DNA of 64,000 bases from Clostridia bacterium (GTDB lineage Bacteria > Bacillota > Clostridia > Christensenellales > UBA1242): positions 283,563 to 347,562 of the forward strand of contig JAFUSR010000004.1 in the NCBI GenBank assembly GCA_017467585.1, read 5' to 3'. Made by a program: the position numbers and the translations under genes. A model generated the notes under the pieces. That model searched no databases and was not told where the DNA came from. It saw only the letters and a program-made list of their open reading frames with translations. Positions 1 through 64,000 of this stretch are shown here, piece by piece; the stretch's first letter is position 1; the number at the start of each line of letters is the position of its first letter.

Positions 1-1
1 T

Positions 2-361
2 GGCGACTGTGTTCGCGTTTGCCGTTATGGTGCAATCTTTATTAATGAAAAAGGCGTTGCGGAAGTTGATAGGGCAAAATGCACAGGATGCGGAGCATGC
101 ACTTATGTTTGTCCAAACAAACTCATAGAAAGAATACCAGCTAGCAAACAGGTTGAATTTATTTGTAGCAACAACACTGACAAAATGGGTGTTACTGCAA
201 AGTGTAAAGTTGGTTGCACTGGTTGTGGACTTTGTGCTAAAATTTGCCCACATGGTGCAATCGAAATGAAAAATGGAAATCCTGTTATTGATGAGAAGAA
301 ATGCACAAAGTGTAACAAATGCATTGGAGCTTGCCCGAATAGTTGTATTTCTAGATTATAA
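2..361 (+). CDS. rnfB: Electron transport complex subunit RnfB, C-terminal part (cut by window start)
   Basis: The reading frame is open from the window edge to the TAA at 359-361 and is packed with ferredoxin-type cysteine clusters (C-x2-C-x2-C-x3-C-P). Visible examples are CTGCGACTYVCP, CTGCGLCAKICP and CTKCNKCIGACP. This matches the C-terminal ferredoxin domains of RnfB, the membrane-associated Fe-S subunit of the ferredoxin:NAD+ oxidoreductase (Rnf) that couples electron flow to ion pumping. RnfB is usually the last gene of rnfCDGEAB, and a terminator follows immediately, which fits. A stand-alone polyferredoxin cannot be excluded because the N-terminus is missing. Confidence 0.8.
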   Translation, partial: GDCVRVCRYGAIFINEKGVAEVDRAKCTGCGACTYVCPNKLIERIPASKQVEFICSNNTDKMGVTAKCKVGCTGCGLCAKICPHGAIEMKNGNPVIDEKKCTKCNKCIGACPNSCISRL

Positions 362-366
362 AAAAG

Positions 367-389
367 ACACCTCACCACGAGGTGTTTTT
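367..389 (+). terminator. Rho-independent terminator after rnfB
   Basis: The arms ACACCTC and GAGGTGT form a perfect 7-bp stem around a short loop, followed by a T run. It sits 6 bases after the rnfB stop. Confidence 0.85.
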
Positions 390-523
390 GATTGTAAAAG
401 ATATAAGTTCTATTAATAAATAATAATTATAAAAATACAAAATTTTTGTGGATTAAATATATACAAAAAAAACTTTGTGTGCTATAATCGTAGTGTAAAA
501 CGAAAACAAGGGAGATTTTTATT

Positions 524-2041
524 TTGGAAAAAATTGCAGTTATTACTATTGACACTTATTCTGCCAAACTAATTATCGCAGGCTCAGAAAAACCAGAAAC
601 ATTTTCTTTGCTAGATAGCGAAGTTGAGCAAGTTAACTTAGGTCTTGATCAAGAAGACCATTTTTTGAAAAAACCACAAATTGATGAGTGTATTCGCGTG
701 TTGAAAGACTTTAGAAGAATTTGTGAAATGCACTCTGTTAAAAAAAGTTTTGCAATTGCAAACTTTGATGAAGAAATGAAACCAAAAAATCTTTATAGTT
801 TTTTTGATGAGGTGTTTGCAACATGTGGCTTTAGGTTTGAGGCGCTTAGTCCAGAAGAACAAAACAATTATATTTATTCTGGAATTATTAACACTTATGA
901 TTTGCCAAAAGGCTTAATTTCTTGCATTACACCAAATTCTGTTCATTTGATAGAATATAACAGAAGAAATGTTGTTAATTCTGTTAAAATGTCTTTTGGC
1001 CCAATAACACTTCTTAAAATGTATCCACTTGAAACACTTGGTGCTGAAAAGGCATTTGCAAAAATTGAAAAATATGTTGAAACCCAGCTTTCTGATGCGC
1101 CATGGCTATCTGCCGTTGACCCAGAATTTGCTTTTATTGGCAGTGGACTTTATTATACTGATCTTGCTAAAATGGCAAGAAAACTTTTAAAATATCCACT
1201 CGACAGGGACGATTGCTTTGCCGTGTCTAAAGATGATGCCACAAAAATTTATTCTCAACTTAAATCTATGGATATTTCTAGTGGTAAAAAACTTAAAGGA
1301 ATTGAAGAAAACAGAGCAGATGTGTTTGTTGCGGGTCTTGCAATTATATGTGGTGTGTTTGCGGCAGCTAAGAGGGAAAAAATAACAATTGCATCTCGTG
1401 GAATGGTTGAAGGTGTAATTCTCTCTGAATTTGTTCCTGCGACCGCTGAAAAACCAATTTCTGACGTCGTTGGATTTGGGCTTGCTAATAACATTGTTTC
1501 ACTTAGTGACCTAGAAAAAACTCATAGTGACAACGTTTATAATTTATCTATGCTTTTGTTTAAGCAACTTAGGGTTCTTCATAAGTTGCCAAGAGGCTAT
1601 GTTAAAATTTTAAGAATTGCATCTGTTTTGCATGATGCCGGCAAAAGGGTTAATTATTTAAATTACTTTAAATATTCTTACGATGTTGTGCTTGGCCTAG
1701 ATATCTTCGGAGCAGATCACAGAGAGCTTGTTCTTGCAGCGTTTGTTACATCTCTTGTTGGTGGCGGAGACATTTCAGTTGAAAAATGGGTTAAATATAA
1801 AGACCTTTTAAGCGAAGAAGATTTAGATGCTGTTAAAAAACTAGGAGTTATTGTTTCTTTGGCAGAGAGTTTTGATAGAACCAAAAACGGTGTTGTTGTT
1901 GACATTAATTGCGACATATTGGGTGACAGTGTTATCATGAAGACTGTTGCTGTTGGCGAATCAGAATATCTAATTAGAAAGGCTCTTGAATGTGGAAAAG
2001 AGTTTGAAAAGAATTTTCACAAGAAACTCGAAATTTTATAA
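524..2041 (+). CDS. Ppx/GppA-family phosphatase with C-terminal HD domain
   Basis: A 505-aa protein of the exopolyphosphatase/guanosine pentaphosphate phosphatase type. The N-terminal half (about 1-290) is an actin-fold ASKHA domain, starting IAVITIDTYSAKLIIAG, and the C-terminal half is HD-like with LHDAGKR (His370-Asp371). The first phosphate loop is less canonical than in typical Ppx (DIGSNSxR), so substrate choice between polyphosphate and (p)ppGpp is open. The start is a TTG at 524, chosen because an AAGGGAGA ribosome site lies about 9 bases upstream and no ATG fits. A TATAAT box at 483-488 gives a -10. It is single-gene and convergent with the mreB-like gene. Confidence 0.75.
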   Translation: MEKIAVITIDTYSAKLIIAGSEKPETFSLLDSEVEQVNLGLDQEDHFLKKPQIDECIRVLKDFRRICEMHSVKKSFAIANFDEEMKPKNLYSFFDEVFATCGFRFEALSPEEQNNYIYSGIINTYDLPKGLISCITPNSVHLIEYNRRNVVNSVKMSFGPITLLKMYPLETLGAEKAFAKIEKYVETQLSDAPWLSAVDPEFAFIGSGLYYTDLAKMARKLLKYPLDRDDCFAVSKDDATKIYSQLKSMDISSGKKLKGIEENRADVFVAGLAIICGVFAAAKREKITIASRGMVEGVILSEFVPATAEKPISDVVGFGLANNIVSLSDLEKTHSDNVYNLSMLLFKQLRVLHKLPRGYVKILRIASVLHDAGKRVNYLNYFKYSYDVVLGLDIFGADHRELVLAAFVTSLVGGGDISVEKWVKYKDLLSEEDLDAVKKLGVIVSLAESFDRTKNGVVVDINCDILGDSVIMKTVAVGESEYLIRKALECGKEFEKNFHKKLEIL

Positions 2042-2055
2042 TTATTTCAAGCAAG

Positions 2056-2083
2056 AAAAAAGCAGGAAATTTCCTGCTTTTTT
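2056..2083. terminator. Bidirectional terminator between convergent genes
   Basis: The arms AAAGCAGGAAA and TTTCCTGCTTT form a strong A/T-flanked hairpin with T runs on both strands, positioned between the ppx-like gene and the mreB-like gene. Confidence 0.85.
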
Positions 2084-2106
2084 GTTGTGTTTTTTTTTGT
2101 TTTGTT

Positions 2107-3117
2107 TTAGTTTGCTAAAACAATCTTTTTTAAAAGAAGTGGGTCGTCAATTAATTTTCCTGCTCCCCAGATGTCTGTTCTGGCAATTTCTGAAACATGA
2201 ATTTGCATGCCGAGTCTATTTCTTAAATATTTTTCAAGGCCAGGGAAAACAACTTGACTTCCTCCGAAATATCCACCTTCTTTGTAAACATCGTTTACAA
2301 TGTCTGGCGGGCAAGAACTGATTACGGTTTCAATTGCGTCGCAAATCTTTCCAAAATAGAAATCCATAATAGGATATAATTCTGAACTTGTTAAAGTGAT
2401 AAGTTTTGCCTCTTTGCTCGAATTGTCAACACCTTCAATGTCGACTGTTGAAGAATAGGTTGGAATAAGGCTTGCAATGTCTTGTTTGATTTTTTCACTG
2501 GTTTGTTGGCTTATGCTGAGGTTATATTTGTCAAGCACGTATTGTTCTATTGCCGTGTTAATTTTTTTGCCACCGATGTTGAGTGAAACTCCTTGAACAA
2601 TTGAGTTTTGAGCAAGAACGGCGATGTTTGTGCATCCACCACCAATGTTTACAAACAATTTTCCAAACTTGTTTTCAATGTTTGTGTCGAGACCAATTGC
2701 ATTGCAGATGATTGCAGGCAAAATTGTTACGTCTGTTATTCCTGCAGAGTAGCAAACTTTTTGAAATGTTTTTTTGTCTTCTGCAGTAATTCCGAGTGGA
2801 ACACAGAGAAGAGCTCGAATGTTTGGTCTAAAAAGTCTGTCAGGACAAACTTTTCTGATGAAACCACGCAACATTAATGTTGCAAGTTCACTGTTGTTAA
2901 CAAGGCCATCAACAATTGGAGAAACGACACTAATTCCGTAAGAGTGTCTTCCCTGAAGATTTCGGGCTTCATATCCAATTGCTCTAATTTCGCGACTTTT
3001 AACCGCTGAACCAGAAATTGCAATCAAGCTTGGCTCCTTTAAAACAAGTCCGTCGCCTTGGCGATAAATGGTTGTTGTGGTTGAACCGATTTTTATTGCG
3101 AGATAGATTGATGACAT
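2107..3117 (-). CDS. mreB: MreB-like actin homologue (rod-shape determination)
   Basis: A 336-aa ASKHA/actin-fold protein. It shows an N-terminal phosphate loop (IKIGSTTTTIY), a second phosphate region FVNIGGGCTNIAVL and the adenosine-side YFGGSQVVFPGLEKYL, in MreB order and length. The loop is IGSTTTT rather than the usual DLGTANT, so it is a diverged paralogue. ATG 3117 is chosen over a TTG five codons earlier because GGGGGAAAC lies just upstream. A -10 TATAAT (3157-3152) and -35 TTGTCT (18-bp spacing) precede it. In Bacillus mreB sits upstream of minCD in the same orientation; here it is next to minD but inverted. It likely polymerises under the membrane to guide wall synthesis. Confidence 0.75.
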   Translation of the reverse strand: MSSIYLAIKIGSTTTTIYRQGDGLVLKEPSLIAISGSAVKSREIRAIGYEARNLQGRHSYGISVVSPIVDGLVNNSELATLMLRGFIRKVCPDRLFRPNIRALLCVPLGITAEDKKTFQKVCYSAGITDVTILPAIICNAIGLDTNIENKFGKLFVNIGGGCTNIAVLAQNSIVQGVSLNIGGKKINTAIEQYVLDKYNLSISQQTSEKIKQDIASLIPTYSSTVDIEGVDNSSKEAKLITLTSSELYPIMDFYFGKICDAIETVISSCPPDIVNDVYKEGGYFGGSQVVFPGLEKYLRNRLGMQIHVSEIARTDIWGAGKLIDDPLLLKKIVLAN

Positions 3118-3300
3118 TATTGTTTCCCCCAATTTTTATATATTCAAATATATTATAACTTTCAGTGATGCAAAAAGACAACTGTTTTTTTGCAAGTTTA
3201 TTCGGTTTTCTTTTTTAAAAACATACAAAATGCGATTTTTTTTGAGCCTTTTCTTTTTCTTGGCAATTGTTGTTATGTTGTATTATTTGTTTAGAAAGTT

Positions 3301-4089
3301 ATGGGAAGAAAAATTTTAGTAACAAGTGGAAAGGGCGGAGTTGGAAAAACAACTGTTGTTGCGGGTTTGGCAAGGGCACTTGCTAGCATCAATGCAACTG
3401 TTTGTGTTGTTGATGGTGACATAGGGTTGAACAACTTAGATTTGTTGATGGGGGCTGAAAATAAAGTTGTTTATGACATTGTTGACTGCATGAGTGGAAA
3501 ATGTCAAATTAAACAAGCTATTATTAAAGACTCTTTTTTGGATAATCTGTTTATAATGCCAGCGGGCAAAAATTGGCCCTCTAAGCAAATTTTTTCATTT
3601 GACTGCATTGTTGATAAGCTTGCTTCAATTTTTGACTTTGTTGTTGTGGATAGTCCAGCCGGCATAGATAGTGGTTATTCTGCTGCAAGCAAACCATGCA
3701 GAGAGGCTATTGTTGTTGTTACTCCTCATATTTCTTCAATCAGAGATGCGAGCAAAATGCTTTCTATTTTGTCTGCCGACAATTCAAAAATTTCAGTTAA
3801 AATTGTTGTTAACAGAATAAGGGGTGATTTGGTGGCAAGTGGCGAGATGATGAGTCATCGCGACATCAGTGGACTGCTTAATGCTGATCTTTTGGGTGTG
3901 TTGCCAGAGAGTGACAGATATAATTTGTCTTCTTCTTTTGATTTTGCCTTTGGTTCGAAAGATGAGCTATCAGCCGCTTTTAAGATTCTTGCGCAAAACA
4001 TCGTTGATGACAAACAGGTTGAATTTGATTATCTTTCAAGATATAAAGGGTTTGCCGGCTTAATTCGCCGAAGATTAAAGAGGCTATGA
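3301..4089 (+). CDS. minD: Septum-site determining ATPase MinD
   Basis: A 262-aa ParA/MinD ATPase. It has the deviant Walker A GKGGVGKTT (residues 10-18), the VVDGDIGLNNLD switch I region and the switch II DFVVVDSPAGID. The last 15 residues (YKGFAGLIRRRLKRL) form the amphipathic membrane-targeting helix that lets ATP-bound MinD dimers bind the membrane. This distinguishes it from ParA and from flagellar FlhG. It restricts FtsZ ring placement. The next gene overlaps its stop codon by 4 bases. No minC is present on either side in this window, although MinC is the partner that inhibits FtsZ. Confidence 0.92.
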   Translation: MGRKILVTSGKGGVGKTTVVAGLARALASINATVCVVDGDIGLNNLDLLMGAENKVVYDIVDCMSGKCQIKQAIIKDSFLDNLFIMPAGKNWPSKQIFSFDCIVDKLASIFDFVVVDSPAGIDSGYSAASKPCREAIVVVTPHISSIRDASKMLSILSADNSKISVKIVVNRIRGDLVASGEMMSHRDISGLLNADLLGVLPESDRYNLSSSFDFAFGSKDELSAAFKILAQNIVDDKQVEFDYLSRYKGFAGLIRRRLKRL

Positions 4090-4328
4090 AATATAAAGAT
4101 ATAACAAAAAACAGAACAAAAAAAGTTTTGTTTATTGACAAACTTGAAAATCCCGCCAATTTTATGCAAACACTCAAACTTGAAGTATACTCATCATTTC
4201 GTGAATTTATGGATTTGAAGGCAGAAGACATTGTTATGAATGTGAGTATTGACGAATGTGGGGAATATAAAATTGAGATCGTGGTTAAAACAAAAAATAT
4301 AAAACCAGTTGGTGTTGTTTTAAAATAA
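4086..4328 (+). CDS. minE: Divergent MinE (cell division topological factor)
   Basis: An 80-aa protein that overlaps the minD stop (ATGA), implying translational coupling. An N-terminal basic stretch containing KKVLFIDKL sits where MinE has its MinD-contacting strand. The C-terminal half, LKLEVYSSFREFMDLKAED followed by an alternating beta-strand segment (YKIEIVVKTK), matches the helix-strand layout of the MinE topological specificity domain. In Bacillus this slot is empty (DivIVA is used instead), but many Clostridia carry MinE. The call rests on position, size and layout; overall identity to known MinE looks low. Confidence 0.65.
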   Translation: MKYKDITKNRTKKVLFIDKLENPANFMQTLKLEVYSSFREFMDLKAEDIVMNVSIDECGEYKIEIVVKTKNIKPVGVVLK

Positions 4329-4351
4329 ATTTTGATTGCATATATTTTAGC

Positions 4352-4954
4352 ATGTACTACAGCAATGTAAACCAGGTTAAAAGTTCAAGCAAAACGACAC
4401 GTGTTACAACCAGAAAAAAGCAACATTTTTTGGCCAGCTTTGTGTTGTGCTTGCTTGTGGTTTCTGGTTTTGGTTTAACAATAAACAGTGAGCATAAACT
4501 GTCAACATATTTAAAACGAATCACAAACAGGTGGGTGCCCAAGGAGGAAGATATTGGCAAAATAAAATTTGTCAATTTTTCATTTGTTGAAAATGAGGCG
4601 CAAAATGGTGTGTTTATTGTTTCGAGCCCATTCAAAAATTATTATGCAAACAACATAACAAAAACCAGTCTAGAAGTGTTTGGTCTTGGAGACCCAATTG
4701 TTATCTCGCCAATAGATGGAGTTCTTCAAAAGGTAGAGCTTAAAAATAACAAATATGACATATGCTTGTGTAATAATGATGTTAAAGTCTTTATTAAAGA
4801 TGTAGATTTTGTTTGCGCGAACGAGGGTGATAACTTGACAAAAGGGCAGCAACTTGCCGTTAGTTCTGCCAGCAGAATTATCTTTGAATTGCAATTTAAA
4901 TCAGAGAGTGTAGAATTGCCTGCTGCTGGTGCAAATGACACATTTTTTGAGTAA
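4352..4954 (+). CDS. SpoIVFA-like membrane protein (degenerate M23 domain)
   Basis: A 200-aa protein with one N-terminal membrane span (about residues 28-45) and an outside domain. The outside domain has the lysostaphin/M23 fold pattern: GDPIVISPIDGVLQKVEL, then EGDNLTKGQQLAV, then a final strand RIIFELQF. The metal-binding His and Asp residues of active M23 peptidases are absent. SpoIVFA is exactly such a domain; it holds the SpoIVFB protease inactive in the mother cell during sporulation, and spoIVFB is the next gene. Identification depends on this synteny (minD-spoIVFA-spoIVFB-rplU). TATATT lies 5 bases before the ATG with no ribosome site. Confidence 0.65.
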   Translation: MYYSNVNQVKSSSKTTRVTTRKKQHFLASFVLCLLVVSGFGLTINSEHKLSTYLKRITNRWVPKEEDIGKIKFVNFSFVENEAQNGVFIVSSPFKNYYANNITKTSLEVFGLGDPIVISPIDGVLQKVELKNNKYDICLCNNDVKVFIKDVDFVCANEGDNLTKGQQLAVSSASRIIFELQFKSESVELPAAGANDTFFE

Positions 4955-5010
4955 AAATACCTTAAGTGCTCACAATAATTGCGATAAATTGCTTTAAAAT
5001 ATTAATATAA

Positions 5011-5940
5011 ATGGTCAGTATGCGTCAAAAAATGCAAAATAAAATAAATATATGGTTGAAAAACATTAAAAACAACCACAACAACGGCGACGCCACGAAA
5101 ATTTTTATTCATCCAATCACTTTTGTGTTTGTTGTGCTAAGCTTGTTTGTTGGTTTGTTTTGGCTGTGTCTAGTGTATTTTTTAAGTCTTCTTTTGCACG
5201 AATATTGTCATGCTGTTGTAGCAAAAAGGTTAGGGTATCGTGCGAGTAAAATTGTGCTTTATCCAATTGGAGCATTGCTTTTTGGTGAGACCGATGAGTT
5301 TTATTTTAAAGATGAAATTCTTGTTGCGTTTGCTGGGCCATTAGCTAACCTTTCAGTTGTCATTTTGGTCGTTTTTTTGTGGTGGCTATTTCCTGAATTA
5401 TATAATTTCACTGGAGATTTAGTTGTCGCAAATTTAAGTTTGGCGCTTTTTAATATGCTTCCTGTTTATCCCATGGATGGTGGAAGAATTTTGCTTGCGT
5501 TGCTTTCTCGAGAACGGTCACGAAAAGAAGCATGCAAAATTGTTAAACTGGTTTCAATAATTTTTTCGCTGTCTCTTTTTGTTGTGTTTGTTTTGTCTTG
5601 TTTTTTTGAGTTTAGCTTGAATATTGGCGTTATGTCTATTGTGATGTTTATATCGGCCGTTACTGAAGACAAAAACTTGGTCTATAAAAGGTTTAGTAGA
5701 ACTGACACTAAAAAAAGACGCTTAAGCCATGGACTTAAAAAGGTTGTTCTTGCTTTTTCTGACGAGACAAAGCTGTCGAAAGTTTTTTCAAAAATAGATA
5801 ATTTCGCCATTTATGAAATTGAAGTTTATGATAAAAATTTACAACGGATTAAAACACTTGGAGAAAAAGAAATAGAAACTTTTGCTCTGAGGTTTGGGCT
5901 TGATGCAAAACTAAAAGAAATTTGCGGGCGATATATATAA
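5011..5940 (+). CDS. spoIVFB: Stage IV sporulation protein FB, site-2 metalloprotease
   Basis: A 309-aa polytopic membrane protein of the M50 site-2 protease family. The zinc motif HEYCH lies at residues 63-67 within a membrane helix, and the third ligand motif NMLPVYPMDGG at 148-158 (Asp156). A soluble C-terminal domain (about 225-309) is present. SpoIVFB cleaves pro-sigma-K in the mother cell, and its place between the SpoIVFA-like gene and rplU is the Bacillus order. An in-frame ATG three codons later (5020) is an alternative start; neither has a convincing Shine-Dalgarno. Its presence argues that the host can sporulate. Confidence 0.85.
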   Translation: MVSMRQKMQNKINIWLKNIKNNHNNGDATKIFIHPITFVFVVLSLFVGLFWLCLVYFLSLLLHEYCHAVVAKRLGYRASKIVLYPIGALLFGETDEFYFKDEILVAFAGPLANLSVVILVVFLWWLFPELYNFTGDLVVANLSLALFNMLPVYPMDGGRILLALLSRERSRKEACKIVKLVSIIFSLSLFVVFVLSCFFEFSLNIGVMSIVMFISAVTEDKNLVYKRFSRTDTKKRRLSHGLKKVVLAFSDETKLSKVFSKIDNFAIYEIEVYDKNLQRIKTLGEKEIETFALRFGLDAKLKEICGRYI

Positions 5941-5953
5941 ATATAAAATATTA

Positions 5954-5982
5954 TTGACATTTTGTTTTTTGTGTGTTAATAT
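5954..5982 (+). promoter_or_regulatory. Sigma-A promoter of the rplU-prp-rpmA operon
   Basis: TTGACA (5954-5959), 17 bp, TAATAT (5977-5982). It starts just after spoIVFB ends, so the ribosomal genes are driven independently of the sporulation genes. Confidence 0.85.
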
Positions 5983-5987
5983 TCTAA

Positions 5988-6072
5988 GCGTGCCACACGT
6001 AACGGGCAAACAAGACAACACTTTGGGTGTTGCGCCTAAGAAATAAGCGGTGAGACTGGAGAAGAGGAGGAA
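5988..6072 (+). promoter_or_regulatory. L21 leader RNA (ribosomal protein autoregulatory leader)
   Basis: About 90 bases lie between the promoter and rplU. They contain several short self-complementary segments, for example CAACACTTTGGGTGTTG, a perfect 6-bp hairpin, plus GC-rich conserved-looking patches that contrast with the AT-rich surroundings. Bacillota L21 operons carry a structured leader at this exact place (the Rfam L21 leader). A covariance-model search of 5980-6080 would confirm it. Confidence 0.6.
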
Positions 6073-6080
6073 AACACATA

Positions 6081-6386
6081 ATGTACGCAATTGTATTAAC
6101 TGGTGGAAAACAATATAAAGTTGAAGCTGGCAAATATTTTTTGGCTGAAAAGGTTGATGCAGCTGTTGGTGAAAAAGTTGAGCTCGACTGTTTGCTTGTT
6201 TGCGATGACAAGGGCAAAGTAACTGTTGGAAAACCATTCACCGGCAAAAAGGCTGTATGCGAAGTTTTGGAACATGGCAAAGAGAAGAAAGTTATTGCAT
6301 TTAGATATCATGCAAAGAAAAATGTTCGCAAACGTCAAGGTCATCGTCAACCATATAGCAAATTGAAAGTTATTTCTATTGGCTAG
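6081..6386 (+). CDS. rplU: 50S ribosomal protein L21
   Basis: A 101-aa protein of standard L21 length. It starts MYAIVLTGGKQYKVEAGKY and has the family signature near the C-terminus (FRYHAKKNVRKRQGHRQPY) that contacts 23S rRNA. GAGGAGGAAAA precedes the ATG. First gene of rplU-prp-rpmA. Confidence 0.97.
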   Translation: MYAIVLTGGKQYKVEAGKYFLAEKVDAAVGEKVELDCLLVCDDKGKVTVGKPFTGKKAVCEVLEHGKEKKVIAFRYHAKKNVRKRQGHRQPYSKLKVISIG

Positions 6387-6404
6387 AAAAGCAAGGGTAA
6401 CGAG

Positions 6405-6734
6405 ATGACAAAAGTTACAATAACAAAAAAGAGAAACTATATCACCACAGTTGAGTGTGATGGTCACACAAACTATGGTGAAGCAGGCGAAGACATTGTT
6501 TGTGCCGCGCTTTCTAGCGTTGTTCAAACAGCATTACTTGGGCTTCTCGCTGTTGTAGGCGTTAATGTTCAGGTTAAGCGTAATGATAAAAAAGGTTATT
6601 TAAAGTTTTCGCTTCCAGAGAACCTTTCAAGTGAAGAACAAGAAAAGTGTGAACTTATTTTACAAACCATGTTATGTGGGGTGTCTGACTTGAACATTGG
6701 TTACTCAGATTTTATTGAATTGGAGGTTAAATAA
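6405..6734 (+). CDS. prp: Ribosomal-processing cysteine protease Prp
   Basis: A 109-aa protein. It has the Prp catalytic pair in the expected positions: GH (His21) and [16 protein letters not shown] (Cys33), matching His22/Cys34 of the Staphylococcus enzyme. Prp removes the N-terminal extension of L27 before the subunit is assembled. It is encoded between L21 and L27, and the L27 in this operon carries the matching cleavage sequence. Confidence 0.93.
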
Positions 6735-6736
6735 TA

Positions 6737-7018
6737 ATGAAAATGTTTATTAATATCCAACTTTTCGCTCACCACAAAGGTGGCGGTTCAACCAAAAACG
6801 GCCGTGATAGTAACGCTCAAAGACTTGGCGTTAAAAAATATGATGGAGAAAAAGTTCTTGGCGGAAACATTATTGTTCGTCAACGTGGAACAAAAATTCA
6901 TCCAGGCGAAAACGTAGGCATTGGTGATGATGATACACTTTATGCTAAAGTTTCTGGAACCGTAAAGTTCGAAAGAGTGGGAAAAGATAAAAAGAAAGTT
7001 AGCGTTGTTGCTGACTAA
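6737..7018 (+). CDS. rpmA: 50S ribosomal protein L27 with Prp-cleavable N-terminal extension
   Basis: A 93-aa protein. The mature part begins [15 protein letters not shown], the conserved L27 N-terminus that reaches the peptidyl-transferase centre. Before it lie ten extra residues, [10 protein letters not shown]. The QLF-A junction at residues 10-11 is the Prp cleavage signature (xQxF/A) known from Firmicutes. It starts 3 bases after the prp stop and is followed by a terminator. Confidence 0.97.
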
Positions 7019-7035
7019 TTAATATCAAAAATAAT

Positions 7036-7061
7036 AAAACACCGAATTGTCGGTGTTTTTT
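7036..7061 (+). terminator. Terminator of the rplU-prp-rpmA operon
   Basis: ACACCGA and TCGGTGT form a 7-bp stem with an ATTG loop, followed by eight T. Confidence 0.9.
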
Positions 7062-7667
7062 TTATTTTCTCTTTGCTTTTTTGTTTATCATTCTATTGAT
7101 TTTTAGCTTATAAAATGGACCAAATTCTTTTCGAGCCATATCGTCGGCAGCCTCAAGACGATAGGCGTTAGTGTGCATTGTTGTTTCCCATGCATCATCC
7201 CCGCGGTATTTTCGATCTAGTTTTGACATTTGCTTGTAGGCGTATTTTTGTGCGTCTTGTTCAACAGATTGATTATTATATGCAGCAGAACTTTCTGCGC
7301 TAGGAATATATCCCTGCCAATTTTTGCGCCAGCGTTTAGCACGAAAAGCATACCATGGCAATTTTTTGTTGATGGTTTCATATTGATAAGCGTGGCGACC
7401 CTCATGAAAAATTGTTTCCATTCCGTGGAAACGCATTTTAGGGTCGGTGATAAGGTCGTCCCTGAGATATATCAACTTTTTTCCGCCTGCGGTGGTAAAC
7501 ATGCCAAGAGGTTTCCAGTTGTCGTCTGGGTGAATAACAACAGGCAACGGTTCACGGTTTTGTTTTTTTGCGAACTTTTTTTCGAGTGCATTATAAACTT
7601 CGAGTCTCTTTTGAGTTGAGAGCCTCAGCCATTTTCTGTGTTTAAATTTTCCAAATATAAATAACAT
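7062..7667 (-). CDS. Zincin-like metallopeptidase, unknown substrate
   Basis: A 201-aa protein with a clear HExxH zinc motif, TIFHEGRHAYQYE, followed by SAESSAAYNNQSVEQDA, where an acidic third ligand could lie. The C-terminus is strongly basic (NRMINKKAKRK). No signal peptide is evident, so it is probably cytoplasmic. The specific family was not recognised; similar small zincins occur in phage and mobile DNA. ATG 7667 (MLFIFGKFKHRKW) is chosen over an upstream in-frame ATG (7697) because a TTGCCA-17-CATAAT promoter ends 6 bases before it. Transcription would therefore begin at the ATG. Confidence 0.6.
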   Translation of the reverse strand: MLFIFGKFKHRKWLRLSTQKRLEVYNALEKKFAKKQNREPLPVVIHPDDNWKPLGMFTTAGGKKLIYLRDDLITDPKMRFHGMETIFHEGRHAYQYETINKKLPWYAFRAKRWRKNWQGYIPSAESSAAYNNQSVEQDAQKYAYKQMSKLDRKYRGDDAWETTMHTNAYRLEAADDMARKEFGPFYKLKINRMINKKAKRK

Positions 7668-7673
7668 ACTTAA

Positions 7674-7702
7674 ATTATGCACAAAACAGTTTGACATGGC
7701 AA
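7674..7702 (-). promoter_or_regulatory. Promoter of the zincin gene, abutting its ATG
   Basis: On the minus strand: TTGCCA (7702-7697), 17 bp, CATAAT (7679-7674), then 6 bases to the ATG at 7667. There is no room for a Shine-Dalgarno. Confidence 0.65.
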
Positions 7703-7716
7703 CTAATTTTTAACAA

Positions 7717-7745
7717 TTGCTTTAGTGGTCGAAATATGATATAAT
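7717..7745 (+). promoter_or_regulatory. Promoter of the glycosylase gene, abutting its ATG
   Basis: TTGCTT (7717-7722), 17 bp, TATAAT (7740-7745), then 7 bases to the ATG at 7753. Divergent from the promoter at 7674-7702. Confidence 0.75.
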
Positions 7746-7752
7746 TTGAATT

Positions 7753-8586
7753 ATGAAATATAAAGTATATGATAGTAGTATAGAAATAACAGAGCCAACA
7801 TGCTTTAATCCGAAGCATATATGCGAGTGTGGGCAGATGTTTAGATTTGCTTGTCAAGATGATGGAAGCTATTTTGTGTGCAGTGGCGAGAACCGTGCAA
7901 AAATCGCAAAAACTGGTGAAAAATATGTAATATTCACTAAAAATCCCGAATATTTTGTCAAATTTTTTGACTTGAACTACGATTACGACAAGGCGAAAAA
8001 ACAACTTTCAACAAACTTGTTATTAAAAGACGCAATATCTTATGGCGATGGAATTAGAATTGCCAAAGCGGACGAAATTGAGGCCATTGTTGAGTTTATA
8101 ATTTCAGCTAATAACAACATCAAGCGAATTCAAAAAATTGTCGAAAAGCTGTGTGAGGTTGGTGAGCAAAAGCAAGATGAATTTGGAAAATATTTTGCTT
8201 TTCCAAGTGTTAAAGTTTTGGCCAAGCAGGGCGATGAGTGGTTTAATTCGCTTGGTGCTGGTTATCGTGCACCATATTTAAAAGAAACGGTTAATTTGCT
8301 TGCAAAGACAAACATTGAAGATATAAAAAAACTAAGTTCGAGCGAACTTTATAAGTGGCTGTTGTCTCTTAAAGGGGTTGGCCCAAAAGTTGCAAGTTGC
8401 ATTTTGCTTTTTGGTTTCGGAAGAAAAGAATACTTTCCGGTTGACACTTGGGTTGAACAAGTTTATTACAATCATTTTAGCAACGAAAAGCGAACGAGAA
8501 CCCAAATTCAAAAATATTTTGAAAACATGTTTGGAGAATATTCTGGTCTCGCTCAGCAATATTTGTTTTATGCAGAAAGGGGATAG
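7753..8586 (+). CDS. OGG1-type 8-oxoguanine DNA glycosylase/AP lyase
   Basis: A 277-aa protein with the bacterial OGG1 layout. An N-terminal TBP-like strand domain (to about 85) is followed by an all-helical HhH-GPD domain. The helix-hairpin-helix LKGVGPKVASCILLFGF is followed by PVDTWV: the Lys after GVGP is the expected Schiff-base lysine and the Asp of PVD is the catalytic aspartate. The enzyme excises 8-oxoguanine opposite C. It appears monocistronic, ends at a terminator and has a promoter placed for leaderless transcription. Confidence 0.85.
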   Translation: MKYKVYDSSIEITEPTCFNPKHICECGQMFRFACQDDGSYFVCSGENRAKIAKTGEKYVIFTKNPEYFVKFFDLNYDYDKAKKQLSTNLLLKDAISYGDGIRIAKADEIEAIVEFIISANNNIKRIQKIVEKLCEVGEQKQDEFGKYFAFPSVKVLAKQGDEWFNSLGAGYRAPYLKETVNLLAKTNIEDIKKLSSSELYKWLLSLKGVGPKVASCILLFGFGRKEYFPVDTWVEQVYYNHFSNEKRTRTQIQKYFENMFGEYSGLAQQYLFYAERG

Positions 8587-8589
8587 AAA

Positions 8590-8620
8590 AAAGACTTGGG
8601 CGAAACAAGTCTTTTTTTTT
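8590..8620 (+). terminator. Terminator after the glycosylase gene
   Basis: AAGACTTG and CAAGTCTT form an 8-bp stem with a 7-nt loop, followed by a T run. Confidence 0.88.
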
Positions 8621-8667
8621 GTGCAAAAAAAGCCAAATAATTACAAAAATGGCTACATTATGTAACA

Positions 8668-8698
8668 CAAATTGTAGTGGGTTTTGTGCTACAATTTG
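8668..8698 (+). promoter_or_regulatory. Perfect inverted repeat over the promoter of the RHH gene
   Basis: CAAATTGTAG (8668-8677) and CTACAATTTG (8689-8698) are perfect 10-bp arms spaced by 11 bp. The right arm contains the -10 box TACAAT (8690-8695), which is extended by a TG one base upstream. A second near-palindrome, TACATTATGTA, lies just upstream at 8654-8664. Both suit an operator, most simply for autoregulation by the protein encoded next. Confidence 0.65.
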
Positions 8699-8702
8699 AG
8701 TC

Positions 8703-8867
8703 ATGAAAAAGTTTAAAATCGTCTCAAGCAAAAGACAAAGCGTTGTGAGAAGCATTAGATTTGATGCTGTGCTTTTTGAGCGACTCGTGGTTGCGAGCAG
8801 GGCAAGTGGAATCAGCTTTAACAAACTTATTTCTAAGTGCGCAGAATATGCCTTGGAAAATATGTAA
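8703..8867 (+). CDS. Small ribbon-helix-helix DNA-binding protein
   Basis: A 54-aa protein with the Arc/CopG-type pattern: a strand VRSIRFDAVLFERL, then two helices with ASGISFNKLISKCAEYALENM. The N-terminus is very basic (MKKFKIVSSKRQ). Such proteins dimerise through the strand and bind palindromic operators, often their own. The gene starts 7 bases after a -10 box and has no Shine-Dalgarno. A perfect inverted repeat overlies its promoter. There is no toxin partner next to it. Confidence 0.7.
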   Translation: MKKFKIVSSKRQSVVRSIRFDAVLFERLVVASRASGISFNKLISKCAEYALENM

Positions 8868-8899
8868 AAAAATTTAAAAATTTTAAAGGGAAATTTTTT

Positions 8900-8928
8900 T
8901 TGTTATCGAAATTCAATATTAGTATATT
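8900..8928 (+). promoter_or_regulatory. Promoter of the dnaG-rpoD operon
   Basis: TTGTTA (8900-8905), 17 bp, TATATT (8923-8928), followed by an AAAGGA ribosome site before the dnaG ATG. Confidence 0.65.
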
Positions 8929-8945
8929 TTTTTCAAAGGATAAAA

Positions 8946-10868
8946 ATGGCAGATAACAGAGTTTGGCAAAACTTTATTGAAGAACTTAAACAAAAAAACG
9001 ATTTGGTTTCTGTTGCCGCAAAATATTGTACTCTGCAACATAAGGGCAGATATTATTGGGCGCGTTGCCCATTTCATGGCGAAAAAACTCCATCTCTTTG
9101 CATTAACGAATATGATGGTTTTTATTATTGCTATGGCTGTCACACCGGTGGTGATGTTATAACTTGGGTTAAAAACATTGAATCGCTTAGTTATATGGAG
9201 GCTGTTCAGCTGCTTGCTAGTTGGGCAAACATTGAAGTTCCACAAGTTAACGGAAAGACCGACACAGAAGAGATTGAAAAGAAAAAGAAACATAAAGAAA
9301 GATTGCTGAATCTTGTTAGAGATGCGGCTATTTATTATCGCAATAACTTGAAACTTCCTGAGGCAAAAGTTGCGTGGGACTATATTAAAAAAAGACAGCT
9401 TCAAAGCGAAATCGTGTCAAAATTTGGGCTTGGCTATTCGCTTGGATTTAATCAATTGGTTGAGTATTTATATTCTAAAGGTTACACAAAGGAAGAACTG
9501 CTCGAAAGTGGTGTTTGCAAGGCCAAGGATGGCAGGCTCTACGATGCTGAAGCAACGAGATTAATCTTTCCGATTATTGATGTTTATGGCCAAGTTATTG
9601 CCTTTTGTGGAAGGACCTTAGAAAGCAACCCAGAATTTGCTAAATATTTAAACACGGCAGACACACCGCTGTTTAACAAACGAAAAACGCTTTATGGAAT
9701 AAACTATTTAAAAAAGAAGAGGCAATCTTCTGAAAAAATAGAGTATGTAATTCTTTGTGAGGGGCAGATGGACGTTGTCAGCCTGCATAAAGCAGGATTT
9801 GACACTGCTGTTGCCAGCATGGGAACGGCTCTCACTGTTGAGCAGGCAAAACTTATTAAAAGGTTTTCAGACATTGTTTACATTTGCTACGACGGAGATA
9901 AGGCTGGTCAGAGCGCAACTCTTCGTGGACTTGATATTTTGCAAGACAACAATCTTGTTGTTAAAGTTGTCAGCCTTCCTGGTGGACTCGACCCTGACGA
10001 TATGATTAAAAAATATGGTGCAGAGGGCTATCAAAAATGTTTAGACATGGCTTTGCCACTGACTGAATATAAAATTGCATACCTTAAAAAACAAAACGAC
10101 ATGACAACGGCTGATGGAAAAACAAAATTTTTAAATGATGCGTTAGACCTTGTTGCGCAAATGCCAGACCAAATTGCACAAGATGTTTATTTGAGTTTGG
10201 TTGCAAAACATGCCGACATGAACAAAGATTTTTTGAGAAGAGAACTAGAATCTAAAGTTGTTATCTGGAAAGAAAAGAAGCAAAAGATGCTAGATGAAGC
10301 TCGTGAACAAGAACAGGCCAAAAAACTTAGTGATAAAGAAAAACTTCAAGCGTTTGTTGATGAATATGGTGCTGTTGGCGACGACAACTTGGTTGCTCCA
10401 GAAGAAGAGGTTCAACAAAAGGTGTTTGAAAAAGTTGATGACAAAATTGACAGCGCTGAAAAATATCTTTTGTGTTCTATGGTTAACATGAGGCCTTATG
10501 CATTTATTAAAGAAGATATTACCAGTTGGTTTGGCAATAATTATCGTGAGATTTATGAATATTATTACCAAAACCGTGATTCTGCCACAGAAAACTTCGC
10601 ACTAGAGGTCTATGATCATTTTGTGAGAAGATATGGCAGTGTGATTGCTGAAATTATTAATTATTATGCCAAGACTGACGACGAAGAGTTTGATGCGCAA
10701 TGTTTTAGAGATTGTTTGCTTATTTTGAGAAACAAAAAATTAGAGGAGAGACAGAAAGAACTGACTGAAAAGCTTTCTCTTGAGGCAGACACAAACAAAC
10801 GCAAAGAAATTCTTGAGGAAATTGGAAAAATTGTTCAAGAACTCAAAACAAAAAAGGTGGATATATAA
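8946..10868 (+). CDS. dnaG: DNA primase DnaG
   Basis: A 640-aa primase with the standard three-part layout. The CHC2 zinc finger has ligands C41, H44, C62 and C65. The TOPRIM core shows [18 protein letters not shown] and [12 protein letters not shown]-terminal helicase-binding region follows (about 430-640). It makes RNA primers for the replication fork with DnaB. First gene of the macromolecular-synthesis operon; its stop overlaps the rpoD ATG by one base. Confidence 0.97.
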
Positions 10869-11914
10869 TGAACAGAGAAAAATTTGAGCAAAAGTTAGAA
10901 AAACTTATTGCAAAAGGCAAGAAAAAGGGAACGCTCACCACAGAAGAGGTTTCAGACAAACTTGCAACTTTTAGCCCTGAAGAAATCGATGAGGTAATGG
11001 AAAGACTTCAGGCGGAAAAAATTAAAATTGTCGACACAATTGTTGCGTCTAACGATTTAGAACTTGAAAAATTGATGAATCAAGCCAACATCGATGACCC
11101 AGTTAAAATGTACCTTAAAGATATTGGCAAAGTTCCACTTTTGTCGCCAGAAGAAGAAATTGAACTCGCAAAACGCATGGCAGAAGGAGACGAGGAGGCT
11201 AAGCATCGTTTGAGCGAGGCAAACCTTAGACTTGTTGTTAGCATTGCAAAACGTTATGTCGGAAGAGGACTTTTGTTCCTGGATTTGATTCAAGAAGGAA
11301 ACTTCGGTTTGATGAAGGCCGTTGAAAAATTCGACTATACAAAAGGTTTTAAATTCAGCACATATTCAACTTGGTGGATTAAGCAATCTATCACACGTGC
11401 CATTGCCGACCAAGCAAGAACAATAAGAATTCCTGTTCATATGGTTGAAACCATAAACAAACTCACACGTGTAACACGACAATTAACCCAAAAATTAGGC
11501 CGCGAACCTGGCGTTGACGAAATTGCTAAAGAAATGAATATCACAGAAGATAAAGTTCGTGAAATCATGAAAATTAGCCAAGATACTGTTTCTCTCGACA
11601 CACCTGTTGGAGAAGAGGAAGACAGCAACCTTGGAACATTTATTCAAGACGAAACTGCAATTTCTCCACAAGAGTCTGCAGCGCAGGTTATGCTTAAAGA
11701 ACAACTGTTAGAAGTTTTAAACACCCTAACTCCTCGTGAACAAAAGGTTATCATGCTTAGATATGGCATCGAAGATGGTCACCCAAGAACACTTGAAGAT
11801 GTTGGTAAAGAGTTTAATGTTACTCGTGAAAGAATTCGTCAAATAGAAGCAAAGGCACTCAAAAAACTGCGTCAACCAAGCAGGAGCAAAAAGTTGAAGG
11901 ACTTTTTGGATTAA
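10868..11914 (+). CDS. rpoD: Housekeeping RNA polymerase sigma factor (sigma-A/RpoD)
   Basis: A 348-aa sigma-70 of the short Firmicutes type. It has region 1.1 at the N-terminus and region 1.2 at [16 protein letters not shown]. Region 2 contains GLIQEGN-like [15 protein letters not shown] and the -10-reading [17 protein letters not shown]. Region 4 has the -35-reading helix [19 protein letters not shown]. It recognises the TTGACA/TATAAT promoters noted throughout this window. Overlaps dnaG and trmK by one base each. Confidence 0.97.
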
Positions 11915-12618
11915 TGAATAAGTTTGGAATAAACTTGCCAAAAGCCTATAGGCGATTGGAGCAACTATATGACGAGACTGTTGAGCTCGCAAGTGAAGAT
12001 GACATTATTGCTGATGTTGGAACCGATCACGGATATCTTGCTGTTATGCTAGCAAAAAATCATGTTGGCTTAAAGATTATTGCAACAGACATTAGCGAGC
12101 CAAGTTTGAAAAAGGCTGAGAGCTTAGCCAGGTCACAAAATGCTCAACTCGAGTGTAGGGTTGGAGATGGCCTTGCTCCAGCAAACGAAGCAACGCTTGC
12201 ATGCATTTGTGGAATTGGCGGAAACGAAATCATTAAAATTCTGGAAGACTCTAAGTTTTGTGGAAAACTAATTCTGCAACCAGTTCCAACAGAAAAAGAT
12301 CTTAGAAATTATTTGTTGAAAGCAGGTTATTTCATAAAAAAAGATTATGTGATTTTAGATGAAGGAAAATTCTATTTTGTGTTTGTTGTTGATGGCAAAA
12401 AACACAAGAATCACTACTCAAAAAAGGACAAAATGTTTGGAAAAACTAATCTAAAACATATAACACCTGATTTTCAAGAATATTTGAAAAATCAAATAAA
12501 TAAGTTGAAATTTTTAGAAAACTTTGATATAACAAGTTTGTCAAAAGAATCTAAAAAAGATATTAAACAAAAACAACAATACCTTAAAATGTGTAAAAAG
12601 CTTTTGAAGAGAGGATAA
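11914..12618 (+). CDS. trmK: tRNA (adenine22-N1)-methyltransferase TrmK
   Basis: A 234-aa class I SAM methyltransferase. Motif I is DVGTDHGYLAVMLAK, the adenosine-side acidic is IATDISEPSL and the catalytic-region motif is CICGIGGNEI, all typical of TrmK/YqfN. It methylates A22 in tRNA D-loops. rpoD-trmK is the Bacillus order as well. The C-terminal third is Lys-rich and helical, as in the family. Confidence 0.9.
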   Translation: MNKFGINLPKAYRRLEQLYDETVELASEDDIIADVGTDHGYLAVMLAKNHVGLKIIATDISEPSLKKAESLARSQNAQLECRVGDGLAPANEATLACICGIGGNEIIKILEDSKFCGKLILQPVPTEKDLRNYLLKAGYFIKKDYVILDEGKFYFVFVVDGKKHKNHYSKKDKMFGKTNLKHITPDFQEYLKNQINKLKFLENFDITSLSKESKKDIKQKQQYLKMCKKLLKRG

Positions 12619-12620
12619 AC

Positions 12621-13310
12621 ATGACACAAGAAATTTTAAAATATCAAGAGATTGACGGAAAGCTTTTAAAGCTTGAAAAAGCACTTAAAGAAATGCCTGA
12701 ACGTCAAAAAGAAGAAGACATGAGAAATGTTTTGAGAAACAGTCAAAGCAGAATTTCTCTTATTGAAAAAAATGCTCAAAAGACAACAGAGAACTTTGCA
12801 AGAGCAAAAGCTTACTATGAAGATTTAGTAATTAAAATTGAAACCCTTTCTAAAACAGTTGATGAAATGGATTACAACAAGATTAAAGAGACGCAACAGG
12901 CTAAAAATAGTTTTTATCAAATGTTGGAAAAACTTGAAAAAGAAATTGTAAAAATTAATGCACAGCTTACTGCCGTGAATAATGAATATGTTTCAGTAAT
13001 TAAGAATGCAAAAAATGCAAAGCAAAATTTGGAAATTTATCGTGCTCGTCTTGCTGAGGCCGATGGTAAATATGCTCCACAGGTTGCTGAGTTAAAGAAA
13101 GAACTTGCCGAACAAGAAAAGTTGGTTGACAAAAAAATATTGGAAAGATATAAAGCTAAAAGGGAGAGCAGGTTTCCTGTTATTGTTAAAGTTGTTAATG
13201 GAACATGTGGGGGTTGCAGAATGGCTATCTCTGCAAGCAAGATGCAAGACTTTGACAAAAAAGGTTATGTTGAGTGTGAAAATTGCGGACGCATAATCAC
13301 AAAACAATAA
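12621..13310 (+). CDS. Coiled-coil protein with C-terminal C4 zinc ribbon
   Basis: A 229-aa protein. Residues about 1-175 are a long charged coiled coil. The C-terminus is a zinc ribbon, GTCGGCRMAI followed by YVECENCGRII (two CxxC pairs). This is the C4-type zinc ribbon/CdsZ-like family often found beside trmK and Nif3-type genes; the Nif3 homologue usual here is missing. Molecular function is not established from sequence. Last gene of the dnaG operon, followed by a terminator. Confidence 0.7.
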   Translation: MTQEILKYQEIDGKLLKLEKALKEMPERQKEEDMRNVLRNSQSRISLIEKNAQKTTENFARAKAYYEDLVIKIETLSKTVDEMDYNKIKETQQAKNSFYQMLEKLEKEIVKINAQLTAVNNEYVSVIKNAKNAKQNLEIYRARLAEADGKYAPQVAELKKELAEQEKLVDKKILERYKAKRESRFPVIVKVVNGTCGGCRMAISASKMQDFDKKGYVECENCGRIITKQ

Positions 13311-13325
13311 GAAAATAATTACAAC

Positions 13326-13356
13326 AAAAAGTTGCCATGTGTGGCGACTTTTTTTG
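13326..13356 (+). terminator. Terminator of the dnaG-rpoD-trmK operon
   Basis: AAGTTGCCA and TGGCGACTT pair with one mismatch around a TGTG loop, followed by seven or more T. Confidence 0.8.
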
Positions 13357-13401
13357 TGCGCTTTTTGCTCTAAAAAGAGTCTGTGGAACATATAATTTAG
13401 C

Positions 13402-14364
13402 ATGAAAGTGTTAAGCGTGTTGTTTTATATTTTTTCAATTCTCGGAGCAATTGTTGGTGCTGGATTTATGTCTGGAGCTGAAATTTATTCGTTTTTTTCA
13501 AGATTTGGGGCGATTGGGTACATAGGAATTGCGGTAAATTGTGTATTATACTCGCTATGTATGGTGATATATCATCTAAAAAACGCAAAATCATATAATT
13601 TAGTTCTTAAAAGTGAGCAAAAACCTACAATTTTATCAGTTTGCCAATTGTGTATGTGTGCCTCGATGGTTGCTGGTTTAACTGAACTATTTGCTGAATT
13701 TGGAATTAGCAAAGTTTTGGTTGCGTTTGTGGTTTTATTTTTATTGTTTGTTGCTTTATGCTTTGGGGTGAGAGGTGCTAATGTCTTTAATGTTTTTGTG
13801 TCTGCTTGTTTAATTCTTTCCATTCCGTTCGTTGTTTATGATGGTGGATTTCGATTTCTTCCACACTTAGACTCCTCTTTGTTTGCTGTTGTTGCAATGT
13901 CGATAAGCTATGTTGCAATGAACATGGTTTCTAGTTTGCCAATAATCCGACATGTGTGCGAAAAAAACTCAACTAAAAACGTTATTGTTATTTCTGTGGC
14001 TCTTGGTTTTTTAATGTTTTTGATTCTAACATTATTTGCTGGCTTTTGCGGGAGTGATTCTTCTATGCCAATATTAAATGTGATTCAAAAGCCATGGTTT
14101 AAAACAACATATTCGGTTTTGGTGTCGCTGGCAATGGTTTCAACGCTGCTTTCTAGTGGGGTTGGTGCGAAATTGACCTTTTCAAAGTTTGGTAATTTGA
14201 TTTCAAGTTTTTTTGTAAGTGTGTTATCTGTTTTGTTTTCGTTTGTTGGGTTTAAAAATATAATTACATATGTTTACCCGGTCATTGGTGGTGTGGTGTT
14301 GATTAGGTTTGTTGTGATAATTTGTTGCGATTTGTTTTGCAAAAAGCAGAAAACTATTTTTTAA
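13402..14364 (+). CDS. YkvI-like polytopic membrane transporter
   Basis: A 320-aa, very hydrophobic protein with about ten membrane spans. It opens with IVGAGFMSGAEIYSFF, a discontinuous-helix signature of the YkvI branch of the APC/LeuT-like superfamily (consensus VGAGFASGQEI.FF). The transported solute is unknown. TATAAT at 13391-13396 lies only 5 bases before the ATG and no ribosome site is visible, so a leaderless transcript is likely. Confidence 0.7.
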   Translation: MKVLSVLFYIFSILGAIVGAGFMSGAEIYSFFSRFGAIGYIGIAVNCVLYSLCMVIYHLKNAKSYNLVLKSEQKPTILSVCQLCMCASMVAGLTELFAEFGISKVLVAFVVLFLLFVALCFGVRGANVFNVFVSACLILSIPFVVYDGGFRFLPHLDSSLFAVVAMSISYVAMNMVSSLPIIRHVCEKNSTKNVIVISVALGFLMFLILTLFAGFCGSDSSMPILNVIQKPWFKTTYSVLVSLAMVSTLLSSGVGAKLTFSKFGNLISSFFVSVLSVLFSFVGFKNIITYVYPVIGGVVLIRFVVIICCDLFCKKQKTIF

Positions 14365-14514
14365 TTAGTTTAATCTATAAGAATTTGCGTAAAATTCCAA
14401 CAAAAACTGACAATTTGCTTAAAACTAATTGGTTTAGCGCAAAAATTTTTATATTGCGGGTGATACTGGCGAAAAAATTGCGTAAATTTTATGACGATAA
14501 AAATTTTATGTTGC

Positions 14515-14545
14515 AAAAAATGTCAAAATTATGGCATTTTTTTGC
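14515..14545 (+). terminator. Probable terminator after the YkvI-like gene
   Basis: AAAATGTCA and TGGCATTTT pair (one G-T) around a 7-nt loop with a T run. It lies in the 290-base gap 14365-14653, which otherwise holds only AT-rich DNA and the promoter of the next gene. Confidence 0.6.
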
Positions 14546-14588
14546 ATTTTAAAAAATATAAAAAGTTGCTGAAAATGAGTGAAAATGT

Positions 14589-14618
14589 TTGTTAAATTAT
14601 ATTTGTTTTTGTTATACT
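14589..14618 (+). promoter_or_regulatory. Promoter of the giant surface protein gene
   Basis: TTGTTA (14589-14594), 18 bp, TATACT (14613-14618). A GGGTGG sequence before the ATG at 14654 may be the ribosome site. Confidence 0.55.
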
Positions 14619-14653
14619 ATATTTAGTTATAAATATAGGGTGGTAAGACTTTT

Positions 14654-17600
14654 ATGGCAAAACTGAAACTATGGGTAAGAAACTTAATTATTTCGCTGGT
14701 TCTTGTGGCCAGCCTTTCTGGTGTGGGAGTTGGTCTATACTTTTTGTGCAGACCAAAACCAGAGCAGGTTGCTCCAAGAGAATTAACTCCGGCGCAGAAA
14801 GAATTTGTTAATGTTGTCAGTCAATCTGAACAGAAAGATGTTGAGCACACCGTTTATGATGGCATCGTTTTGTCTGACGGAACAACCACCTCAACCATAG
14901 CTTTACAAGACATCGTTGGGCAAAAGGGCGACTATGTTGTTGTTTCAAACACCAACAACGGAAATCAAGTTGAAATTTATCAATTTGTAACTTCTAACGC
15001 TAACAGCACTTCAGCTGCCGCCCAAAACAGTTTGACCTTATCTCGAGTTGCTGCCACCGCAGAGTTTGATGACGTTCTTTATGATTCAAATGGTTCACTT
15101 GCCATTGGCGGACACTTTGCAAAAGTCCAAAAAGATGGCAACGAGTTTATTATTGATCTTGCAACTGGCGCAACTGTTATGCAGAAGAGTGATTATGAAG
15201 AGACCTATGAAGACCCTGGCTATGTTGGCTCTTATGTGCGCTCGCTCGCATATTTTGGCAACAACATTTTGATTGTTAGTGAATATGGTTGCACGTCATA
15301 TACATCTCTAGAAGACTTTACAATGGAGAGAAAATATGTTGTTTATAATTTGGAAAACAAATTAAAGCCACTTATTTTCAACGACGAAAACGGCTATCTT
15401 GTTGATTACGCAGTAGATGAAAGCCATGCCGTGTTTATTTCAACCCAAAACACAACGGCATATTCAACATCAATGGAAGATGGTGAGTGGCAAACAATTT
15501 TCGACCCAATTTCAAACGTTTTTGAAGAAGCGGCAGAAAATGACGAAATTTTGATTAACTCAGTTTATGGAGCCTACAAAAGGGCAGAATTTTCAACATT
15601 AGAGTTTGTTCCAAATTCTGATTATGTGGTTGTTTCTAAAAACACCATCACAACAGAAGATAGAGTGAGCGAAGATAATCAAAATCGTGAGGTTTATGAT
15701 GTTGCACACTACGATTCTGTTTGGAATGTAGACGTGCTCGTTGGAACAAACAATCGTTTGTGGAACTATGTTGAGAACACAAATGCTAACATAGCCTTTT
15801 ATGGATTGGTAGAAGCAAAAGAGAGCAACATTGCCGGCTACTTTGAGTTTGTTGTTAAAAGAATTTCTCAATTTAATTATGATTCTGCTGCATGCTCTCC
15901 TTATGCAACATATTATGACACAGACTTTAATCACATTGTAACATATGACTATGATGCTTCTGGCGACATCATTGGTGTTGTGGGAGATGTGTTTGTTTCA
16001 GGAAATGGCGATGCTTCATATTTTATTAACACATTTGGCGAACTTAGTCGCACACTTTCTGGTTATCACTCGGTTTCAACAACAATGTATAACAGTACAA
16101 TTGTTTTGCAGCGCATTGGGGCAGACCTCTTTTATTTGAAAGATCTTGCTAGCGACACCCTTTTTGGTGCCGAAGAAAATTATGCCCTTATGACTGAAAT
16201 AACAGGCGGAAAGGTTGTTGCTTACGCAAAAAATAAAGGTTTTTATGAAATAAATTTAGACACAATGGTTGCAAAGCCAATCTATAATTTTGACATTGGC
16301 TGCATTAATCTTGTGGTGGCTTCTGCCGGTCTTTATTTAACACACGACGTTGTTGAAAGTGAATATACATTGTTTTTCACAAACGGAACAAAATATCAAC
16401 ACATAAAGAGTTATTCGTTTAGACAAATCGACGAATATGTTTATGTTGAACTTGTTTACACAGACGATTCAACAGAGCTGTTGCGAACAAAGGCCATGGG
16501 CAAACTTGGAACATACACAACTGAACAAGCCAACGAAAAATTTGTTATAACCATTGTTGAGCCAGAAGACGCTTCTTCTGGCGCAAGTGCCACAGCTGGT
16601 GCTCAAATTAGTCAGTCAAATGCAAACAAAGATGCAACTCACTTTGTTAATGGAATTGACGATGGTGGCGATGGCAGAGATGAGATTTTAACATATTTGA
16701 CCGGTGATGGTTCTTCAATAGCGAGAGCGAGTGCCTCTTATTTGGATGGCTCACTAAACATGACAAGTTTTTCTTATTTAAGCACCGTTAGTTTAACTGC
16801 AAATGCCACGGCTGATGATTGTTATCCTACTTACACATTTTCACTCAACATTGGCGATATTATGGATAAAGTTAGACAAGGAACTTCAATTTATGCCATC
16901 AACTATTATAGCCAACTATACGGACTTAAAGTTGCGGTAATGAATAGAGTTGATGTCACCTGTGATATTAAAGATGCAAGTGGCAAAGTAGTGGGAACAG
17001 AAAATAGAAGTGCGGGAAGATTCCTTCAAACGATTGACCCAAATGTTGATAGGACACTGCTTAATGAAGTTAATGAGGGAAATAATCCAATGCCATATTA
17101 TTTGGTGATGTATTGTCCTTATGCATTTATAATGTTTGAAATGAACAGTGTGCACGACTCAGATGGTGGATACAATCAAAGAAATTTCTACATGGGTTTC
17201 CGAAAAGATTGTTTTGTTAGCGACATGAGCGGTTGGGGTAGTTGTTACAACAACGCGCCAAACCCAGCGCCAGGTCGTTACTATTCTAATGGTGATGAGA
17301 TTATTCCAACAAACGATTTGTTTGCTTATAAGGGTAACTCATCTATGAAATATGGTTATTTAAATTCACGCAGCAAAGATAGTGACTGGGTTATTGGTCA
17401 AACATGCTTAAGTGTTGAAGACTCGTGGTGGCACTATAAAACTGATTACACAGTTAAATTCACTGTGTCCCCATATAGTAAAGAAATTAAAAGGTATTAT
17501 CTTGGGTTATATCAAGAGGGTAGTTATTATTCTTCTAATTTCTTTGACCCTATGGCTAAGGGAATAGATTTGATGTCTGGAGATAGCATGCTCAAGTTCT

Positions 17601-20600
17601 ATGTTTCAGAGGAGGGATTGCCAGTTACGGGGGAAAACAACCAAAAGAAAGAATATAGTAACGCTATTGACCTTAAGCTGCGTGATAGCAATCTAGAAAA
17701 CACCAAAATTTCAAATGGTGAGAACAATTCAACACCAAGTGATACATATAAAATTACCAAGTGGGAATGGAAGGTCAGGGCACATGATGAAATCGACTGG
17801 GAAGCGCCAATTAATACCGTGCTTTGGACGCAGGACTCTGGCCCAACTGTTCAAGAGGCTTCTATTGAGCATGATGGTATTACTCGTGATGCAAAGGGAG
17901 CGCGCTATTATGATGATGCTTCGAATTTAACGGGTCTTGGGTTTTATGATGCATGTTGTGGTTGGTGGATGGGCTTTTTGGGTGCTGGAAGTAGAGTTTT
18001 ATATGGAAAATATGACTGCTTTTATTATCTAAAAATCACACTTGAAAATAAGCTTAATGTTGCAATGTTTGACATTTATAGGCCAAATGCAACAACAGAA
18101 TCTGGCAAAACAAGTAAAGAAGAGTTGACCGACACATCCACACCTGCCGGTAAAGTTTTGGTGGCAAACTTGGGCCCAAATGGCTACATTAAATATGGAT
18201 TTACCACAAATAACACATATTATAACAACTACATGAATAGTTATGTTGGCGAACCTAGAAAAGATTTTTCAAATTATACCAAGAATGATAGGTATAACGT
18301 TTCTGATCACACATTTGGCTATTGGCTCGATGGCTATGGCACAATAACCACCACAACAACCATTACATCTACGATTACTGCCCTTGGTTCTACCCCTCAG
18401 TTAACTACTTCAACATCCACGAGTTTTGGTACAGATACTATTATAACGACTGATGGAAAGTGGAAAAATGAAAATAATCCGTTGTTGTATCTTGCTTCTA
18501 GCACTGAAACGACATCTTCTGGAAGCATCCTCGGTGATTTTCCATATACCAGTACGGGTACAAGAAATTATGTTTCTGCAATTTATCCAAGACAATCGCC
18601 ACACCAATATAAAGTGACATACCATTATATTAACAGCAGTTATAATGGGGACATATTGTTGCCAACAGCTGAGGCGGAAACAATAAATTCTGCATATACT
18701 AGCCTTGGACAAGCAGCTAAAACCGAATCTAGGAATTATACATATAATGGTGAACAAATAGATTTCTGGCAAATGATTGATAATGGAGGAAGTGCGTCAG
18801 AAAACAATGTTATGCTCCCTAGGGGTTATGGCTTTGCTGAGTGGTATTCTCCAAGTGTTACAAACACCACTTATTTTTCATCAACTGTTAAGTTAACAAC
18901 GGCTAACTCTGGTTATAAATTTGGTTATTATAATTCTGCTCCTTATGGTGCTCCATCTATTTCTTCCTTTGATGCAATTGGTGCAAGAGGTACATCAAAT
19001 GGAACAAAATCTGAGACCGGCCGTGTTAAACCAAGCAACGACTCATTTAGATTTGCTATCGACCTTTATGCAATTTATACACCAAGAACATATAATGTGC
19101 AAATCAACTTGACAGAATCTTCTAATTCGGTTGATATTGATTGTTTGAATAGGTGGAGTAATTACACTTTTCTTGAAGAATCTAGCAAGTCATACACTAT
19201 TGGCAATGTTCAACTTGGTCAAAAATATGACCAGAACAATAAATTGTTGTTGCCAACCATGTATGCTTCAAAAAATAGTAAGTTCTATTACGACTTAACT
19301 CTTGTTGCAACAAGCGGAAAGTCTGCGGTTGAACGCGAAGACAAGAATTTGTCTGGCGGAAAATCAACTGAGAGAATGTTCGCCTGGACGGCCGATAAAG
19401 ATACTTTGAACAACACGCTAACGTTTTCAACACTTGCGGCATATTCGATGCCGAACGGAAGTCATTCATTCTTCACCGGAATTGATGGCTCAAACAATAC
19501 AACAATCGTTTTGAATGTTCAAGCAACACCAATGCAATATGCCGTTGGGTTTAAAGCAGAATTGCCAAATAACCATGCATATAACGACTCAACTGATGAT
19601 GCAATTAACTCAACACTTAGAGAATTGTCGGTTGAGCTTGGTGGAGAAGACTCAACAACTACAATTCCTTCAGAACACCACGATTGGGGATATAACGCAC
19701 AAACAAGTTGGAAGTCTGCGGGTTCCTACACCGTGACTTACAATAATTTCTTCCCTGGTTATAAACTAGATTTGGGTTTTGTTTATGTGGATATATATGG
19801 CGATCAGCGTATGATTAACGCCCATTATTACGACGATGAAAACAATCAAAATGGAGTTTATTATGGCACATATGATAACTCGACCGACTCAACTCATGGC
19901 GATGTTATTACCTTTGAAAAAAGTGGGACAAGTTTGGTTGTTACTTTTGGTCCACTCGGCTTTTGCGACTTTTGGGCTGTTGACACGGGCAACGAACTGC
20001 ATGGTGCGCTTACACCACTCAGCACAGATGTGACTTCTGATTCAAGTCACGATTATAACATTTATATCATATCTAATATTTCAACTCAGCCATATCAACT
20101 TGCTCTTCAAATTGGAACTGGCGAAAGTGCGGAAACGGTTGATTTGACTAATGAAGAAGGCAAGCCAACTGGCACAATTTCTGGCAATAACTCGGTTTCT
20201 GAATATATTAATGGAAGGGTAACTCTAAATGGCATAACTTCTGAAATTGCTGGTTATGGTTCAACCGTTATTCTTTCTACAAACAGTGCAATGTATAAAA
20301 TTTTGCACACAAGATATTATGTTCCTAACCAATATATTTCTGGATTTAAAATCAATTATAACGAAACGGAAATTTTGTCTACGCCAAGCGGCACTATAAC
20401 GGTTGGCGAGGAGACTTATAACAGTTTTGCCGATTATATGACAAAATTGTTTATCACAATGGGTGAAACAAAAACTGCAGACCCTGATCTTGGAATTTTT
20501 AAATATGACAACAAATCTAAGTATAATTTGAAAGCTATTGATGGAACCACACTTGTTGTCAATGGAGATGCCAATGGAGATGCCAAACTCGACGCGGTTT

Positions 20601-23600
20601 TGCGCTTGCTCTATGGTCTTAAGAGCGATGGCGTTAACCAAGTTTTGACACTCACAACCCCTGGCGGCACCGCTTCAGAGTATAGCGATGACGTTTTGAT
20701 TGGTGATAGCAAATATTTTGTTTATTCGCTTATTCCAATAAAAGATGGTAGCGGACAAACAAAGGCATATTTGATTGTTTGCAAATATGACGATGAAAGT
20801 GTTACAGATAACGACCTTCGTCAGCGCTTCGGAATTAAAACCGGCATTATGTTTAATATTGATGGCGATTGGTCTTCTGCTTCGCTAAATAAATATACTG
20901 CTGTTGTTGAAACAACAGAATATCAAAGCACACTCGGCTGGAAGGTTTCTTCAGATGATAGTGTCGATGGAGAACATGCAACAATTTCGTTAAATGCAAA
21001 TGAAAGCCATGTTGGTTATTTTGCTGGTCAAGACCATAATGAATACACATTTAACGGACAAACCAGCAAATATCATGGAATTGAACCATATGACGTTGGT
21101 GATGGCTATGTTGGTTATGGCATGCACGCTGGTGAAACAGATTTTGGTGACCAAGATGTTATTGTTGCTCCAGCAGACTATTTTGTGTTTAATTTTAACG
21201 CAGAAAAGGGCTATTACTTTAAAGAAATTTCAATTATTCATAATGAAACGACATATGTTTTAACCTTTGTTGGTTTCAACATGGTTGGTGGTGCACAACT
21301 TAAGCCTGTTTATAAGTTGAATTCTTCTGGAGAAGGAGAAACATTTGTGTTTGCCGACAATGATGTAACAAAAGTAATTGTTTTGGATGATCTTTTGTTG
21401 CAACTAGAGGTTAATCAGTTTGCTGCAACAGAAGGCTCTTCACTTATTCTTAAAGTTGGCTTTGTTCATAACGCCCCTGGCGAACTTTCAGGAAATTGCC
21501 GAATTAACGCTAGTTATGCTGCATACACACTAATGCGAATTGAAGCTAGCTTTGAGACAAGAATTATTGTTGGAGACAGTGTTCCAGAAAATATTATCGA
21601 GAGTAATTTGATTTATTACGAAAAAATTGGAACAAAACTGATTGTTAAAAAGAATTATCAAAATAACGGCACAACCTACAATCCACAAATTGCAGAAATT
21701 AGATTGCCTGCAGAATTAGATATTATCTCTGTTGGCATAATGGGTGATTCAGGAACATCTGAGGCAGGAACTTCGATTGAAAATCGTGCCGAAATTATAT
21801 ATTTGTTCTTTGAAAGTTTCAAGATTGATTCACTTTTAAATAAAATTGAATTAGAAAGTTATCTTGCTGCCAATATTAGTTATGAATTGGTTCAAAATGC
21901 AATAGCTGATGGTGCAGGCAACCCAACTTATAAGACAAACACTGCAATATGGCAACAAGAAAATAAAGATCTTGCGCGCACACGCCAAGATGTTGTTTCA
22001 ACTGTTAGTGAACAAGGCAACACAAATAATGTTATATCAGTTAGTGTGTCTCCAATATCCATTAACAATATCATTACTTCAGCTGTTGACTTTGATGGAA
22101 AACAAGATACAGAAACATATTATGAAGAAACTCTTAATGAAGTTGAAAGTACTTTAAATAATCTAGAAGATATTGGTTTGTATTACACCAATCCAGAAGA
22201 GTATTCTGACACAAAAACTACTTATGCTGGACAGATTGTCTCTGGTGGAACACAACTTAATTTTGCTGGAACGAACCAAGCAAGTGCAACTGATAATGGA
22301 TATTATCAATATGGAATTGAATATTCAGCTTATGGAAATTCAATTGAACTTAAAATTCACACTGCCTATGGTTATGAGTTTGCAGGAATAGACTTCCGTG
22401 TTAAATTTAGAAGCGACAGTACAAAACTTTATCGCATGATATTTAGTTATGCTACACTTCGTGAAGCTAGCGAGGGCAATATTGTTCTCAATGTTACAGA
22501 AGTTGGTGACTTAGAAGAACCAGAAACGAGAGTTATTGGCACATATAAATTTACTGAACAAGATGGTTATTATTCATTCATTATAACCATAACTAACTTT
22601 GATAGTACAGAATTTGGTATCAAGATTAATTATTTGGCAAAGACATTTGACGTTGTTTATGACACAAACGCTACGTTTGGAACTTCGGCAATAGCAGAAG
22701 AACAACAAACTCGCAAATTTGTTTATAATGTTAAATCAGAAATCAACGCAGGAACATCAGGGCTTGAAAGTGGAGAAGCAGTAAGCTACACCCGTGATGG
22801 CTACAACCAGGTTGGTTGGTCGTTTGCGACGAACGATGGAACAGACGAAAGATTTGAAAAAACCGCGGACGGAAAAACTCCTAACATAAGCAATTATGCA
22901 AATGGTGCTAGCGAAGGTAGTGAACTTTCTGTTGATTATGCAACATTATTATATAGGGTTGGACTTGTTTCTAACGGAACAGATGCACAAAACTTCGCTG
23001 CAAACGATGCTGGATATGCTTGGTATTTGTCGCTTGGTGAAGGCAATGCTGACGTGTTTGGAACAACAAATGCTGGGGTAGTTAAGTTATATGCAATTTG
23101 GAACGCAAAGACATATAAAATTAACTTGACTTACAACGACGAGGGCGACGGCAAAGGCTCTTCAACAGCAACCAAATTTACCGTTTCTTGGGTGTTTGAT
23201 GCAAAAATTGTTGTAAAAGATGCCACTGTTGGAGAACTAAACTTTGAAGCAGCAAGCACAAGCCTTGCTGAGAATTCGTTTATTAACACTTATCGTTTGG
23301 GCTACACATTTGATGGCTGGTATTTTGTTGATGGAACATTCAGCACTAATGATGGATGGGATGTTTCTAACAGAGTTTTTGATAACACAAACAAAACAGC
23401 TTTAAGTCTTGAGTCTAACACACTCGTTAACACAGCAATTAGTGATGTGAAACTTAATGCTGCAGCCAAACTTAGAATGCTTTCTGCTTGGGAAGAAGGA
23501 GAAAATGAATATACTGAAACACTAAGTGGTGATTCAGTCGTTTGCCGAACAGTTTATCCTAGAAATGGAGATTTGATTAATTTCTATGCTAAGTGGACAG

Positions 23601-26600
23601 CCAACCAATATTCATTTATATTTGACGCAAATGGTGCAGAAACAAGAAATAATATTGAAAGCGTTAGATATCAATACGACCAAGTAAATCCATCTGAAAA
23701 TGGTTATAGTGTTGAAACAACATCACCAGTAACTATTGCGGAAACAAATGCTGGAAATGGCGAAATTGTTGTTACCTTTGATCAAGATATTCCTCTTGTG
23801 TTTAATACTTATGCATATCGTTATGGTTATAGATTCACCGGTTGGTATGCAACAAGACTAGATGGCGGCGATGAAGATCCAAGAACCCTTGTTGAAGGAA
23901 GCACATTTGATGTTGATTTCTTAATGCAGTTGCAAACATGCTACACAATTGCTAGTCAATATAATAGAGGCAATAAAACTCAATTAGAATTGCTAAAAGT
24001 TAAACGTGTTCAAGGTGTTGTGGTTGAAGAAGGTGGGGTTCAAAAAGTTGTGGACTTTGAAAATTCTAACCTTGTTGAAACACAATCTGTCACACCTTCA
24101 ACAATAACAAGAGAATATAAGGGTGGAGCAGAAAGAGTTGAAACTCAGTCTTACACTTATGGAAACCTTGTTTTGCTTCATGCAAGATGGGAGGCTTTGA
24201 CATATACTATTTATATTGATTTAAACAACTGGAACCACAGAGACTATGAGTGGACAGATGCTGACTATATGGTTGCTGGCGATGAAAATACAGATTCTGT
24301 TAATGGCAATGTTGTTTATGACACCAAACTCAAGTTTGAAATTGTGTTTGATGAATTGTTTGAAACAGGCAAACTTTATTTAAACGGTGTTGAACAAACA
24401 GGACAAATCACTTATTCACTTTATGGAACACAGTATACAACAACAAGCACAAATGCTTTTGATAAAATGTGTGAGATTTTGTATGCCTATGGTTATGATT
24501 TGGGTGTTGAATTTGGCAGAGAAGTTTATGCATTCTCTGAGCATTCGAGCGATGGAAATGGATTTGAGAACACAGATAAAAATGGCAAAGACCTTGGAAT
24601 TAACAAAAATGTTCACTTTGATTATAGCCATTTAGAAGATGCAAAACTTGCGCAGACTTTCGATGGTGAAAAATATGAGTTTGTAAAACTTCTTCGTGGT
24701 GAAACAGTTTCAACATTGCTTTTGACAAACATAGACAAGTCTGGTGGTGACGGACACGTTGGTGACATGCATAATGAAGAAACCGACGACCAATCTTTTG
24801 GAACAAGAACATTTACACTGTTCGCTCTTTGGACTGCAAAAGAATTTGACATTCTCAACAATGTTGAAGGTTCTAGCAAAGAGGTTTATTTAAATAATCT
24901 TGGAGTAGACTATACACAAGAAATTGACAGAGACACAACTATCATAGGAATTACCAAACCTGTTTATAACACAAACATAAACAATTTGACAGAGCCTGTT
25001 AACACAACTTTTAGTTATTTCGCTCCAACTGGTCAATATGCTAAGAAAATCACTCTATACGTGACTAACGACAGAAATGTTATTGTTGCATATGTTATTA
25101 TTGAATTTGGTTGGGATTCTGTTAACCACAGAACATATTTAGAAAAAGTTTCTGTTGAATATCCTGAAAATATTGTGGAAATTGGAAGTGACATTATTAC
25201 AACTGACAACACAACAACATATGATGTGACATATTCTAACACCGCATGGTTGCAACATGTTGCTGAGCAGCTTAAAATTGAAATGAGTGAATATAAACAA
25301 AAGGTTGTCGTTGGTGAAAATGCATATAATTCGTTCGGCAACATTTGGAATAATTCTCACGATGTTAACGCAGTTGGCAACAACATAAGCACAATGAATT
25401 ATTCTGAATATGCGAGAAATTCACTTAGTAATTTTGATATCAATGTAATTAAATTTACATTTACTGACCTTAAGAGCAATATTAAACTTGTTGCTGTTAA
25501 CGAAGCTCAAACATATGATGTGGATTATTATAGATTGATTAGACCAACAGAAGGTTATCAAACACACTATGGCGAAGATTCAACAGATGAAGCTACTTAC
25601 GGACATGAGCTTTGGGATAGTGAATTCTTAAACGATTGGAATCAATATGAAGTTTATCGCACCGAAACATATCGTTATGGAGAGTATGCAAGCACAACCT
25701 ATGGCTACGCAAGCAACTTTGGCTTTGATAACTGGTATTATTATGAAGGACATATTGCCAATGAAAATTATAACGAATATGAGCATTATTCAGAGGCCGG
25801 AAAAATTTATGTTGTAAGCAACAGCGACTCAATTCCTTCTGAAGAATATAATCATTTGTTTGATTATCTCGGACATTGGACGGCTTATGCTTATACATGG
25901 GACGACGCCGAGGGCTACTATAAATATCAAGATGAAGATGGAAATGTGTTTACACTTTCTTACGACCAAGCAATGAGAGACCGCATTGCGGCGCTCAATG
26001 GTGGAGATAGCACACTTATTGTTCATGTTTATACTTATGACACCTACAATGACAATGGAACTCCAAGATTAATTAAAGATGATTATAGGTTCAATCGCAA
26101 GCCTGTTGCCGGAAACATGAGTATTGTTGGACTTTATGTTCCTGCGGCAACACACAACATTAAATATTTTGTTTGGAACGGATCTGAATATGCAGAACGT
26201 GTTGACTCTTCAAATGAATATATTCTTGGTTCTAAGCGTGTTGCTGCGGTTAAAAACACAGCAGGTGCTGCTGGTTTAAACACAACATATAACCATGTTG
26301 AATATTGGGAACTCGGAACTAACACAGAATATTATTATGTTGGTTTCTCTGGCTTTAACAGAATTGAAGGTGAAAACCCAACAGAAATGGCTGCTGTTGC
26401 CTTCTTGCTTCAATTTGTAAACAAAAACAATTATAATAGCTATAACCTTGTTAATAACAAACTAACAATAGAGTGGTCTGACTTAAAAGCAATCATTGCA
26501 AACGGAATTGTGTTTAACGGAAAGACATATGTTTCTGACAAAACCACAGCGGTTGAACTTGCAAAAGACTTGCTGAGAAAACTTGTTAGAAACTATTCGT

Positions 26601-27961
26601 CTCGAGTTCCAACTGGCGAAACACACTCAACCAACAGAATTTATGGTACAAACGCAACATATCTTTACGATTTGAGCGTTCTTGAGAATATGTCTTTCTA
26701 TGATGTTATTAAACCAATCATCGACAAGATTGAAATTCCTGCCCAAACGGGTGATGAAATTGTTTATGAAAACAAAACCATGAGCTATAGTGCTGCTGTT
26801 GAACTCTATAACAAATATGTTTTCAATCTTGTTTATTTGTATCATAAGTCTACAGAAATTAGCACAGAGGCAATTGAAGAAGAATTTAATCAATTGAAAG
26901 CGGCAAATGAATTGGTTGATCCTCTATATGAAAATTCAAACAAGGTTCAAATATATGCTGACGAAATTGTTCAAAGAATGACAGTGGCAGATTTAAATGT
27001 TCTTTTGGACAGCATCGCCACAGACTATTTCGGATTTGTTTATAAAAACCCAACCGATGTAATTAGTGACTGGCCAGATGATGCATATTTTGCTGGCTGG
27101 TATAGAATTGATGCAATTTTATTTGAGTCGTTAATGGATGGCGACAACAAAGGTTCTGTTTTAACTTATAACAGCGACACATGGGGAGAGTCTTCACCAA
27201 ATTGCGTCGATATTGTTGGTGAAAATGTTGACGAAAACGGCAATGTTACTTACATTCTTGATGGCGGATTTGAAGTTACAAGATTTAACACCATAAACCA
27301 AATTACTGGTGATATTGATGTTCTTAGCCGTGTTGATAATGAGATTCTTGTGTTTGCTGCATTTAACAAATATAAGTTTGAGTTTGAGGCTGGAGTTATT
27401 GCTGAATATGATAATAATGGGAAAAAGGTGACAAACAAAAACAAACTTTCTGGTTTTAACTTTGGAATGGACAAAAACAGCATTCAATGGGGTAAGAAAG
27501 AAGTTCGCGACATCGATGGCAACCCATATCAATATTCAATTAACGATGTTAAATTTGTTGCGCTAGAAAAGAACTATTATGATGGAAATGCAGAAACCAC
27601 ATTTGTTGATCTTTATAAAATCAACAAAAACTTGCCAACATCACTCGAAACAACAATGAAGAGAAATAATATAAATAGCGTTTATAATGATTTGACAAGT
27701 TTGTATGAAGAGATTGGCTCTTCTGGTAATGAGTATTATGTGTTCGCATTTGTTTACGACATCAAAGAGATATCAATCATCAAGAATGCAGATGGCGAAG
27801 CTACTGTCAAAAAGGTGTTTGATGATGGAGAAGACTTTAAGATTAACATTGTTTCTTCAAACGGATTACGCTTAAATAAAGATAAATTTGACAAATATTT
27901 TGCTTCGGGAACGCAGGTCTTTGAAGACCTTCCTGTAGAACAACAAACGTTAGAGCCTTAA
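14654..27961 (+). CDS. Giant membrane-anchored InlB-repeat surface protein (4435 aa)
   Basis: A single uninterrupted frame of 13.3 kb. Residues about 8-32 form one membrane-spanning or uncleaved signal segment. Residues about 70-640 are strand-rich with propeller-like repeats such as YVVYNLENK. Much of the rest is tandem InlB B-repeat/Flg_new-like modules, recognised by a strand such as YSFIFDANGA, a glycine turn, GYTFDGWYF or YRFTGWYA, and a closing YAIWNAKTY or FYAKWTANQY. Examples begin near residues 1316, 1478, 2665, 2820, 2985, 3183, 3618, 3832 and 4238. No LPXTG or other C-terminal anchor is visible (it ends QQTLEP), so anchoring is N-terminal. Probably an adhesin or cell-surface filament; the ligand is unknown. 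A lipoprotein follows. Confidence 0.75.
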   Translation: MAKLKLWVRNLIISLVLVASLSGVGVGLYFLCRPKPEQVAPRELTPAQKEFVNVVSQSEQKDVEHTVYDGIVLSDGTTTSTIALQDIVGQKGDYVVVSNTNNGNQVEIYQFVTSNANSTSAAAQNSLTLSRVAATAEFDDVLYDSNGSLAIGGHFAKVQKDGNEFIIDLATGATVMQKSDYEETYEDPGYVGSYVRSLAYFGNNILIVSEYGCTSYTSLEDFTMERKYVVYNLENKLKPLIFNDENGYLVDYAVDESHAVFISTQNTTAYSTSMEDGEWQTIFDPISNVFEEAAENDEILINSVYGAYKRAEFSTLEFVPNSDYVVVSKNTITTEDRVSEDNQNREVYDVAHYDSVWNVDVLVGTNNRLWNYVENTNANIAFYGLVEAKESNIAGYFEFVVKRISQFNYDSAACSPYATYYDTDFNHIVTYDYDASGDIIGVVGDVFVSGNGDASYFINTFGELSRTLSGYHSVSTTMYNSTIVLQRIGADLFYLKDLASDTLFGAEENYALMTEITGGKVVAYAKNKGFYEINLDTMVAKPIYNFDIGCINLVVASAGLYLTHDVVESEYTLFFTNGTKYQHIKSYSFRQIDEYVYVELVYTDDSTELLRTKAMGKLGTYTTEQANEKFVITIVEPEDASSGASATAGAQISQSNANKDATHFVNGIDDGGDGRDEILTYLTGDGSSIARASASYLDGSLNMTSFSYLSTVSLTANATADDCYPTYTFSLNIGDIMDKVRQGTSIYAINYYSQLYGLKVAVMNRVDVTCDIKDASGKVVGTENRSAGRFLQTIDPNVDRTLLNEVNEGNNPMPYYLVMYCPYAFIMFEMNSVHDSDGGYNQRNFYMGFRKDCFVSDMSGWGSCYNNAPNPAPGRYYSNGDEIIPTNDLFAYKGNSSMKYGYLNSRSKDSDWVIGQTCLSVEDSWWHYKTDYTVKFTVSPYSKEIKRYYLGLYQEGSYYSSNFFDPMAKGIDLMSGDSMLKFYVSEEGLPVTGENNQKKEYSNAIDLKLRDSNLENTKISNGENNSTPSDTYKITKWEWKVRAHDEIDWEAPINTVLWTQDSGPTVQEASIEHDGITRDAKGARYYDDASNLTGLGFYDACCGWWMGFLGAGSRVLYGKYDCFYYLKITLENKLNVAMFDIYRPNATTESGKTSKEELTDTSTPAGKVLVANLGPNGYIKYGFTTNNTYYNNYMNSYVGEPRKDFSNYTKNDRYNVSDHTFGYWLDGYGTITTTTTITSTITALGSTPQLTTSTSTSFGTDTIITTDGKWKNENNPLLYLASSTETTSSGSILGDFPYTSTGTRNYVSAIYPRQSPHQYKVTYHYINSSYNGDILLPTAEAETINSAYTSLGQAAKTESRNYTYNGEQIDFWQMIDNGGSASENNVMLPRGYGFAEWYSPSVTNTTYFSSTVKLTTANSGYKFGYYNSAPYGAPSISSFDAIGARGTSNGTKSETGRVKPSNDSFRFAIDLYAIYTPRTYNVQINLTESSNSVDIDCLNRWSNYTFLEESSKSYTIGNVQLGQKYDQNNKLLLPTMYASKNSKFYYDLTLVATSGKSAVEREDKNLSGGKSTERMFAWTADKDTLNNTLTFSTLAAYSMPNGSHSFFTGIDGSNNTTIVLNVQATPMQYAVGFKAELPNNHAYNDSTDDAINSTLRELSVELGGEDSTTTIPSEHHDWGYNAQTSWKSAGSYTVTYNNFFPGYKLDLGFVYVDIYGDQRMINAHYYDDENNQNGVYYGTYDNSTDSTHGDVITFEKSGTSLVVTFGPLGFCDFWAVDTGNELHGALTPLSTDVTSDSSHDYNIYIISNISTQPYQLALQIGTGESAETVDLTNEEGKPTGTISGNNSVSEYINGRVTLNGITSEIAGYGSTVILSTNSAMYKILHTRYYVPNQYISGFKINYNETEILSTPSGTITVGEETYNSFADYMTKLFITMGETKTADPDLGIFKYDNKSKYNLKAIDGTTLVVNGDANGDAKLDAVLRLLYGLKSDGVNQVLTLTTPGGTASEYSDDVLIGDSKYFVYSLIPIKDGSGQTKAYLIVCKYDDESVTDNDLRQRFGIKTGIMFNIDGDWSSASLNKYTAVVETTEYQSTLGWKVSSDDSVDGEHATISLNANESHVGYFAGQDHNEYTFNGQTSKYHGIEPYDVGDGYVGYGMHAGETDFGDQDVIVAPADYFVFNFNAEKGYYFKEISIIHNETTYVLTFVGFNMVGGAQLKPVYKLNSSGEGETFVFADNDVTKVIVLDDLLLQLEVNQFAATEGSSLILKVGFVHNAPGELSGNCRINASYAAYTLMRIEASFETRIIVGDSVPENIIESNLIYYEKIGTKLIVKKNYQNNGTTYNPQIAEIRLPAELDIISVGIMGDSGTSEAGTSIENRAEIIYLFFESFKIDSLLNKIELESYLAANISYELVQNAIADGAGNPTYKTNTAIWQQENKDLARTRQDVVSTVSEQGNTNNVISVSVSPISINNIITSAVDFDGKQDTETYYEETLNEVESTLNNLEDIGLYYTNPEEYSDTKTTYAGQIVSGGTQLNFAGTNQASATDNGYYQYGIEYSAYGNSIELKIHTAYGYEFAGIDFRVKFRSDSTKLYRMIFSYATLREASEGNIVLNVTEVGDLEEPETRVIGTYKFTEQDGYYSFIITITNFDSTEFGIKINYLAKTFDVVYDTNATFGTSAIAEEQQTRKFVYNVKSEINAGTSGLESGEAVSYTRDGYNQVGWSFATNDGTDERFEKTADGKTPNISNYANGASEGSELSVDYATLLYRVGLVSNGTDAQNFAANDAGYAWYLSLGEGNADVFGTTNAGVVKLYAIWNAKTYKINLTYNDEGDGKGSSTATKFTVSWVFDAKIVVKDATVGELNFEAASTSLAENSFINTYRLGYTFDGWYFVDGTFSTNDGWDVSNRVFDNTNKTALSLESNTLVNTAISDVKLNAAAKLRMLSAWEEGENEYTETLSGDSVVCRTVYPRNGDLINFYAKWTANQYSFIFDANGAETRNNIESVRYQYDQVNPSENGYSVETTSPVTIAETNAGNGEIVVTFDQDIPLVFNTYAYRYGYRFTGWYATRLDGGDEDPRTLVEGSTFDVDFLMQLQTCYTIASQYNRGNKTQLELLKVKRVQGVVVEEGGVQKVVDFENSNLVETQSVTPSTITREYKGGAERVETQSYTYGNLVLLHARWEALTYTIYIDLNNWNHRDYEWTDADYMVAGDENTDSVNGNVVYDTKLKFEIVFDELFETGKLYLNGVEQTGQITYSLYGTQYTTTSTNAFDKMCEILYAYGYDLGVEFGREVYAFSEHSSDGNGFENTDKNGKDLGINKNVHFDYSHLEDAKLAQTFDGEKYEFVKLLRGETVSTLLLTNIDKSGGDGHVGDMHNEETDDQSFGTRTFTLFALWTAKEFDILNNVEGSSKEVYLNNLGVDYTQEIDRDTTIIGITKPVYNTNINNLTEPVNTTFSYFAPTGQYAKKITLYVTNDRNVIVAYVIIEFGWDSVNHRTYLEKVSVEYPENIVEIGSDIITTDNTTTYDVTYSNTAWLQHVAEQLKIEMSEYKQKVVVGENAYNSFGNIWNNSHDVNAVGNNISTMNYSEYARNSLSNFDINVIKFTFTDLKSNIKLVAVNEAQTYDVDYYRLIRPTEGYQTHYGEDSTDEATYGHELWDSEFLNDWNQYEVYRTETYRYGEYASTTYGYASNFGFDNWYYYEGHIANENYNEYEHYSEAGKIYVVSNSDSIPSEEYNHLFDYLGHWTAYAYTWDDAEGYYKYQDEDGNVFTLSYDQAMRDRIAALNGGDSTLIVHVYTYDTYNDNGTPRLIKDDYRFNRKPVAGNMSIVGLYVPAATHNIKYFVWNGSEYAERVDSSNEYILGSKRVAAVKNTAGAAGLNTTYNHVEYWELGTNTEYYYVGFSGFNRIEGENPTEMAAVAFLLQFVNKNNYNSYNLVNNKLTIEWSDLKAIIANGIVFNGKTYVSDKTTAVELAKDLLRKLVRNYSSRVPTGETHSTNRIYGTNATYLYDLSVLENMSFYDVIKPIIDKIEIPAQTGDEIVYENKTMSYSAAVELYNKYVFNLVYLYHKSTEISTEAIEEEFNQLKAANELVDPLYENSNKVQIYADEIVQRMTVADLNVLLDSIATDYFGFVYKNPTDVISDWPDDAYFAGWYRIDAILFESLMDGDNKGSVLTYNSDTWGESSPNCVDIVGENVDENGNVTYILDGGFEVTRFNTINQITGDIDVLSRVDNEILVFAAFNKYKFEFEAGVIAEYDNNGKKVTNKNKLSGFNFGMDKNSIQWGKKEVRDIDGNPYQYSINDVKFVALEKNYYDGNAETTFVDLYKINKNLPTSLETTMKRNNINSVYNDLTSLYEEIGSSGNEYYVFAFVYDIKEISIIKNADGEATVKKVFDDGEDFKINIVSSNGLRLNKDKFDKYFASGTQVFEDLPVEQQTLEP

Positions 27962-28043
27962 CCAAGTTAGGGTTCTAACATTAAAATTCATTTGATTTTT
28001 AACTTACAAACAAATATAATAAAAAGGCAAAGGAAAAATATTT

Positions 28044-28739
28044 ATGAAAAAATTAAAATATATTCTCACATCATTTGTTTTAGCATTAGTGCTTATTGTT
28101 CCTGCACTTGCCCTTGTTGGCTGTGCAAAGCATTTTAAAATTTCTATTTCAATTGCGGCAGGTGTTGGGGATGTAACAACAGTTAACCAATTAACACATG
28201 TTAAAAAGAGTCTTGTTGGAACAAACGACGTTGAAGAGGGCAGCAAATTTGAATATTCTGTTGTTCCACAAACAGGTTATGAAATTGACTATATTAAAGT
28301 TGACGGAAACACTCTTGAAAAGGGCACTGATTATTCAATTTCAGATTTAAGCGTTGACAAAACTTATGGCATTGCAAGATTGCTTCTTTCTGAAAGTGTA
28401 AACGCCGACCACACAATTGTTGTTGCATTTAAACTCAGAGAGTATTATTTGATTTCTTATGAGTATTATGACGCCACAGAAGAGGTCTATAAGCCACTTT
28501 TAAAAGCTGATGGAAGTGTTTACACTAAAACTGTTGAAAGAGACGAGGAAAACCGTTATACCTTTGATACAACAGGTTATAACGCTTTTGGAATGAGATA
28601 TTTAGATCACGAACTTTCAAAAGAGGGCAGCCCTGTTTATACGGCGGTTGAAGATAACGCTGCCACACCAATCGGCTATGACACAGTTTATCGCACAGAC
28701 AAAACAGAGGCAGAACTTAAAACCTTTTTAGGACTATAA
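28044..28739 (+). CDS. Secreted lipoprotein, unknown function
   Basis: A 231-aa protein with a signal peptide and lipobox (ALVGC, Cys near residue 27). It then has a strand-rich region with GYEIDYIKVDGNTLEKGTDY, resembling InlB/Flg_new-type modules, and a C-terminal domain rich in Tyr and Asp. It lies 83 bases downstream of the giant protein gene in the same direction and may be co-expressed and act with it at the cell surface. Good AAGGAAAAA site upstream. Confidence 0.65.
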   Translation: MKKLKYILTSFVLALVLIVPALALVGCAKHFKISISIAAGVGDVTTVNQLTHVKKSLVGTNDVEEGSKFEYSVVPQTGYEIDYIKVDGNTLEKGTDYSISDLSVDKTYGIARLLLSESVNADHTIVVAFKLREYYLISYEYYDATEEVYKPLLKADGSVYTKTVERDEENRYTFDTTGYNAFGMRYLDHELSKEGSPVYTAVEDNAATPIGYDTVYRTDKTEAELKTFLGL

Positions 28740-28753
28740 AAAACGCAATAAAA

Positions 28754-28781
28754 AAACACGGATTGTTCCGTGTTTTTTTTG
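28754..28781 (+). terminator. Terminator after the lipoprotein gene
   Basis: ACACGGA and TCCGTGT form a 7-bp stem with a TTGT loop, followed by eight T. On the minus strand it can also serve the convergent permease gene. Confidence 0.88.
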
Positions 28782-28788
28782 TTTGCTT

Positions 28789-29742
28789 TTATATTCCAAA
28801 CAACATCATGGCATAGCCAGTTATTATTCCAATTGCTGCCATAATTCCGATGATTGCAAAGTTTGCTTTTTGGTTCTTGTTTTGCTTAAACAAAACTAGA
28901 TATGCAATTCCTGCGTTGACAATCAGTCCTGCAAGACAAGCTGAAAAGCTGAGTCCGCCAATAAGCATTAAGTTGGTTAGAACAACACTACTTGCACAGT
29001 TAGGAATAAGGCCAATTAAGCAGGCGACGAGTGGGGTGAAATATTTAGCGCTAGTCAAAAACTCTGCAATTCGCTCTTCACCGACAAAGTAGATGAGAAG
29101 CCCAAACAAAACATTTACAACCAAAATGTATGCAAAGATTTTTAGTGTGTGAATAAGTGGGTGCAAAACATATTGTTTTGCTGGGTGAACATGGTCTTCT
29201 TCTATGTCGTGTCCGCAGCAACCTTTGTGAACAACCTCTTGGTTTTGTTCTTCAAGGTTTGCGTGGTCATGGTTGTGCTCCTCAGAAGCCTCTTCTTGTG
29301 GCAATACTTCTGCTGAAACAATTGGCTTTGTTTTAACGATTTTAGAGTTGATAAAATCAATTAAATAGCCAGCAACAACACCAATAACAAGTTTGCATGC
29401 AATTAAGGCAAGCAACATGTAGAGAACTTTAAGACTGTTCATGTTGCTGAGAAGTATTGGAACGGCTTCGTCGCTAGTGCTGATAAAAATTGCAATGAGT
29501 GTTCCGACAGTTATTTTTTGTCTGCTATAAAGGTCGGTTGCGACAACACTAAATCCGCATTGCGGAATCATTCCGAAGCTTGAACCAACAAGTGGAGCCC
29601 ACCTTCCTTTATAAAATTTTTCTGAGCCAACCCTTTTGCTTAGTAGTGTTTCTAGAAATTCAATCAAAACATAGGCAATAAACAAAAATGGCAGAAGTTT
29701 TAATGAATCTAACAGGGCATCTAAAAGCCAATCCCATTCCAT
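28789..29742 (-). CDS. ArsP_2-type 10-TM putative heavy-metal/manganese permease
   Basis: A 317-aa protein with two blocks of membrane spans. The duplicated signature motifs are GMIPQCGFSVVATDLYSR with STSDEAVP, and GLIPNCASSVVLTNLML. These define the putative 10-TM heavy-metal exporter family (ArsP_2). The central loop (about residues 150-190) is rich in His, Cys and Glu (EEHNHDHANLEE, KGCCGHDIEEDHVH), as expected for metal binding. The metal is not determined by sequence. It has a near-consensus promoter of its own. Confidence 0.75.
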   Translation of the reverse strand: MEWDWLLDALLDSLKLLPFLFIAYVLIEFLETLLSKRVGSEKFYKGRWAPLVGSSFGMIPQCGFSVVATDLYSRQKITVGTLIAIFISTSDEAVPILLSNMNSLKVLYMLLALIACKLVIGVVAGYLIDFINSKIVKTKPIVSAEVLPQEEASEEHNHDHANLEEQNQEVVHKGCCGHDIEEDHVHPAKQYVLHPLIHTLKIFAYILVVNVLFGLLIYFVGEERIAEFLTSAKYFTPLVACLIGLIPNCASSVVLTNLMLIGGLSFSACLAGLIVNAGIAYLVLFKQNKNQKANFAIIGIMAAIGIITGYAMMLFGI

Positions 29743-29766
29743 AAAATTCTCCTTAAAAACGAGTGA

Positions 29767-29795
29767 ATTGTAACATAATTTTTGAGCTTTGTCAA
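29767..29795 (-). promoter_or_regulatory. Promoter of the metal permease gene
   Basis: On the minus strand: TTGACA (29795-29790), 17 bp, TACAAT (29772-29767), then an AAGGAG ribosome site. Confidence 0.85.
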
Positions 29796-29831
29796 AATAT
29801 TTGTTTATTAACTAAAACATATTTTAATTGT

Positions 29832-29861
29832 TTGGCGGTTAGCTTGTGGTTATGTTATAAT
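29832..29861 (+). promoter_or_regulatory. Divergent promoter of the 29893-33944 gene group
   Basis: TTGGCG (29832-29837), 18 bp, TATAAT (29856-29861). Confidence 0.6.
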
Positions 29862-29892
29862 ATTTTTGTCTAAATTTTAGGTGGAGAAGACA

Positions 29893-31185
29893 ATGGATAA
29901 AAGAGAAATCAACCTTTTGCATAGAGAATACATCGAAAAGTGGGGCTATGCGCCAAAGCAGGCTGACTTTTTGTGCTCTCCATCGGAATATGTTGTTGCA
30001 TTAAAAAAAGCTTTAAGTTCTGGGGTTAAAATTGAAACACTTTTAAAGACAAACCCAAATAGAATTAAAAATCAACGCTTGATTAGCAGTTTAAATCAAA
30101 CAACGAGCACATCGGAAAAAATTAGCAGTGCACAGCACCAAGTTAAAACCAGACAAGACGAGAGGGCAACTTCTAACATTGCTAAAATTAAACATGGTGG
30201 GGCTGTTGAAGAATCAATTCAGACGCAAGAATTGCGCACTGTTCAGAGCAACAAAAATTTAAAAAAGACAAGACGTGCGGTTATTGTGCGTGACAACAGA
30301 GAGCATTTGCCAAGAACAATACTTGCAAAAACAGCAAACTTTATGAGTTTTGTGGCTGTTGCATTGGTGGGAATAGTTCTTGGAATCTTTGTTGGAAACA
30401 TGTTTGTTGCAAAGAGCACACTCGTTGATTATTCTAGTGTTGTTGAGGCAGATTATTTGCCGGCTTATGCAGACGTTTATGCTGCAAACAAAACAGCAAG
30501 CAAAGGGTCGGTTAACCCAGCAAATGCTTATGTTATGGCTGAATGGCAACTTTTGCAACAATCTGGAATTATTGAAAGTTATTCAATTGTGGGAACTGGA
30601 ACGGTTAAGGCCAATGTCTCGGGAATAACTCAAACTCAAAGAGTGAAAAAAACTGTTGAAAAAACAGCGGACACAATGACCGTCAATAACATTACAAAGG
30701 GACTTATTTCAACCGCAGAAAAAACAATTCAAAACATAGGCGAACAGACGCTAGAAAGCTATGTAACAAAGAGTGTAAACGACAATCTTGAACCTGGCTA
30801 TAGCTCAACACCAACAAAGGTTTATGACCTTGAAACACAATATGATGACTATCGAAAAGAATATGGCATAACACCATATGCATTTTTCCCATATCTTGTT
30901 AGCATAAAAACTGTTGAAAAAGGGGAATATCTTGGTGAACAAGATGGAGGCTATGCTTACAAAATAAAGTTAAATAACATAGCTGGCGTGGTTAACTATG
31001 TTCAATATATGGCTCACACCAGTGGACTTACTAGGCTTCCTACTTTCTATAATTTGACAATCAAATTTGTGGTTGATGAAAATTATAGATTTTTGAAGGT
31101 AGATTTGGAAGAAAGCTATCAGGTTTATTATCTTGGCCTTCCTGCAGAAACTGAATCTACAACAACCTTTGTCTTTAATTATTAA
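29893..31185 (+). CDS. Single-span membrane protein, unknown function
   Basis: A 430-aa protein. The cytoplasmic N-terminal part (about 1-140) is charged and contains EKWGYAPKQADFLCSPSEYV. One membrane span lies at about 147-172 (FMSFVAVALVGIVLGIFVG). The outside part (about 175-430) is a Thr-, Tyr- and Val-rich domain containing VMAEWQLLQQSG. No family recognised. ATG 29893 is preferred to the GTG at 29881 because GGTGGAG is then a well-placed ribosome site. The next gene starts 10 bases after its stop. Confidence 0.6.
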   Translation: MDKREINLLHREYIEKWGYAPKQADFLCSPSEYVVALKKALSSGVKIETLLKTNPNRIKNQRLISSLNQTTSTSEKISSAQHQVKTRQDERATSNIAKIKHGGAVEESIQTQELRTVQSNKNLKKTRRAVIVRDNREHLPRTILAKTANFMSFVAVALVGIVLGIFVGNMFVAKSTLVDYSSVVEADYLPAYADVYAANKTASKGSVNPANAYVMAEWQLLQQSGIIESYSIVGTGTVKANVSGITQTQRVKKTVEKTADTMTVNNITKGLISTAEKTIQNIGEQTLESYVTKSVNDNLEPGYSSTPTKVYDLETQYDDYRKEYGITPYAFFPYLVSIKTVEKGEYLGEQDGGYAYKIKLNNIAGVVNYVQYMAHTSGLTRLPTFYNLTIKFVVDENYRFLKVDLEESYQVYYLGLPAETESTTTFVFNY

Positions 31186-31195
31186 GGAGAACACA

Positions 31196-33442
31196 ATGTC
31201 AGAACAAATTCTTGAGAATTTAGAAGAATATTATGGAAATTGGTTTCAACACAACCAGGCTCCACAAATGACTAGTGAACTTTATCCTTACACGAGTTTG
31301 TTTAGTCCAATAACAATTAATAGGTGTGAAATTAAAAACCGAATTGTTATGGGGCCAATGGGAAATATCAACATGGCCGACGAACACGGCAAGCCAACTG
31401 AAAAAATGATAAAATATTTTGTTGAGCGAGCCAAGGGAAATGTTGGTCTTATTACTACTGGCTTAATTCCAACTAGTTTTGGTGTTGATCCATCACTTTT
31501 TGAGGGCGACAAACTATCATATTTCCCTCGAATTGATCGCAGCCGAACAAACATTAGTGGATGGCGCGATTTGGCTTATGGCGTTCATAGCTTTGGTAGC
31601 AAAATTTTTATTCAGCTAACAGCAGGTCTTGGAAGGGTGGGTAATCCGGAGTGTTTGGTTAAACAACTAAAATTGCCTGTTTCTGCAAGTTGGAATCCAA
31701 ACTATTATATTCCGGCAATTCCTTGCAAAAGGTTGAGCGACCACGCAATTAAAAAGATAGTTAAAAACACCGCACAGGCGGCTTGTGATGCGCAGGTTGC
31801 TGGCCTCGATGGTGTTTATCTTCATGGTCACGAAGGCTATTTAATGGAGCAACTTTCTAACACCGCTTTTAACCGCAGGAAATTGGGGAGATACTCCAAT
31901 TTCATGCAATTCGGGTTAGATATGGTCGAGGCGATTCGCTCTCGTTGTGGAGCTAATTTTCCGATTATGTATCGAATTGATTTGTCTCTTGCGCTTGGTA
32001 GCACTTATGGCGACAAAATGAACAAGGTTAATTCTCTCAAAAAATTTAAGAAAGAGAGAACAATTGAAGAGACTCTTGAATATATGGATAAGCTTGTTAA
32101 GGCTGGGGTTGATATGTTTGATGTTGACCTTGGTTGCTACGATAACTGGTGGCTGCCTCATCCTCCTGCAACAATGCCAAGTGGCTGTTATGTTGATATC
32201 GCGGAGATTGCAAAAAAACATTTTGAAGAAAATGGGATGAAGACAAATGCGGGCCAACCTGTTGCGGTTGTTGCCGTTGGAAAACTTGGCTATCCAGATC
32301 TTGCCGAAAAAGTGTTAAGGCAAAATAAGGCAGACATGGTTATGCTTGCACGTCCGCTTTTGGCAGATCCATTTTGGGCTCAAAAAGCTTATGAAGGAAG
32401 AGTTGAAGAAATAACACCTTGCATTGGGTGTCACGAAGCTTGCATAAAAGAATTTTTAGAGGGTGGACACCCACAGTGTGCGGTGTGTCCGAGAACTGGG
32501 TTTGAAGATGTTGACATTGATAGTCCAACAACAAAACAAAAAAGAGTTGCTGTTGTTGGGGCAGGTCCTGCTGGAGTTGTTGCGGCTGCCACTTTGTCAA
32601 AGCGCGGCCACGCTGTAGACCTTTATGAAAGGTCGTCAGAAATTGGCGGAACGTTAAAAATTGCAAGTGTTGCAAAAAATAAATACGAGTTAAAAAACTA
32701 TGTGAAATATTTGCAATTGTTGGTTAAAAAACTGCAAAACGAAGGCAAAATCAATGTATTTTTAGGTAAAAATGTAAAAAATGAAGAACTTGAAGCAAAA
32801 AATTATGACGCAATTATTTATGCTACGGGTTCTTTTTGCACAGGGCTGAATATCGATGGCGCAGTTCTGCCTCATGTTCACACTGTCACAGAAGCGCTTG
32901 AAAATTTATCGGTTTTTGACAACGCCTCTTCCGTGGCGATTATTGGCGGTGGAGACTCTGGATGTGAACTTGCATATATGCTTTCATATGAGATGGGCAA
33001 AAAAGTTACCATCTTAGAGAGTGGAAGCGCGCTTATGCGCACTTCTTGCACAGCAAATCGTGGTCACATTTTGCACTATCTTGAAAAGGCTGGGGTTAAA
33101 ACTTACAACTGTTGCAAGGTTCAAAGAATAGAAGAGGGGTATGTTGACATTTTGGCCAATATTCATAAAAGTGTTCCAAACCCTTATAACACTTGGCAAC
33201 CAATTTTGCCAGACAATGTGGTTAATCCACTTGCCAAAAAGATAAAACAAAAATTAAAAGCTGTTGCAGTTGATGCCGATGTTGTTATTTTTGCAGCAGG
33301 CACTCGCAGCGAAAACAGATTATATAAAGAGGCCTATGAAAAGCATATCGCCCCAGAAATTTATGCGGTTGGTGATGCTCAAAAATGTGGAAAAGTTTTT
33401 GTTGCAACCAAGCAGGCATATAATTTAGCGAGAAGCATTTAA
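31196..33442 (+). CDS. Old-Yellow-Enzyme family FMN/Fe-S/FAD oxidoreductase
   Basis: A 748-aa enoate reductase/2,4-dienoyl-CoA reductase type enzyme. The N-terminal TIM barrel (about 30-390) opens LFSPITINRCEIKNRIVMGPMG and binds FMN. A 4Fe-4S cluster motif has cysteines at 409, 412, 416 and 428. A C-terminal FAD/NAD(P) module has RVAVVGAGPAGVVAA and SVAIIGGGDSGCELAY glycine loops. Relatives reduce activated C=C bonds, including bile-acid intermediates (BaiCD-like), but the substrate cannot be named here. It is about 80 aa longer than typical relatives, with extra sequence near 280-340. ATG 31196 follows AAGGAG; an earlier frame start overlaps the previous gene. Confidence 0.8.
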   Translation: MSEQILENLEEYYGNWFQHNQAPQMTSELYPYTSLFSPITINRCEIKNRIVMGPMGNINMADEHGKPTEKMIKYFVERAKGNVGLITTGLIPTSFGVDPSLFEGDKLSYFPRIDRSRTNISGWRDLAYGVHSFGSKIFIQLTAGLGRVGNPECLVKQLKLPVSASWNPNYYIPAIPCKRLSDHAIKKIVKNTAQAACDAQVAGLDGVYLHGHEGYLMEQLSNTAFNRRKLGRYSNFMQFGLDMVEAIRSRCGANFPIMYRIDLSLALGSTYGDKMNKVNSLKKFKKERTIEETLEYMDKLVKAGVDMFDVDLGCYDNWWLPHPPATMPSGCYVDIAEIAKKHFEENGMKTNAGQPVAVVAVGKLGYPDLAEKVLRQNKADMVMLARPLLADPFWAQKAYEGRVEEITPCIGCHEACIKEFLEGGHPQCAVCPRTGFEDVDIDSPTTKQKRVAVVGAGPAGVVAAATLSKRGHAVDLYERSSEIGGTLKIASVAKNKYELKNYVKYLQLLVKKLQNEGKINVFLGKNVKNEELEAKNYDAIIYATGSFCTGLNIDGAVLPHVHTVTEALENLSVFDNASSVAIIGGGDSGCELAYMLSYEMGKKVTILESGSALMRTSCTANRGHILHYLEKAGVKTYNCCKVQRIEEGYVDILANIHKSVPNPYNTWQPILPDNVVNPLAKKIKQKLKAVAVDADVVIFAAGTRSENRLYKEAYEKHIAPEIYAVGDAQKCGKVFVATKQAYNLARSI

Positions 33443-33452
33443 GGGAAAATAA

Positions 33453-33944
33453 ATGAAGATAATTTATGTTCATCACGCTCACAGAGACAAAGGAAATCCT
33501 CCAAGCAAACACGACAACATAACAGCACTTGGTGAAGAGGATGCTGCTCTCACTGGCAAGATTTTAGAAATTGAAGTTGAAAGATATAAAACGCCAATTA
33601 AAGAAATCTATTCGTCGCCATATTTTCGTTGCAAAAAGACAACTGAAATAATCAACAAAAGTTTGAATTTGCCAATAATTTTTGATGAGCGACTTAATGA
33701 AATGGCTAGGGACGATGGCGAAACTTGGGTTCAAATGCAAGAAAGAATGCATGAAATGATTAAAGAAATTGTTTTTTCTCACAAAGATTCAGATGCTGTT
33801 GTTATTGTGACAAGTGGGGTAAATGTTGTTGCGTTTATGAATATTTGTTACAGACTCAAGCCAAGCGAAAACGCACCAATAATTTTTATTCCCAGCTGTT
33901 CACCACTAATATTTAACATAAGCAAAGAAAATTTTTGTAGTTAA
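33453..33944 (+). CDS. Histidine-phosphatase-fold protein with altered active site
   Basis: A 163-aa phosphoglycerate-mutase-like protein. The order of family motifs is visible: the first strand, an SSPYFRCKKTTEII segment (family: SSPxxRAxQTA) and a DERLNEM segment. However, the signature RHG is VHHAH here, and the second catalytic His normally found in a VSHG motif is replaced by VTSGVNV. It may be catalytically impaired or act differently. It lies 10 bases after the oxidoreductase gene in a likely operon. Confidence 0.6.
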   Translation: MKIIYVHHAHRDKGNPPSKHDNITALGEEDAALTGKILEIEVERYKTPIKEIYSSPYFRCKKTTEIINKSLNLPIIFDERLNEMARDDGETWVQMQERMHEMIKEIVFSHKDSDAVVIVTSGVNVVAFMNICYRLKPSENAPIIFIPSCSPLIFNISKENFCS

Positions 33945-33993
33945 TTCAAAATTTGGTTTTTGATTGAATTTGTTTGCTTGAGCGTTTATTTTA

Positions 33994-34022
33994 TTGACTT
34001 TCAATAATAATAAATATATAAT
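33994..34022 (+). promoter_or_regulatory. Promoter of the cysS leader
   Basis: TTGACT (33994-33999), 17 bp, TATAAT (34017-34022). The expected transcript start falls at or beside the leader-peptide ATG at 34029. Confidence 0.8.
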
Positions 34023-34028
34023 AATGGC

Positions 34029-34058
34029 ATGAAAACAATAATCTGTTGCTCAAAATAG
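34029..34058 (+). CDS. Cys-Cys leader peptide of cysS (MKTIICCSK)
   Basis: A nine-codon frame, ATG to TAG, encoding M-K-T-I-I-C-C-S-K. The two adjacent Cys codons (34044-34049) are striking because Cys is rare, and the downstream gene charges tRNA-Cys. It starts at the predicted transcription start, so it would be translated from a leaderless 5' end. The role inferred is sensing charged tRNA-Cys by ribosome stalling. Confidence 0.65.
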   Translation: MKTIICCSK

Positions 34059-34138
34059 TTTATTTATGGTTTTAGCGACTGTTGTTTATTCATGATTTTT
34101 GATTAGCAAGTGGTCGCCACTTGCTATTTTATTTTTTT
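34045..34138 (+). promoter_or_regulatory. Transcription attenuator upstream of cysS
   Basis: Three mutually exclusive pairings can be drawn. 1:2 is GTTGCT (34045-34050, over the Cys codons) with AGCGAC (34074-34079). 2:3 is 34075-34083 with 34109-34117, nine contiguous pairs including three wobbles. 3:4 is the terminator, TAGCAAGTGG (34104-34113) with CCACTTGCTA (34117-34126), 3-nt loop, then a T-rich tail. A ribosome stalled at the Cys codons would free segment 2 to form the antiterminator. No T-box features are present. Confidence 0.65.
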
Positions 34139-34151
34139 ATTAGGAGTTTTT

Positions 34152-35543
34152 ATGGCATTAAAAATTTATAACTCACTCACAAAAACGAAACAAGAATTTG
34201 TTCCAATTGAAAAGGGACATGTTGGAATGTATGTGTGCGGACCAACGGTTTATGGCCCATCTCATGTTGGCCACGCAAGAACATATGTCAACTTCGACAC
34301 CATAAGAAGATATCTTATGGCCTCTGGCTATGCTGTTAAGTTTGTTGAAAACATAACTGATGTTGGCCACCTTGTTGGCGATGGAGACAATGGCGAAGAC
34401 AAAATTGCAAAGCAGGCACTAAAAGAAAACTTAGACCCATATGCAATTGCTTATAAATATGAGTGTATGTTTTTTGATTGCATGGACAAGCTGAACATTT
34501 TGCGTCCAAGCATATCTTGCAGAGCTACTGGCTTTATTCCAGAAATGATAGACATGGTTCAAACAATTTTAGACAAGGGCTATGGTTATGTTACTCCAGC
34601 TGGAAATGTATATTTTCGCGTGAGAGATTATCACAAATATGGTCAACTTTCTAACCGCAAGTTAGACCAAGCAAAAAGCGGGGAGCGAATTGAGGTTGCA
34701 GACGACAAAGAAAATCCAGAAGATTTTGCACTTTGGAAAACAGCAGAGGGTGGGCACATTATGAAGTGGAAATCTCCATGGGGCGTTGGATATCCTGGTT
34801 GGCACCTTGAGTGCTCGGTTATGAGCAGAAAATTTTTGGGCGACACATTTGATATCCATGGTGGTGGACTGGATAACATTTTCCCTCATCACGAAAGTGA
34901 GTTTGCCCAAAGTGAAGTTACTACTGGCAAACCTTTTGTGCACTATTTTATGCACAATAACTTGGTTACTGTTAATGGAACAAAAATGGGTAAGAGTCTC
35001 GGAAACTTTATCACTCTAGACGATTTGTTCACTCGTCACAGCCCAATGGCAGTTAGATATTTCATTTTAAACTATCATTATCGCAGCCCACTAGATTTTA
35101 ATGAAACCGAAATTACAAAAGCTGAGGAACAACTTTCTAAAATTTTAGAAACATATCAAAAAATCGCAAAAACCAACTCAAATGGCGCAAAAAACGCCCA
35201 AATTGATCAAATTTATGCTGATTTTGTTGCTGCAATGGATGAAGATTTTAACACGCCTCTTGCAATTAGTGAACTTCTTAAACTCACAAAACTTGCCAAT
35301 TCTGCGATTGCTGCAGGAGAGAACCTGGCTGGCTATAAAGAAGTTTTCGACAAAATGTTTTATGTGCTTGGAATTGATGTAAATGTTGTTGAAGACAAAA
35401 ATAATGATAACGAAGAAAAACTTCTCGGATTAATTTCTGAAATTCGAAATGAACTTCGTGCAGAAAAAAATTATGCACTTTCAGATAAAATCAGAGACAG
35501 TCTTTCAGTGCTGGGAATAGAAAGCAAAGATAGGAAAATCTAA
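34152..35543 (+). CDS. cysS: Cysteinyl-tRNA synthetase
   Basis: A 463-aa class I synthetase of normal length. Zinc-binding Cys29 lies in VCGPTVYGP, the HIGH-type motif is HVGH (38-41), WHLECS and HHE supply further zinc ligands, and KMGKS (278-282) is the KMSKS motif. It charges tRNA-Cys. ATG 34152 follows TAGGAG; an earlier GTG (34110) lies inside the attenuator hairpin and is rejected. Monocistronic, with its own promoter and a leader-peptide attenuator. Confidence 0.96.
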   Translation: MALKIYNSLTKTKQEFVPIEKGHVGMYVCGPTVYGPSHVGHARTYVNFDTIRRYLMASGYAVKFVENITDVGHLVGDGDNGEDKIAKQALKENLDPYAIAYKYECMFFDCMDKLNILRPSISCRATGFIPEMIDMVQTILDKGYGYVTPAGNVYFRVRDYHKYGQLSNRKLDQAKSGERIEVADDKENPEDFALWKTAEGGHIMKWKSPWGVGYPGWHLECSVMSRKFLGDTFDIHGGGLDNIFPHHESEFAQSEVTTGKPFVHYFMHNNLVTVNGTKMGKSLGNFITLDDLFTRHSPMAVRYFILNYHYRSPLDFNETEITKAEEQLSKILETYQKIAKTNSNGAKNAQIDQIYADFVAAMDEDFNTPLAISELLKLTKLANSAIAAGENLAGYKEVFDKMFYVLGIDVNVVEDKNNDNEEKLLGLISEIRNELRAEKNYALSDKIRDSLSVLGIESKDRKI

Positions 35544-35596
35544 AATTATAATTGCTTTTACAGCATGAATAATTGAGGAATAGATTAGAAAAAATA

Positions 35597-35628
35597 AAAC
35601 AAAAAGCAGGAATTTCTTCCTACTTTTT
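35597..35628. terminator. Shared terminator between cysS and the tRNA-Leu 3' half
   Basis: AGCAGGAA and TTCCTACT form an imperfect hairpin, with T runs on both strands. It serves cysS on the plus strand and, before disruption, the tRNA-Leu gene on the minus strand. Confidence 0.75.
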
Positions 35629-35629
35629 T

Positions 35630-35684
35630 TGGTGCCGGTGGTCGGACTCGAACCGACACGAAGTTTCCCTCGACAGATTTTGAG
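35630..35684 (-). pseudogene. 3' half of the disrupted host tRNA-Leu(CAA) gene
   Basis: Reading the minus strand gives the second half of a type II tRNA: the anticodon loop remainder (CTCAAAATCTG), a long variable arm, a T arm GTCGG/CCGAC around TTCGAGT, the acceptor strand CACCGGC, discriminator A and encoded CCA. Upstream it runs into unrelated DNA. Its missing 5' half, ending in the same nine bases GATTTTGAG (plus-strand reading), is found at 47481-47521. Joined, they give an 87-nt tRNA with perfect 7-bp acceptor and 5-bp anticodon stems. Confidence 0.88.
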
Positions 35685-35818
35685 GGTGATGACTGCAAAT
35701 CTTGGCACACTTCAACATAATAGATTGGTGTCAATTTAGTTCAAACGGACAATTCAAAAATTCTCATATTTACACGAATACATCAACTAATTAGTGATAT
35801 TCCGTGTCATTTGTTTAG

Positions 35819-35862
35819 ATACAAGTTAAATCAGGTGTTAAACCCATTAACTTGTATTTTTT
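35819..35862 (+). terminator. 11-bp inverted repeat with T run at the island's left end
   Basis: ATACAAGTTAA (35819-35829) and TTAACTTGTAT (35847-35857) are perfect arms followed by a T run. It would stop transcripts entering from the left and insulate the rep gene. Otherwise 35685-35943 holds no gene; TTGAGGAAC at 35881-35889 is a possible integrase arm site (compare 47143-47260). Confidence 0.55.
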
Positions 35863-35943
35863 TGTAAATTCCTCACAACTTTGAGGAACAAGCAAGTTTA
35901 ACGCCTATCAAAAATCAATTTATATAGGAGTTAATATTATTAT

Positions 35944-36831
35944 ATGCAAAACGAACATTTTTATAAGTTAAGGCAAAATCAAGTGTTTAATGATAACTTA
36001 ATATGTTATGGAACACGAAAGACAAATGAAAAGAATGTAGACAATGAAATAATACTTCATTCTCCCAATAAAGAATTTCTATTAATGTTGAGCGAAAATA
36101 ATTGTGTGAAGTCGTCTAATTTAATATTCCTAACAATGGTCTTATCAAAGATGACTGAAAAAGGAATCAAAAGATATTATGATGAAGAATTTACAATGAC
36201 ATTAAAAGAATATACAAATTATAGACAAATTTCTGCAAACAAAGCAAGAGACAAAATTAAGGAAGACTTGAAAGTTCTGTTTGATATGTGCATTAGGATA
36301 AATACAAAAAATAGCCAAACAGATTTTAGAATAATTAGTGTAAAGAGTGTTATAAAAAACAACACTATCAAAATTTGGTTTACTAAAAAATTTTTAGACT
36401 ATTATTCGTCAATTCAATATTTTATGAACTTGCCAAAAGAATTATTTAGGATTGATGTAAGATATCACCCAAATACTTTTGGTATGCTATGGAAATTGCT
36501 TTATCACTACAATATTAATGAAAACAAAGGCAATAAAAGTAGTGATTGCTTATCTGTTATAAAATTACTTGAATATTGTCCTACTATTCCACATTATGAT
36601 GATAAATTAAAAGCACAAGGTGGACTAAATCAGCGAATTATACAACCATTTATTAGAGATTTGAACGCAATCGACATAATAGATTGGTACTTTTTAGATG
36701 AGCAAAATAACATTGTCGCAAAAGATTGCATTAAAACTTATGCAGATTTTGAATTGTTAAAGATAAAATTTAAGTGGACTAATGGTTATATGGTCGAGAA
36801 AAGCAAAAATAAGGACTTATCTCTTATGTAA
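35944..36831 (+). CDS. Rep_3-like plasmid replication initiator
   Basis: A 295-aa protein with the layout of Rep_3/RepB-type initiators: two predicted winged-helix domains (about 55-155 and 160-270), strongly basic, with the pattern YRQISANKARDKIKEDL followed by a beta wing. The strongest support is context. Four 22-bp iterons begin inside its last codons, an AT-rich stretch follows, and a primase-helicase is next. It would bind the iterons and open the origin. Direct family recognition is tentative. Confidence 0.6.
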   Translation: MQNEHFYKLRQNQVFNDNLICYGTRKTNEKNVDNEIILHSPNKEFLLMLSENNCVKSSNLIFLTMVLSKMTEKGIKRYYDEEFTMTLKEYTNYRQISANKARDKIKEDLKVLFDMCIRINTKNSQTDFRIISVKSVIKNNTIKIWFTKKFLDYYSSIQYFMNLPKELFRIDVRYHPNTFGMLWKLLYHYNINENKGNKSSDCLSVIKLLEYCPTIPHYDDKLKAQGGLNQRIIQPFIRDLNAIDIIDWYFLDEQNNIVAKDCIKTYADFELLKIKFKWTNGYMVEKSKNKDLSLM

Positions 36832-36904
36832 AAGAGCCTTATCTCTTATGTAATAGAAAGTTATCTCTTATGTGAGAGAGCCTTATCTCTTATGTGAGAG
36901 GTTG
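36817..36904 (+). repeat. Four 22-bp iterons (origin of replication)
   Basis: TTATCTCTTATGT recurs at 36817, 36839, 36861 and 36883, exactly 22 bp apart (two helical turns), with related filler (AAAGAGCC, AATAGAAAG, GAGAGAGCC, GAGAGG). The first copy overlaps the rep stop codon. An AT-only stretch with ATATTTAAA-type repeats follows (36950-36980) and could be the unwinding element. This is the classic layout of a theta-replicating, iteron-controlled plasmid origin. Confidence 0.82.
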
Positions 36905-36980
36905 AGAAAACTCCCTATTTATAAGGTATTTAGAGGGGTTGAGAAAATTCAATATATTTAAAATATTTAAAATATTTAAT

Positions 36981-37016
36981 GCGAATTGGCTCATTTTTAA
37001 AGTTTGAGCCATTCGC
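36981..37016. repeat. Long inverted repeat beside the iteron origin
   Basis: GCGAATTGGCTCA and TGAGCCATTCGC pair with a single-base bulge over 12 bp, with an 11-nt loop. It sits between the AT-rich stretch and the primase gene and could be a primosome or strand-initiation hairpin, or a terminator. Confidence 0.6.
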
Positions 37017-37066
37017 AAATTAAATTAAATCAATAATAAAAAACAATATTAAAGGAGATTGAAAAA

Positions 37067-39031
37067 ATGAATTTAGATAGAAAGAAGATTACAGATGATG
37101 AAATTGAAAGAGTTAAAGAACATATTGAAGATTATATGAGAGAAAAAGGATTACCTTTTAATAAACATTTTCATTGTATTTTAAAAGATCATAAAGATGA
37201 AGACCCATCTATGAGATATGACAAGGAATATCATATTTTAAAGTGTTTTGGTTGTGGTGAAGCCCTTGACATTTTTGATTTAGTTGCTTTAGATAAAAAT
37301 TTAAATAAAAAACAGGCATTTATCGAAACAATTAAGATGTATGAACCAAGATTATTAGATTACACCGAAACAAAAACAAATAAAAATGAAACAAATTTGC
37401 TCAAAATGTGGCAAGAGGCAGTTTTTAACAGTAAAGAGGCACTTGATTATCTTCATAGTCGTGGACTAAGTGATGAAACAATCAAAAAATATGGACTTGG
37501 TTATAACTCATCATTTTATGCAAAAGCAGATGATAAAACCTACACTTTCCCAGCAATCATAATTCCAAGAGAAGAAAACTGCTACACAGCAAGAAATATT
37601 AGTTGGAAACCAACAGACAATAAAGACCTAAGAATTAGAAAAATTGGAGCAAGCACAATTTACAATCTCAACCAATCTAATAACTCAGACAAAAGCTATT
37701 GCTTTATAGCCGAGGGCGAGTTTGATTGTTTGTCATTTTTAGAATTAGGCTATAATGCAATAGGTTTAGGCAGTTGCTCTAACTTCAATAAACTATTCAA
37801 TTCCAATCTTGACACATCAAAAACATACATATTATCACTAGACAATGACGAGGCTGGAAAAGAAACAGCAGATAAAATCGCAAATGAATTTAAAGTGCGA
37901 AATATTAAGTTTATCACATTTAATTACGGTGGGCTTATAAAAGACCCTAACGAAGCCTTAACAACCGATAAACAAGCATTTATCACGGGAATACAAGGTG
38001 TTTTAGACAATATGCAAGAATTGTTGAGCAATACCGAGAATGAAGAAAAAGAAAAATATAATAATTGCAGTAATTTAGGAATGCTATCCAAACTTGAAAA
38101 ATTTATTGAAGATACAAAAGACTTCATTCCTTATTCTACTGGTTTTAAGAACTTAGACACTTGCTTATGTGGTGGATTGTTTCCTGGATTAACGGTTTTA
38201 GGTGCTCCGTCTTCCACTGGTAAAACAACTTTCGCTTTACAATTAGCAGATAATATGGCTAAAATTGGCAAAGATGTGATGTTCTTCTCTCTTGAAATGT
38301 CGGAATTAGAGTTGCTTTGTAAGAGTCTATCAAGAATAACTTTTGAGAATGATGTAACGAGGAGAACGACAGCAAAAAGCACGAATGAAATACTATATGG
38401 ATTTCAATATAACCATTATAGAGATGATGAAATAGAGGCGATAAACAAAGCAAAAGAAGAATATTCCACTTATGCCAATAACCTATTCTTTTTTGAAAGC
38501 CCCGCATTAAATGTTCATCAAATAGATTCATTAATTGAAAAACACATAAGTTTAAGAGCGAAAAATCCAGTAGTATTTGTTGACTACTTGCAGATATTAG
38601 CACCAGTTGAAAAAAACAGCGATGTAAAACAAATTATTGACTACAACATAAGCGAATTAAAAAGAATAGCGAGAAAATATTTTATCCCTATTGTTGTTAT
38701 TAGTTCAGTTAATAGGCAAAGTTATGATGACAAAATGGAAATGACAGCATTCAAAAGTAGTGGTGGTATTGAATTTGGAGCAGATGTTTTATTTGGATTA
38801 CAATTTACCTCTATAACAAAGCCAACTTATAATAGCAATGGAAAGAAGTCAAAAGTAAACATTGAAGAAGAAAAATCAAAACCAATAAGAGAGATTTCAC
38901 TAGATATAATAAAAAATAGAAATGGTGAAACTTGTAAACTTATTGACTTTGAGTATAAAGCGAAATTTAACTTTTTCAAGGAGACCGATAGCGAAATAAG
39001 AACAAGTGCAAGGAATTTAGATGTTTTTTAG
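37067..39031 (+). CDS. Primase-helicase (CHC2 zinc finger, TOPRIM, DnaB-like ATPase)
   Basis: A 654-aa fusion of the T7 gp4 kind. The zinc finger region (about 35-75) has HCILKDHKDEDPS and LKCFGCGEALDIFDL. The TOPRIM core has CFIAEGEFDCLSF and ILSLDNDEAGKETA (about 220-275). The RecA/DnaB-type helicase has Walker A GAPSSTGKTT (about 382-391), the VMFFSLEMS motif and Walker B VVFVDYLQIL. One protein can thus prime and unwind at the element's origin, making the island less dependent on host DnaG/DnaB. Strong GGAG site; directly after the iterons. Confidence 0.88.
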   Translation: MNLDRKKITDDEIERVKEHIEDYMREKGLPFNKHFHCILKDHKDEDPSMRYDKEYHILKCFGCGEALDIFDLVALDKNLNKKQAFIETIKMYEPRLLDYTETKTNKNETNLLKMWQEAVFNSKEALDYLHSRGLSDETIKKYGLGYNSSFYAKADDKTYTFPAIIIPREENCYTARNISWKPTDNKDLRIRKIGASTIYNLNQSNNSDKSYCFIAEGEFDCLSFLELGYNAIGLGSCSNFNKLFNSNLDTSKTYILSLDNDEAGKETADKIANEFKVRNIKFITFNYGGLIKDPNEALTTDKQAFITGIQGVLDNMQELLSNTENEEKEKYNNCSNLGMLSKLEKFIEDTKDFIPYSTGFKNLDTCLCGGLFPGLTVLGAPSSTGKTTFALQLADNMAKIGKDVMFFSLEMSELELLCKSLSRITFENDVTRRTTAKSTNEILYGFQYNHYRDDEIEAINKAKEEYSTYANNLFFFESPALNVHQIDSLIEKHISLRAKNPVVFVDYLQILAPVEKNSDVKQIIDYNISELKRIARKYFIPIVVISSVNRQSYDDKMEMTAFKSSGGIEFGADVLFGLQFTSITKPTYNSNGKKSKVNIEEEKSKPIREISLDIIKNRNGETCKLIDFEYKAKFNFFKETDSEIRTSARNLDVF

Positions 39032-39113
39032 AGCGAGCAAGTGTTCGTGTAACGGAAATGACTAGTGGCTATAATTTATGTAATAACAAGCAAAGAAACT
39101 GAGTTGAGGTGTT

Positions 39114-39317
39114 ATGGAAGTTACAGCACGAAGAAGATTTGTAGAGTTTACATACATAAATAGTTTAGATGACAAAACGGAGCAAACTTGTTTATTTAAC
39201 TTAGATAATCTCAATGAAAAAGAACTTAAAAGGAAGTTAGATAAATGGGATAAAGTCGCACCTAACAGAATAATCACAAATGTGGAGATATTGTATTCAA
39301 TAAAAAATAAAGAGTGA
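39114..39317 (+). CDS. Small hypothetical protein
   Basis: A 67-aa charged protein (FTYINSLDDKTEQTC, KELKRKLDKWDK). No family recognised. GAGGTG precedes the ATG, and a terminator-like hairpin overlaps its end. It follows the primase-helicase in the same direction. Confidence 0.5.
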   Translation: MEVTARRRFVEFTYINSLDDKTEQTCLFNLDNLNEKELKRKLDKWDKVAPNRIITNVEILYSIKNKE

Positions 39318-39342
39318 TGAGAATTTTCACCACTCTTTTTTT
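39308..39342. terminator. Terminator between convergent island genes
   Basis: AAAGAGTG and CACTCTTT form the stem around a partly self-paired loop, followed by T. Convergent genes on both sides. Confidence 0.6.
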
Positions 39343-39791
39343 CTGCCAAAATTAATATAGTTCTTTTTCTTTCTTATTGCCATTTCAAAAGATTTGCACG
39401 CTCCACTCCAAGACCTGTCTATGTAGAAAAAGATGTAGTCAGATTGATTAACTATCCATTCGTTTCGTTTAGAAATTGCAAAGCGTAAAGGCACATTTTC
39501 AAGTGGTGGAAATATAGTTCCGTCAAATGTTTCTTTAATATATCTTTTGTCGTACTCGTCTTGCTTTCTGTCAAGATATGGAATGATGAGATATGATTTA
39601 ATGTGTGGATAGAGTTCTTTTAGTTCCTTGATATATCTTGCACAGCAATAGTCATAAGTCCCATAACCACCGAGGTAAAATGTGTCAATTCCTCTGTTTT
39701 CTATGCTATCAATAATTTCACTTTTTATGCGACATTTCAAGTCGTCAGTTTCGTTAAAATCTCCGTGTCCGAAAAAACTCGCAATTTTCAT
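39327..39791 (-). CDS. SLOG-fold protein (DUF1273/YpsA-like)
   Basis: A 154-aa Rossmann-like protein. IASFFGHGDF opens the fold, FYLGGYGTYDYCCARYIKEL carries the glycine-rich nucleotide-binding turn, and YIFFYIDRSWSGACKSFEMA is near the end. This pattern fits the SLOG/DUF1273 family, thought to bind nucleotide-derived signals. Small SLOG proteins are frequent in Clostridia mobile DNA. Exact ligand unknown. Its promoter overlaps an operator-like palindrome shared with the divergent XRE gene. Confidence 0.65.
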   Translation of the reverse strand: MKIASFFGHGDFNETDDLKCRIKSEIIDSIENRGIDTFYLGGYGTYDYCCARYIKELKELYPHIKSYLIIPYLDRKQDEYDKRYIKETFDGTIFPPLENVPLRFAISKRNEWIVNQSDYIFFYIDRSWSGACKSFEMAIRKKKNYINFGRKKEW

Positions 39792-39817
39792 AATATTTTG
39801 CTCCTTGGTTAATAATA

Positions 39818-39870
39818 ATTATAGCAAAGAGTTGTTGCTGTAGCAACTAAATTGTTGCTATGGCGATAAC
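39818..39870. promoter_or_regulatory. Operator-promoter between SLOG and XRE genes
   Basis: On the minus strand, TTGCTA (39846-39841), 17 bp, TATAAT (39823-39818) forms the SLOG promoter. Its -35 lies in GTTGCTGTAGCAAC (39834-39847, arms GTTGCT/AGCAAC). A second, degenerate copy starting GTTGCT is at 39854-39870, 20 bp away. Two operator copies two turns apart beside an XRE gene point to repressor control. Confidence 0.6.
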
Positions 39871-39922
39871 TAATGAGACCTTGCTACTGGTAAAATTATA
39901 CATAGTAAGGAGAGAATGTCTT

Positions 39923-40165
39923 ATGAAAGCACAAGAAGCAGTTAGACAAAGAATAATTGAGATTGCACAATCTAAAAATCTATCAATAAATAAGGTTGCA
40001 AGTAATTGTTATATAAACACTTCAACAATTACAAGTTTATTGAATGGGCATAGTAAAAAGAGCGAGATTGCAACAATCTCTCGTATTTGTTATGGCTTAG
40101 GTGTAACTATTAGAGAATTTTTCAACTCACCGTTATTTGATGATATCAATGATATTGAAGATTAA
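39923..40165 (+). CDS. Small XRE-family helix-turn-helix regulator
   Basis: An 80-aa protein that is almost only a Cro/CI-type domain: SKNLSINKVASNCYINTSTITSLLNGHSKKSEIATISRICYGLGVTIREFF. The ATG at 39923 follows AAGGAG at 9 bases; an upstream ATG frame start lacks a site. It probably binds the paired palindromes at 39834-39870. Confidence 0.8.
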   Translation: MKAQEAVRQRIIEIAQSKNLSINKVASNCYINTSTITSLLNGHSKKSEIATISRICYGLGVTIREFFNSPLFDDINDIED

Positions 40166-40210
40166 GGTTAATAAATATGGAGTATAATGTGATATATATT
40201 CTCCAAATAA

Positions 40211-40239
40211 TTGATTTTATCGCCTCAATTTGTTATACT
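40211..40239 (+). promoter_or_regulatory. Promoter abutting the ATG of the 40247 gene
   Basis: TTGATT (40211-40216), 17 bp, TATACT (40234-40239), then 7 bases to the ATG. Confidence 0.75.
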
Positions 40240-40246
40240 TTTAAAT

Positions 40247-40942
40247 ATGAGAAGTCTAACAAATGAAAAACATATATTAAGTGGACAAGAGAAAGAAGAA
40301 GTTAAAGACGCATTTGATAAATACAAAAGTGATGAGCAAAGTGATGAGCAAAGTGATGAGCCAAGAGAAAATATTTGGATAGAATGCCACTCTCATTTTT
40401 GTAATTTAAAAAGACAAGACAAAAAATTGTTAAAGCAAGATGAATTCAGATTTTCGTGCCTTTTACTTGCAAACTATCTTGCTGTTTGGGGAATGCAAAG
40501 AAATTCATTCTTAATGGAAAATGATTATCATATTTTTGAAAATGTGGTTAAAGTAATACTCAAAGATGATTATAACCTGCTTTGGAATACAAGTTATGAT
40601 TCTTTGAATGACAAAAAAGAAGATTTTTTCAAAAAGCTTATTGCGATAAGAGATGATATTAACAATACCTTTAAGCAATACTTGAATAGGGATAAAAATA
40701 TAAGTCAAACATTGATAACAAAAATTTTATTGGGAACTATTTCTTGCTGTCCTGCATATGACACAAACTTCTGCAAAGGAATACCACAAGGCAAAGATTT
40801 CTATAGTGATAACAGCGTGAGAAAGTTAATTGATTTAGTTTGTGATAATGATATATTTCATAAACTTGCAGAGGAAAGTCATCTACCAATAATGAAAGTT
40901 GTAGATATGGTATATTTTAAGATAGGAGAAAATAAAAAATGA
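40247..40942 (+). CDS. Hypothetical island protein with an LANYLAVWGMQRNSFLM motif
   Basis: A 231-aa protein. An acidic triplicated SDEQSDEQSDEP lies at about 33-44, encoded by three copies of AGTGATGAGC. A helical body contains LANYLAVWGMQRNSFLM, reminiscent of a widespread uncharacterised family with a WGM-x-R-x-S-F-L core. No catalytic motif recognised. Predicted leaderless: the promoter ends 7 bases before the ATG and no ribosome site is visible. Confidence 0.55.
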   Translation: MRSLTNEKHILSGQEKEEVKDAFDKYKSDEQSDEQSDEPRENIWIECHSHFCNLKRQDKKLLKQDEFRFSCLLLANYLAVWGMQRNSFLMENDYHIFENVVKVILKDDYNLLWNTSYDSLNDKKEDFFKKLIAIRDDINNTFKQYLNRDKNISQTLITKILLGTISCCPAYDTNFCKGIPQGKDFYSDNSVRKLIDLVCDNDIFHKLAEESHLPIMKVVDMVYFKIGENKK

Positions 40943-40964
40943 GAGGGATTTAATTTTCGCTCTC

Positions 40965-41285
40965 TTATTTTTTAACCTTTTTAAGCATTGTGATTATGGC
41001 TTGTTTAATATCTTCATCAACCGTTGATAACAAGTCGATTATTTCTTTATCCTTTTTATATTGACTTGGGCTGTCATAGAAAAATTCAGCTGGTGTTGTC
41101 TTGCAAATGCCAAGTATATCAAACAATGTGTCTATTGTAGGGAGAAAGTCTTTCTCAGATTCCAACTTGTTGATATATCCAGGATTCTTACCTATTGCAA
41201 GTGATAGTTTTCTTGCTGACAAATTGTTATCAACTCTCAATTTAGAAATTCTTTCAATAAATATATGTCTTTCTTCTTTTTCCAT
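40965..41285 (-). CDS. XRE-family transcriptional regulator
   Basis: A 106-aa protein. An N-terminal HTH (RISKLRVDNNLSARKLSLAIGKNPGYINKLESEKDFLPTIDTL) is followed by a short helical tail with DIKQAIITMLKKVKK. GGAGGACAC precedes the ATG. Divergent from the lipoprotein gene, so it may regulate it. TATAAT on its own strand (41317-41312) gives a -10. Confidence 0.8.
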   Translation of the reverse strand: MEKEERHIFIERISKLRVDNNLSARKLSLAIGKNPGYINKLESEKDFLPTIDTLFDILGICKTTPAEFFYDSPSQYKKDKEIIDLLSTVDEDIKQAIITMLKKVKK

Positions 41286-41400
41286 AGCGTGTCCTCCAAC
41301 TTACGCTAATAATTATACTTGATTTAGTCTTTTTGGTAGTGGAGGCTTTGTGTGTAATTATTTGTTATAAACGAGATTTTATCTTTTATTTGCGATATTG

Positions 41401-41429
41401 TTGTATAATTTGAAAAAATATGCTATACT
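41401..41429 (+). promoter_or_regulatory. Promoter of the island lipoprotein gene
   Basis: TTGTAT (41401-41406), 17 bp, TATACT (41424-41429), then a GAGAGG ribosome site. Confidence 0.7.
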
Positions 41430-41451
41430 TTATGCACGAGAGGTATATCTA

Positions 41452-43293
41452 ATGAAAAAAGTTGTAAAGTATTTTAGCGTTTGCTTACTAGCAATAATCA
41501 GTTGTTGCTTATTTTCTGCTTGTGGCTCAAACATAAAATTAAAAATTAATTTTGATAGTAATGGTGGTACAAATTGCTCTGCCATATATTACGAGGTTGG
41601 CAAAAATTTTAATATGCCAAGCGACCCAACAAAAGAAAATTACATATTCGATGGCTGGTATGAAGATAATGGCACATGGGAGAAACCTTTTACAACAAAT
41701 ACCGTTTTAAATTATCCGTTGAATAAAAATATGGAAATTACTGTGTATGCACACTGGCTTAATAAAATTCACATTTCGTTTAACAGTAATGGTGGGTCTG
41801 AATGTGATAATATTTATCTTGATAGTAAAAACAAAACTCTTCCTACTCCAACCAAACAATTTTATGTATTTGATGGCTGGTATCTTGATAATGGAACATT
41901 CAAAAATGAATATACATTATCAACAGATGTTACTCCTGATGAAAATAATTCAATAGTTGTTTACGCAAAATGGAAACTTGAAAATGAAGAAATTAAAATT
42001 AAGACTGTGTATTATCAAAGTAATTTTGATTTAGAAAAAAATTATGATACTTTTCTTGAAAGCCTCACATTATATCAGCCTAATATTTTAGGTCAAGACT
42101 TTAAGGGTTGGTATTATGATTCAATGTTGACACATAAAGCACCTGATGTATTTACTAATGAAATGGTTTCAAGCTCAAATAATTATATCGTGCTGTATGC
42201 TAGTTTCCAAGAAAAAGAAGTTGAACAAATTTCTATACTCGGCAATCCACAAACTGAATATCAATATGGCGAAAAGTTTAATGCTAATAATGCTAAAATT
42301 TTGATTAATTATAAAGATAAAAACTTTGAAGATGATGTTATTGATTTAACAGAAGAACGAATAAATGGATTTTATACTACTGACGAATATTTTAAAATAA
42401 ATCGATCAGATTCTTATGATTCAGTAAAAATGAGTTTTACTGTGAGCATAAATAATTCTTCCACATCGGTATATTATATTGTCCATAGTGATATTGATGA
42501 CTTTTATATTGATGAAAGCGAATTAATATTTGTGAATGGCGGAGACACAAGTTTTAGGAATAAAAACATTGTGGCTTGTTGGACTGATAAAAATGGTGAA
42601 ACAGGAACAACAAGATTGACTGAAACACCCGACTATAAGGTGAACTACTATATTTCTAATACACAACCAACTAATACTTTGTGGTATATTGAACTTAATT
42701 ATCCTATAATAGGAATTGGAAACAACTATAGAAATAATAATTTAAGCGTTGACTCCTGTGGGACATTCACGGCTTATTTAAGATATCATTTTAAGACAAT
42801 TGAAGTAACTTACACCGTTCTTCCAAATGAAAATGTGGTAAGTGGTAGATTTGATGAAAATATCTACCTTAATGACTATTATAGCCTTGCAAATAGACAA
42901 ATCTATTTGTATGACTCAGTCAATCGCAATTATATAGGATTTAGAGCCAGCTATGAAGATATTATAGAAGATGTTGACACTAGCTCCTCTGGAGAAAAGG
43001 TTGCAAAGGTTATATACAATAATAAAGAACTTGAAATAACTTACTATGTTATTGACTTAAATGAAGTTGAATCAGTTGAATGTGATGACTTTTACTATAA
43101 TATAACATTGGGTCAAGAGCCATATAATGGATTTAGAGTGATGTTTAAATTAAGTAATGGGAAAAAATTTACTGAATATATTGCTAACGATTTTATAACT
43201 GTTCCAATTGATACCTCTTCATTGGGTAAAAAATATGCCAAGTTCACATTCCAAGGCATTGAATTTGAAGCTGAATATGTAGTTAGTTTATAA
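41452..43293 (+). CDS. InlB-repeat surface lipoprotein (island cargo)
   Basis: A 613-aa lipoprotein: signal peptide and lipobox (LFSACG). Three InlB B-repeat/Flg_new modules follow at about 27-105 (FDSNGG...FDGWYEDNG...YAHW), 106-180 (FNSNGG...FDGWYLDNG...YAKW) and 185-260 (DFKGWYYD...YASF). Then come several bacterial Ig-like modules, the first like Big_3 (ISILGNPQTEYQYGEKFNANNA). It should be displayed on the host surface by the island. It is the same repeat class as the chromosomal 4435-aa protein, though not closely alike. ATG 41452 chosen for the signal peptide. Confidence 0.78.
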   Translation: MKKVVKYFSVCLLAIISCCLFSACGSNIKLKINFDSNGGTNCSAIYYEVGKNFNMPSDPTKENYIFDGWYEDNGTWEKPFTTNTVLNYPLNKNMEITVYAHWLNKIHISFNSNGGSECDNIYLDSKNKTLPTPTKQFYVFDGWYLDNGTFKNEYTLSTDVTPDENNSIVVYAKWKLENEEIKIKTVYYQSNFDLEKNYDTFLESLTLYQPNILGQDFKGWYYDSMLTHKAPDVFTNEMVSSSNNYIVLYASFQEKEVEQISILGNPQTEYQYGEKFNANNAKILINYKDKNFEDDVIDLTEERINGFYTTDEYFKINRSDSYDSVKMSFTVSINNSSTSVYYIVHSDIDDFYIDESELIFVNGGDTSFRNKNIVACWTDKNGETGTTRLTETPDYKVNYYISNTQPTNTLWYIELNYPIIGIGNNYRNNNLSVDSCGTFTAYLRYHFKTIEVTYTVLPNENVVSGRFDENIYLNDYYSLANRQIYLYDSVNRNYIGFRASYEDIIEDVDTSSSGEKVAKVIYNNKELEITYYVIDLNEVESVECDDFYYNITLGQEPYNGFRVMFKLSNGKKFTEYIANDFITVPIDTSSLGKKYAKFTFQGIEFEAEYVVSL

Positions 43294-43329
43294 CAATTAT
43301 CTCATCTTTAAATATAAAGGAGTTTTCAA

Positions 43330-44064
43330 ATGATTGATTATGATAAATTGTTGATTGTTGGCAAAAGAATACTAAAAGAGCAAAAAGCTAGTATTAGTAT
43401 GTTGCAGAGATTGTATAGATTTGATTATCCAAAAGCCAAAGAATACATAGATAAACTTTGCGAACTTAATGTTATTAAAAAGCGAAAAGAAAGATATAAA
43501 GTAATTTTATCGCCAGAAGATAAAGATTTGCTTTATAATAATATTTTTGTTAATAAATACAAGATGATATCAAGATGTGATATTAAAGACAACAGCCAAC
43601 AAGAAATAGGAATGGCACAGACACAATATGGTTTTCGAAGAAGTAAAATTGAGCCATATTATGACCGATTTTTCAAAGACCTGAGAAAATTTAACAGATT
43701 AAAAAGAGACTATTGTCCTTATTGTGAAGATAAAATTCGTGGCAGAGTTTTTTCATCACATACTTGCACAATGGCATTGCAAGTTTATGAAGACAAATGT
43801 GAATCTTTTAAAGAACAATTTGGGCAGTTTGGTATAGAAAAAAGCGATTTAATTGTTTGCCCAAAATGTGGTCGTACATGGCACAATATGACTTTTAAAT
43901 CAAACCCTAAAATGAATAAGTTTTATATATTTGATGCCAAGGGTTGCAAGGGAGAAGAAATGTTTGAAGTTCCTTATGTAGAGGCTCTGTTCAAAGATGA
44001 CCCAACAAGAAAAGAGTTAAGTGATTCAGATGTATTAACAGCAGAAGATGGTTTGCCTTTCTAA
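43330..44064 (+). CDS. FtsK-gamma-like winged helix plus zinc-ribbon protein with SSB-like tip
   Basis: A 244-aa protein. The N-terminal about 60 residues (YDKLLIVGKRILKEQKASISMLQRLYRFDYPKAKEYIDKL) match the FtsK gamma/winged-helix pattern. The middle has two Cys pairs, YCPYCEDK and CPKCGRTWH, with further Cys/His between, suggesting a zinc-ribbon unit. The protein ends AEDGLPF, resembling the acidic LPF/IPF tip of single-stranded DNA-binding protein. A DNA-transaction role is inferred, not shown. Strong GGAG site. Confidence 0.6.
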   Translation: MIDYDKLLIVGKRILKEQKASISMLQRLYRFDYPKAKEYIDKLCELNVIKKRKERYKVILSPEDKDLLYNNIFVNKYKMISRCDIKDNSQQEIGMAQTQYGFRRSKIEPYYDRFFKDLRKFNRLKRDYCPYCEDKIRGRVFSSHTCTMALQVYEDKCESFKEQFGQFGIEKSDLIVCPKCGRTWHNMTFKSNPKMNKFYIFDAKGCKGEEMFEVPYVEALFKDDPTRKELSDSDVLTAEDGLPF

Positions 44065-44160
44065 TCCTTTCAATCTCATTAGTTTTTTGTTTTCTAGTAT
44101 AAATTATTAACTCTATTGTTCTCCACCGCTTAAAACCAAAATCTCAGGGTTTAAATAATA

Positions 44161-44190
44161 AGATAGCAATTATTCGTTGCTATCTTTTTT
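44161..44190. terminator. Bidirectional terminator
   Basis: AGATAGCAA (44161-44169) and TTGCTATCT (44177-44185) form a perfect 9-bp stem, with T runs. It overlaps the last codons of the minus-strand repressor gene. Confidence 0.85.
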
Positions 44191-44745
44191 CATTTTATTT
44201 TGTTTTTCACTTGGCACTAATTCTTTAACATAATATGTTGAATATAGTTTGCTAAACTCATTATTTACTCTATTTACTAAATTATAAATTGATTTTTGTA
44301 TCTTAAATTCAGCAAATTCCAAATCTAACTGTTCATTGTGTTTTGCTTGTTGCTTAATTATATCCTGCTGTTCTTTGATTTCAATTAGTAAATCGCTAAA
44401 TTCTTTACATTCAAATAAAAAATTTAATAATGGTGAAAGTTCTATATTGTATAACAGCTTTATTGTTTCAATGCTTTTTTGTGATAAATCAACTCCGTTA
44501 AGTGGTGCATTGTGTATCTGCTTTGATTCTCCAAATAGCCAATCAGCATTTAAAGTAGAATCATATTTATTCGCCCAATTTAAAATTAGTTGAGATTTTT
44601 TATCTGAAACCGTTTTGTTCTTACCTTTCAAATAATTATTAAGTAGTTGTTTGGATATACCTATTTCTTTTGCAATTTTTATATAAGATTTGCCATTACA
44701 ATATTTTCTTATTAAATCCATTAAGTTGCTTGAAAAAGTACTCAT
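44170..44745 (-). CDS. Phage-type repressor (HTH plus helical C-terminus)
   Basis: A 191-aa protein. The N-terminal HTH (SYIKIAKEIGISKQLLNNYLKGKNKTVSDKK) contains a recognition helix. A region then contains NADWLFGES, a feature common in phage CI-like repressors, followed by a coiled coil (about 115-165). ATG 44745 chosen; GTGAGG is 9 bases upstream. A consensus promoter (TTGACA-17-TATAAT) precedes it, and a perfect palindrome lies in the divergent region. Probably the master repressor of the integrase-side genes. Confidence 0.72.
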   Translation of the reverse strand: MSTFSSNLMDLIRKYCNGKSYIKIAKEIGISKQLLNNYLKGKNKTVSDKKSQLILNWANKYDSTLNADWLFGESKQIHNAPLNGVDLSQKSIETIKLLYNIELSPLLNFLFECKEFSDLLIEIKEQQDIIKQQAKHNEQLDLEFAEFKIQKSIYNLVNRVNNEFSKLYSTYYVKELVPSEKQNKMKKDSNE

Positions 44746-44767
44746 ATCTGTCAACCTCACTTTTTAC

Positions 44768-44864
44768 ATTATATAATTATTTTGCAGTTATGTCAATTAT
44801 AAAATTTATTTTTTAAAAAGTTGTAAATAAAGTATTTACTTTTTTTTGCTTTTATGAATATAAT
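44768..44864. promoter_or_regulatory. Divergent promoters with a palindromic operator
   Basis: Minus strand: TTGACA (44796-44791), 17 bp, TATAAT (44773-44768) for the repressor. Plus strand: -10 TATAAT (44859-44864) with a TTTACT-like -35 (44835-44840) for the xis-int side. The perfect palindrome GTAAATA-AAG-TATTTAC (44823-44839) overlaps that plus-strand -35 and suits repression by the divergent gene product. Confidence 0.72.
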
Positions 44865-44992
44865 TCAAATGTAAGATGTAAATCTTGCTCAAAAGATAAC
44901 ACCCTTTTAGACTTTTGGTTTTACTAAATTGGGAAGCTTGTCAAGTGGACAGGCATTTAAAACCAAATATACTAAAAAAGGGGGTGATTAAA

Positions 44993-45193
44993 TTGGTCAG
45001 TCATTCAAGCAAGTCAAATGATTATTTTGATAATAAATCAGAAGAATTATTTTCTGCTTTATCTAGTTTAATTGGTAATCTTCGAGACTTAAATCGAGAT
45101 GAACTTTTAGATAAACTTATTGATTGTGTGAATTACTTAGTTGAATTTACGCAACCAGACTACTCATACAATGACGATGAATTGCCATTCTAG
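44993..45193 (+). CDS. Small helical protein ending in an SSB-like tip (NDDELPF)
   Basis: A 66-aa protein with TTG start at 44993, chosen because AAGGGGGTGA lies just upstream; the frame is open further 5' but without a site. The body is one or two helices (SEELFSALSSLIGNLRDL). The C-terminus is acidic and ends DDELPF, close to the SSB docking tip DDDLPF. There is no OB-fold, so it is not an SSB itself. It may recruit SSB-interacting host proteins to the island. Confidence 0.5.
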   Translation: MVSHSSKSNDYFDNKSEELFSALSSLIGNLRDLNRDELLDKLIDCVNYLVEFTQPDYSYNDDELPF

Positions 45194-45229
45194 TTGAGAT
45201 TGTTATTAAATTTATAAAGGAGAATTATT

Positions 45230-45412
45230 ATGGAGGCAAACAACAATAAAGTTTATGAGGATTATACAAGAGACGACTATAAAGCAATATTAACGCCAAT
45301 TTTAGAGGTTTATATTAATAAACTTGTAATGTTTGAGATGTTTGATGAATTGCGAAGTTTAGTAAATAAACTCATGAAGAAAATTGTAGCACTTTCAGAA
45401 GAATATTTTTAA
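45230..45412 (+). CDS. Small hypothetical helical protein
   Basis: A 60-aa acidic protein, mostly helical (YKAILTPILEVYINKLVMFEMFDEL). No family recognised. AAAGGAG precedes the ATG, and it is in line with the xis-int genes. Confidence 0.5.
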   Translation: MEANNNKVYEDYTRDDYKAILTPILEVYINKLVMFEMFDELRSLVNKLMKKIVALSEEYF

Positions 45413-45522
45413 TATTTAAAAGTTTTTAAAAAATGGTGGCTATTTTTTATGATGGTACTTATTATAATTAAACATTATCAAATTGGTAGTGTAAATAATC
45501 AAACATAATAAGGAGATAAAAA

Positions 45523-45849
45523 ATGAACATCAATTCAAGGAACAAAAGATTAAACACTTTAAAGTGTCAACTGGATAATTTAGTTAAGGAGCATAAAGAA
45601 ATTATGGATGAAACGCAAATGTTTTTAAATTACCCAGACATTTTAACTGGGGAGCAAGTCCAAGAGATACTTGGCATTAAGAGGACTACATATTATAGTC
45701 TTATTGATACAGAGGCAAATAAAGACGCCACATATATTAAAATTCCAGTTTTTAGGATTGGTACTAAGGTTAAAGTCCTAAAAAGAGATTTAATCCAGTT
45801 TGTTTTGGATTCTAGAGGTGGTCAAAATGGCAACACAGAAGCAGAATAA
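45523..45849 (+). CDS. Excisionase-like MerR-type helix-turn-helix protein
   Basis: A 108-aa protein. A short coiled N-terminus is followed by DILTGEQVQEILGIKRTTYYSLI and a wing ending VKVLKRDLIQFV, the pattern of Xis/HTH_17 proteins that read att-flanking DNA. It overlaps the integrase start by 23 bases, so the two are translationally coupled. It probably directs excision and represses or activates int. AAGGAG site present. Confidence 0.75.
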   Translation: MNINSRNKRLNTLKCQLDNLVKEHKEIMDETQMFLNYPDILTGEQVQEILGIKRTTYYSLIDTEANKDATYIKIPVFRIGTKVKVLKRDLIQFVLDSRGGQNGNTEAE

Positions 45850-47146
45850 TTTTGGAATCAAAAACACAGCCATAAAAAATGGCAAAGTTTGTATTGTCGT
45901 TAACTATTATGATGATAATGGCAAACGAAAGCAGTTCTGCAAAACTACCGATATTCCCGCAAAGGATGTCGGTAGAGGCAGAAAAAAAGAAGTTGAAAAA
46001 CTTCGAGATGAAATTGTTGAGCAATTTTATAAGGATAAAGAAGAAAAAGACCTTATAAAAAAGATGAGTAAAGAAAACCCTTTTTATCAATACAAGGAAA
46101 TGACTTTTTTGGAATTGTTAAATGCATATCTTGATTATAAACAAAGTCGCAATAAACATACGATTTTAACAAGGGATAATTATTTAAACTTTTTAAATGT
46201 TATAAAACAATATTTGTTAACAAACAATATTGAAAATATAAAGATGAAAGACATAACTACAGACTTTCTGGAAAACTTTTATAGTAACTATCTGCCAAAA
46301 AGAGTAACAAATAAAGGAACAACACTAAGTGCAAATACAATAATACATTATATGAACTTTATAAATCCTGCTTTACAATGGGCATACAAAAAAGATTGGA
46401 TAGAAAAAGACCCAACTAAGACAATCGAAAAACCTCAAATAATTCAAAAAGAAAGAAACGCATTAAGCAAAGATGAGGCTGTGAAATTATTCAAGTATTT
46501 AGATGACAAAGAAATGGGTTTTGCAATTCAAATTGGAATGATGTTGGGTTTGAGAAGGTCTGAAATTTTAGGTATCAAGACAAATGCTATTGACCTAATC
46601 AATAATAATGTCGCAATTCATGATAAATTGTTATACAAAAGTGGTTTATATATTACAAGTGAAAATGATACTAAATCAAATAAAAATAATGAAAGCAAAG
46701 GTTTAATGCCTCTAATGACTGTTTTAAATAGTATTATTTCAAAACAATTAGCAAGAATTGAGTATAATAAATCGGTGCTAGGAAGTCATTATAATAAAGA
46801 ATTTGAGGACTACTTGTGCGTGGATAATGAGGGCAACATTTATAAGCCAGATAGACTTACAAGAACTGCAGAAAGATATGCCAAAGAATGCTTGGGTAAA
46901 AAATATATTCTTCATGAAATATGCAGACACACTTGTGCTACCTTATTGGTAAGTGATGATACGACATTATCAGAAGTGCAACACTTTTTAAGACATTCTA
47001 GCATTAATACCACAAGTGCATTTTACACTCATTTAGCATTTTCAGATAGGATTCCATCAGCAAACAAAATTGAAGAAATACTAACAGGCAAAAAAGAACA
47101 ACAAAAATCAGAAGAAGAAAAAATTGAAAAAACAGAAAGGAATTGA
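45827..47146 (+). CDS. Tyrosine recombinase/integrase
   Basis: A 439-aa phage-type integrase: an N-terminal arm-binding domain, a SAM-like core-binding domain (about 85-190) and a catalytic domain. The catalytic domain shows MMLGLRRSEILGI (first Arg), HEICRHTCATLL (HxxR), LRHSSINTTSAFYTHL (His and nucleophile Tyr). It recombines the 9-bp core GATTTTGAG in the tRNA-Leu anticodon region. The ATG at 45827 lies inside the end of the excisionase gene, with GAGGTGG upstream. Confidence 0.93.
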   Translation: MATQKQNNFGIKNTAIKNGKVCIVVNYYDDNGKRKQFCKTTDIPAKDVGRGRKKEVEKLRDEIVEQFYKDKEEKDLIKKMSKENPFYQYKEMTFLELLNAYLDYKQSRNKHTILTRDNYLNFLNVIKQYLLTNNIENIKMKDITTDFLENFYSNYLPKRVTNKGTTLSANTIIHYMNFINPALQWAYKKDWIEKDPTKTIEKPQIIQKERNALSKDEAVKLFKYLDDKEMGFAIQIGMMLGLRRSEILGIKTNAIDLINNNVAIHDKLLYKSGLYITSENDTKSNKNNESKGLMPLMTVLNSIISKQLARIEYNKSVLGSHYNKEFEDYLCVDNEGNIYKPDRLTRTAERYAKECLGKKYILHEICRHTCATLLVSDDTTLSEVQHFLRHSSINTTSAFYTHLAFSDRIPSANKIEEILTGKKEQQKSEEEKIEKTERN

Positions 47147-47260
47147 GGAAAATTTGAGGAAATCTCAATCAAATACGAAAAAATAATAAAGCAACTGTTG
47201 TTGCAAAAATCTGTACAATAACAATTAAATAACTTGTATCAAAAACAAAAATTGAGGAAA
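47143..47260 (+). repeat. TTGAGGAAA direct repeats, putative integrase arm sites
   Basis: TTGAGGAAA occurs at 47143-47151, 47154-47162 and 47252-47260, between the integrase stop and the right core. A close copy, TTGAGGAAC, is near the left end at 35881-35889. Repeats flanking att cores next to int commonly bind the integrase N-terminus. Confidence 0.5.
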
Positions 47261-47302
47261 CTCTGAAGAGCAAAAAAAGTTTGGGCAATTTAATTATCGG
47301 CA

Positions 47303-47335
47303 TAAAAAAATACCAAACTGATATTGTTTGGTATT
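47303..47335 (-). terminator. Terminator downstream of the island-borne tRNA-Leu
   Basis: ATACCAAAC (47311-47319) and GTTTGGTAT (47327-47335) form a perfect 9-bp stem; read on the minus strand it is followed by a T run. It lies 4 bases beyond the tRNA 3' end. Confidence 0.85.
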
Positions 47336-47339
47336 ACTT

Positions 47340-47425
47340 TGGTCGGGGTGAAGGGACTTGAACCCTTACTCAGTTGCCCGAAACAGATTTTGAGTCTGTC
47401 GCGTCTGCCATTCCGCCACACCCCG
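47340..47425 (-). tRNA. tRNA-Leu(CAA), intact, carried by the island
   Basis: An 86-nt type II tRNA. Acceptor CGGGGTG/CACCCCG, anticodon arm ACAGA-CTCAAAA-TCTGT (anticodon CAA), long variable arm, T arm AAGGG/CCCTT around TTCAAGT, discriminator A and encoded CCA. Its body differs at many positions from the host tRNA it lies beside, so it is not a simple duplicate. Lying inside the two core repeats, it belongs to the island and would replace the tRNA that integration destroys. A first base of C is unusual. Confidence 0.93.
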
Positions 47426-47480
47426 ATGATGGGCTTATATTAAATTATATTGTTGATATGGTTCAGTATAGCCCAAATAA

Positions 47481-47521
47481 GATTTTGAGTCTGTTGCGTC
47501 TGCCAGTTTCACCACACCGGC
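47481..47521 (-). pseudogene. 5' half of the disrupted host tRNA-Leu(CAA) gene
   Basis: On the minus strand: acceptor strand GCCGGTG, D arm (GTGAAACTGGCAGAC) and the anticodon arm up to CTCAAAATC, then island DNA. It pairs exactly with the 3' half at 35630-35684. Its original promoter is intact upstream (47551-47579). Confidence 0.88.
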
Positions 47522-47550
47522 TCAATTCTTGATTTGCACCAAGTGTTTGT

Positions 47551-47579
47551 ATTCTATCATAACAAGCGCAAAAAATCAA
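47551..47579 (-). promoter_or_regulatory. Host tRNA-Leu promoter, now reading into the island tRNA
   Basis: On the minus strand: TTGATT (47579-47574), 17 bp, TAGAAT (47556-47551). Transcription passes the 41-nt 5' tRNA fragment and reaches the intact tRNA-Leu 55 bases further on; no better promoter is seen between them. Confidence 0.7.
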
Positions 47580-47653
47580 GTAATTTTTAAAAGCATATAC
47601 TTAACTGAATAACATATATTGTTTTGGGGCAAACTAGTTGTGGAGAAAAATTT

Positions 47654-48163
47654 ATGAAAAATAAAATCTTTACAATTGTTTTCGCCCTTGTTTTGGTTTC
47701 TGCTGGAATTGTGCTTGCGGCGTGTGGAGAGAAGGAGTGCAAAGAACTTCAACTTATGGGGGCTGGTGACAGAATTCATGACAGCTACACCTTTGCAAAT
47801 ACTGGGGTTACGCTATCTAAACTAGAAGAAAATAAGTTTGAAATTTCTGGTTCTGTTGATTATTTATCTTCCACAAAAGTTAAAGAAGAATTTAACATTG
47901 CAGACGATGTTAACCATGTTGTTGCACTTAAACTTCGCAATTGTTTGAGTGGAACTACGGTTAAAGATGAGGTTCAAATTGCCGTTGATGGGGTAAGAAA
48001 TTATGATGCAGAGCACTTAAATGGAGATGACTACACATTTATTATTTTGGAGGCTGCGCCATCTAGAACGGTTACTATTTCTGTTAAGTGGAGCGCAAAA
48101 ATGGAGGAGCAGACTTACACAATTTTAATGAGTGAAAATCTTACGTTGAAGCCTCAAGTTTAG
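47654..48163 (+). CDS. Small secreted lipoprotein, unknown function
   Basis: A 169-aa protein with signal peptide and lipobox (VLAACG). The mature domain is strand-rich with no recognised family (VKEEFNIADDVNHVVALKLRN). ATG 47654 chosen because it starts the signal peptide; GGAGAAAAA lies upstream. It is chromosomal, just outside the island's right junction. Confidence 0.6.
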   Translation: MKNKIFTIVFALVLVSAGIVLAACGEKECKELQLMGAGDRIHDSYTFANTGVTLSKLEENKFEISGSVDYLSSTKVKEEFNIADDVNHVVALKLRNCLSGTTVKDEVQIAVDGVRNYDAEHLNGDDYTFIILEAAPSRTVTISVKWSAKMEEQTYTILMSENLTLKPQV

Positions 48164-48192
48164 GACATTTGGTGAGCAGTTAATGTTTTTGT

Positions 48193-48222
48193 TTGTATAA
48201 CAGTTTTGGTTTATGATATAAT
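48193..48222 (+). promoter_or_regulatory. Promoter of polA
   Basis: TTGTAT (48193-48198), 18 bp, TATAAT (48217-48222), then a GTAGGTGA ribosome site. Confidence 0.65.
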
Positions 48223-48253
48223 TTTATTATACAAATAAAAAAGTAGGTGAATC

Positions 48254-50791
48254 ATGGCTAACAAACTTGTTGTTATTGATGGAAACAGTTTATTCTATCG
48301 TTCATTCTTCGCGCTTCCACTGTTATCTAACGCAAATGGTGAATATTCTAATGCTGTTTATGGCTTTGCGGTGCAAATAACAAAGATTATTGAGGTGTTA
48401 AAACCAACTCACATTGTTGTTGCTTTTGACGCGGGCAAACACACATTTAGAAATGATATGTATGATGGTTATAAGGCAACAAGAAAACCAATGCCAAGTG
48501 AACTAAAGTGTCAAATTGAGCCACTCAAAAAAATGCTTAAAATTATGAATATAGACTATCAAGAACTCGCAGGCTTTGAGGGAGACGACGTTGTTGGAAC
48601 ACTAGCTAAACGTTTTTCTGACACAGAAACAATTATTGTTACTGCCGACAGAGATACACTTCAACTTATTGATGACACAACCAAAGTCTATTTCACCAAA
48701 AAGGGAACCAGCGACCTTTATGAGGTAGATCGTGATGTTCTTATGAATGACTATGGTGTTGAGCCAAAACAGATTATTGATTTAAAGGCTCTGCAGGGCG
48801 ATTCTTCAGACAATATTCCTGGTGTTGCCGGCATTGGAGAAAAAACAGCGGTTAAACTTTTGCAAGAGTTTGGAACGGTAGAAAATGTTTATGAGAATTT
48901 AGATAAAATTAATGGCAAAGTGAAAGAGAAACTAGAAGCAAACAGGGACAATGCTTTTTTGAGCAAAAAACTTGCAACAATAAAAACTGACATTCCTCTT
49001 GAGTGTAATCTTGAAGATTGTAAATATGTTTACCCGTTTTCTAGTGAGGTTAAAGAGTTTTTCAAACACTATGAATTTAAATCTTTGCTTCGCAGAGAAG
49101 AGCTGTTTTCTGATGAAGAGGCAAACTCAACAGGTGCTCAAACAGAGGAAAGACAAAAAGCAATCGACCATATTGATTCAGACGAAAAACTGCAAAATTT
49201 GCAAGAAATTTTGCAAAAAACAAGCGAATTTGCGTTTTTTTATGATGAAAACAGTTTATATTTCAGTGACGGAAAAATTGAATTTGTTGTCGATTTGTTT
49301 CTGTTTAGAGCCGATATAATGTCAAAATTTTTGACGGATGTTTTTTCAACCTCATCAGAGAAAATTCTGTTTGACACAAAACAAACGAGACACTATTTAG
49401 ACAAAACAAATGTTACGTTCAACTCTATTTTTTTTGACATTTCAATTGCAAAGCACTTGATTGACGGCAGCAGTGTTAAAGGTCCTGATAGTGTTTTCCT
49501 AGACAATGAAGACAAGAAAACTCCGGCGACAATTTTGTTTGAACTCAAAAGAGAATATCTTAGCAAGCTTGAAGCTCTTGGCATGTATGGGCTATACCGA
49601 GATGTTGAACTTCCAATGACAACAGTTTTATATAACATGGAAGTTGCAGGTTTTAAAATTGATATAGATGTGTTGAATGAACTTTCTCTCAAATATAAAA
49701 ATGAATTGTCTGAACTTGAAAAACAGATTTATGAGCTTGTTGGCAGTGAGTTTAATATTAACAGTCCAAAGCAATTGGCGGAGGTGCTTTATCAAAAACT
49801 CGGTTTAAAGCATGGCAAAAAACAGAGCACTTCAGCAGACAAACTTGAAGCCCTTGCAGATGCTCATCCAGTTATTCCGCTGATTTTGCGCTATCGAAAA
49901 ATTGCTAAACTAAACAGCACTTATATTGAAGGATTTCGTCCTCATTTAGACAGTGATGGTCTTGTTCACACAACATTTAAACAAACACTCACAAACACCG
50001 GAAGATTGTCTTCCACTGAGCCAAATCTTCAAAATATTCCAGTTCGTAGTGAAGAAGGAAGGGTTGTGCGTTCAATGTTTGTTGCAAGAAGCAAGAATAA
50101 TGTTTTGATTGATGCAGACTACAGCCAAATTGAACTTAGATTGCTTGCGCATCTCACCGGTGATGAATATTTTATTGATTCATTTAACAACAACGAAGAT
50201 ATTCATACACGAACAGCCAGCCTTGTGTTTAAAGTTCCAATGAGTGAAGTAACTAAAGAAATGAGAAGAGTTGCCAAGGTTGTGAACTTTGGAATCATTT
50301 ATGGAATTAGCGAATTTGGCCTTGCTGGTGACCTTGGTATTAAGCCTTGGGAAGCTAAAGACCTAATTGAAAACTTTTATAGCCAACATCCAAAGGTTAA
50401 AAACTACATGGAATCGCAAGTTCGCTTGGCGAGAGAAACGGGAAGGGTGAGAACACTTCTTGGAAGAACTAGAAACATGCAAGAAATAAATAGCACAAAC
50501 TATATGGTTCGATCAATGGCTGAAAGGGCGAGCCAAAATATGCCACTTCAGGGCTCAGCTGCAGACATTGTTAAACTCGCAATGGTGAAGGTGTCTAAAG
50601 CATTAAAAGAAAACAAGCTGAAGGCAAAATTGATTTTGCAGGTTCATGACGAACTGATTGTTGATGCTCCAAAAGATGAAGCTGAAAAAGTTAAACAGCT
50701 TTTGAAAACCAGCATGGAAAATGCTTATAAGTTAAAAGTTCCACTAACTGTTGACGTTACTGAAAGTTATCGTTGGAGTGAGGGACACTAA
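48254..50791 (+). CDS. polA: DNA polymerase I
   Basis: An 845-aa family A polymerase. The 5'-3' exonuclease domain is at the N-terminus (VVIDGNSLFYRSFFA, GFEGDDVVGTLA, QGDSSDNIPGVAGIG). The middle domain (about 290-460) lacks the DxE and other acidic residues of a proofreading exonuclease, as in many Gram-positive PolA, so 3'-5' activity is probably absent. The polymerase domain has DADYSQIELRLLAHL, RRVAKVVNFGIIYG and QVHDELIVD. It fills repair gaps and removes Okazaki primers. The coaE/mutM genes often found after polA are missing here. Confidence 0.97.
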   Translation: MANKLVVIDGNSLFYRSFFALPLLSNANGEYSNAVYGFAVQITKIIEVLKPTHIVVAFDAGKHTFRNDMYDGYKATRKPMPSELKCQIEPLKKMLKIMNIDYQELAGFEGDDVVGTLAKRFSDTETIIVTADRDTLQLIDDTTKVYFTKKGTSDLYEVDRDVLMNDYGVEPKQIIDLKALQGDSSDNIPGVAGIGEKTAVKLLQEFGTVENVYENLDKINGKVKEKLEANRDNAFLSKKLATIKTDIPLECNLEDCKYVYPFSSEVKEFFKHYEFKSLLRREELFSDEEANSTGAQTEERQKAIDHIDSDEKLQNLQEILQKTSEFAFFYDENSLYFSDGKIEFVVDLFLFRADIMSKFLTDVFSTSSEKILFDTKQTRHYLDKTNVTFNSIFFDISIAKHLIDGSSVKGPDSVFLDNEDKKTPATILFELKREYLSKLEALGMYGLYRDVELPMTTVLYNMEVAGFKIDIDVLNELSLKYKNELSELEKQIYELVGSEFNINSPKQLAEVLYQKLGLKHGKKQSTSADKLEALADAHPVIPLILRYRKIAKLNSTYIEGFRPHLDSDGLVHTTFKQTLTNTGRLSSTEPNLQNIPVRSEEGRVVRSMFVARSKNNVLIDADYSQIELRLLAHLTGDEYFIDSFNNNEDIHTRTASLVFKVPMSEVTKEMRRVAKVVNFGIIYGISEFGLAGDLGIKPWEAKDLIENFYSQHPKVKNYMESQVRLARETGRVRTLLGRTRNMQEINSTNYMVRSMAERASQNMPLQGSAADIVKLAMVKVSKALKENKLKAKLILQVHDELIVDAPKDEAEKVKQLLKTSMENAYKLKVPLTVDVTESYRWSEGH

Positions 50792-50792
50792 A

Positions 50793-50816
50793 AAGCGCCA
50801 AAAGGCGCTTATTTTT
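50793..50816 (+). terminator. Terminator of polA
   Basis: AAGCGCC and GGCGCTT form a 7-bp GC-rich stem with an AAAA loop and a T-rich tail. Confidence 0.88.
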
Positions 50817-50947
50817 GTGCAATAACACGGTGTTATGTGTGGCATAATACCCCGAAATGTCTGGTGAAAACGCAAATTTGTGCCAAAAAACGCAAAATTT
50901 GAATTGCGATGTTAAAATAGTTTAAAAGACAGGCAATAATTAAAAAA

Positions 50948-51469
50948 ATGAAAAAAATTATTGCGATTTTTATTGTTGTTTTTTCAGTTGTGATGTTTGT
51001 GCTTTTGATGTTGGAATTTTATGTTATATTTCCGATTAATTACACAAGTGCAATCAAAAAGCACTCTTTAAACTATGGATTAAACCCTGCCTTAGTGGCA
51101 TCAATAATTTGCACAGAGAGCAAGTTTAATGCTGGTGCTAAATCGGCAAAGGGTGCCGCAGGGCTTATGCAACTTATGCCGTCGACTTTTAATTGGGTTG
51201 CTGATGAGCTTGGCGAAGATGTTAATTCAACTAACATTTTTGATGCAGAAACAAACATAAAATATGGTTGCTTTTATTTGAATTATCTTTTTAAAAAATA
51301 TCAAAACGAAATTTTTGTGCTTGCGTGTTACAATGCGGGCGAGGGTGTTGTGTGTTCCTGGGGCTCTGCAGATAACTTTTCTATTGAATTAATTCGCTAT
51401 GCCGAAACTAGAGCATATGTTAACAAGGTAGAGAGTTTAAAAAGATTTTATGCGAGTAGAATTGAATAG
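50948..51469 (+). CDS. Membrane-anchored lytic transglycosylase (SLT family)
   Basis: A 173-aa protein. The N-terminal span (about 4-27) anchors it outside. The SLT goose-lysozyme-like domain shows ICTESKFNAGAKSAKGAAGLMQLMP, with the catalytic Glu in TES, and LACYNAGEG. It cleaves peptidoglycan glycan strands to make anhydro-muropeptides. This gene is commonly found near polA in Clostridia. Confidence 0.9.
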   Translation: MKKIIAIFIVVFSVVMFVLLMLEFYVIFPINYTSAIKKHSLNYGLNPALVASIICTESKFNAGAKSAKGAAGLMQLMPSTFNWVADELGEDVNSTNIFDAETNIKYGCFYLNYLFKKYQNEIFVLACYNAGEGVVCSWGSADNFSIELIRYAETRAYVNKVESLKRFYASRIE

Positions 51470-51471
51470 TG

Positions 51472-51500
51472 TTGACAATTTTTTGTTTTGAATTTATACT
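51472..51500 (+). promoter_or_regulatory. Promoter of the ASCH-domain gene
   Basis: TTGACA (51472-51477), 17 bp, TATACT (51495-51500); GGTAGG is the ribosome site before ATG 51518. Confidence 0.85.
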
Positions 51501-51517
51501 ATATTCGGTAGGTAATT

Positions 51518-51862
51518 ATGGAAGATTTTGTTATAAGCATTTCTGATGGTTATTATTCAAAATTGGAAAGTGATAACGCAAGAGATATCATTTTGGTTAA
51601 TAATTTGCGCGTTCAAAAATATAAACAAGGCAATAGGCTTGTTGTTTTGAATGAGCAGACTCAAGAGTCTTTTGAAATCATTGTCAAAAACATGCTTTAT
51701 TTTGAAAATATAACCGATGCCATTGCGTTTGTTGGAAAAAAGTATCTTGGATTTTCAAATGCGACAACTCCGACAAAAATTGAAGATGAATTGCTTGTTC
51801 GCTATAAAGCTCAAGATGTTGATAAATATGGCGTTGTTGTTATTGAATATGACAAAATTTAA
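51518..51862 (+). CDS. ASCH-domain-like protein
   Basis: A 114-aa protein whose strand pattern (NRLVVLNEQTQESFEIIVKNMLYFENITDAIAFVG) and ending (DVDKYGVVVIEYDKI) fit the ASCH fold, a PUA-like RNA-binding barrel. Role unknown; in other bacteria some relatives act on modified nucleosides. Own consensus promoter. Confidence 0.6.
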   Translation: MEDFVISISDGYYSKLESDNARDIILVNNLRVQKYKQGNRLVVLNEQTQESFEIIVKNMLYFENITDAIAFVGKKYLGFSNATTPTKIEDELLVRYKAQDVDKYGVVVIEYDKI

Positions 51863-51889
51863 AAACTGACATAAAATTTAAAAATTGAC

Positions 51890-51918
51890 TTTACATTTTT
51901 TGTTATTTGTATTATACT
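51890..51918 (+). promoter_or_regulatory. Promoter of tRNA-Leu(AAG)
   Basis: TTTACA (51890-51895), 17 bp, TATACT (51913-51918). Confidence 0.75.
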
Positions 51919-51955
51919 ACTAGCAGTTTCTCTCCGATGAGGAAAAATGATGTAT

Positions 51956-52044
51956 GCGGATGTGGCGAAATTGGCACACGCGCAAGACTAAGGATCTTGT
52001 GCCGATACACTGGCTTGCAGGTTCAAGTCCTGTCATCCGCACCA
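51956..52044 (+). tRNA. tRNA-Leu(AAG), attachment site of the second element
   Basis: An 89-nt type II tRNA. Acceptor GCGGATG/CATCCGC, anticodon arm CAAGA-CTAAGGA-TCTTG (anticodon AAG), variable arm, T arm with GTTCAAGTC and encoded CCA. The tRNA is intact and lies just before a minus-strand integrase gene, the usual layout when an element has entered the 3' end of a tRNA gene. The matching 3'-end duplication was not seen up to 64000, so the other end lies beyond the window. Confidence 0.95.
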
Positions 52045-52069
52045 AGAATTGTCAGGAAATTCCTGACGG

Positions 52070-52099
52070 AATGGCACTTTTAATGAGTGCCATTTTTTG
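52070..52099 (+). terminator. Terminator after tRNA-Leu(AAG)
   Basis: ATGGCACT (52071-52078) and AGTGCCAT (52086-52093) form an 8-bp stem followed by T. A second small hairpin (GTCAGGAA/TTCCTGAC) lies just upstream. Confidence 0.85.
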
Positions 52100-52101
52100 T
52101 G

Positions 52102-52159
52102 CCCTAAATTTCAATTTTACCGAAATTTTTTGGGTCAAATTTTGGGTCAAAATTTAGGG
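52102..52159. repeat. Nested direct and inverted repeats beside the prophage integrase
   Basis: TTTTGGGTCAAA occurs twice in tandem (52128-52139, 52140-52151). A perfect 10-bp inverted repeat, CCCTAAATTT (52102-52111) and AAATTTAGGG (52150-52159), surrounds them. They lie between the tRNA terminator and the last codons of int and could be integrase arm sites. Confidence 0.55.
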
Positions 52160-53124
52160 TATAAATTATTGTATAATTTAAGAATGTCATTTTTTGTGAT
52201 TGTAGGGTCAATGTGAGTATAAATATCATTTGTCATGACAATGGATGAATGACCCATATATGATTGCCTAAGCTTGTCTGGAACGCCAAGATAAAAAAGG
52301 TTTGTGTTGAATGTATGACGCAAATCATAAAGTGTTTTGTTTTTGATGCCGAGCAACTTCATATATTTTTGAAATTGCTTAGACAAATAAGTTCGGTCTC
52401 TTTTAAACATTTTTTCAAAATTGTTCTTTAAAAATTTTGAAAAAGTCTCTGAAATTGGAATCCAGCGTTTTGAAGCTTTTGTTTTTGTTCCTGGAACATA
52501 GATTATGTTTTTATCAAAATTTATGTCTTTTTTGGTTATTAGCAGTGCCTCACTTGGCCTGCAGCCTGTCAAGACATAAAAGAGTAGTTCGTTTTTGATT
52601 TCTGTTTTATCTAAGTTTGCCAAAAACAGCTTTTGTTCTTCCAGATTTAAGTTTGTTCCAATCTCACCTTGTTTCTTTGGAGCTTGCAGAAATTGACTTA
52701 TATCTTTTTTGATAATGTCCAATTGTAGGGCATATTTGAAAACATTTTTTATGATTTGATAGCAATAGCGTGCTTTTCTATGATAAATAGATAACTTATT
52801 TAACCAGTTCTGCAACTCTGGCAGTTCAATTTTTCTTATATCTAGCAGGAAAATGCCTTTGCTCATGTCATTGTTGATAATTTGCAAATAGTTTTGTTCG
52901 CTGACAATTTTGCCTTTTTTGAATAATTCAAACCATGTTTTTGCAAGGTCAAAGAAAGATTTCTTTGTGGTTTGTTGACTTGTTATTGATAATCTTTGGC
53001 GTTTAAATTGAGCAAGTTCATGCACAACTTCTTCTTTTGTTTTTTTGATGATGGAATATTGTGTTCCATTAATCATTTTTCGGAACTCCCAGCGTCCATC
53101 AACGCGTTTTCTGATATTTTTCAT
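52147..53124 (-). CDS. Tyrosine recombinase/integrase of the prophage
   Basis: A 325-aa phage integrase. It opens MKNIRKRVDGRWEFRKMI (AP2-like arm-binding domain), then a core-binding domain, then catalytic residues in YVLTGCRPSEALLI (Arg), LYDLRHTFNTNLF (HxxR-like LRH) and YMGHSSIVMTNDIYTHI (His, Tyr). ATG 53124 is chosen because AAAGGGGG lies 10 bases upstream; the frame also has an ATG at 53220 (32 more residues) without a ribosome site. Placed next to tRNA-Leu(AAG), its probable target. Confidence 0.9.
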   Translation of the reverse strand: MKNIRKRVDGRWEFRKMINGTQYSIIKKTKEEVVHELAQFKRQRLSITSQQTTKKSFFDLAKTWFELFKKGKIVSEQNYLQIINNDMSKGIFLLDIRKIELPELQNWLNKLSIYHRKARYCYQIIKNVFKYALQLDIIKKDISQFLQAPKKQGEIGTNLNLEEQKLFLANLDKTEIKNELLFYVLTGCRPSEALLITKKDINFDKNIIYVPGTKTKASKRWIPISETFSKFLKNNFEKMFKRDRTYLSKQFQKYMKLLGIKNKTLYDLRHTFNTNLFYLGVPDKLRQSYMGHSSIVMTNDIYTHIDPTITKNDILKLYNNLYPKF

Positions 53125-53364
53125 GAGTTCAAATCCCCCTTTAAAACTGTTTGGTGGTTTAAACTCTGATTTTTGACCGTCAATTAACCCTTTTAGAAAT
53201 TCACCAACTGCAATATTCATTTTTTGTGAAGTAGAGAGCAGGCTAGTGATATCTTTTAGGTTGTTGTCGTTTTGTAAAGTTACATTATATAAAAATAACT
53301 TAGAATTTCCTCATTCATTTTCATATAATCCTTTGTTTTTTAGTCTAAATTTAGTTTAAGTTTT

Positions 53365-53682
53365 TTAACTTTGAACTGTGAGTAGGCCAGCAACATATGC
53401 GCTGGTTTTTATTTTGCCGATTTCGTCAAGTTGGCCATAAAGCTTTAAAAATGCTCTGTCTTGTTCTGAAAGATAACCAATATCACCAGCTGTTTTTCTT
53501 CCAACAAGATAATCAATTGTGACATGATATAGGTCTGCAAGTTTTGTTAAAACTTCTATGCCTGGTTCAATTAATCCAACCTCGTATTTTTGATAACCGC
53601 CTTGTTTCATGCCGAGATATTCAGCAACTTCTGTTTGAGTTCTTTTGGTTTCTTTTCTCAATGAGCGCAAAATTTCTCCCAT
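53365..53682 (-). CDS. XRE-family prophage repressor
   Basis: A 105-aa protein with a textbook Cro/CI HTH (LRKETKRTQTEVAEYLGMKQGGYQKYEVGLIEPGIEVLTKLADLYHVTIDYLVG) and a short helical tail. A strong GGGAGGTG site precedes its ATG. It is divergent from the structural operon across a palindrome, as expected for a lysogeny or activity switch. Confidence 0.85.
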   Translation of the reverse strand: MGEILRSLRKETKRTQTEVAEYLGMKQGGYQKYEVGLIEPGIEVLTKLADLYHVTIDYLVGRKTAGDIGYLSEQDRAFLKLYGQLDEIGKIKTSAYVAGLLTVQS

Positions 53683-53705
53683 AATAAAACACCTCCCTTG
53701 TTTTA

Positions 53706-53823
53706 TTTATACATATATAGTATAAATAATAATAAAAAAAATCAACACGATTTAAGAAAAAATAAAAAATATTCCAAAAATGTTTTTTTATTTGTTGACA
53801 AATACAGCAAAATGGATTAATAT
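53706..53823. promoter_or_regulatory. Switch region: repressor operator and main prophage promoter
   Basis: The perfect inverted repeat TTTATAC (53706-53712)/GTATAAA (53720-53726), 7-bp spacer, covers the repressor gene's own promoter region. For the operon, TTGACA (53795-53800), 17 bp, TAATAT (53818-53823) is a near-consensus promoter, followed by an AAGGGGT ribosome site. Confidence 0.75.
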
Positions 53824-53856
53824 TAAAATTAGAAAACGCGAATAAGGGGTATAAAT

Positions 53857-55182
53857 ATGGCTAAAACGAATAGTTCTATCGGTGCATCACTTTGGCGAAC
53901 ACTTGGCGTCATTATGCTTGTGGCATGTGTTGCATGGGTTTGGAACTATTTTTTTGTTGATCGTCCACAGACTGTTGGTTCAACCGTTGTTAACTCTCTA
54001 GATTCAAAAGATTCGCAGATGGAAGATGCAACAACATTTTTAAATGTTAACTATTGGAAAAACAGTGACGAGAGTGGAAAAGAGCTGTTGGAAGTTGGTT
54101 TTACTAGTTACGCAACACCAACTAGCACTGTAACAGTGACGCAAGGCTTGCAGTGTTATGATGGCGTTAATGTGTTAGACACCAGCAATTCAGTTGGCAA
54201 TCCAAACTATATTTACAGCACAGCACTTCAATATACTTCGTTTTATAGAACATTAAAGAAAAAATATTTTAGTCAAACAGTAACAAATCTTTCATATTTT
54301 GACATAACCCAAATCGACGAAGATCACTCAACGGCTATGATTAGCACTAGCAACAGTAAGACACTAAATAAAACAAACTTTATTTTGTCGACTGAGCAAG
54401 AAGTTAAAACTACACAAAATGGTGTTGAGCAAACAACTAAAAAGATAACACCAATTAGCTTGCAATTTAAAAGAGAGTCATCAAATCTTTACAAATATTC
54501 AGATTATACCTGGGCTTTAATTTCAATGCACACTAACGAATATTACGATTACGCAGGAATTGACAACTTCATGTTGGCTGTAGAAAAATCTGTTAAAAGT
54601 TTAGATGCAGGAACACATTACATTTACATTGATTTGGCTGACTGGTTTAATGTTTATCTTTACAACAGTGAAAAACAAGATTACTCAATTTTAACAGCTG
54701 ATTTGCAATATACATATGTTTTGATGAAAGTGACAGTGCAAAACCAAGGTGTTACTCGTGACAGTCAATCAATGTTTGGAAAGATTGCGAAAGAAGATGG
54801 TCAATTTGATTTTAGTCAATCAGACAGCACACCATTTTGGAAATTTGTTAACAATTACACATTAACAAATGACGACTTTACAACTGTTGATTATGGAACT
54901 GGAAAAATGTTGGTTCTTGATGGTGAAACATTAGATTATTTGTCAAACTTTAAAAATTTGAAAGTTTCAATTGAAATTGATTTAGACAAATTTGAAAACG
55001 CAATTGCCATAAACGCTTTATCACTTGGAAACATTAGTTATAAAAATATAACAATAACAGGTTCTGGAACAGCCGAATTCACATTTAAATATGCTTTGAA
55101 TTTGCACGCTGATTCAATTAAAGCATCTTCTGGAATAACTGTTACTCTTGAAAACAGCAATATAACAGTAGGGGTGGTGTAA
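53857..55182 (+). CDS. Membrane-anchored prophage protein, unknown function
   Basis: A 441-aa protein with one N-terminal span (about 14-34, LGVIMLVACVAWVWNYFFV) and a long, Thr/Ser/Tyr-rich, strand-dominated outside domain without Cys pairs beyond one. No family recognised. First gene of the operon and 1 base before the next gene. Candidate virion or envelope-exposed protein. Confidence 0.5.
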   Translation: MAKTNSSIGASLWRTLGVIMLVACVAWVWNYFFVDRPQTVGSTVVNSLDSKDSQMEDATTFLNVNYWKNSDESGKELLEVGFTSYATPTSTVTVTQGLQCYDGVNVLDTSNSVGNPNYIYSTALQYTSFYRTLKKKYFSQTVTNLSYFDITQIDEDHSTAMISTSNSKTLNKTNFILSTEQEVKTTQNGVEQTTKKITPISLQFKRESSNLYKYSDYTWALISMHTNEYYDYAGIDNFMLAVEKSVKSLDAGTHYIYIDLADWFNVYLYNSEKQDYSILTADLQYTYVLMKVTVQNQGVTRDSQSMFGKIAKEDGQFDFSQSDSTPFWKFVNNYTLTNDDFTTVDYGTGKMLVLDGETLDYLSNFKNLKVSIEIDLDKFENAIAINALSLGNISYKNITITGSGTAEFTFKYALNLHADSIKASSGITVTLENSNITVGVV

Positions 55183-55183
55183 C

Positions 55184-55792
55184 ATGAAAACAAAAGAATT
55201 TTTCTTCTGGTTAATTATCATTTGTTGCGGCCTGCTAGCTTGTTTCTGGCTGTTTCAGAATATAAACAGAAGTGGCTATAACTATGGTGATTTTGCAAGC
55301 AATTATTCAGACAATTTGCGATTTAATTTATATCAAGACTCTGTGTTATTGAGTCCAAGTGCAACCGATTCAAATAAATATGAATATAGTTCAAAATTTA
55401 GTTCTGCATTTCAAGTTGATCCAAATTTTAATGCTGAAGAAAAAGAATATTTGCTTGAACTAAACGGTGAGTGCTTTGCAACAACAAATATTCACCATGG
55501 CGTGGCAGAACTAGAATTAGATTTTACTTTTTTAAACACACATGGCGAAGAAATTTTAACTGACACACTGCACATGGAGCTCAACTTCATGTTAGGCTCA
55601 ACACAATTAGAAATGTGGACAGACGGTGGCTATGATGCCGTAAGGTGCTGGAATTATTTCTTTGATTCAATGCACTTCAATTTAAGGGTTTATGAAGTAG
55701 GCGAGAAAGATATTTTGCCAACTTCCGTAAATACACCAACAAGGGTAACACTCAATAATGACATGACGACTTCAGCGCAAGCTGTTTCGTAA
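55184..55792 (+). CDS. Membrane-anchored prophage protein, unknown function
   Basis: A 202-aa protein: N-terminal span (about 6-26, FFFWLIIICCGLLACFWLF) and an outside strand-rich domain (AELELDFTFLN, LHMELNFMLG). No family recognised. Tightly coupled to the gene before it; GGGTGGTG site. Confidence 0.5.
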   Translation: MKTKEFFFWLIIICCGLLACFWLFQNINRSGYNYGDFASNYSDNLRFNLYQDSVLLSPSATDSNKYEYSSKFSSAFQVDPNFNAEEKEYLLELNGECFATTNIHHGVAELELDFTFLNTHGEEILTDTLHMELNFMLGSTQLEMWTDGGYDAVRCWNYFFDSMHFNLRVYEVGEKDILPTSVNTPTRVTLNNDMTTSAQAVS

Positions 55793-55815
55793 ATAAATAT
55801 AAGGAGTGAAAACAA

Positions 55816-56025
55816 ATGGCTAAAAAAGGTTCATTTAACTGGGGCGCCTTCATTGGTTGGTGTCTAGCTATAGCACTTTTGGTTCTTATCGTGATGTATT
55901 TCGTTTGGCCAGCTTTTAGAACTGCCGTTGGCGGAGCAGAAGATGCCGTAAGAGACAAAATTGCTAACTCTGGCACCGGTGGTGAAGAGGCTGCCACAGA
56001 AGCAGTAAGAATGTTGATTAGATAA
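55816..56025 (+). CDS. Candidate major coat protein (69 aa, one membrane span)
   Basis: A tiny protein. It has a short basic start, a single strongly hydrophobic span (about 11-32, AFIGWCLAIALLVLIVMYF) and a small, helical, mixed-charge tail (GGAEDAVRDKIANSGTGG, EEAATEAVRMLIR). Size and single-span helix fit filamentous-phage major coat proteins, which wait in the inner membrane before assembly. The charge layout (tail after the span) differs from Ff pVIII, so the call is by size and context. A strong AAGGAG site suggests high expression. Confidence 0.5.
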   Translation: MAKKGSFNWGAFIGWCLAIALLVLIVMYFVWPAFRTAVGGAEDAVRDKIANSGTGGEEAATEAVRMLIR

Positions 56026-56047
56026 TCAATAAAGTGAGGGTAAAACT

Positions 56048-56149
56048 ATGAAAAACATTGAAGAATTAAAAAAAGATCCCAATTTAAAATCACAATTAGT
56101 GAAAACTGAAGATGGGTATATTATTCAATTATTTAGGCTGAACCCATAG
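56048..56149 (+). CDS. Short reading frame (33 aa) before the structured RNA
   Basis: It encodes a charged peptide beginning MKNIEELKKDPNLKSQLV, with GAGGG at a good distance before the ATG. It stops just as the structured region begins. It may be a real small protein or a translated leader. Confidence 0.35.
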   Translation: MKNIEELKKDPNLKSQLVKTEDGYIIQLFRLNP

Positions 56150-56312
56150 TGCTAAGGCCTAGAGTATTACCCCAAGGGTTGCTCCCGTAAAAAGCATGGT
56201 CTTATTGGGGCTCACAAAATAGAACCCCATGCCAGTAGTTGTGTCTTGTCCGACGCAACTCCACCATAGCAAACCGATGACTGTTTTTGGAACTCGGCAG
56301 TTATGTTTGCGA
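56130..56312 (+). ncRNA. Unassigned structured RNA in the prophage operon
   Basis: Several strong stems occur in a GC-richer patch. AGTTGTGTC (56237-56245) pairs with GACGCAACT (56252-56260), 9 bp. GCAAAC (56269-56274) pairs with GTTTGC (56305-56310), continued by ATGACTG/CAGTTAT after a 2-nt bulge. CCCCAA (56170-56175) pairs with TTGGGG (56205-56210). GCATGG (56194-56199) can pair with CCATGC (56227-56232) as an alternative fold. No long frame crosses it. It could be a mobile-element RNA, a regulatory RNA, or the packaging/origin signal of the phage. I could not match it to a known class. Confidence 0.5.
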
Positions 56313-56381
56313 AAAATAAAAACGTTGAGTAAATTTCTTTAAAAAAATTTCCTGAAAATTTTTAGTTAGACATAATTAATA

Positions 56382-56414
56382 GCACTCAAACACCTCCTTT
56401 GATTTGAGTAGTGC
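56382..56414 (+). promoter_or_regulatory. Hairpin displaying an anti-Shine-Dalgarno-like loop
   Basis: ACTCAAA (56384-56390) pairs with TTTGAGT (56403-56409), extended by GC/GC across a 3-nt bulge. The loop begins CACCTCCTTT (56391-56400), identical to the 3' tail of bacterial 16S rRNA. It could mask ribosome sites in the same transcript. The reading is speculative. Confidence 0.35.
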
Positions 56415-56497
56415 AAAAACCATTTAGAGTTCCAATTTATGCCAAAAAGAGTATTAGCTGGTGCAACTCCAGCGTTGGTAAAAGTGAGGGTAAATAC

Positions 56498-56620
56498 ATG
56501 GAAAAAATCAATGATGATTATTACAAGGCAATTAAGGAACATTTGATGACAGTTCCGCAGGAATATGTTGTTGACCTGTATATTGAGACCATAAGAAAAA
56601 CAACAACAATAAAAAAATAG
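56498..56620 (+). CDS. Small prophage protein (40 aa)
   Basis: It starts MEKINDDYYKAIKEHLMTV and is mostly helical. ATG 56498 is chosen because GAGGGTAA lies just upstream; an earlier in-frame ATG (56411) sits in the hairpin region without a site. It ends 10 bases before the next ATG. No family recognised. Confidence 0.5.
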   Translation: MEKINDDYYKAIKEHLMTVPQEYVVDLYIETIRKTTTIKK

Positions 56621-56630
56621 GAGTTATTTT

Positions 56631-59213
56631 ATGGCAAAGAAAAACAAAGCAAAAGGCAAAGTGGTTGCAGGAGTTGCAATTGCAGCAGTCGCAGTAGCAG
56701 GTGCAGGGGTTGCTGCATACGCAATCCCAAAAGGTTATGCAGACCCAAACACTGGTAAAACAACCCAACAAGAGCAACCAGCAAATCAAGAGCAAACAGA
56801 AGACGCTCTTGTTTTGCGAACTCAGTTAAATAAAGCTCTTGAGGACCTGGAAACCGCAGAGGCAAACATTGAAACACTAACAAGCGAAAAAACAGCTCTT
56901 GAGTCAAAACTCTCAACTGCAAACTCAGAGAAAACAACTCTGCAAGGACAGTTGGAAGAGAAGACAACTCAGCTTGCAACAGCCAACCAAACAGTTGAAA
57001 CACTCACAGGTCAAAAGCAAACACTTGAGACTCAGCTTGCTGCAGCAAATGAAAATGTAGAGACATTGACTACACAAAAAACAAATTTAGAGTCGCAACT
57101 TGCAACAGCAACTTCAGATAACGCAGAATTGCAAGAAGAGTTAGACGGTGTAAACGAACAACTAACCGCAGCTCAAGGAACAGTGGCAACTCTCACTGAG
57201 CAAAAAACAGGTTTAGAGACACAACTTGCTGCTGCAAATCAAACGGTTGAAACATTAACAAGCGAGAAGACAACTCTTGAAAGTCAACTTGCAACTGCTA
57301 ACGCAAGTATTGAAACATTGACATCTCAAAAAGAATCATTAGAGAGTCAACTTGCAACTGCAAACGCAAGCATTGAAACGTTGCAGGGTCAAATTGCTGA
57401 CTTGCAAACCCAGGTTGCTGAATTGCAGGAACAATTAGAAAACCAGGGTTCTTCAGAACGAGATGACACAGCTTTAATCAATCTTTTAAACGACCTTGGC
57501 CAGCAAAAATATGCAATTTCTGAAAATGAAAAAATTATTGCTGTTTGGTCACAAGAGATAAACGGCTTAAATGTCTATTACACCAACACAGCAACAAAGC
57601 GCTGCGTTAAATATGAAAGTGCAAACAGAATAATGGCTGCAGGCCAAGTTGGAGACACTGTTTTCTTAACTGGTCAAAGTGAAGAGAATGTTGATTTAAA
57701 CAATTGGACTGGCACAAACTTATTTAAAGTTGTTGTTTCAAACGGAGAAATGAGTCTTGTTGAAAAAACAATCAACAACGCAACAGAATATTCCATTGGT
57801 GGTGTTGACGGTGAAACATGTGTTGTGGCAGATGGCACATCTTATGCTTATGATTCGGTTAATGATACATTTGCAGAATTTATTCAACCACACATGATTG
57901 GATTGCCGAAAATAAATAATGAGATAACAGCAAACGAAGAATTTTCTTTTGCCGATGAAGTATATTCGCCATTTATGACTGTGCAACAATTTATGAATAA
58001 AATGTCAACGCTATATCATTCAGAGGTTAACATTTCTGACTATGTAGAGTTGAGAGTTTACAATTTATCACTTGACGGTGTTCGTGACAATATTGCAAAT
58101 CTTGACACTTTAAACTATGTAATAGTTAACTCACTATCTGACAAATTAATAGATTACATGCAAAGTGGTGACACATGTTTTGTTTTTGTCTATGAGCAAT
58201 CTGAAACTATTGAGTTTGAGGCACGAACCATCGATATGGAAAACGGTTATGAACTGCAATATAACTATATAACAAATTCAAACACTGGCTCTGCAGGAGA
58301 CGTTCAACCAGGTTTAAGATATGTTAACAAAGCCGACCCAGAAGATGTGACAGAAATCACACCATATGGCTATGGATTTTATAGAAGAGACTTAGGCAAT
58401 GGTAAAATTTTAATTTCTTCTGCGATAACACAGGCAGACGCTAATGGTGTTAATTACACAGACACAGGATTAATTCTTTTCGACACAAACACGAAAAGGT
58501 CTAGTGTTCTTATTGACGACGGCTCAAAATATCCAATTACGTCTGAAGGTTATTTTGCTGAATCACACAATGGTCAACTTTTGTGGTTTATTCCATACAA
58601 CTATAATTATTCAACTGGTGAATTTTTAAACAAAAAAGGATTAGTGCAGTACGACACGCAAAACAACCGAGTTATTCAAACATATAACACTATGAGTTTC
58701 AAAAACTTTTATAATTTTATGGATAAGACTTTGTTAGTTCCATGCGCAGAAATAGAAACTGACTCGAATTTTGACGACAACTACTATAGAATTTATGAAA
58801 TAGCAAATGATGGACCAAGTAACTTCTTTAAACTCCAGGTTGGTGATACTATTGAAGACATGTATAGTGACGTCATTAAAATTAGACGAAATGGCGAAGA
58901 TAAATACTATGTTTATGCAGATGGCGCTTTAACGCTATCTGAAAACCTTGTTGAAAAAACTATTACATATGGCAAAGACCCAACAACATTTATAATTCCA
59001 GCAGAAAGCCAGGAGACAATCGGTGAGTTTATTGAACGAGTTGCTAGACAACTTGGAACATTTACAAACATTTATGACGAAGACACAGGAACATTGTTGG
59101 TTGACACAAACGACGCAAATTATGATTCTTCAGCTTCTGCACTTGAGGTGTTGACAGCAACAAATCTTCGCATCGAATATGTAGAGGCCGAAAAAGATAA
59201 AGACAAAGAATAG
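56631..59213 (+). CDS. Large coiled-coil prophage protein, possible adsorption/tip protein
   Basis: An 860-aa protein. N-terminal span about 10-32 (VVAGVAIAAVAVAGAGVAAYA). Residues about 58-275 form an uninterrupted coiled coil built from repeats such as LATANASIETLTSQKESLESQ. Residues about 280-860 form a globular, strand-rich domain. The layout (anchor, stalk, head) suits a surface-exposed receptor-binding protein, placed where filamentous phages encode their adsorption protein. No pIII homology is visible. Confidence 0.55.
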   Translation: MAKKNKAKGKVVAGVAIAAVAVAGAGVAAYAIPKGYADPNTGKTTQQEQPANQEQTEDALVLRTQLNKALEDLETAEANIETLTSEKTALESKLSTANSEKTTLQGQLEEKTTQLATANQTVETLTGQKQTLETQLAAANENVETLTTQKTNLESQLATATSDNAELQEELDGVNEQLTAAQGTVATLTEQKTGLETQLAAANQTVETLTSEKTTLESQLATANASIETLTSQKESLESQLATANASIETLQGQIADLQTQVAELQEQLENQGSSERDDTALINLLNDLGQQKYAISENEKIIAVWSQEINGLNVYYTNTATKRCVKYESANRIMAAGQVGDTVFLTGQSEENVDLNNWTGTNLFKVVVSNGEMSLVEKTINNATEYSIGGVDGETCVVADGTSYAYDSVNDTFAEFIQPHMIGLPKINNEITANEEFSFADEVYSPFMTVQQFMNKMSTLYHSEVNISDYVELRVYNLSLDGVRDNIANLDTLNYVIVNSLSDKLIDYMQSGDTCFVFVYEQSETIEFEARTIDMENGYELQYNYITNSNTGSAGDVQPGLRYVNKADPEDVTEITPYGYGFYRRDLGNGKILISSAITQADANGVNYTDTGLILFDTNTKRSSVLIDDGSKYPITSEGYFAESHNGQLLWFIPYNYNYSTGEFLNKKGLVQYDTQNNRVIQTYNTMSFKNFYNFMDKTLLVPCAEIETDSNFDDNYYRIYEIANDGPSNFFKLQVGDTIEDMYSDVIKIRRNGEDKYYVYADGALTLSENLVEKTITYGKDPTTFIIPAESQETIGEFIERVARQLGTFTNIYDEDTGTLLVDTNDANYDSSASALEVLTATNLRIEYVEAEKDKDKE

Positions 59214-59227
59214 GAGAATAAAAAATT

Positions 59228-60445
59228 ATGTCTAAAACAGCAAGGATTGTCATTTCTATAATTGTTTTAGGTGTTGTTGCGGCAGCAATTGCAATATTCT
59301 TTCCAACTCTAAAAAACCTTGCAAGTGGTGCTCAATTATACACAGCATCAGAAGTTCAGCAAGCACATGATGACGGCTATGAAGAGGCCAAAACAAATGA
59401 AAATGCTTATAAACAATTAATAAATGAACTTAATACAACAATAAATACTTTGCAATCAACTGTGGAAAGATTGACAGTTGAAAAAGATGCGCTTGCGGCA
59501 TCAGATAGTTCCAAATCTCAAACTATATCAGAGAAAGAACAAACAATTGAAACACTGCAGGCTCAAATAACGCAACTTCAATCACAGATTGCACAGTTGC
59601 AAGCCCAAATAACTTCATATGAAGAGATAATTGAAAGTTTGAGAAAATCCGAACAAATCAAGATTACATTTGTTGACAGTGATGATTCTTTGATTGACAT
59701 TAAATATGTTGACAGTGACGAAACTGTTTCAATTGAAGATCCAGCCTCAAATGAGCATAAACAATTTTATAGATGGCTGAATAATGGTGTTGCGGTTGAC
59801 TTAACAAATGCAACATTTAATACTGACACTACACTAAAAGCACAATATAAATATCTTGTTTACCTTGATTTGAGTATTTCAAATAATAACGAATATTCTT
59901 ATGGCAGCACATACCATCAAACAATGATGGTTGTTGAGGGCACTGACCTTGATTTAACAGAGTTTGTTCCTGCCATAGGAAGTATTGGATATTATGACAA
60001 CGGAACAAGAGCTGTTAAAGTTAGAGAATATTCATTCTATGAAGATTTCACCAGTCAAAATGTAACAAACATTGATGATATATCACATGTAACAGTGGAC
60101 GAACCTAAATATATAAAACAACAAATCTATTCTTTGCGTGGTGTTCAATTTGTAAAATATTTAGATAGAGCAACAACCCCGGAAACTTTAGCTTTGGTTG
60201 GTTCTGTAACATTTTATGAACCAGACGGAACAATAGTTGTTCCTGAAGTATTGTCTGATTGTAATGCTTATAAAGAACTTGATGTTGTTACAAACGGTGC
60301 AGAGTATGACGTGTCATATGCAATTGATGGTGTTACCAATCATTATAACGAAAACGGTATCCAAGACATAAATGCTTATCACCCAACAAAGGGTTATGTG
60401 TTGATTTTGGCATATTATGCTGCGGAAATCGACTATGGGAGATAA
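59228..60445 (+). CDS. Second coiled-coil prophage protein with InlB-like module
   Basis: A 405-aa protein. N-terminal span about 5-27, coiled coil about 50-140 (IETLQAQITQLQSQIAQLQAQI), then an InlB/Flg_new-like module about 143-210 (IKITFVDSDDSLIDI, FYRWLNNGVAV, LKAQYKY) and a strand-rich end. Same anchor-stalk-head plan as the previous gene but unrelated head. Shared repeat class with the host surface protein. Confidence 0.55.
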   Translation: MSKTARIVISIIVLGVVAAAIAIFFPTLKNLASGAQLYTASEVQQAHDDGYEEAKTNENAYKQLINELNTTINTLQSTVERLTVEKDALAASDSSKSQTISEKEQTIETLQAQITQLQSQIAQLQAQITSYEEIIESLRKSEQIKITFVDSDDSLIDIKYVDSDETVSIEDPASNEHKQFYRWLNNGVAVDLTNATFNTDTTLKAQYKYLVYLDLSISNNNEYSYGSTYHQTMMVVEGTDLDLTEFVPAIGSIGYYDNGTRAVKVREYSFYEDFTSQNVTNIDDISHVTVDEPKYIKQQIYSLRGVQFVKYLDRATTPETLALVGSVTFYEPDGTIVVPEVLSDCNAYKELDVVTNGAEYDVSYAIDGVTNHYNENGIQDINAYHPTKGYVLILAYYAAEIDYGR

Positions 60446-60451
60446 TAAAAA

Positions 60452-60721
60452 ATGTTAGTAACAGTTTTACTTATAGCTTCCATTGTTTTACTTTGTTTGT
60501 CTAAATGGATTGGTCCATGGTTTGGGCAGGCTTTACACGCACTTGCCAACATGCCATTTTTCGCAACACTCATAATGATTTTAGTTGCAATAGCAATTGT
60601 TGTTTCAATTGTAGCAATTAAAAATAGCTCGCTCACAAAAAATATCTCAAATTCTTTTAGGAATATATCACGAAAGAGAAAAGAGCGAGCAAGGGAAAAA
60701 TCAAAAGAAAAAACAAATTAG
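60452..60721 (+). CDS. Small two-span membrane protein with basic tail
   Basis: An 89-aa protein: two spans (about 2-20 and 36-57) and a very basic cytoplasmic tail (SRKRKERAREKSKEKTN). Size, spans and the place just before the assembly ATPase recall pVI-like minor coat or assembly proteins; no homology is claimed. Confidence 0.45.
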   Translation: MLVTVLLIASIVLLCLSKWIGPWFGQALHALANMPFFATLIMILVAIAIVVSIVAIKNSSLTKNISNSFRNISRKRKERAREKSKEKTN

Positions 60722-60732
60722 AGGGGTAACAC

Positions 60733-60969
60733 ATGGTTAGTCAATTATTACAATTCAATCTTGGCTCGTTTTTGTTTCAACACTGGTGGCAAATCGGCAT
60801 CATAATATTAGTTATTTTGCTGTTGATTTTTGTTAAACCATTGTGGCGAATATTGCTTTGGATTCTTAAATCAATTTGGAAATTGTTGAAGTTGATCTTC
60901 AGTCCACTTATAAATGGATTCAAAGCAATAAAAGAGGCCAAGGGCGAAAACAAGAAACCGCGTGAATAA
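60733..60969 (+). CDS. Small membrane protein upstream of the ATPase
   Basis: A 78-aa protein: a hydrophobic segment (about 20-36, IGIIILVILLLIFV) followed by a Trp-rich amphipathic stretch (LWRILLWILKSIWKLLKLI) and a charged end. GAGGGGT site. Its last codons overlap the GTG start of the ATPase by 8 bases, so their synthesis is coupled. Confidence 0.5.
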   Translation: MVSQLLQFNLGSFLFQHWWQIGIIILVILLLIFVKPLWRILLWILKSIWKLLKLIFSPLINGFKAIKEAKGENKKPRE

Positions 60970-62305
60970 GAATTTTTTGTTGATTGGTCGGCCAAAAGAA
61001 TGGGCTGTCTGGAAACTGTTTTATTGGAAATGGTGGACAGAACGAAATCAACGAAGAAACCCCCAAAACCTAAGACTAACATATTCAATTACACCTCTTT
61101 TTGCGACATTTAAACCAACCTGGTATAAATACATTGGCAGAACCTACCGACTATGGAACTTTGTTTTAACACTTGCTCCGTTGTTGGTAGTTCTCACATA
61201 TTACACAAGTTCAATTTGGTGGTGGCTTATTACAGCAGTTTTAATTCCGTTGCCATTTATTAACTTTGTGTATTTGCTCTTTGACATAGCCTATAAAATA
61301 AGAGTTCAAGCGCATATTGATTCAATATCTGCAGACAAAGCTGTTGAGACGCGCGCTGGTGTTCCTGGGGCAGGAAAAACAAGCTCATTGTTGTTTGATG
61401 AAAAAATTGTTGCCGATATAATGTGGGACAAAATTTGTCAAGCATATAAACTGTTTGAGCCATATTTAACAGAAATTCCATTTTGGCCACAGAAACAGCG
61501 CGAAGATGCCGAGGAGATTGTTGAGGCCTACAAATTTTATCACGACCAGCCAGAAGATGCAAAGACATACCCTTGTTTATGGACTTCTGTTCCTGCATTT
61601 GTAGATGGAATTCCTTGCAACAGATTAACAGCAGACCATTTGATGCAGCGTGAGAGACTTCCATATGGCGCAGTTCAAGTTCTTGATGAAGTTTCGCTTA
61701 TACTTCCTCAAGAATTATTCAGAGACAAACCATATGAAATTGTTGAAATGATGAAATTTCCACGCCACTTTGGAGACTTCCACATGGGAACAACAGAACA
61801 AAGCAAAGACAGTGTTCTTGTTTACATGAGAAGAGTGACCGCTCAAAACCGTTACATGATAAAGCAAGAGTGGGTGATGCAGCCAAAGGTTTTACAATGG
61901 ATTTATGATCGTCAACTCAACCGTTGTGAAAAAGTGACTGAATTTAAAGCTGGCTATTTTAGAACAATGCAAAAGATTATCAATCACATTGGTTACAGAA
62001 AATACTATTACTTTGATTCTGGAAACGAAGAGCAACAAGTTAAAAGCAAAACGAAAACATTTGTTTTGCCGCCATATTTAAATGTTGAATATGATAGCAG
62101 AGCGTTTAAAAATGCCTACAGGTGTAAAAATGAACCATTAAAACAAAACAGTTGGGAACACTTAAGGCTTAGCAAGTCAGAAATTAATCAAATATTCACA
62201 GATGAACTCAAACAAAGAGCTATGAGCAAGCAGCAAAAGAAAAATCAAGAAGAAAAACAAAAAGTATATAAGAAGGTGAGTGAAGATGAAGAAAATAACA
62301 ATTAA
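60962..62305 (+). CDS. Zot-like P-loop ATPase (filamentous phage assembly)
   Basis: A 447-aa protein. Two membrane spans come first (about 64-80 and 85-108), then a P-loop domain: Walker A GVPGAGKT (133-140), Walker B VQVLDEVSLILP (Asp242-Glu243), and KFPRHFGDFHMGTTEQSKDSV, which recalls the RHxG...TQ segment of Zot/pI proteins. Zot/pI powers extrusion of filamentous phage. In classical Zot the span follows the ATPase, so this one is inverted in layout and clearly divergent. Start is GTG 60962. Confidence 0.6.
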   Translation: MNKNFLLIGRPKEWAVWKLFYWKWWTERNQRRNPQNLRLTYSITPLFATFKPTWYKYIGRTYRLWNFVLTLAPLLVVLTYYTSSIWWWLITAVLIPLPFINFVYLLFDIAYKIRVQAHIDSISADKAVETRAGVPGAGKTSSLLFDEKIVADIMWDKICQAYKLFEPYLTEIPFWPQKQREDAEEIVEAYKFYHDQPEDAKTYPCLWTSVPAFVDGIPCNRLTADHLMQRERLPYGAVQVLDEVSLILPQELFRDKPYEIVEMMKFPRHFGDFHMGTTEQSKDSVLVYMRRVTAQNRYMIKQEWVMQPKVLQWIYDRQLNRCEKVTEFKAGYFRTMQKIINHIGYRKYYYFDSGNEEQQVKSKTKTFVLPPYLNVEYDSRAFKNAYRCKNEPLKQNSWEHLRLSKSEINQIFTDELKQRAMSKQQKKNQEEKQKVYKKVSEDEENNN

Positions 62306-62651
62306 AGAAAAAAGTGAGAAAATGCAGAAAGTGAAACAAGGCTTTTTAGTCGCTAGTCTTTGGTTAACTCATATTATTACAATTGTTCTTTTGGCTTTTT
62401 CTTATATGTTGTTGCCAACATTTTATGGTTTGGTTACTGCAAACGCTTGGGCTGTTCTGATAGCAATTATAATAATTCCTGTTGCTTTATTATTCGCAGC
62501 AGGTTCTGCAATATTTGTTGTTGCAGATTTAATTAAAAGTTCAATGTCTAAAAAGTGGTGGCATATTGTTATTGCTTGCTTAGAGTTTGCATTTTTAATA
62601 GTCACAGTGTTGACAATATTTGGAGTTCTTCCAGCAATTAACTTCAACTAA
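62286..62651 (+). CDS. Polytopic small membrane protein
   Basis: A 121-aa protein with three spans (about 20-38, 48-70 and 85-110) and a basic N-terminus. ATG 62286 is preferred to GTG 62280, which lies in the AAGGTGAG ribosome site. It overlaps the end of the ATPase gene by 20 bases. No family recognised. Confidence 0.5.
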   Translation: MKKITIKEKSEKMQKVKQGFLVASLWLTHIITIVLLAFSYMLLPTFYGLVTANAWAVLIAIIIIPVALLFAAGSAIFVVADLIKSSMSKKWWHIVIACLEFAFLIVTVLTIFGVLPAINFN

Positions 62652-62671
62652 AACAAACAAGGGGTAAAAAC

Positions 62672-63334
62672 ATGAAGTATAGAGAAACAAGAGATGGCTA
62701 TTTATATCACATATTCAAACAACTTCCAGCTGTTGGAAAATATGACATGCCAGTTGTTAGAGCTACACAAAACTATCAAATTTTAAACATGCTGCCGTTT
62801 AATTACATAAACAGTTGCCCAGCACCTAACGAGTTTTATTTATGCTTTTACATAGACGATTATCAATTTGAACGAATTTGGAACAATCCGGACAAAACCG
62901 TAGAACTGTTGAAACAGTTTAAAGGAATAATTGGTCCAGACTTCAGCTTATATAGAGACATGCCAAACATGTTAAACATATATAACTGCTGGCGAAACAA
63001 AGTGTTGATGGCTTATTTTCAAAGCAAAGGAATTGAAGTTATTCCAAATGTAACTTGGAGCGATGAGTCTAGTTATGACTGGTGTTTTGATGGTTTGCCG
63101 CAGGACAGCGTTGTTGCAGTTTCAACAAATGGAATTATGCGAGACAAAAGAGCTTGCGAACTGTTTCTCTCTGGTTTCAAAGAGATGACAAAGCGGCTTA
63201 GGCCGACAAAAATTATAGTTGTTGGTGCACTTCCGGAAGAACTTAAAAAAACACCAAACATAATTAATTTCATTGGTTACAGTGGCTTGTTTGGTGTTGA
63301 AGATAAAAATTTAACATACAGAGGAGACACTTAA
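62672..63334 (+). CDS. DUF4417-like protein
   Basis: A 220-aa protein with the DUF4417 pattern: GPDFSLYRDMPNMLNIYNCWRNKVLMAYF, then GIEVIPNVTWSDESSYDWCFDGLP, then SVVAVSTNG and a C-terminal KIIVVGALPEEL. The family occurs in phages and other mobile DNA of Bacillota and has no proven activity. AAGGGGTAAAA site. Confidence 0.75.
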   Translation: MKYRETRDGYLYHIFKQLPAVGKYDMPVVRATQNYQILNMLPFNYINSCPAPNEFYLCFYIDDYQFERIWNNPDKTVELLKQFKGIIGPDFSLYRDMPNMLNIYNCWRNKVLMAYFQSKGIEVIPNVTWSDESSYDWCFDGLPQDSVVAVSTNGIMRDKRACELFLSGFKEMTKRLRPTKIIVVGALPEELKKTPNIINFIGYSGLFGVEDKNLTYRGDT

Positions 63335-63335
63335 C

Positions 63336-64000
63336 ATGGGCGGAAGAGGCATGGCATATATAACAAGAAATGATATGAGACAAGGCTTTCCATTTAATTA
63401 TGATGATGAAGTTGAGAATGATCCAGAAACTGAAATCAAAACCTCAGTTTTTGAAAAACTAAAAAAGTTGCATATTAGCACTCGCTCATCAACAGATGAA
63501 ATGGACGACATGGTTCTTGAACAACAATCAAATATTGTTTATGATATAGCTAAAAAATACAACAAAATTCTTAAATATGGAACAAAAACAACTGAAATGA
63601 TGTTTCAAAAGAAAGAAAGAGTCAGGGGAATTGCTGCTGTTACACCATTTATAAAAGATAATGAACTTGCTCTGCGTTTATATATGAACAATGACTATTT
63701 TAAAAATACCGACTATAATAGCAAAGATGATTTTTCAAAGGTTATAGAAAGAAACATTGATTCTGGGTGGTTTGCTCCTATAAATAAAATCAATACCAGA
63801 AAATATATTTTAACTCATGAAATGGGCCATGTTATTGAAAGTAACATTATTTGGAAAATAGCCAAAGATAAAAATATTCAATGGCGTGGTAACAGTTTCA
63901 TGGGCGAACAATCATTTGAAATAGCAACTAAAATTAAAAATGAAGTTATAAAAATTTGGAAAGAAAAGTATACAAATAAATCAAAAGATGATATTATTGA
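63336..64000 (+). CDS. Partial zincin-like protein starting MGGRG (cut by window end)
   Basis: 221 codons are visible and the frame is still open. It starts MGGRGMAYITRND, a glycine-rich opening common in phage-encoded accessory proteins, and carries a zinc motif in YILTHEMGHVIES. GAGGAG precedes the ATG. The HExxH motif recalls the small chromosomal zincin at 7062-7667, but the proteins are not obviously alike otherwise. Function unknown. Confidence 0.6.
   Translation, partial: MGGRGMAYITRNDMRQGFPFNYDDEVENDPETEIKTSVFEKLKKLHISTRSSTDEMDDMVLEQQSNIVYDIAKKYNKILKYGTKTTEMMFQKKERVRGIAAVTPFIKDNELALRLYMNNDYFKNTDYNSKDDFSKVIERNIDSGWFAPINKINTRKYILTHEMGHVIESNIIWKIAKDKNIQWRGNSFMGEQSFEIATKIKNEVIKIWKEKYTNKSKDDII

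Follow-up and report, generated by a model that had tools for sequence, protein, structure and literature searches.

How is the expression of cysS, the gene of cysteine--tRNA ligase, controlled in a bacterium belonging to the Clostridia? According to a survey of 2005, most synthetase genes of the Firmicutes are under the control of T-boxes and none is under classical attenuation (PMC1262725). The gene considered here resides in the window, by which we mean the whole stretch of 64,000 nt that was analysed (contig JAFUSR010000004.1 of assembly GCA_017467585.1, positions 283,563-347,562); the assembly of its genome, coded G000, comprises approximately 1 Mb. An earlier note on this DNA had claimed that cysS is governed not by a T-box but by an attenuator based on a leader peptide with two adjacent Cys codons. 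The analysis described here bears this out, since tandem Cys codons combined with competing hairpins recur in five further genomes, from two genera, and we consider it very probable, judging from the sequence, that the window leader acts as a ribosome-mediated transcription attenuator of cysS, sensing charged tRNA-Cys. The parts of this device, their order, the mutually exclusive pairings predicted between them and their recurrence in relatives were all observed. The features of the locus, all on the forward strand, are as follows.

33994..34022 (+): sigma-70-type promoter, TTGACT-17-TATAAT (-35 at 33994-33999, -10 at 34017-34022), read from the sequence
34029..34058 (+): leader ORF encoding MKTIICCSK and ending in a stop codon (ATG AAA ACA ATA ATC TGT TGC TCA AAA TAG), read from the sequence
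34045..34056 (+): segment 1, from the whole-leader fold; predicted to pair with segment 2 if the Cys codons are free of ribosomes
34069..34086 (+): segment 2, from folds with and without segment 1; common to the 1:2 hairpin and the antiterminator
34104..34136 (+): segments 3 and 4, intrinsic terminator, from a terminator scan, the fold and matching terminators in five relatives
34142..34146 (+): Shine-Dalgarno sequence AGGAG of cysS, read from the sequence and placed outside all predicted stems
34152..35543 (+): cysS, cysteine--tRNA ligase, 463 aa (TIGR00435, PF01406, PF09190)

Direct reading confirmed that a near-consensus promoter leads into the MKTIICCSK ORF. This promoter has 11 of the 12 consensus bases and ranks first among 39 promoter-like matches in the 30-40 kb region; its predicted transcription start (~34029) coincides with the leader ATG, located 6 nt past the -10 hexamer. 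The ORF is therefore probably leaderless, a feature that the earlier note overlooked. Its tandem Cys codons (TGT TGC) occupy positions 34044-34049. The identity of the downstream gene is well founded (491 bits with TIGR00435, cut-off 340). No promoter of cysS fits into the 25 nt separating the terminator from the gene, and transcripts initiated at the leader promoter can thus get to cysS only by readthrough.

Upstream of the leader lies a histidine-phosphatase gene (window positions 33453-33944), which is absent from that place in G002, another genome of the same genus. Behind cysS (35944-39031), we noted a gene with a weak match to Rep3-type initiators together with a fusion of primase and helicase (Toprim plus DnaB_C); an integrated plasmid or phage may thus begin downstream of cysS.

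Three mutually exclusive pairings had been claimed for the region behind the leader ORF. The pairing of 34045-50 with 34074-79 (1:2) was recovered in the whole-leader fold, where it is lengthened by 34052-56/34069-73, and the terminator was found as described, with a 10-bp stem (34104-34113/34117-34126) and a U tract (34127-34136); it is listed first among 12 terminator-like matches in the 30-40 kb region. The middle pairing (34075-83/34109-117) was close but had to be redrawn, since the antiterminator (2:3) is best represented by 34075-80/34112-117 plus 34082-86/34105-109 in the predicted fold. The 5' arm of the terminator thus doubles as the partner of segment 2. In the fold of the whole leader, the terminator forms together with the 1:2 hairpin (-28.7 kcal/mol, z -4.2, or z -5.1 with another 3' end), while folding without segment 1 and without the 3' arm of the terminator gives the 2:3 pairing (-13.3 kcal/mol, z -2.2). 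Since the fold with the complete terminator exceeds the antiterminator in stability, the switch must be kinetic, like those of known attenuators.

From these parts we infer translation of the leader, ribosome stalling, the leaderless start and a response to cysteine, according to the following scheme. The transcript would begin with the leader ATG or very close to it, and the nine-codon peptide would be initiated by a ribosome, probably without the aid of a Shine-Dalgarno sequence. When Cys-tRNA(Cys) is plentiful, the ribosome would clear both Cys codons, terminate and depart, upon which 1:2 would pair, the 3:4 terminator would form and RNA polymerase would halt ahead of cysS. When Cys-tRNA(Cys) is short, a ribosome stalled at UGU-UGC would hide segment 1, so that segment 2 would engage the 5' arm of the terminator (2:3), cysS would be transcribed and charging would be restored. 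The trp-operon-style logic ascribed to the locus in the earlier note holds as regards the three exclusive pairings, but not as regards a ribosome covering segment 2 from the stop codon. With its A site at 34056-58 such a ribosome would have its edge at ~34068, its reach being estimated from the general footprint size, and segment 2 starts at 34069; in the leaders of genus g33, described below, this segment is located even farther from the stop codon. Repression must therefore rely on ribosome release, with 1:2 then forming.

Leaders were compared in six genomes: G000 and G002, representing one genus, and G034, G223, G224 and G226, representing genus g33. In G002, whose cysS is 85% identical, a TTGACA-n-TATAAT promoter is followed, after six bases, by the ATG of an ORF encoding MEKLCCCKK and then by a terminator. 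The leaders of the two genomes have TAGTTTRTTTATRGTTTTAGCGACT in common and segment 2 retains GTTTTAGCGACT; the sequence upstream differs between them, whereas the leader itself is kept. Within g33, the leader is present in all four genomes in which the same type of cysS was found, and its peptides are MKKCCCN (G034 and G223), MKKMCCCN (G226) and MSEKVLNVCCCN (G224), each followed by a stop codon. In all six cases an ATG-started mini-ORF of 7-12 codons is accompanied by a promoter (of the TTGACA type in the five relatives), and a terminator is situated 45-62 nt past the leader stop codon and 21-25 nt ahead of cysS. Alignment of the leader among relatives, proposed earlier as a check, gave a favourable result: CC or CCC was retained within every peptide (6/6), the remaining residues show no conservation across the two genera, and no relative with the competing hairpins and without the Cys codons was seen.

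There is little sequence identity between the leaders of the two genera. When a covariance model built from the four g33 leaders was run against 309 genomes, these four leaders were the only convincing matches, and those of G000 and G002 were not detected, which indicates that the two genera share an architecture without recognisable sequence. A family-wide blastn search with the 153-nt leader pointed to G002 as the sole true relative. The other matches that were inspected proved to be AT-rich chance similarities, with the exception of one that led to the proS leader described below. In the g33 terminators, three base pairs are changed on both sides: a structural alignment, inspected by eye, shows that the stems AAGTGAGTAG/CTGCTCACTT, AGATGAGTAG/CTGCTCATCT and AAATGAGTGG/CCACTCATTT differ by compensated pairs (MAFFT places G224 one base off), six leaders being fewer than a formal covariation test needs.

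A ribosome placed on the Cys codons was simulated by removing the RNA to ~12 nt past the first A-site base at the first Cys codon and folding, for each leader, the remaining RNA up to the terminator loop. For each of the six, the predicted partner of the linker was the 5' arm of the terminator. When the linker alone was randomised 1000 times, with the ORF and terminator unchanged, an equal or better 2:3 pairing was obtained in 1-13 shuffles for five of the leaders and in 49 for that of G000. In five of the six, including the window leader, the predicted 1:2 hairpin includes bases of the regulatory codons and is in competition with 2:3. Equal or better pairing, for 1:2 and an overlapping 2:3 taken jointly, was reached in 0 (G223), 0 (G226), 2 (G034), 3 (G002) and 20 (G000) of 1000 shuffles. 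These counts and the z values of the whole window leader indicate more pairing than chance would give. The corresponding count for G224 is not valid, because its best 1:2 duplex sits elsewhere in the linker and does not overlap segment 2.

Is the regulator a T-box after all, i.e. a degenerate and overlooked one, binding uncharged tRNA-Cys directly with a Cys codon as its specifier? The surroundings would make this natural: in G000, four T-box-like leaders (40-88 bits) precede serS, pheS, thrS and ileS (genes assigned by eye), and in another family of the same order a T-box stands ahead of cysS (locus L020 of G042, ~1199-1419; 49 bits, E 6e-10, which is below the Rfam gathering score). The same model (RF00230) found no match at the cysS region of the window, either at the gathering threshold or at E values up to 5, and a T-box of the quality of the L020 one would have shown; nor did any other Rfam family give a meaningful match at this leader. 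Moreover, the transcript preceding cysS (~123 nt) is too short to accommodate both an antiterminator and a usual stem I, the UGGU in the arm of the terminator (GUGGUCGC) would mismatch the 3' end of a tRNA-Cys having U73, and in all six leaders the Cys codons belong to an ORF bounded by start and stop codons. We regard the T-box reading as largely refuted and hardly credible, in agreement with the original claim. A simpler possibility is that the terminator merely ends upstream transcription, the mini-ORF is incidental and cysS is constitutive, fed by some readthrough. Intergenic terminators are indeed common, and no terminator is listed directly after the upstream gene, which ends at 33944. 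It speaks against this that a near-consensus promoter is inserted between that gene and the terminator, with none possible behind, so that cysS depends on readthrough, and that the CC or CCC motif recurs in six of six leaders, the whole combination being found in none of ~100 other upstream regions of cysS. This makes an incidental mini-ORF improbable.

A different kind of objection leaves the RNA switch as it is and concerns only the signal: the peptide might be a nascent-chain sensor (responding to thiol or redox state, or acting as an arrest peptide) instead of gauging how far tRNA-Cys is charged. The side chain of Cys is redox-active, a run of Cys lies near the C terminus of every leader peptide, and sequence cannot tell such a sensor from a charging meter. 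The few residues made by the time of stalling would, though, be too short for most arrest peptides, conservation between the genera is limited to Cys, and the downstream gene is the very one responsible for charging tRNA-Cys. We consequently give this explanation a small chance, similar to that of an incidental mini-ORF, and retain attenuation governed by charged tRNA-Cys as the preferred reading.

An attenuator of this kind requires a leader-bound ribosome before the polymerase arrives at the terminator, which gives significance to the way in which translation of the leader begins. In G000, G002 and G224, 6 nt separate the -10 hexamer from the ATG; in G223, G226 and G034 the distance is 21-25 nt and includes a Shine-Dalgarno sequence. 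A leaderless start is therefore not common to all six leaders, and related leaders with and without a Shine-Dalgarno sequence constitute a natural test of its effect on the attenuator. In the G000 genome, an ATG placed 5-8 nt past an exact TATAAT opens at least 100 codons at 30 of 87 sites, as compared with 2 of 40 at a spacing of 13-16 nt (Fisher p 3e-4). The 5-8 nt set includes lepA-, uvrB-, ruvB-, recF-, tilS-, uvrC-, dus- and lgt-like starts, recognised by eye from the N-terminal sequences. The raw count of TATAAT-N5-8-ATG sites is mildly raised (107, versus 85 at shifted spacing); a reverse-pattern control (18 versus 107) overstated the signal, and for this reason the length of the ORF behind the ATG was used as the test. 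Leaderless initiation is thus likely to be common in this genome, and the cysS leader is consistent with it.

Of the 309 genomes in the family, approximately 30 were found to have cysS of the same type (with E values not above ~1e-148), and the leader is limited to the two genera. It is absent from G001, which belongs to the same genus as G000, and from other lineages of the cysS clade, and hence the element is not essential. Elsewhere in this cysS type the gene closely follows a MarR-like or flavin oxidoreductase gene and has no leader. At loci L324 and L326-L338 (genera g9, g14, g58 and g60) it stands directly behind a MarR-like regulator gene (assigned by eye), apparently forming one operon with it, under another mode of control. 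Two changes are required to place the leader on the cysS tree; there may have been two gains or, with more steps, a single gain followed by several losses (G001, G322, g64). Among ~100 other upstream regions of cysS, none combines an ATG mini-ORF, adjacent Cys codons and a terminator, and sampling of further cysS types across the family and the order revealed no Cys leader with a terminator, the T-box-like case of L020 being found among them. A family-wide search for adjacent Cys codons in leaderless ORFs returned, among the listed matches that were inspected, ordinary gene starts or sequences out of context. In G000 itself, ~100 TATAAT-N5-8-ATG sites yielded, besides cysS, no leader that has codons of the cognate type and, ahead of a matching gene, a terminator.

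A side lead concerns proS. At locus L157 of G025 (~1500-1690), a leaderless mini-ORF, MKTIKANFVPAPHT, ending in a stop codon, is followed by a terminator and the gene of prolyl-tRNA synthetase; a strong stem (CCAGCTCC/GGGGGCTGG) spans the Pro codons, and TTGTGTTG/CAACACGA may form an antiterminator. This leader is likely to be a proline attenuator. A survey of 30 proS-like loci did not reveal a second clear case: the proS leaders of G300 and G030 were rejected, their codons fitting proline poorly. In the latter genome (L291), the ORF ahead of proS, MQKIVRNIFNIPTTTTTE, resembles a leader and contains a single Pro codon as against five for Thr; a strong terminator is present as well. We tentatively raise the idea, to which we give somewhat less than an even chance, that this family of small-genome Clostridia employs leader-peptide attenuation, partly leaderless, beside T-boxes, cysS being not the sole case (L157 proS).

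How do these leaders compare with systems already described? T-boxes (RF00230), the usual device of synthetase genes in the Bacillota, sense tRNA directly, unlike the mechanism proposed for the cysS leader. In G000, a putative Cys-codon attenuator of cysS thus exists beside T-boxes of four other synthetase genes, which suggests that both devices can occur side by side and replace each other at individual genes. Classical leader-peptide attenuators are represented by those of trp, his and pheST in the gamma-proteobacteria, and of trpS and leuS in Streptomyces (PMC1262725). The cysS leaders resemble them in their regulatory codons, three exclusive pairings and intrinsic terminator, and differ in occurring in the Clostridia, in being leaderless in some cases and in having a stop codon too distant for masking of segment 2. 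The assumption that ribosome-mediated attenuation of cysS would be unusual in the Bacillota is supported in that T-boxes are usual there (PMC1262725); as a kind, attenuation of cysS is not unprecedented (PMC8632094). A search of the open-access literature, which excludes most subscription journals, brought up no description of a leader peptide ahead of cysS in the Bacillota. In the light of the Rhodobacterales and mycobacterial systems considered below, attenuation of cysS and leaderless poly-Cys leaders are known kinds, and what appears to be new is their combination in the Clostridia.

Leaderless short ORFs with contiguous Cys codons, responsive to cysteine, are known from mycobacteria (Canestrari 2020, cited in PMC9031893 and PMC13236596). 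As far as these citing accounts describe them, they share the leaderless poly-Cys mini-ORF and differ in belonging to the Actinobacteria, in controlling cysteine biosynthesis genes and in acting by translation attenuation; an earlier survey did not find a terminator at them (PMC1262725). The closest parallel is uORFC-8-2, a proposed Cys-Cys attenuator of cysS in the Rhodobacterales, known from 145 examples (PMC8632094, RNA Biol 2021). Here too, two adjacent Cys codons of a uORF lie within the first stem and a terminator precedes cysS, while the motif is confined to the Alphaproteobacteria, its Cys codons are usually at positions 14 and 15, and a leaderless start is not among the features described there (PMC8632094). 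The two groups of leaders are presumably convergent and, taken together, suggest that this way of controlling cysS was invented more than once.
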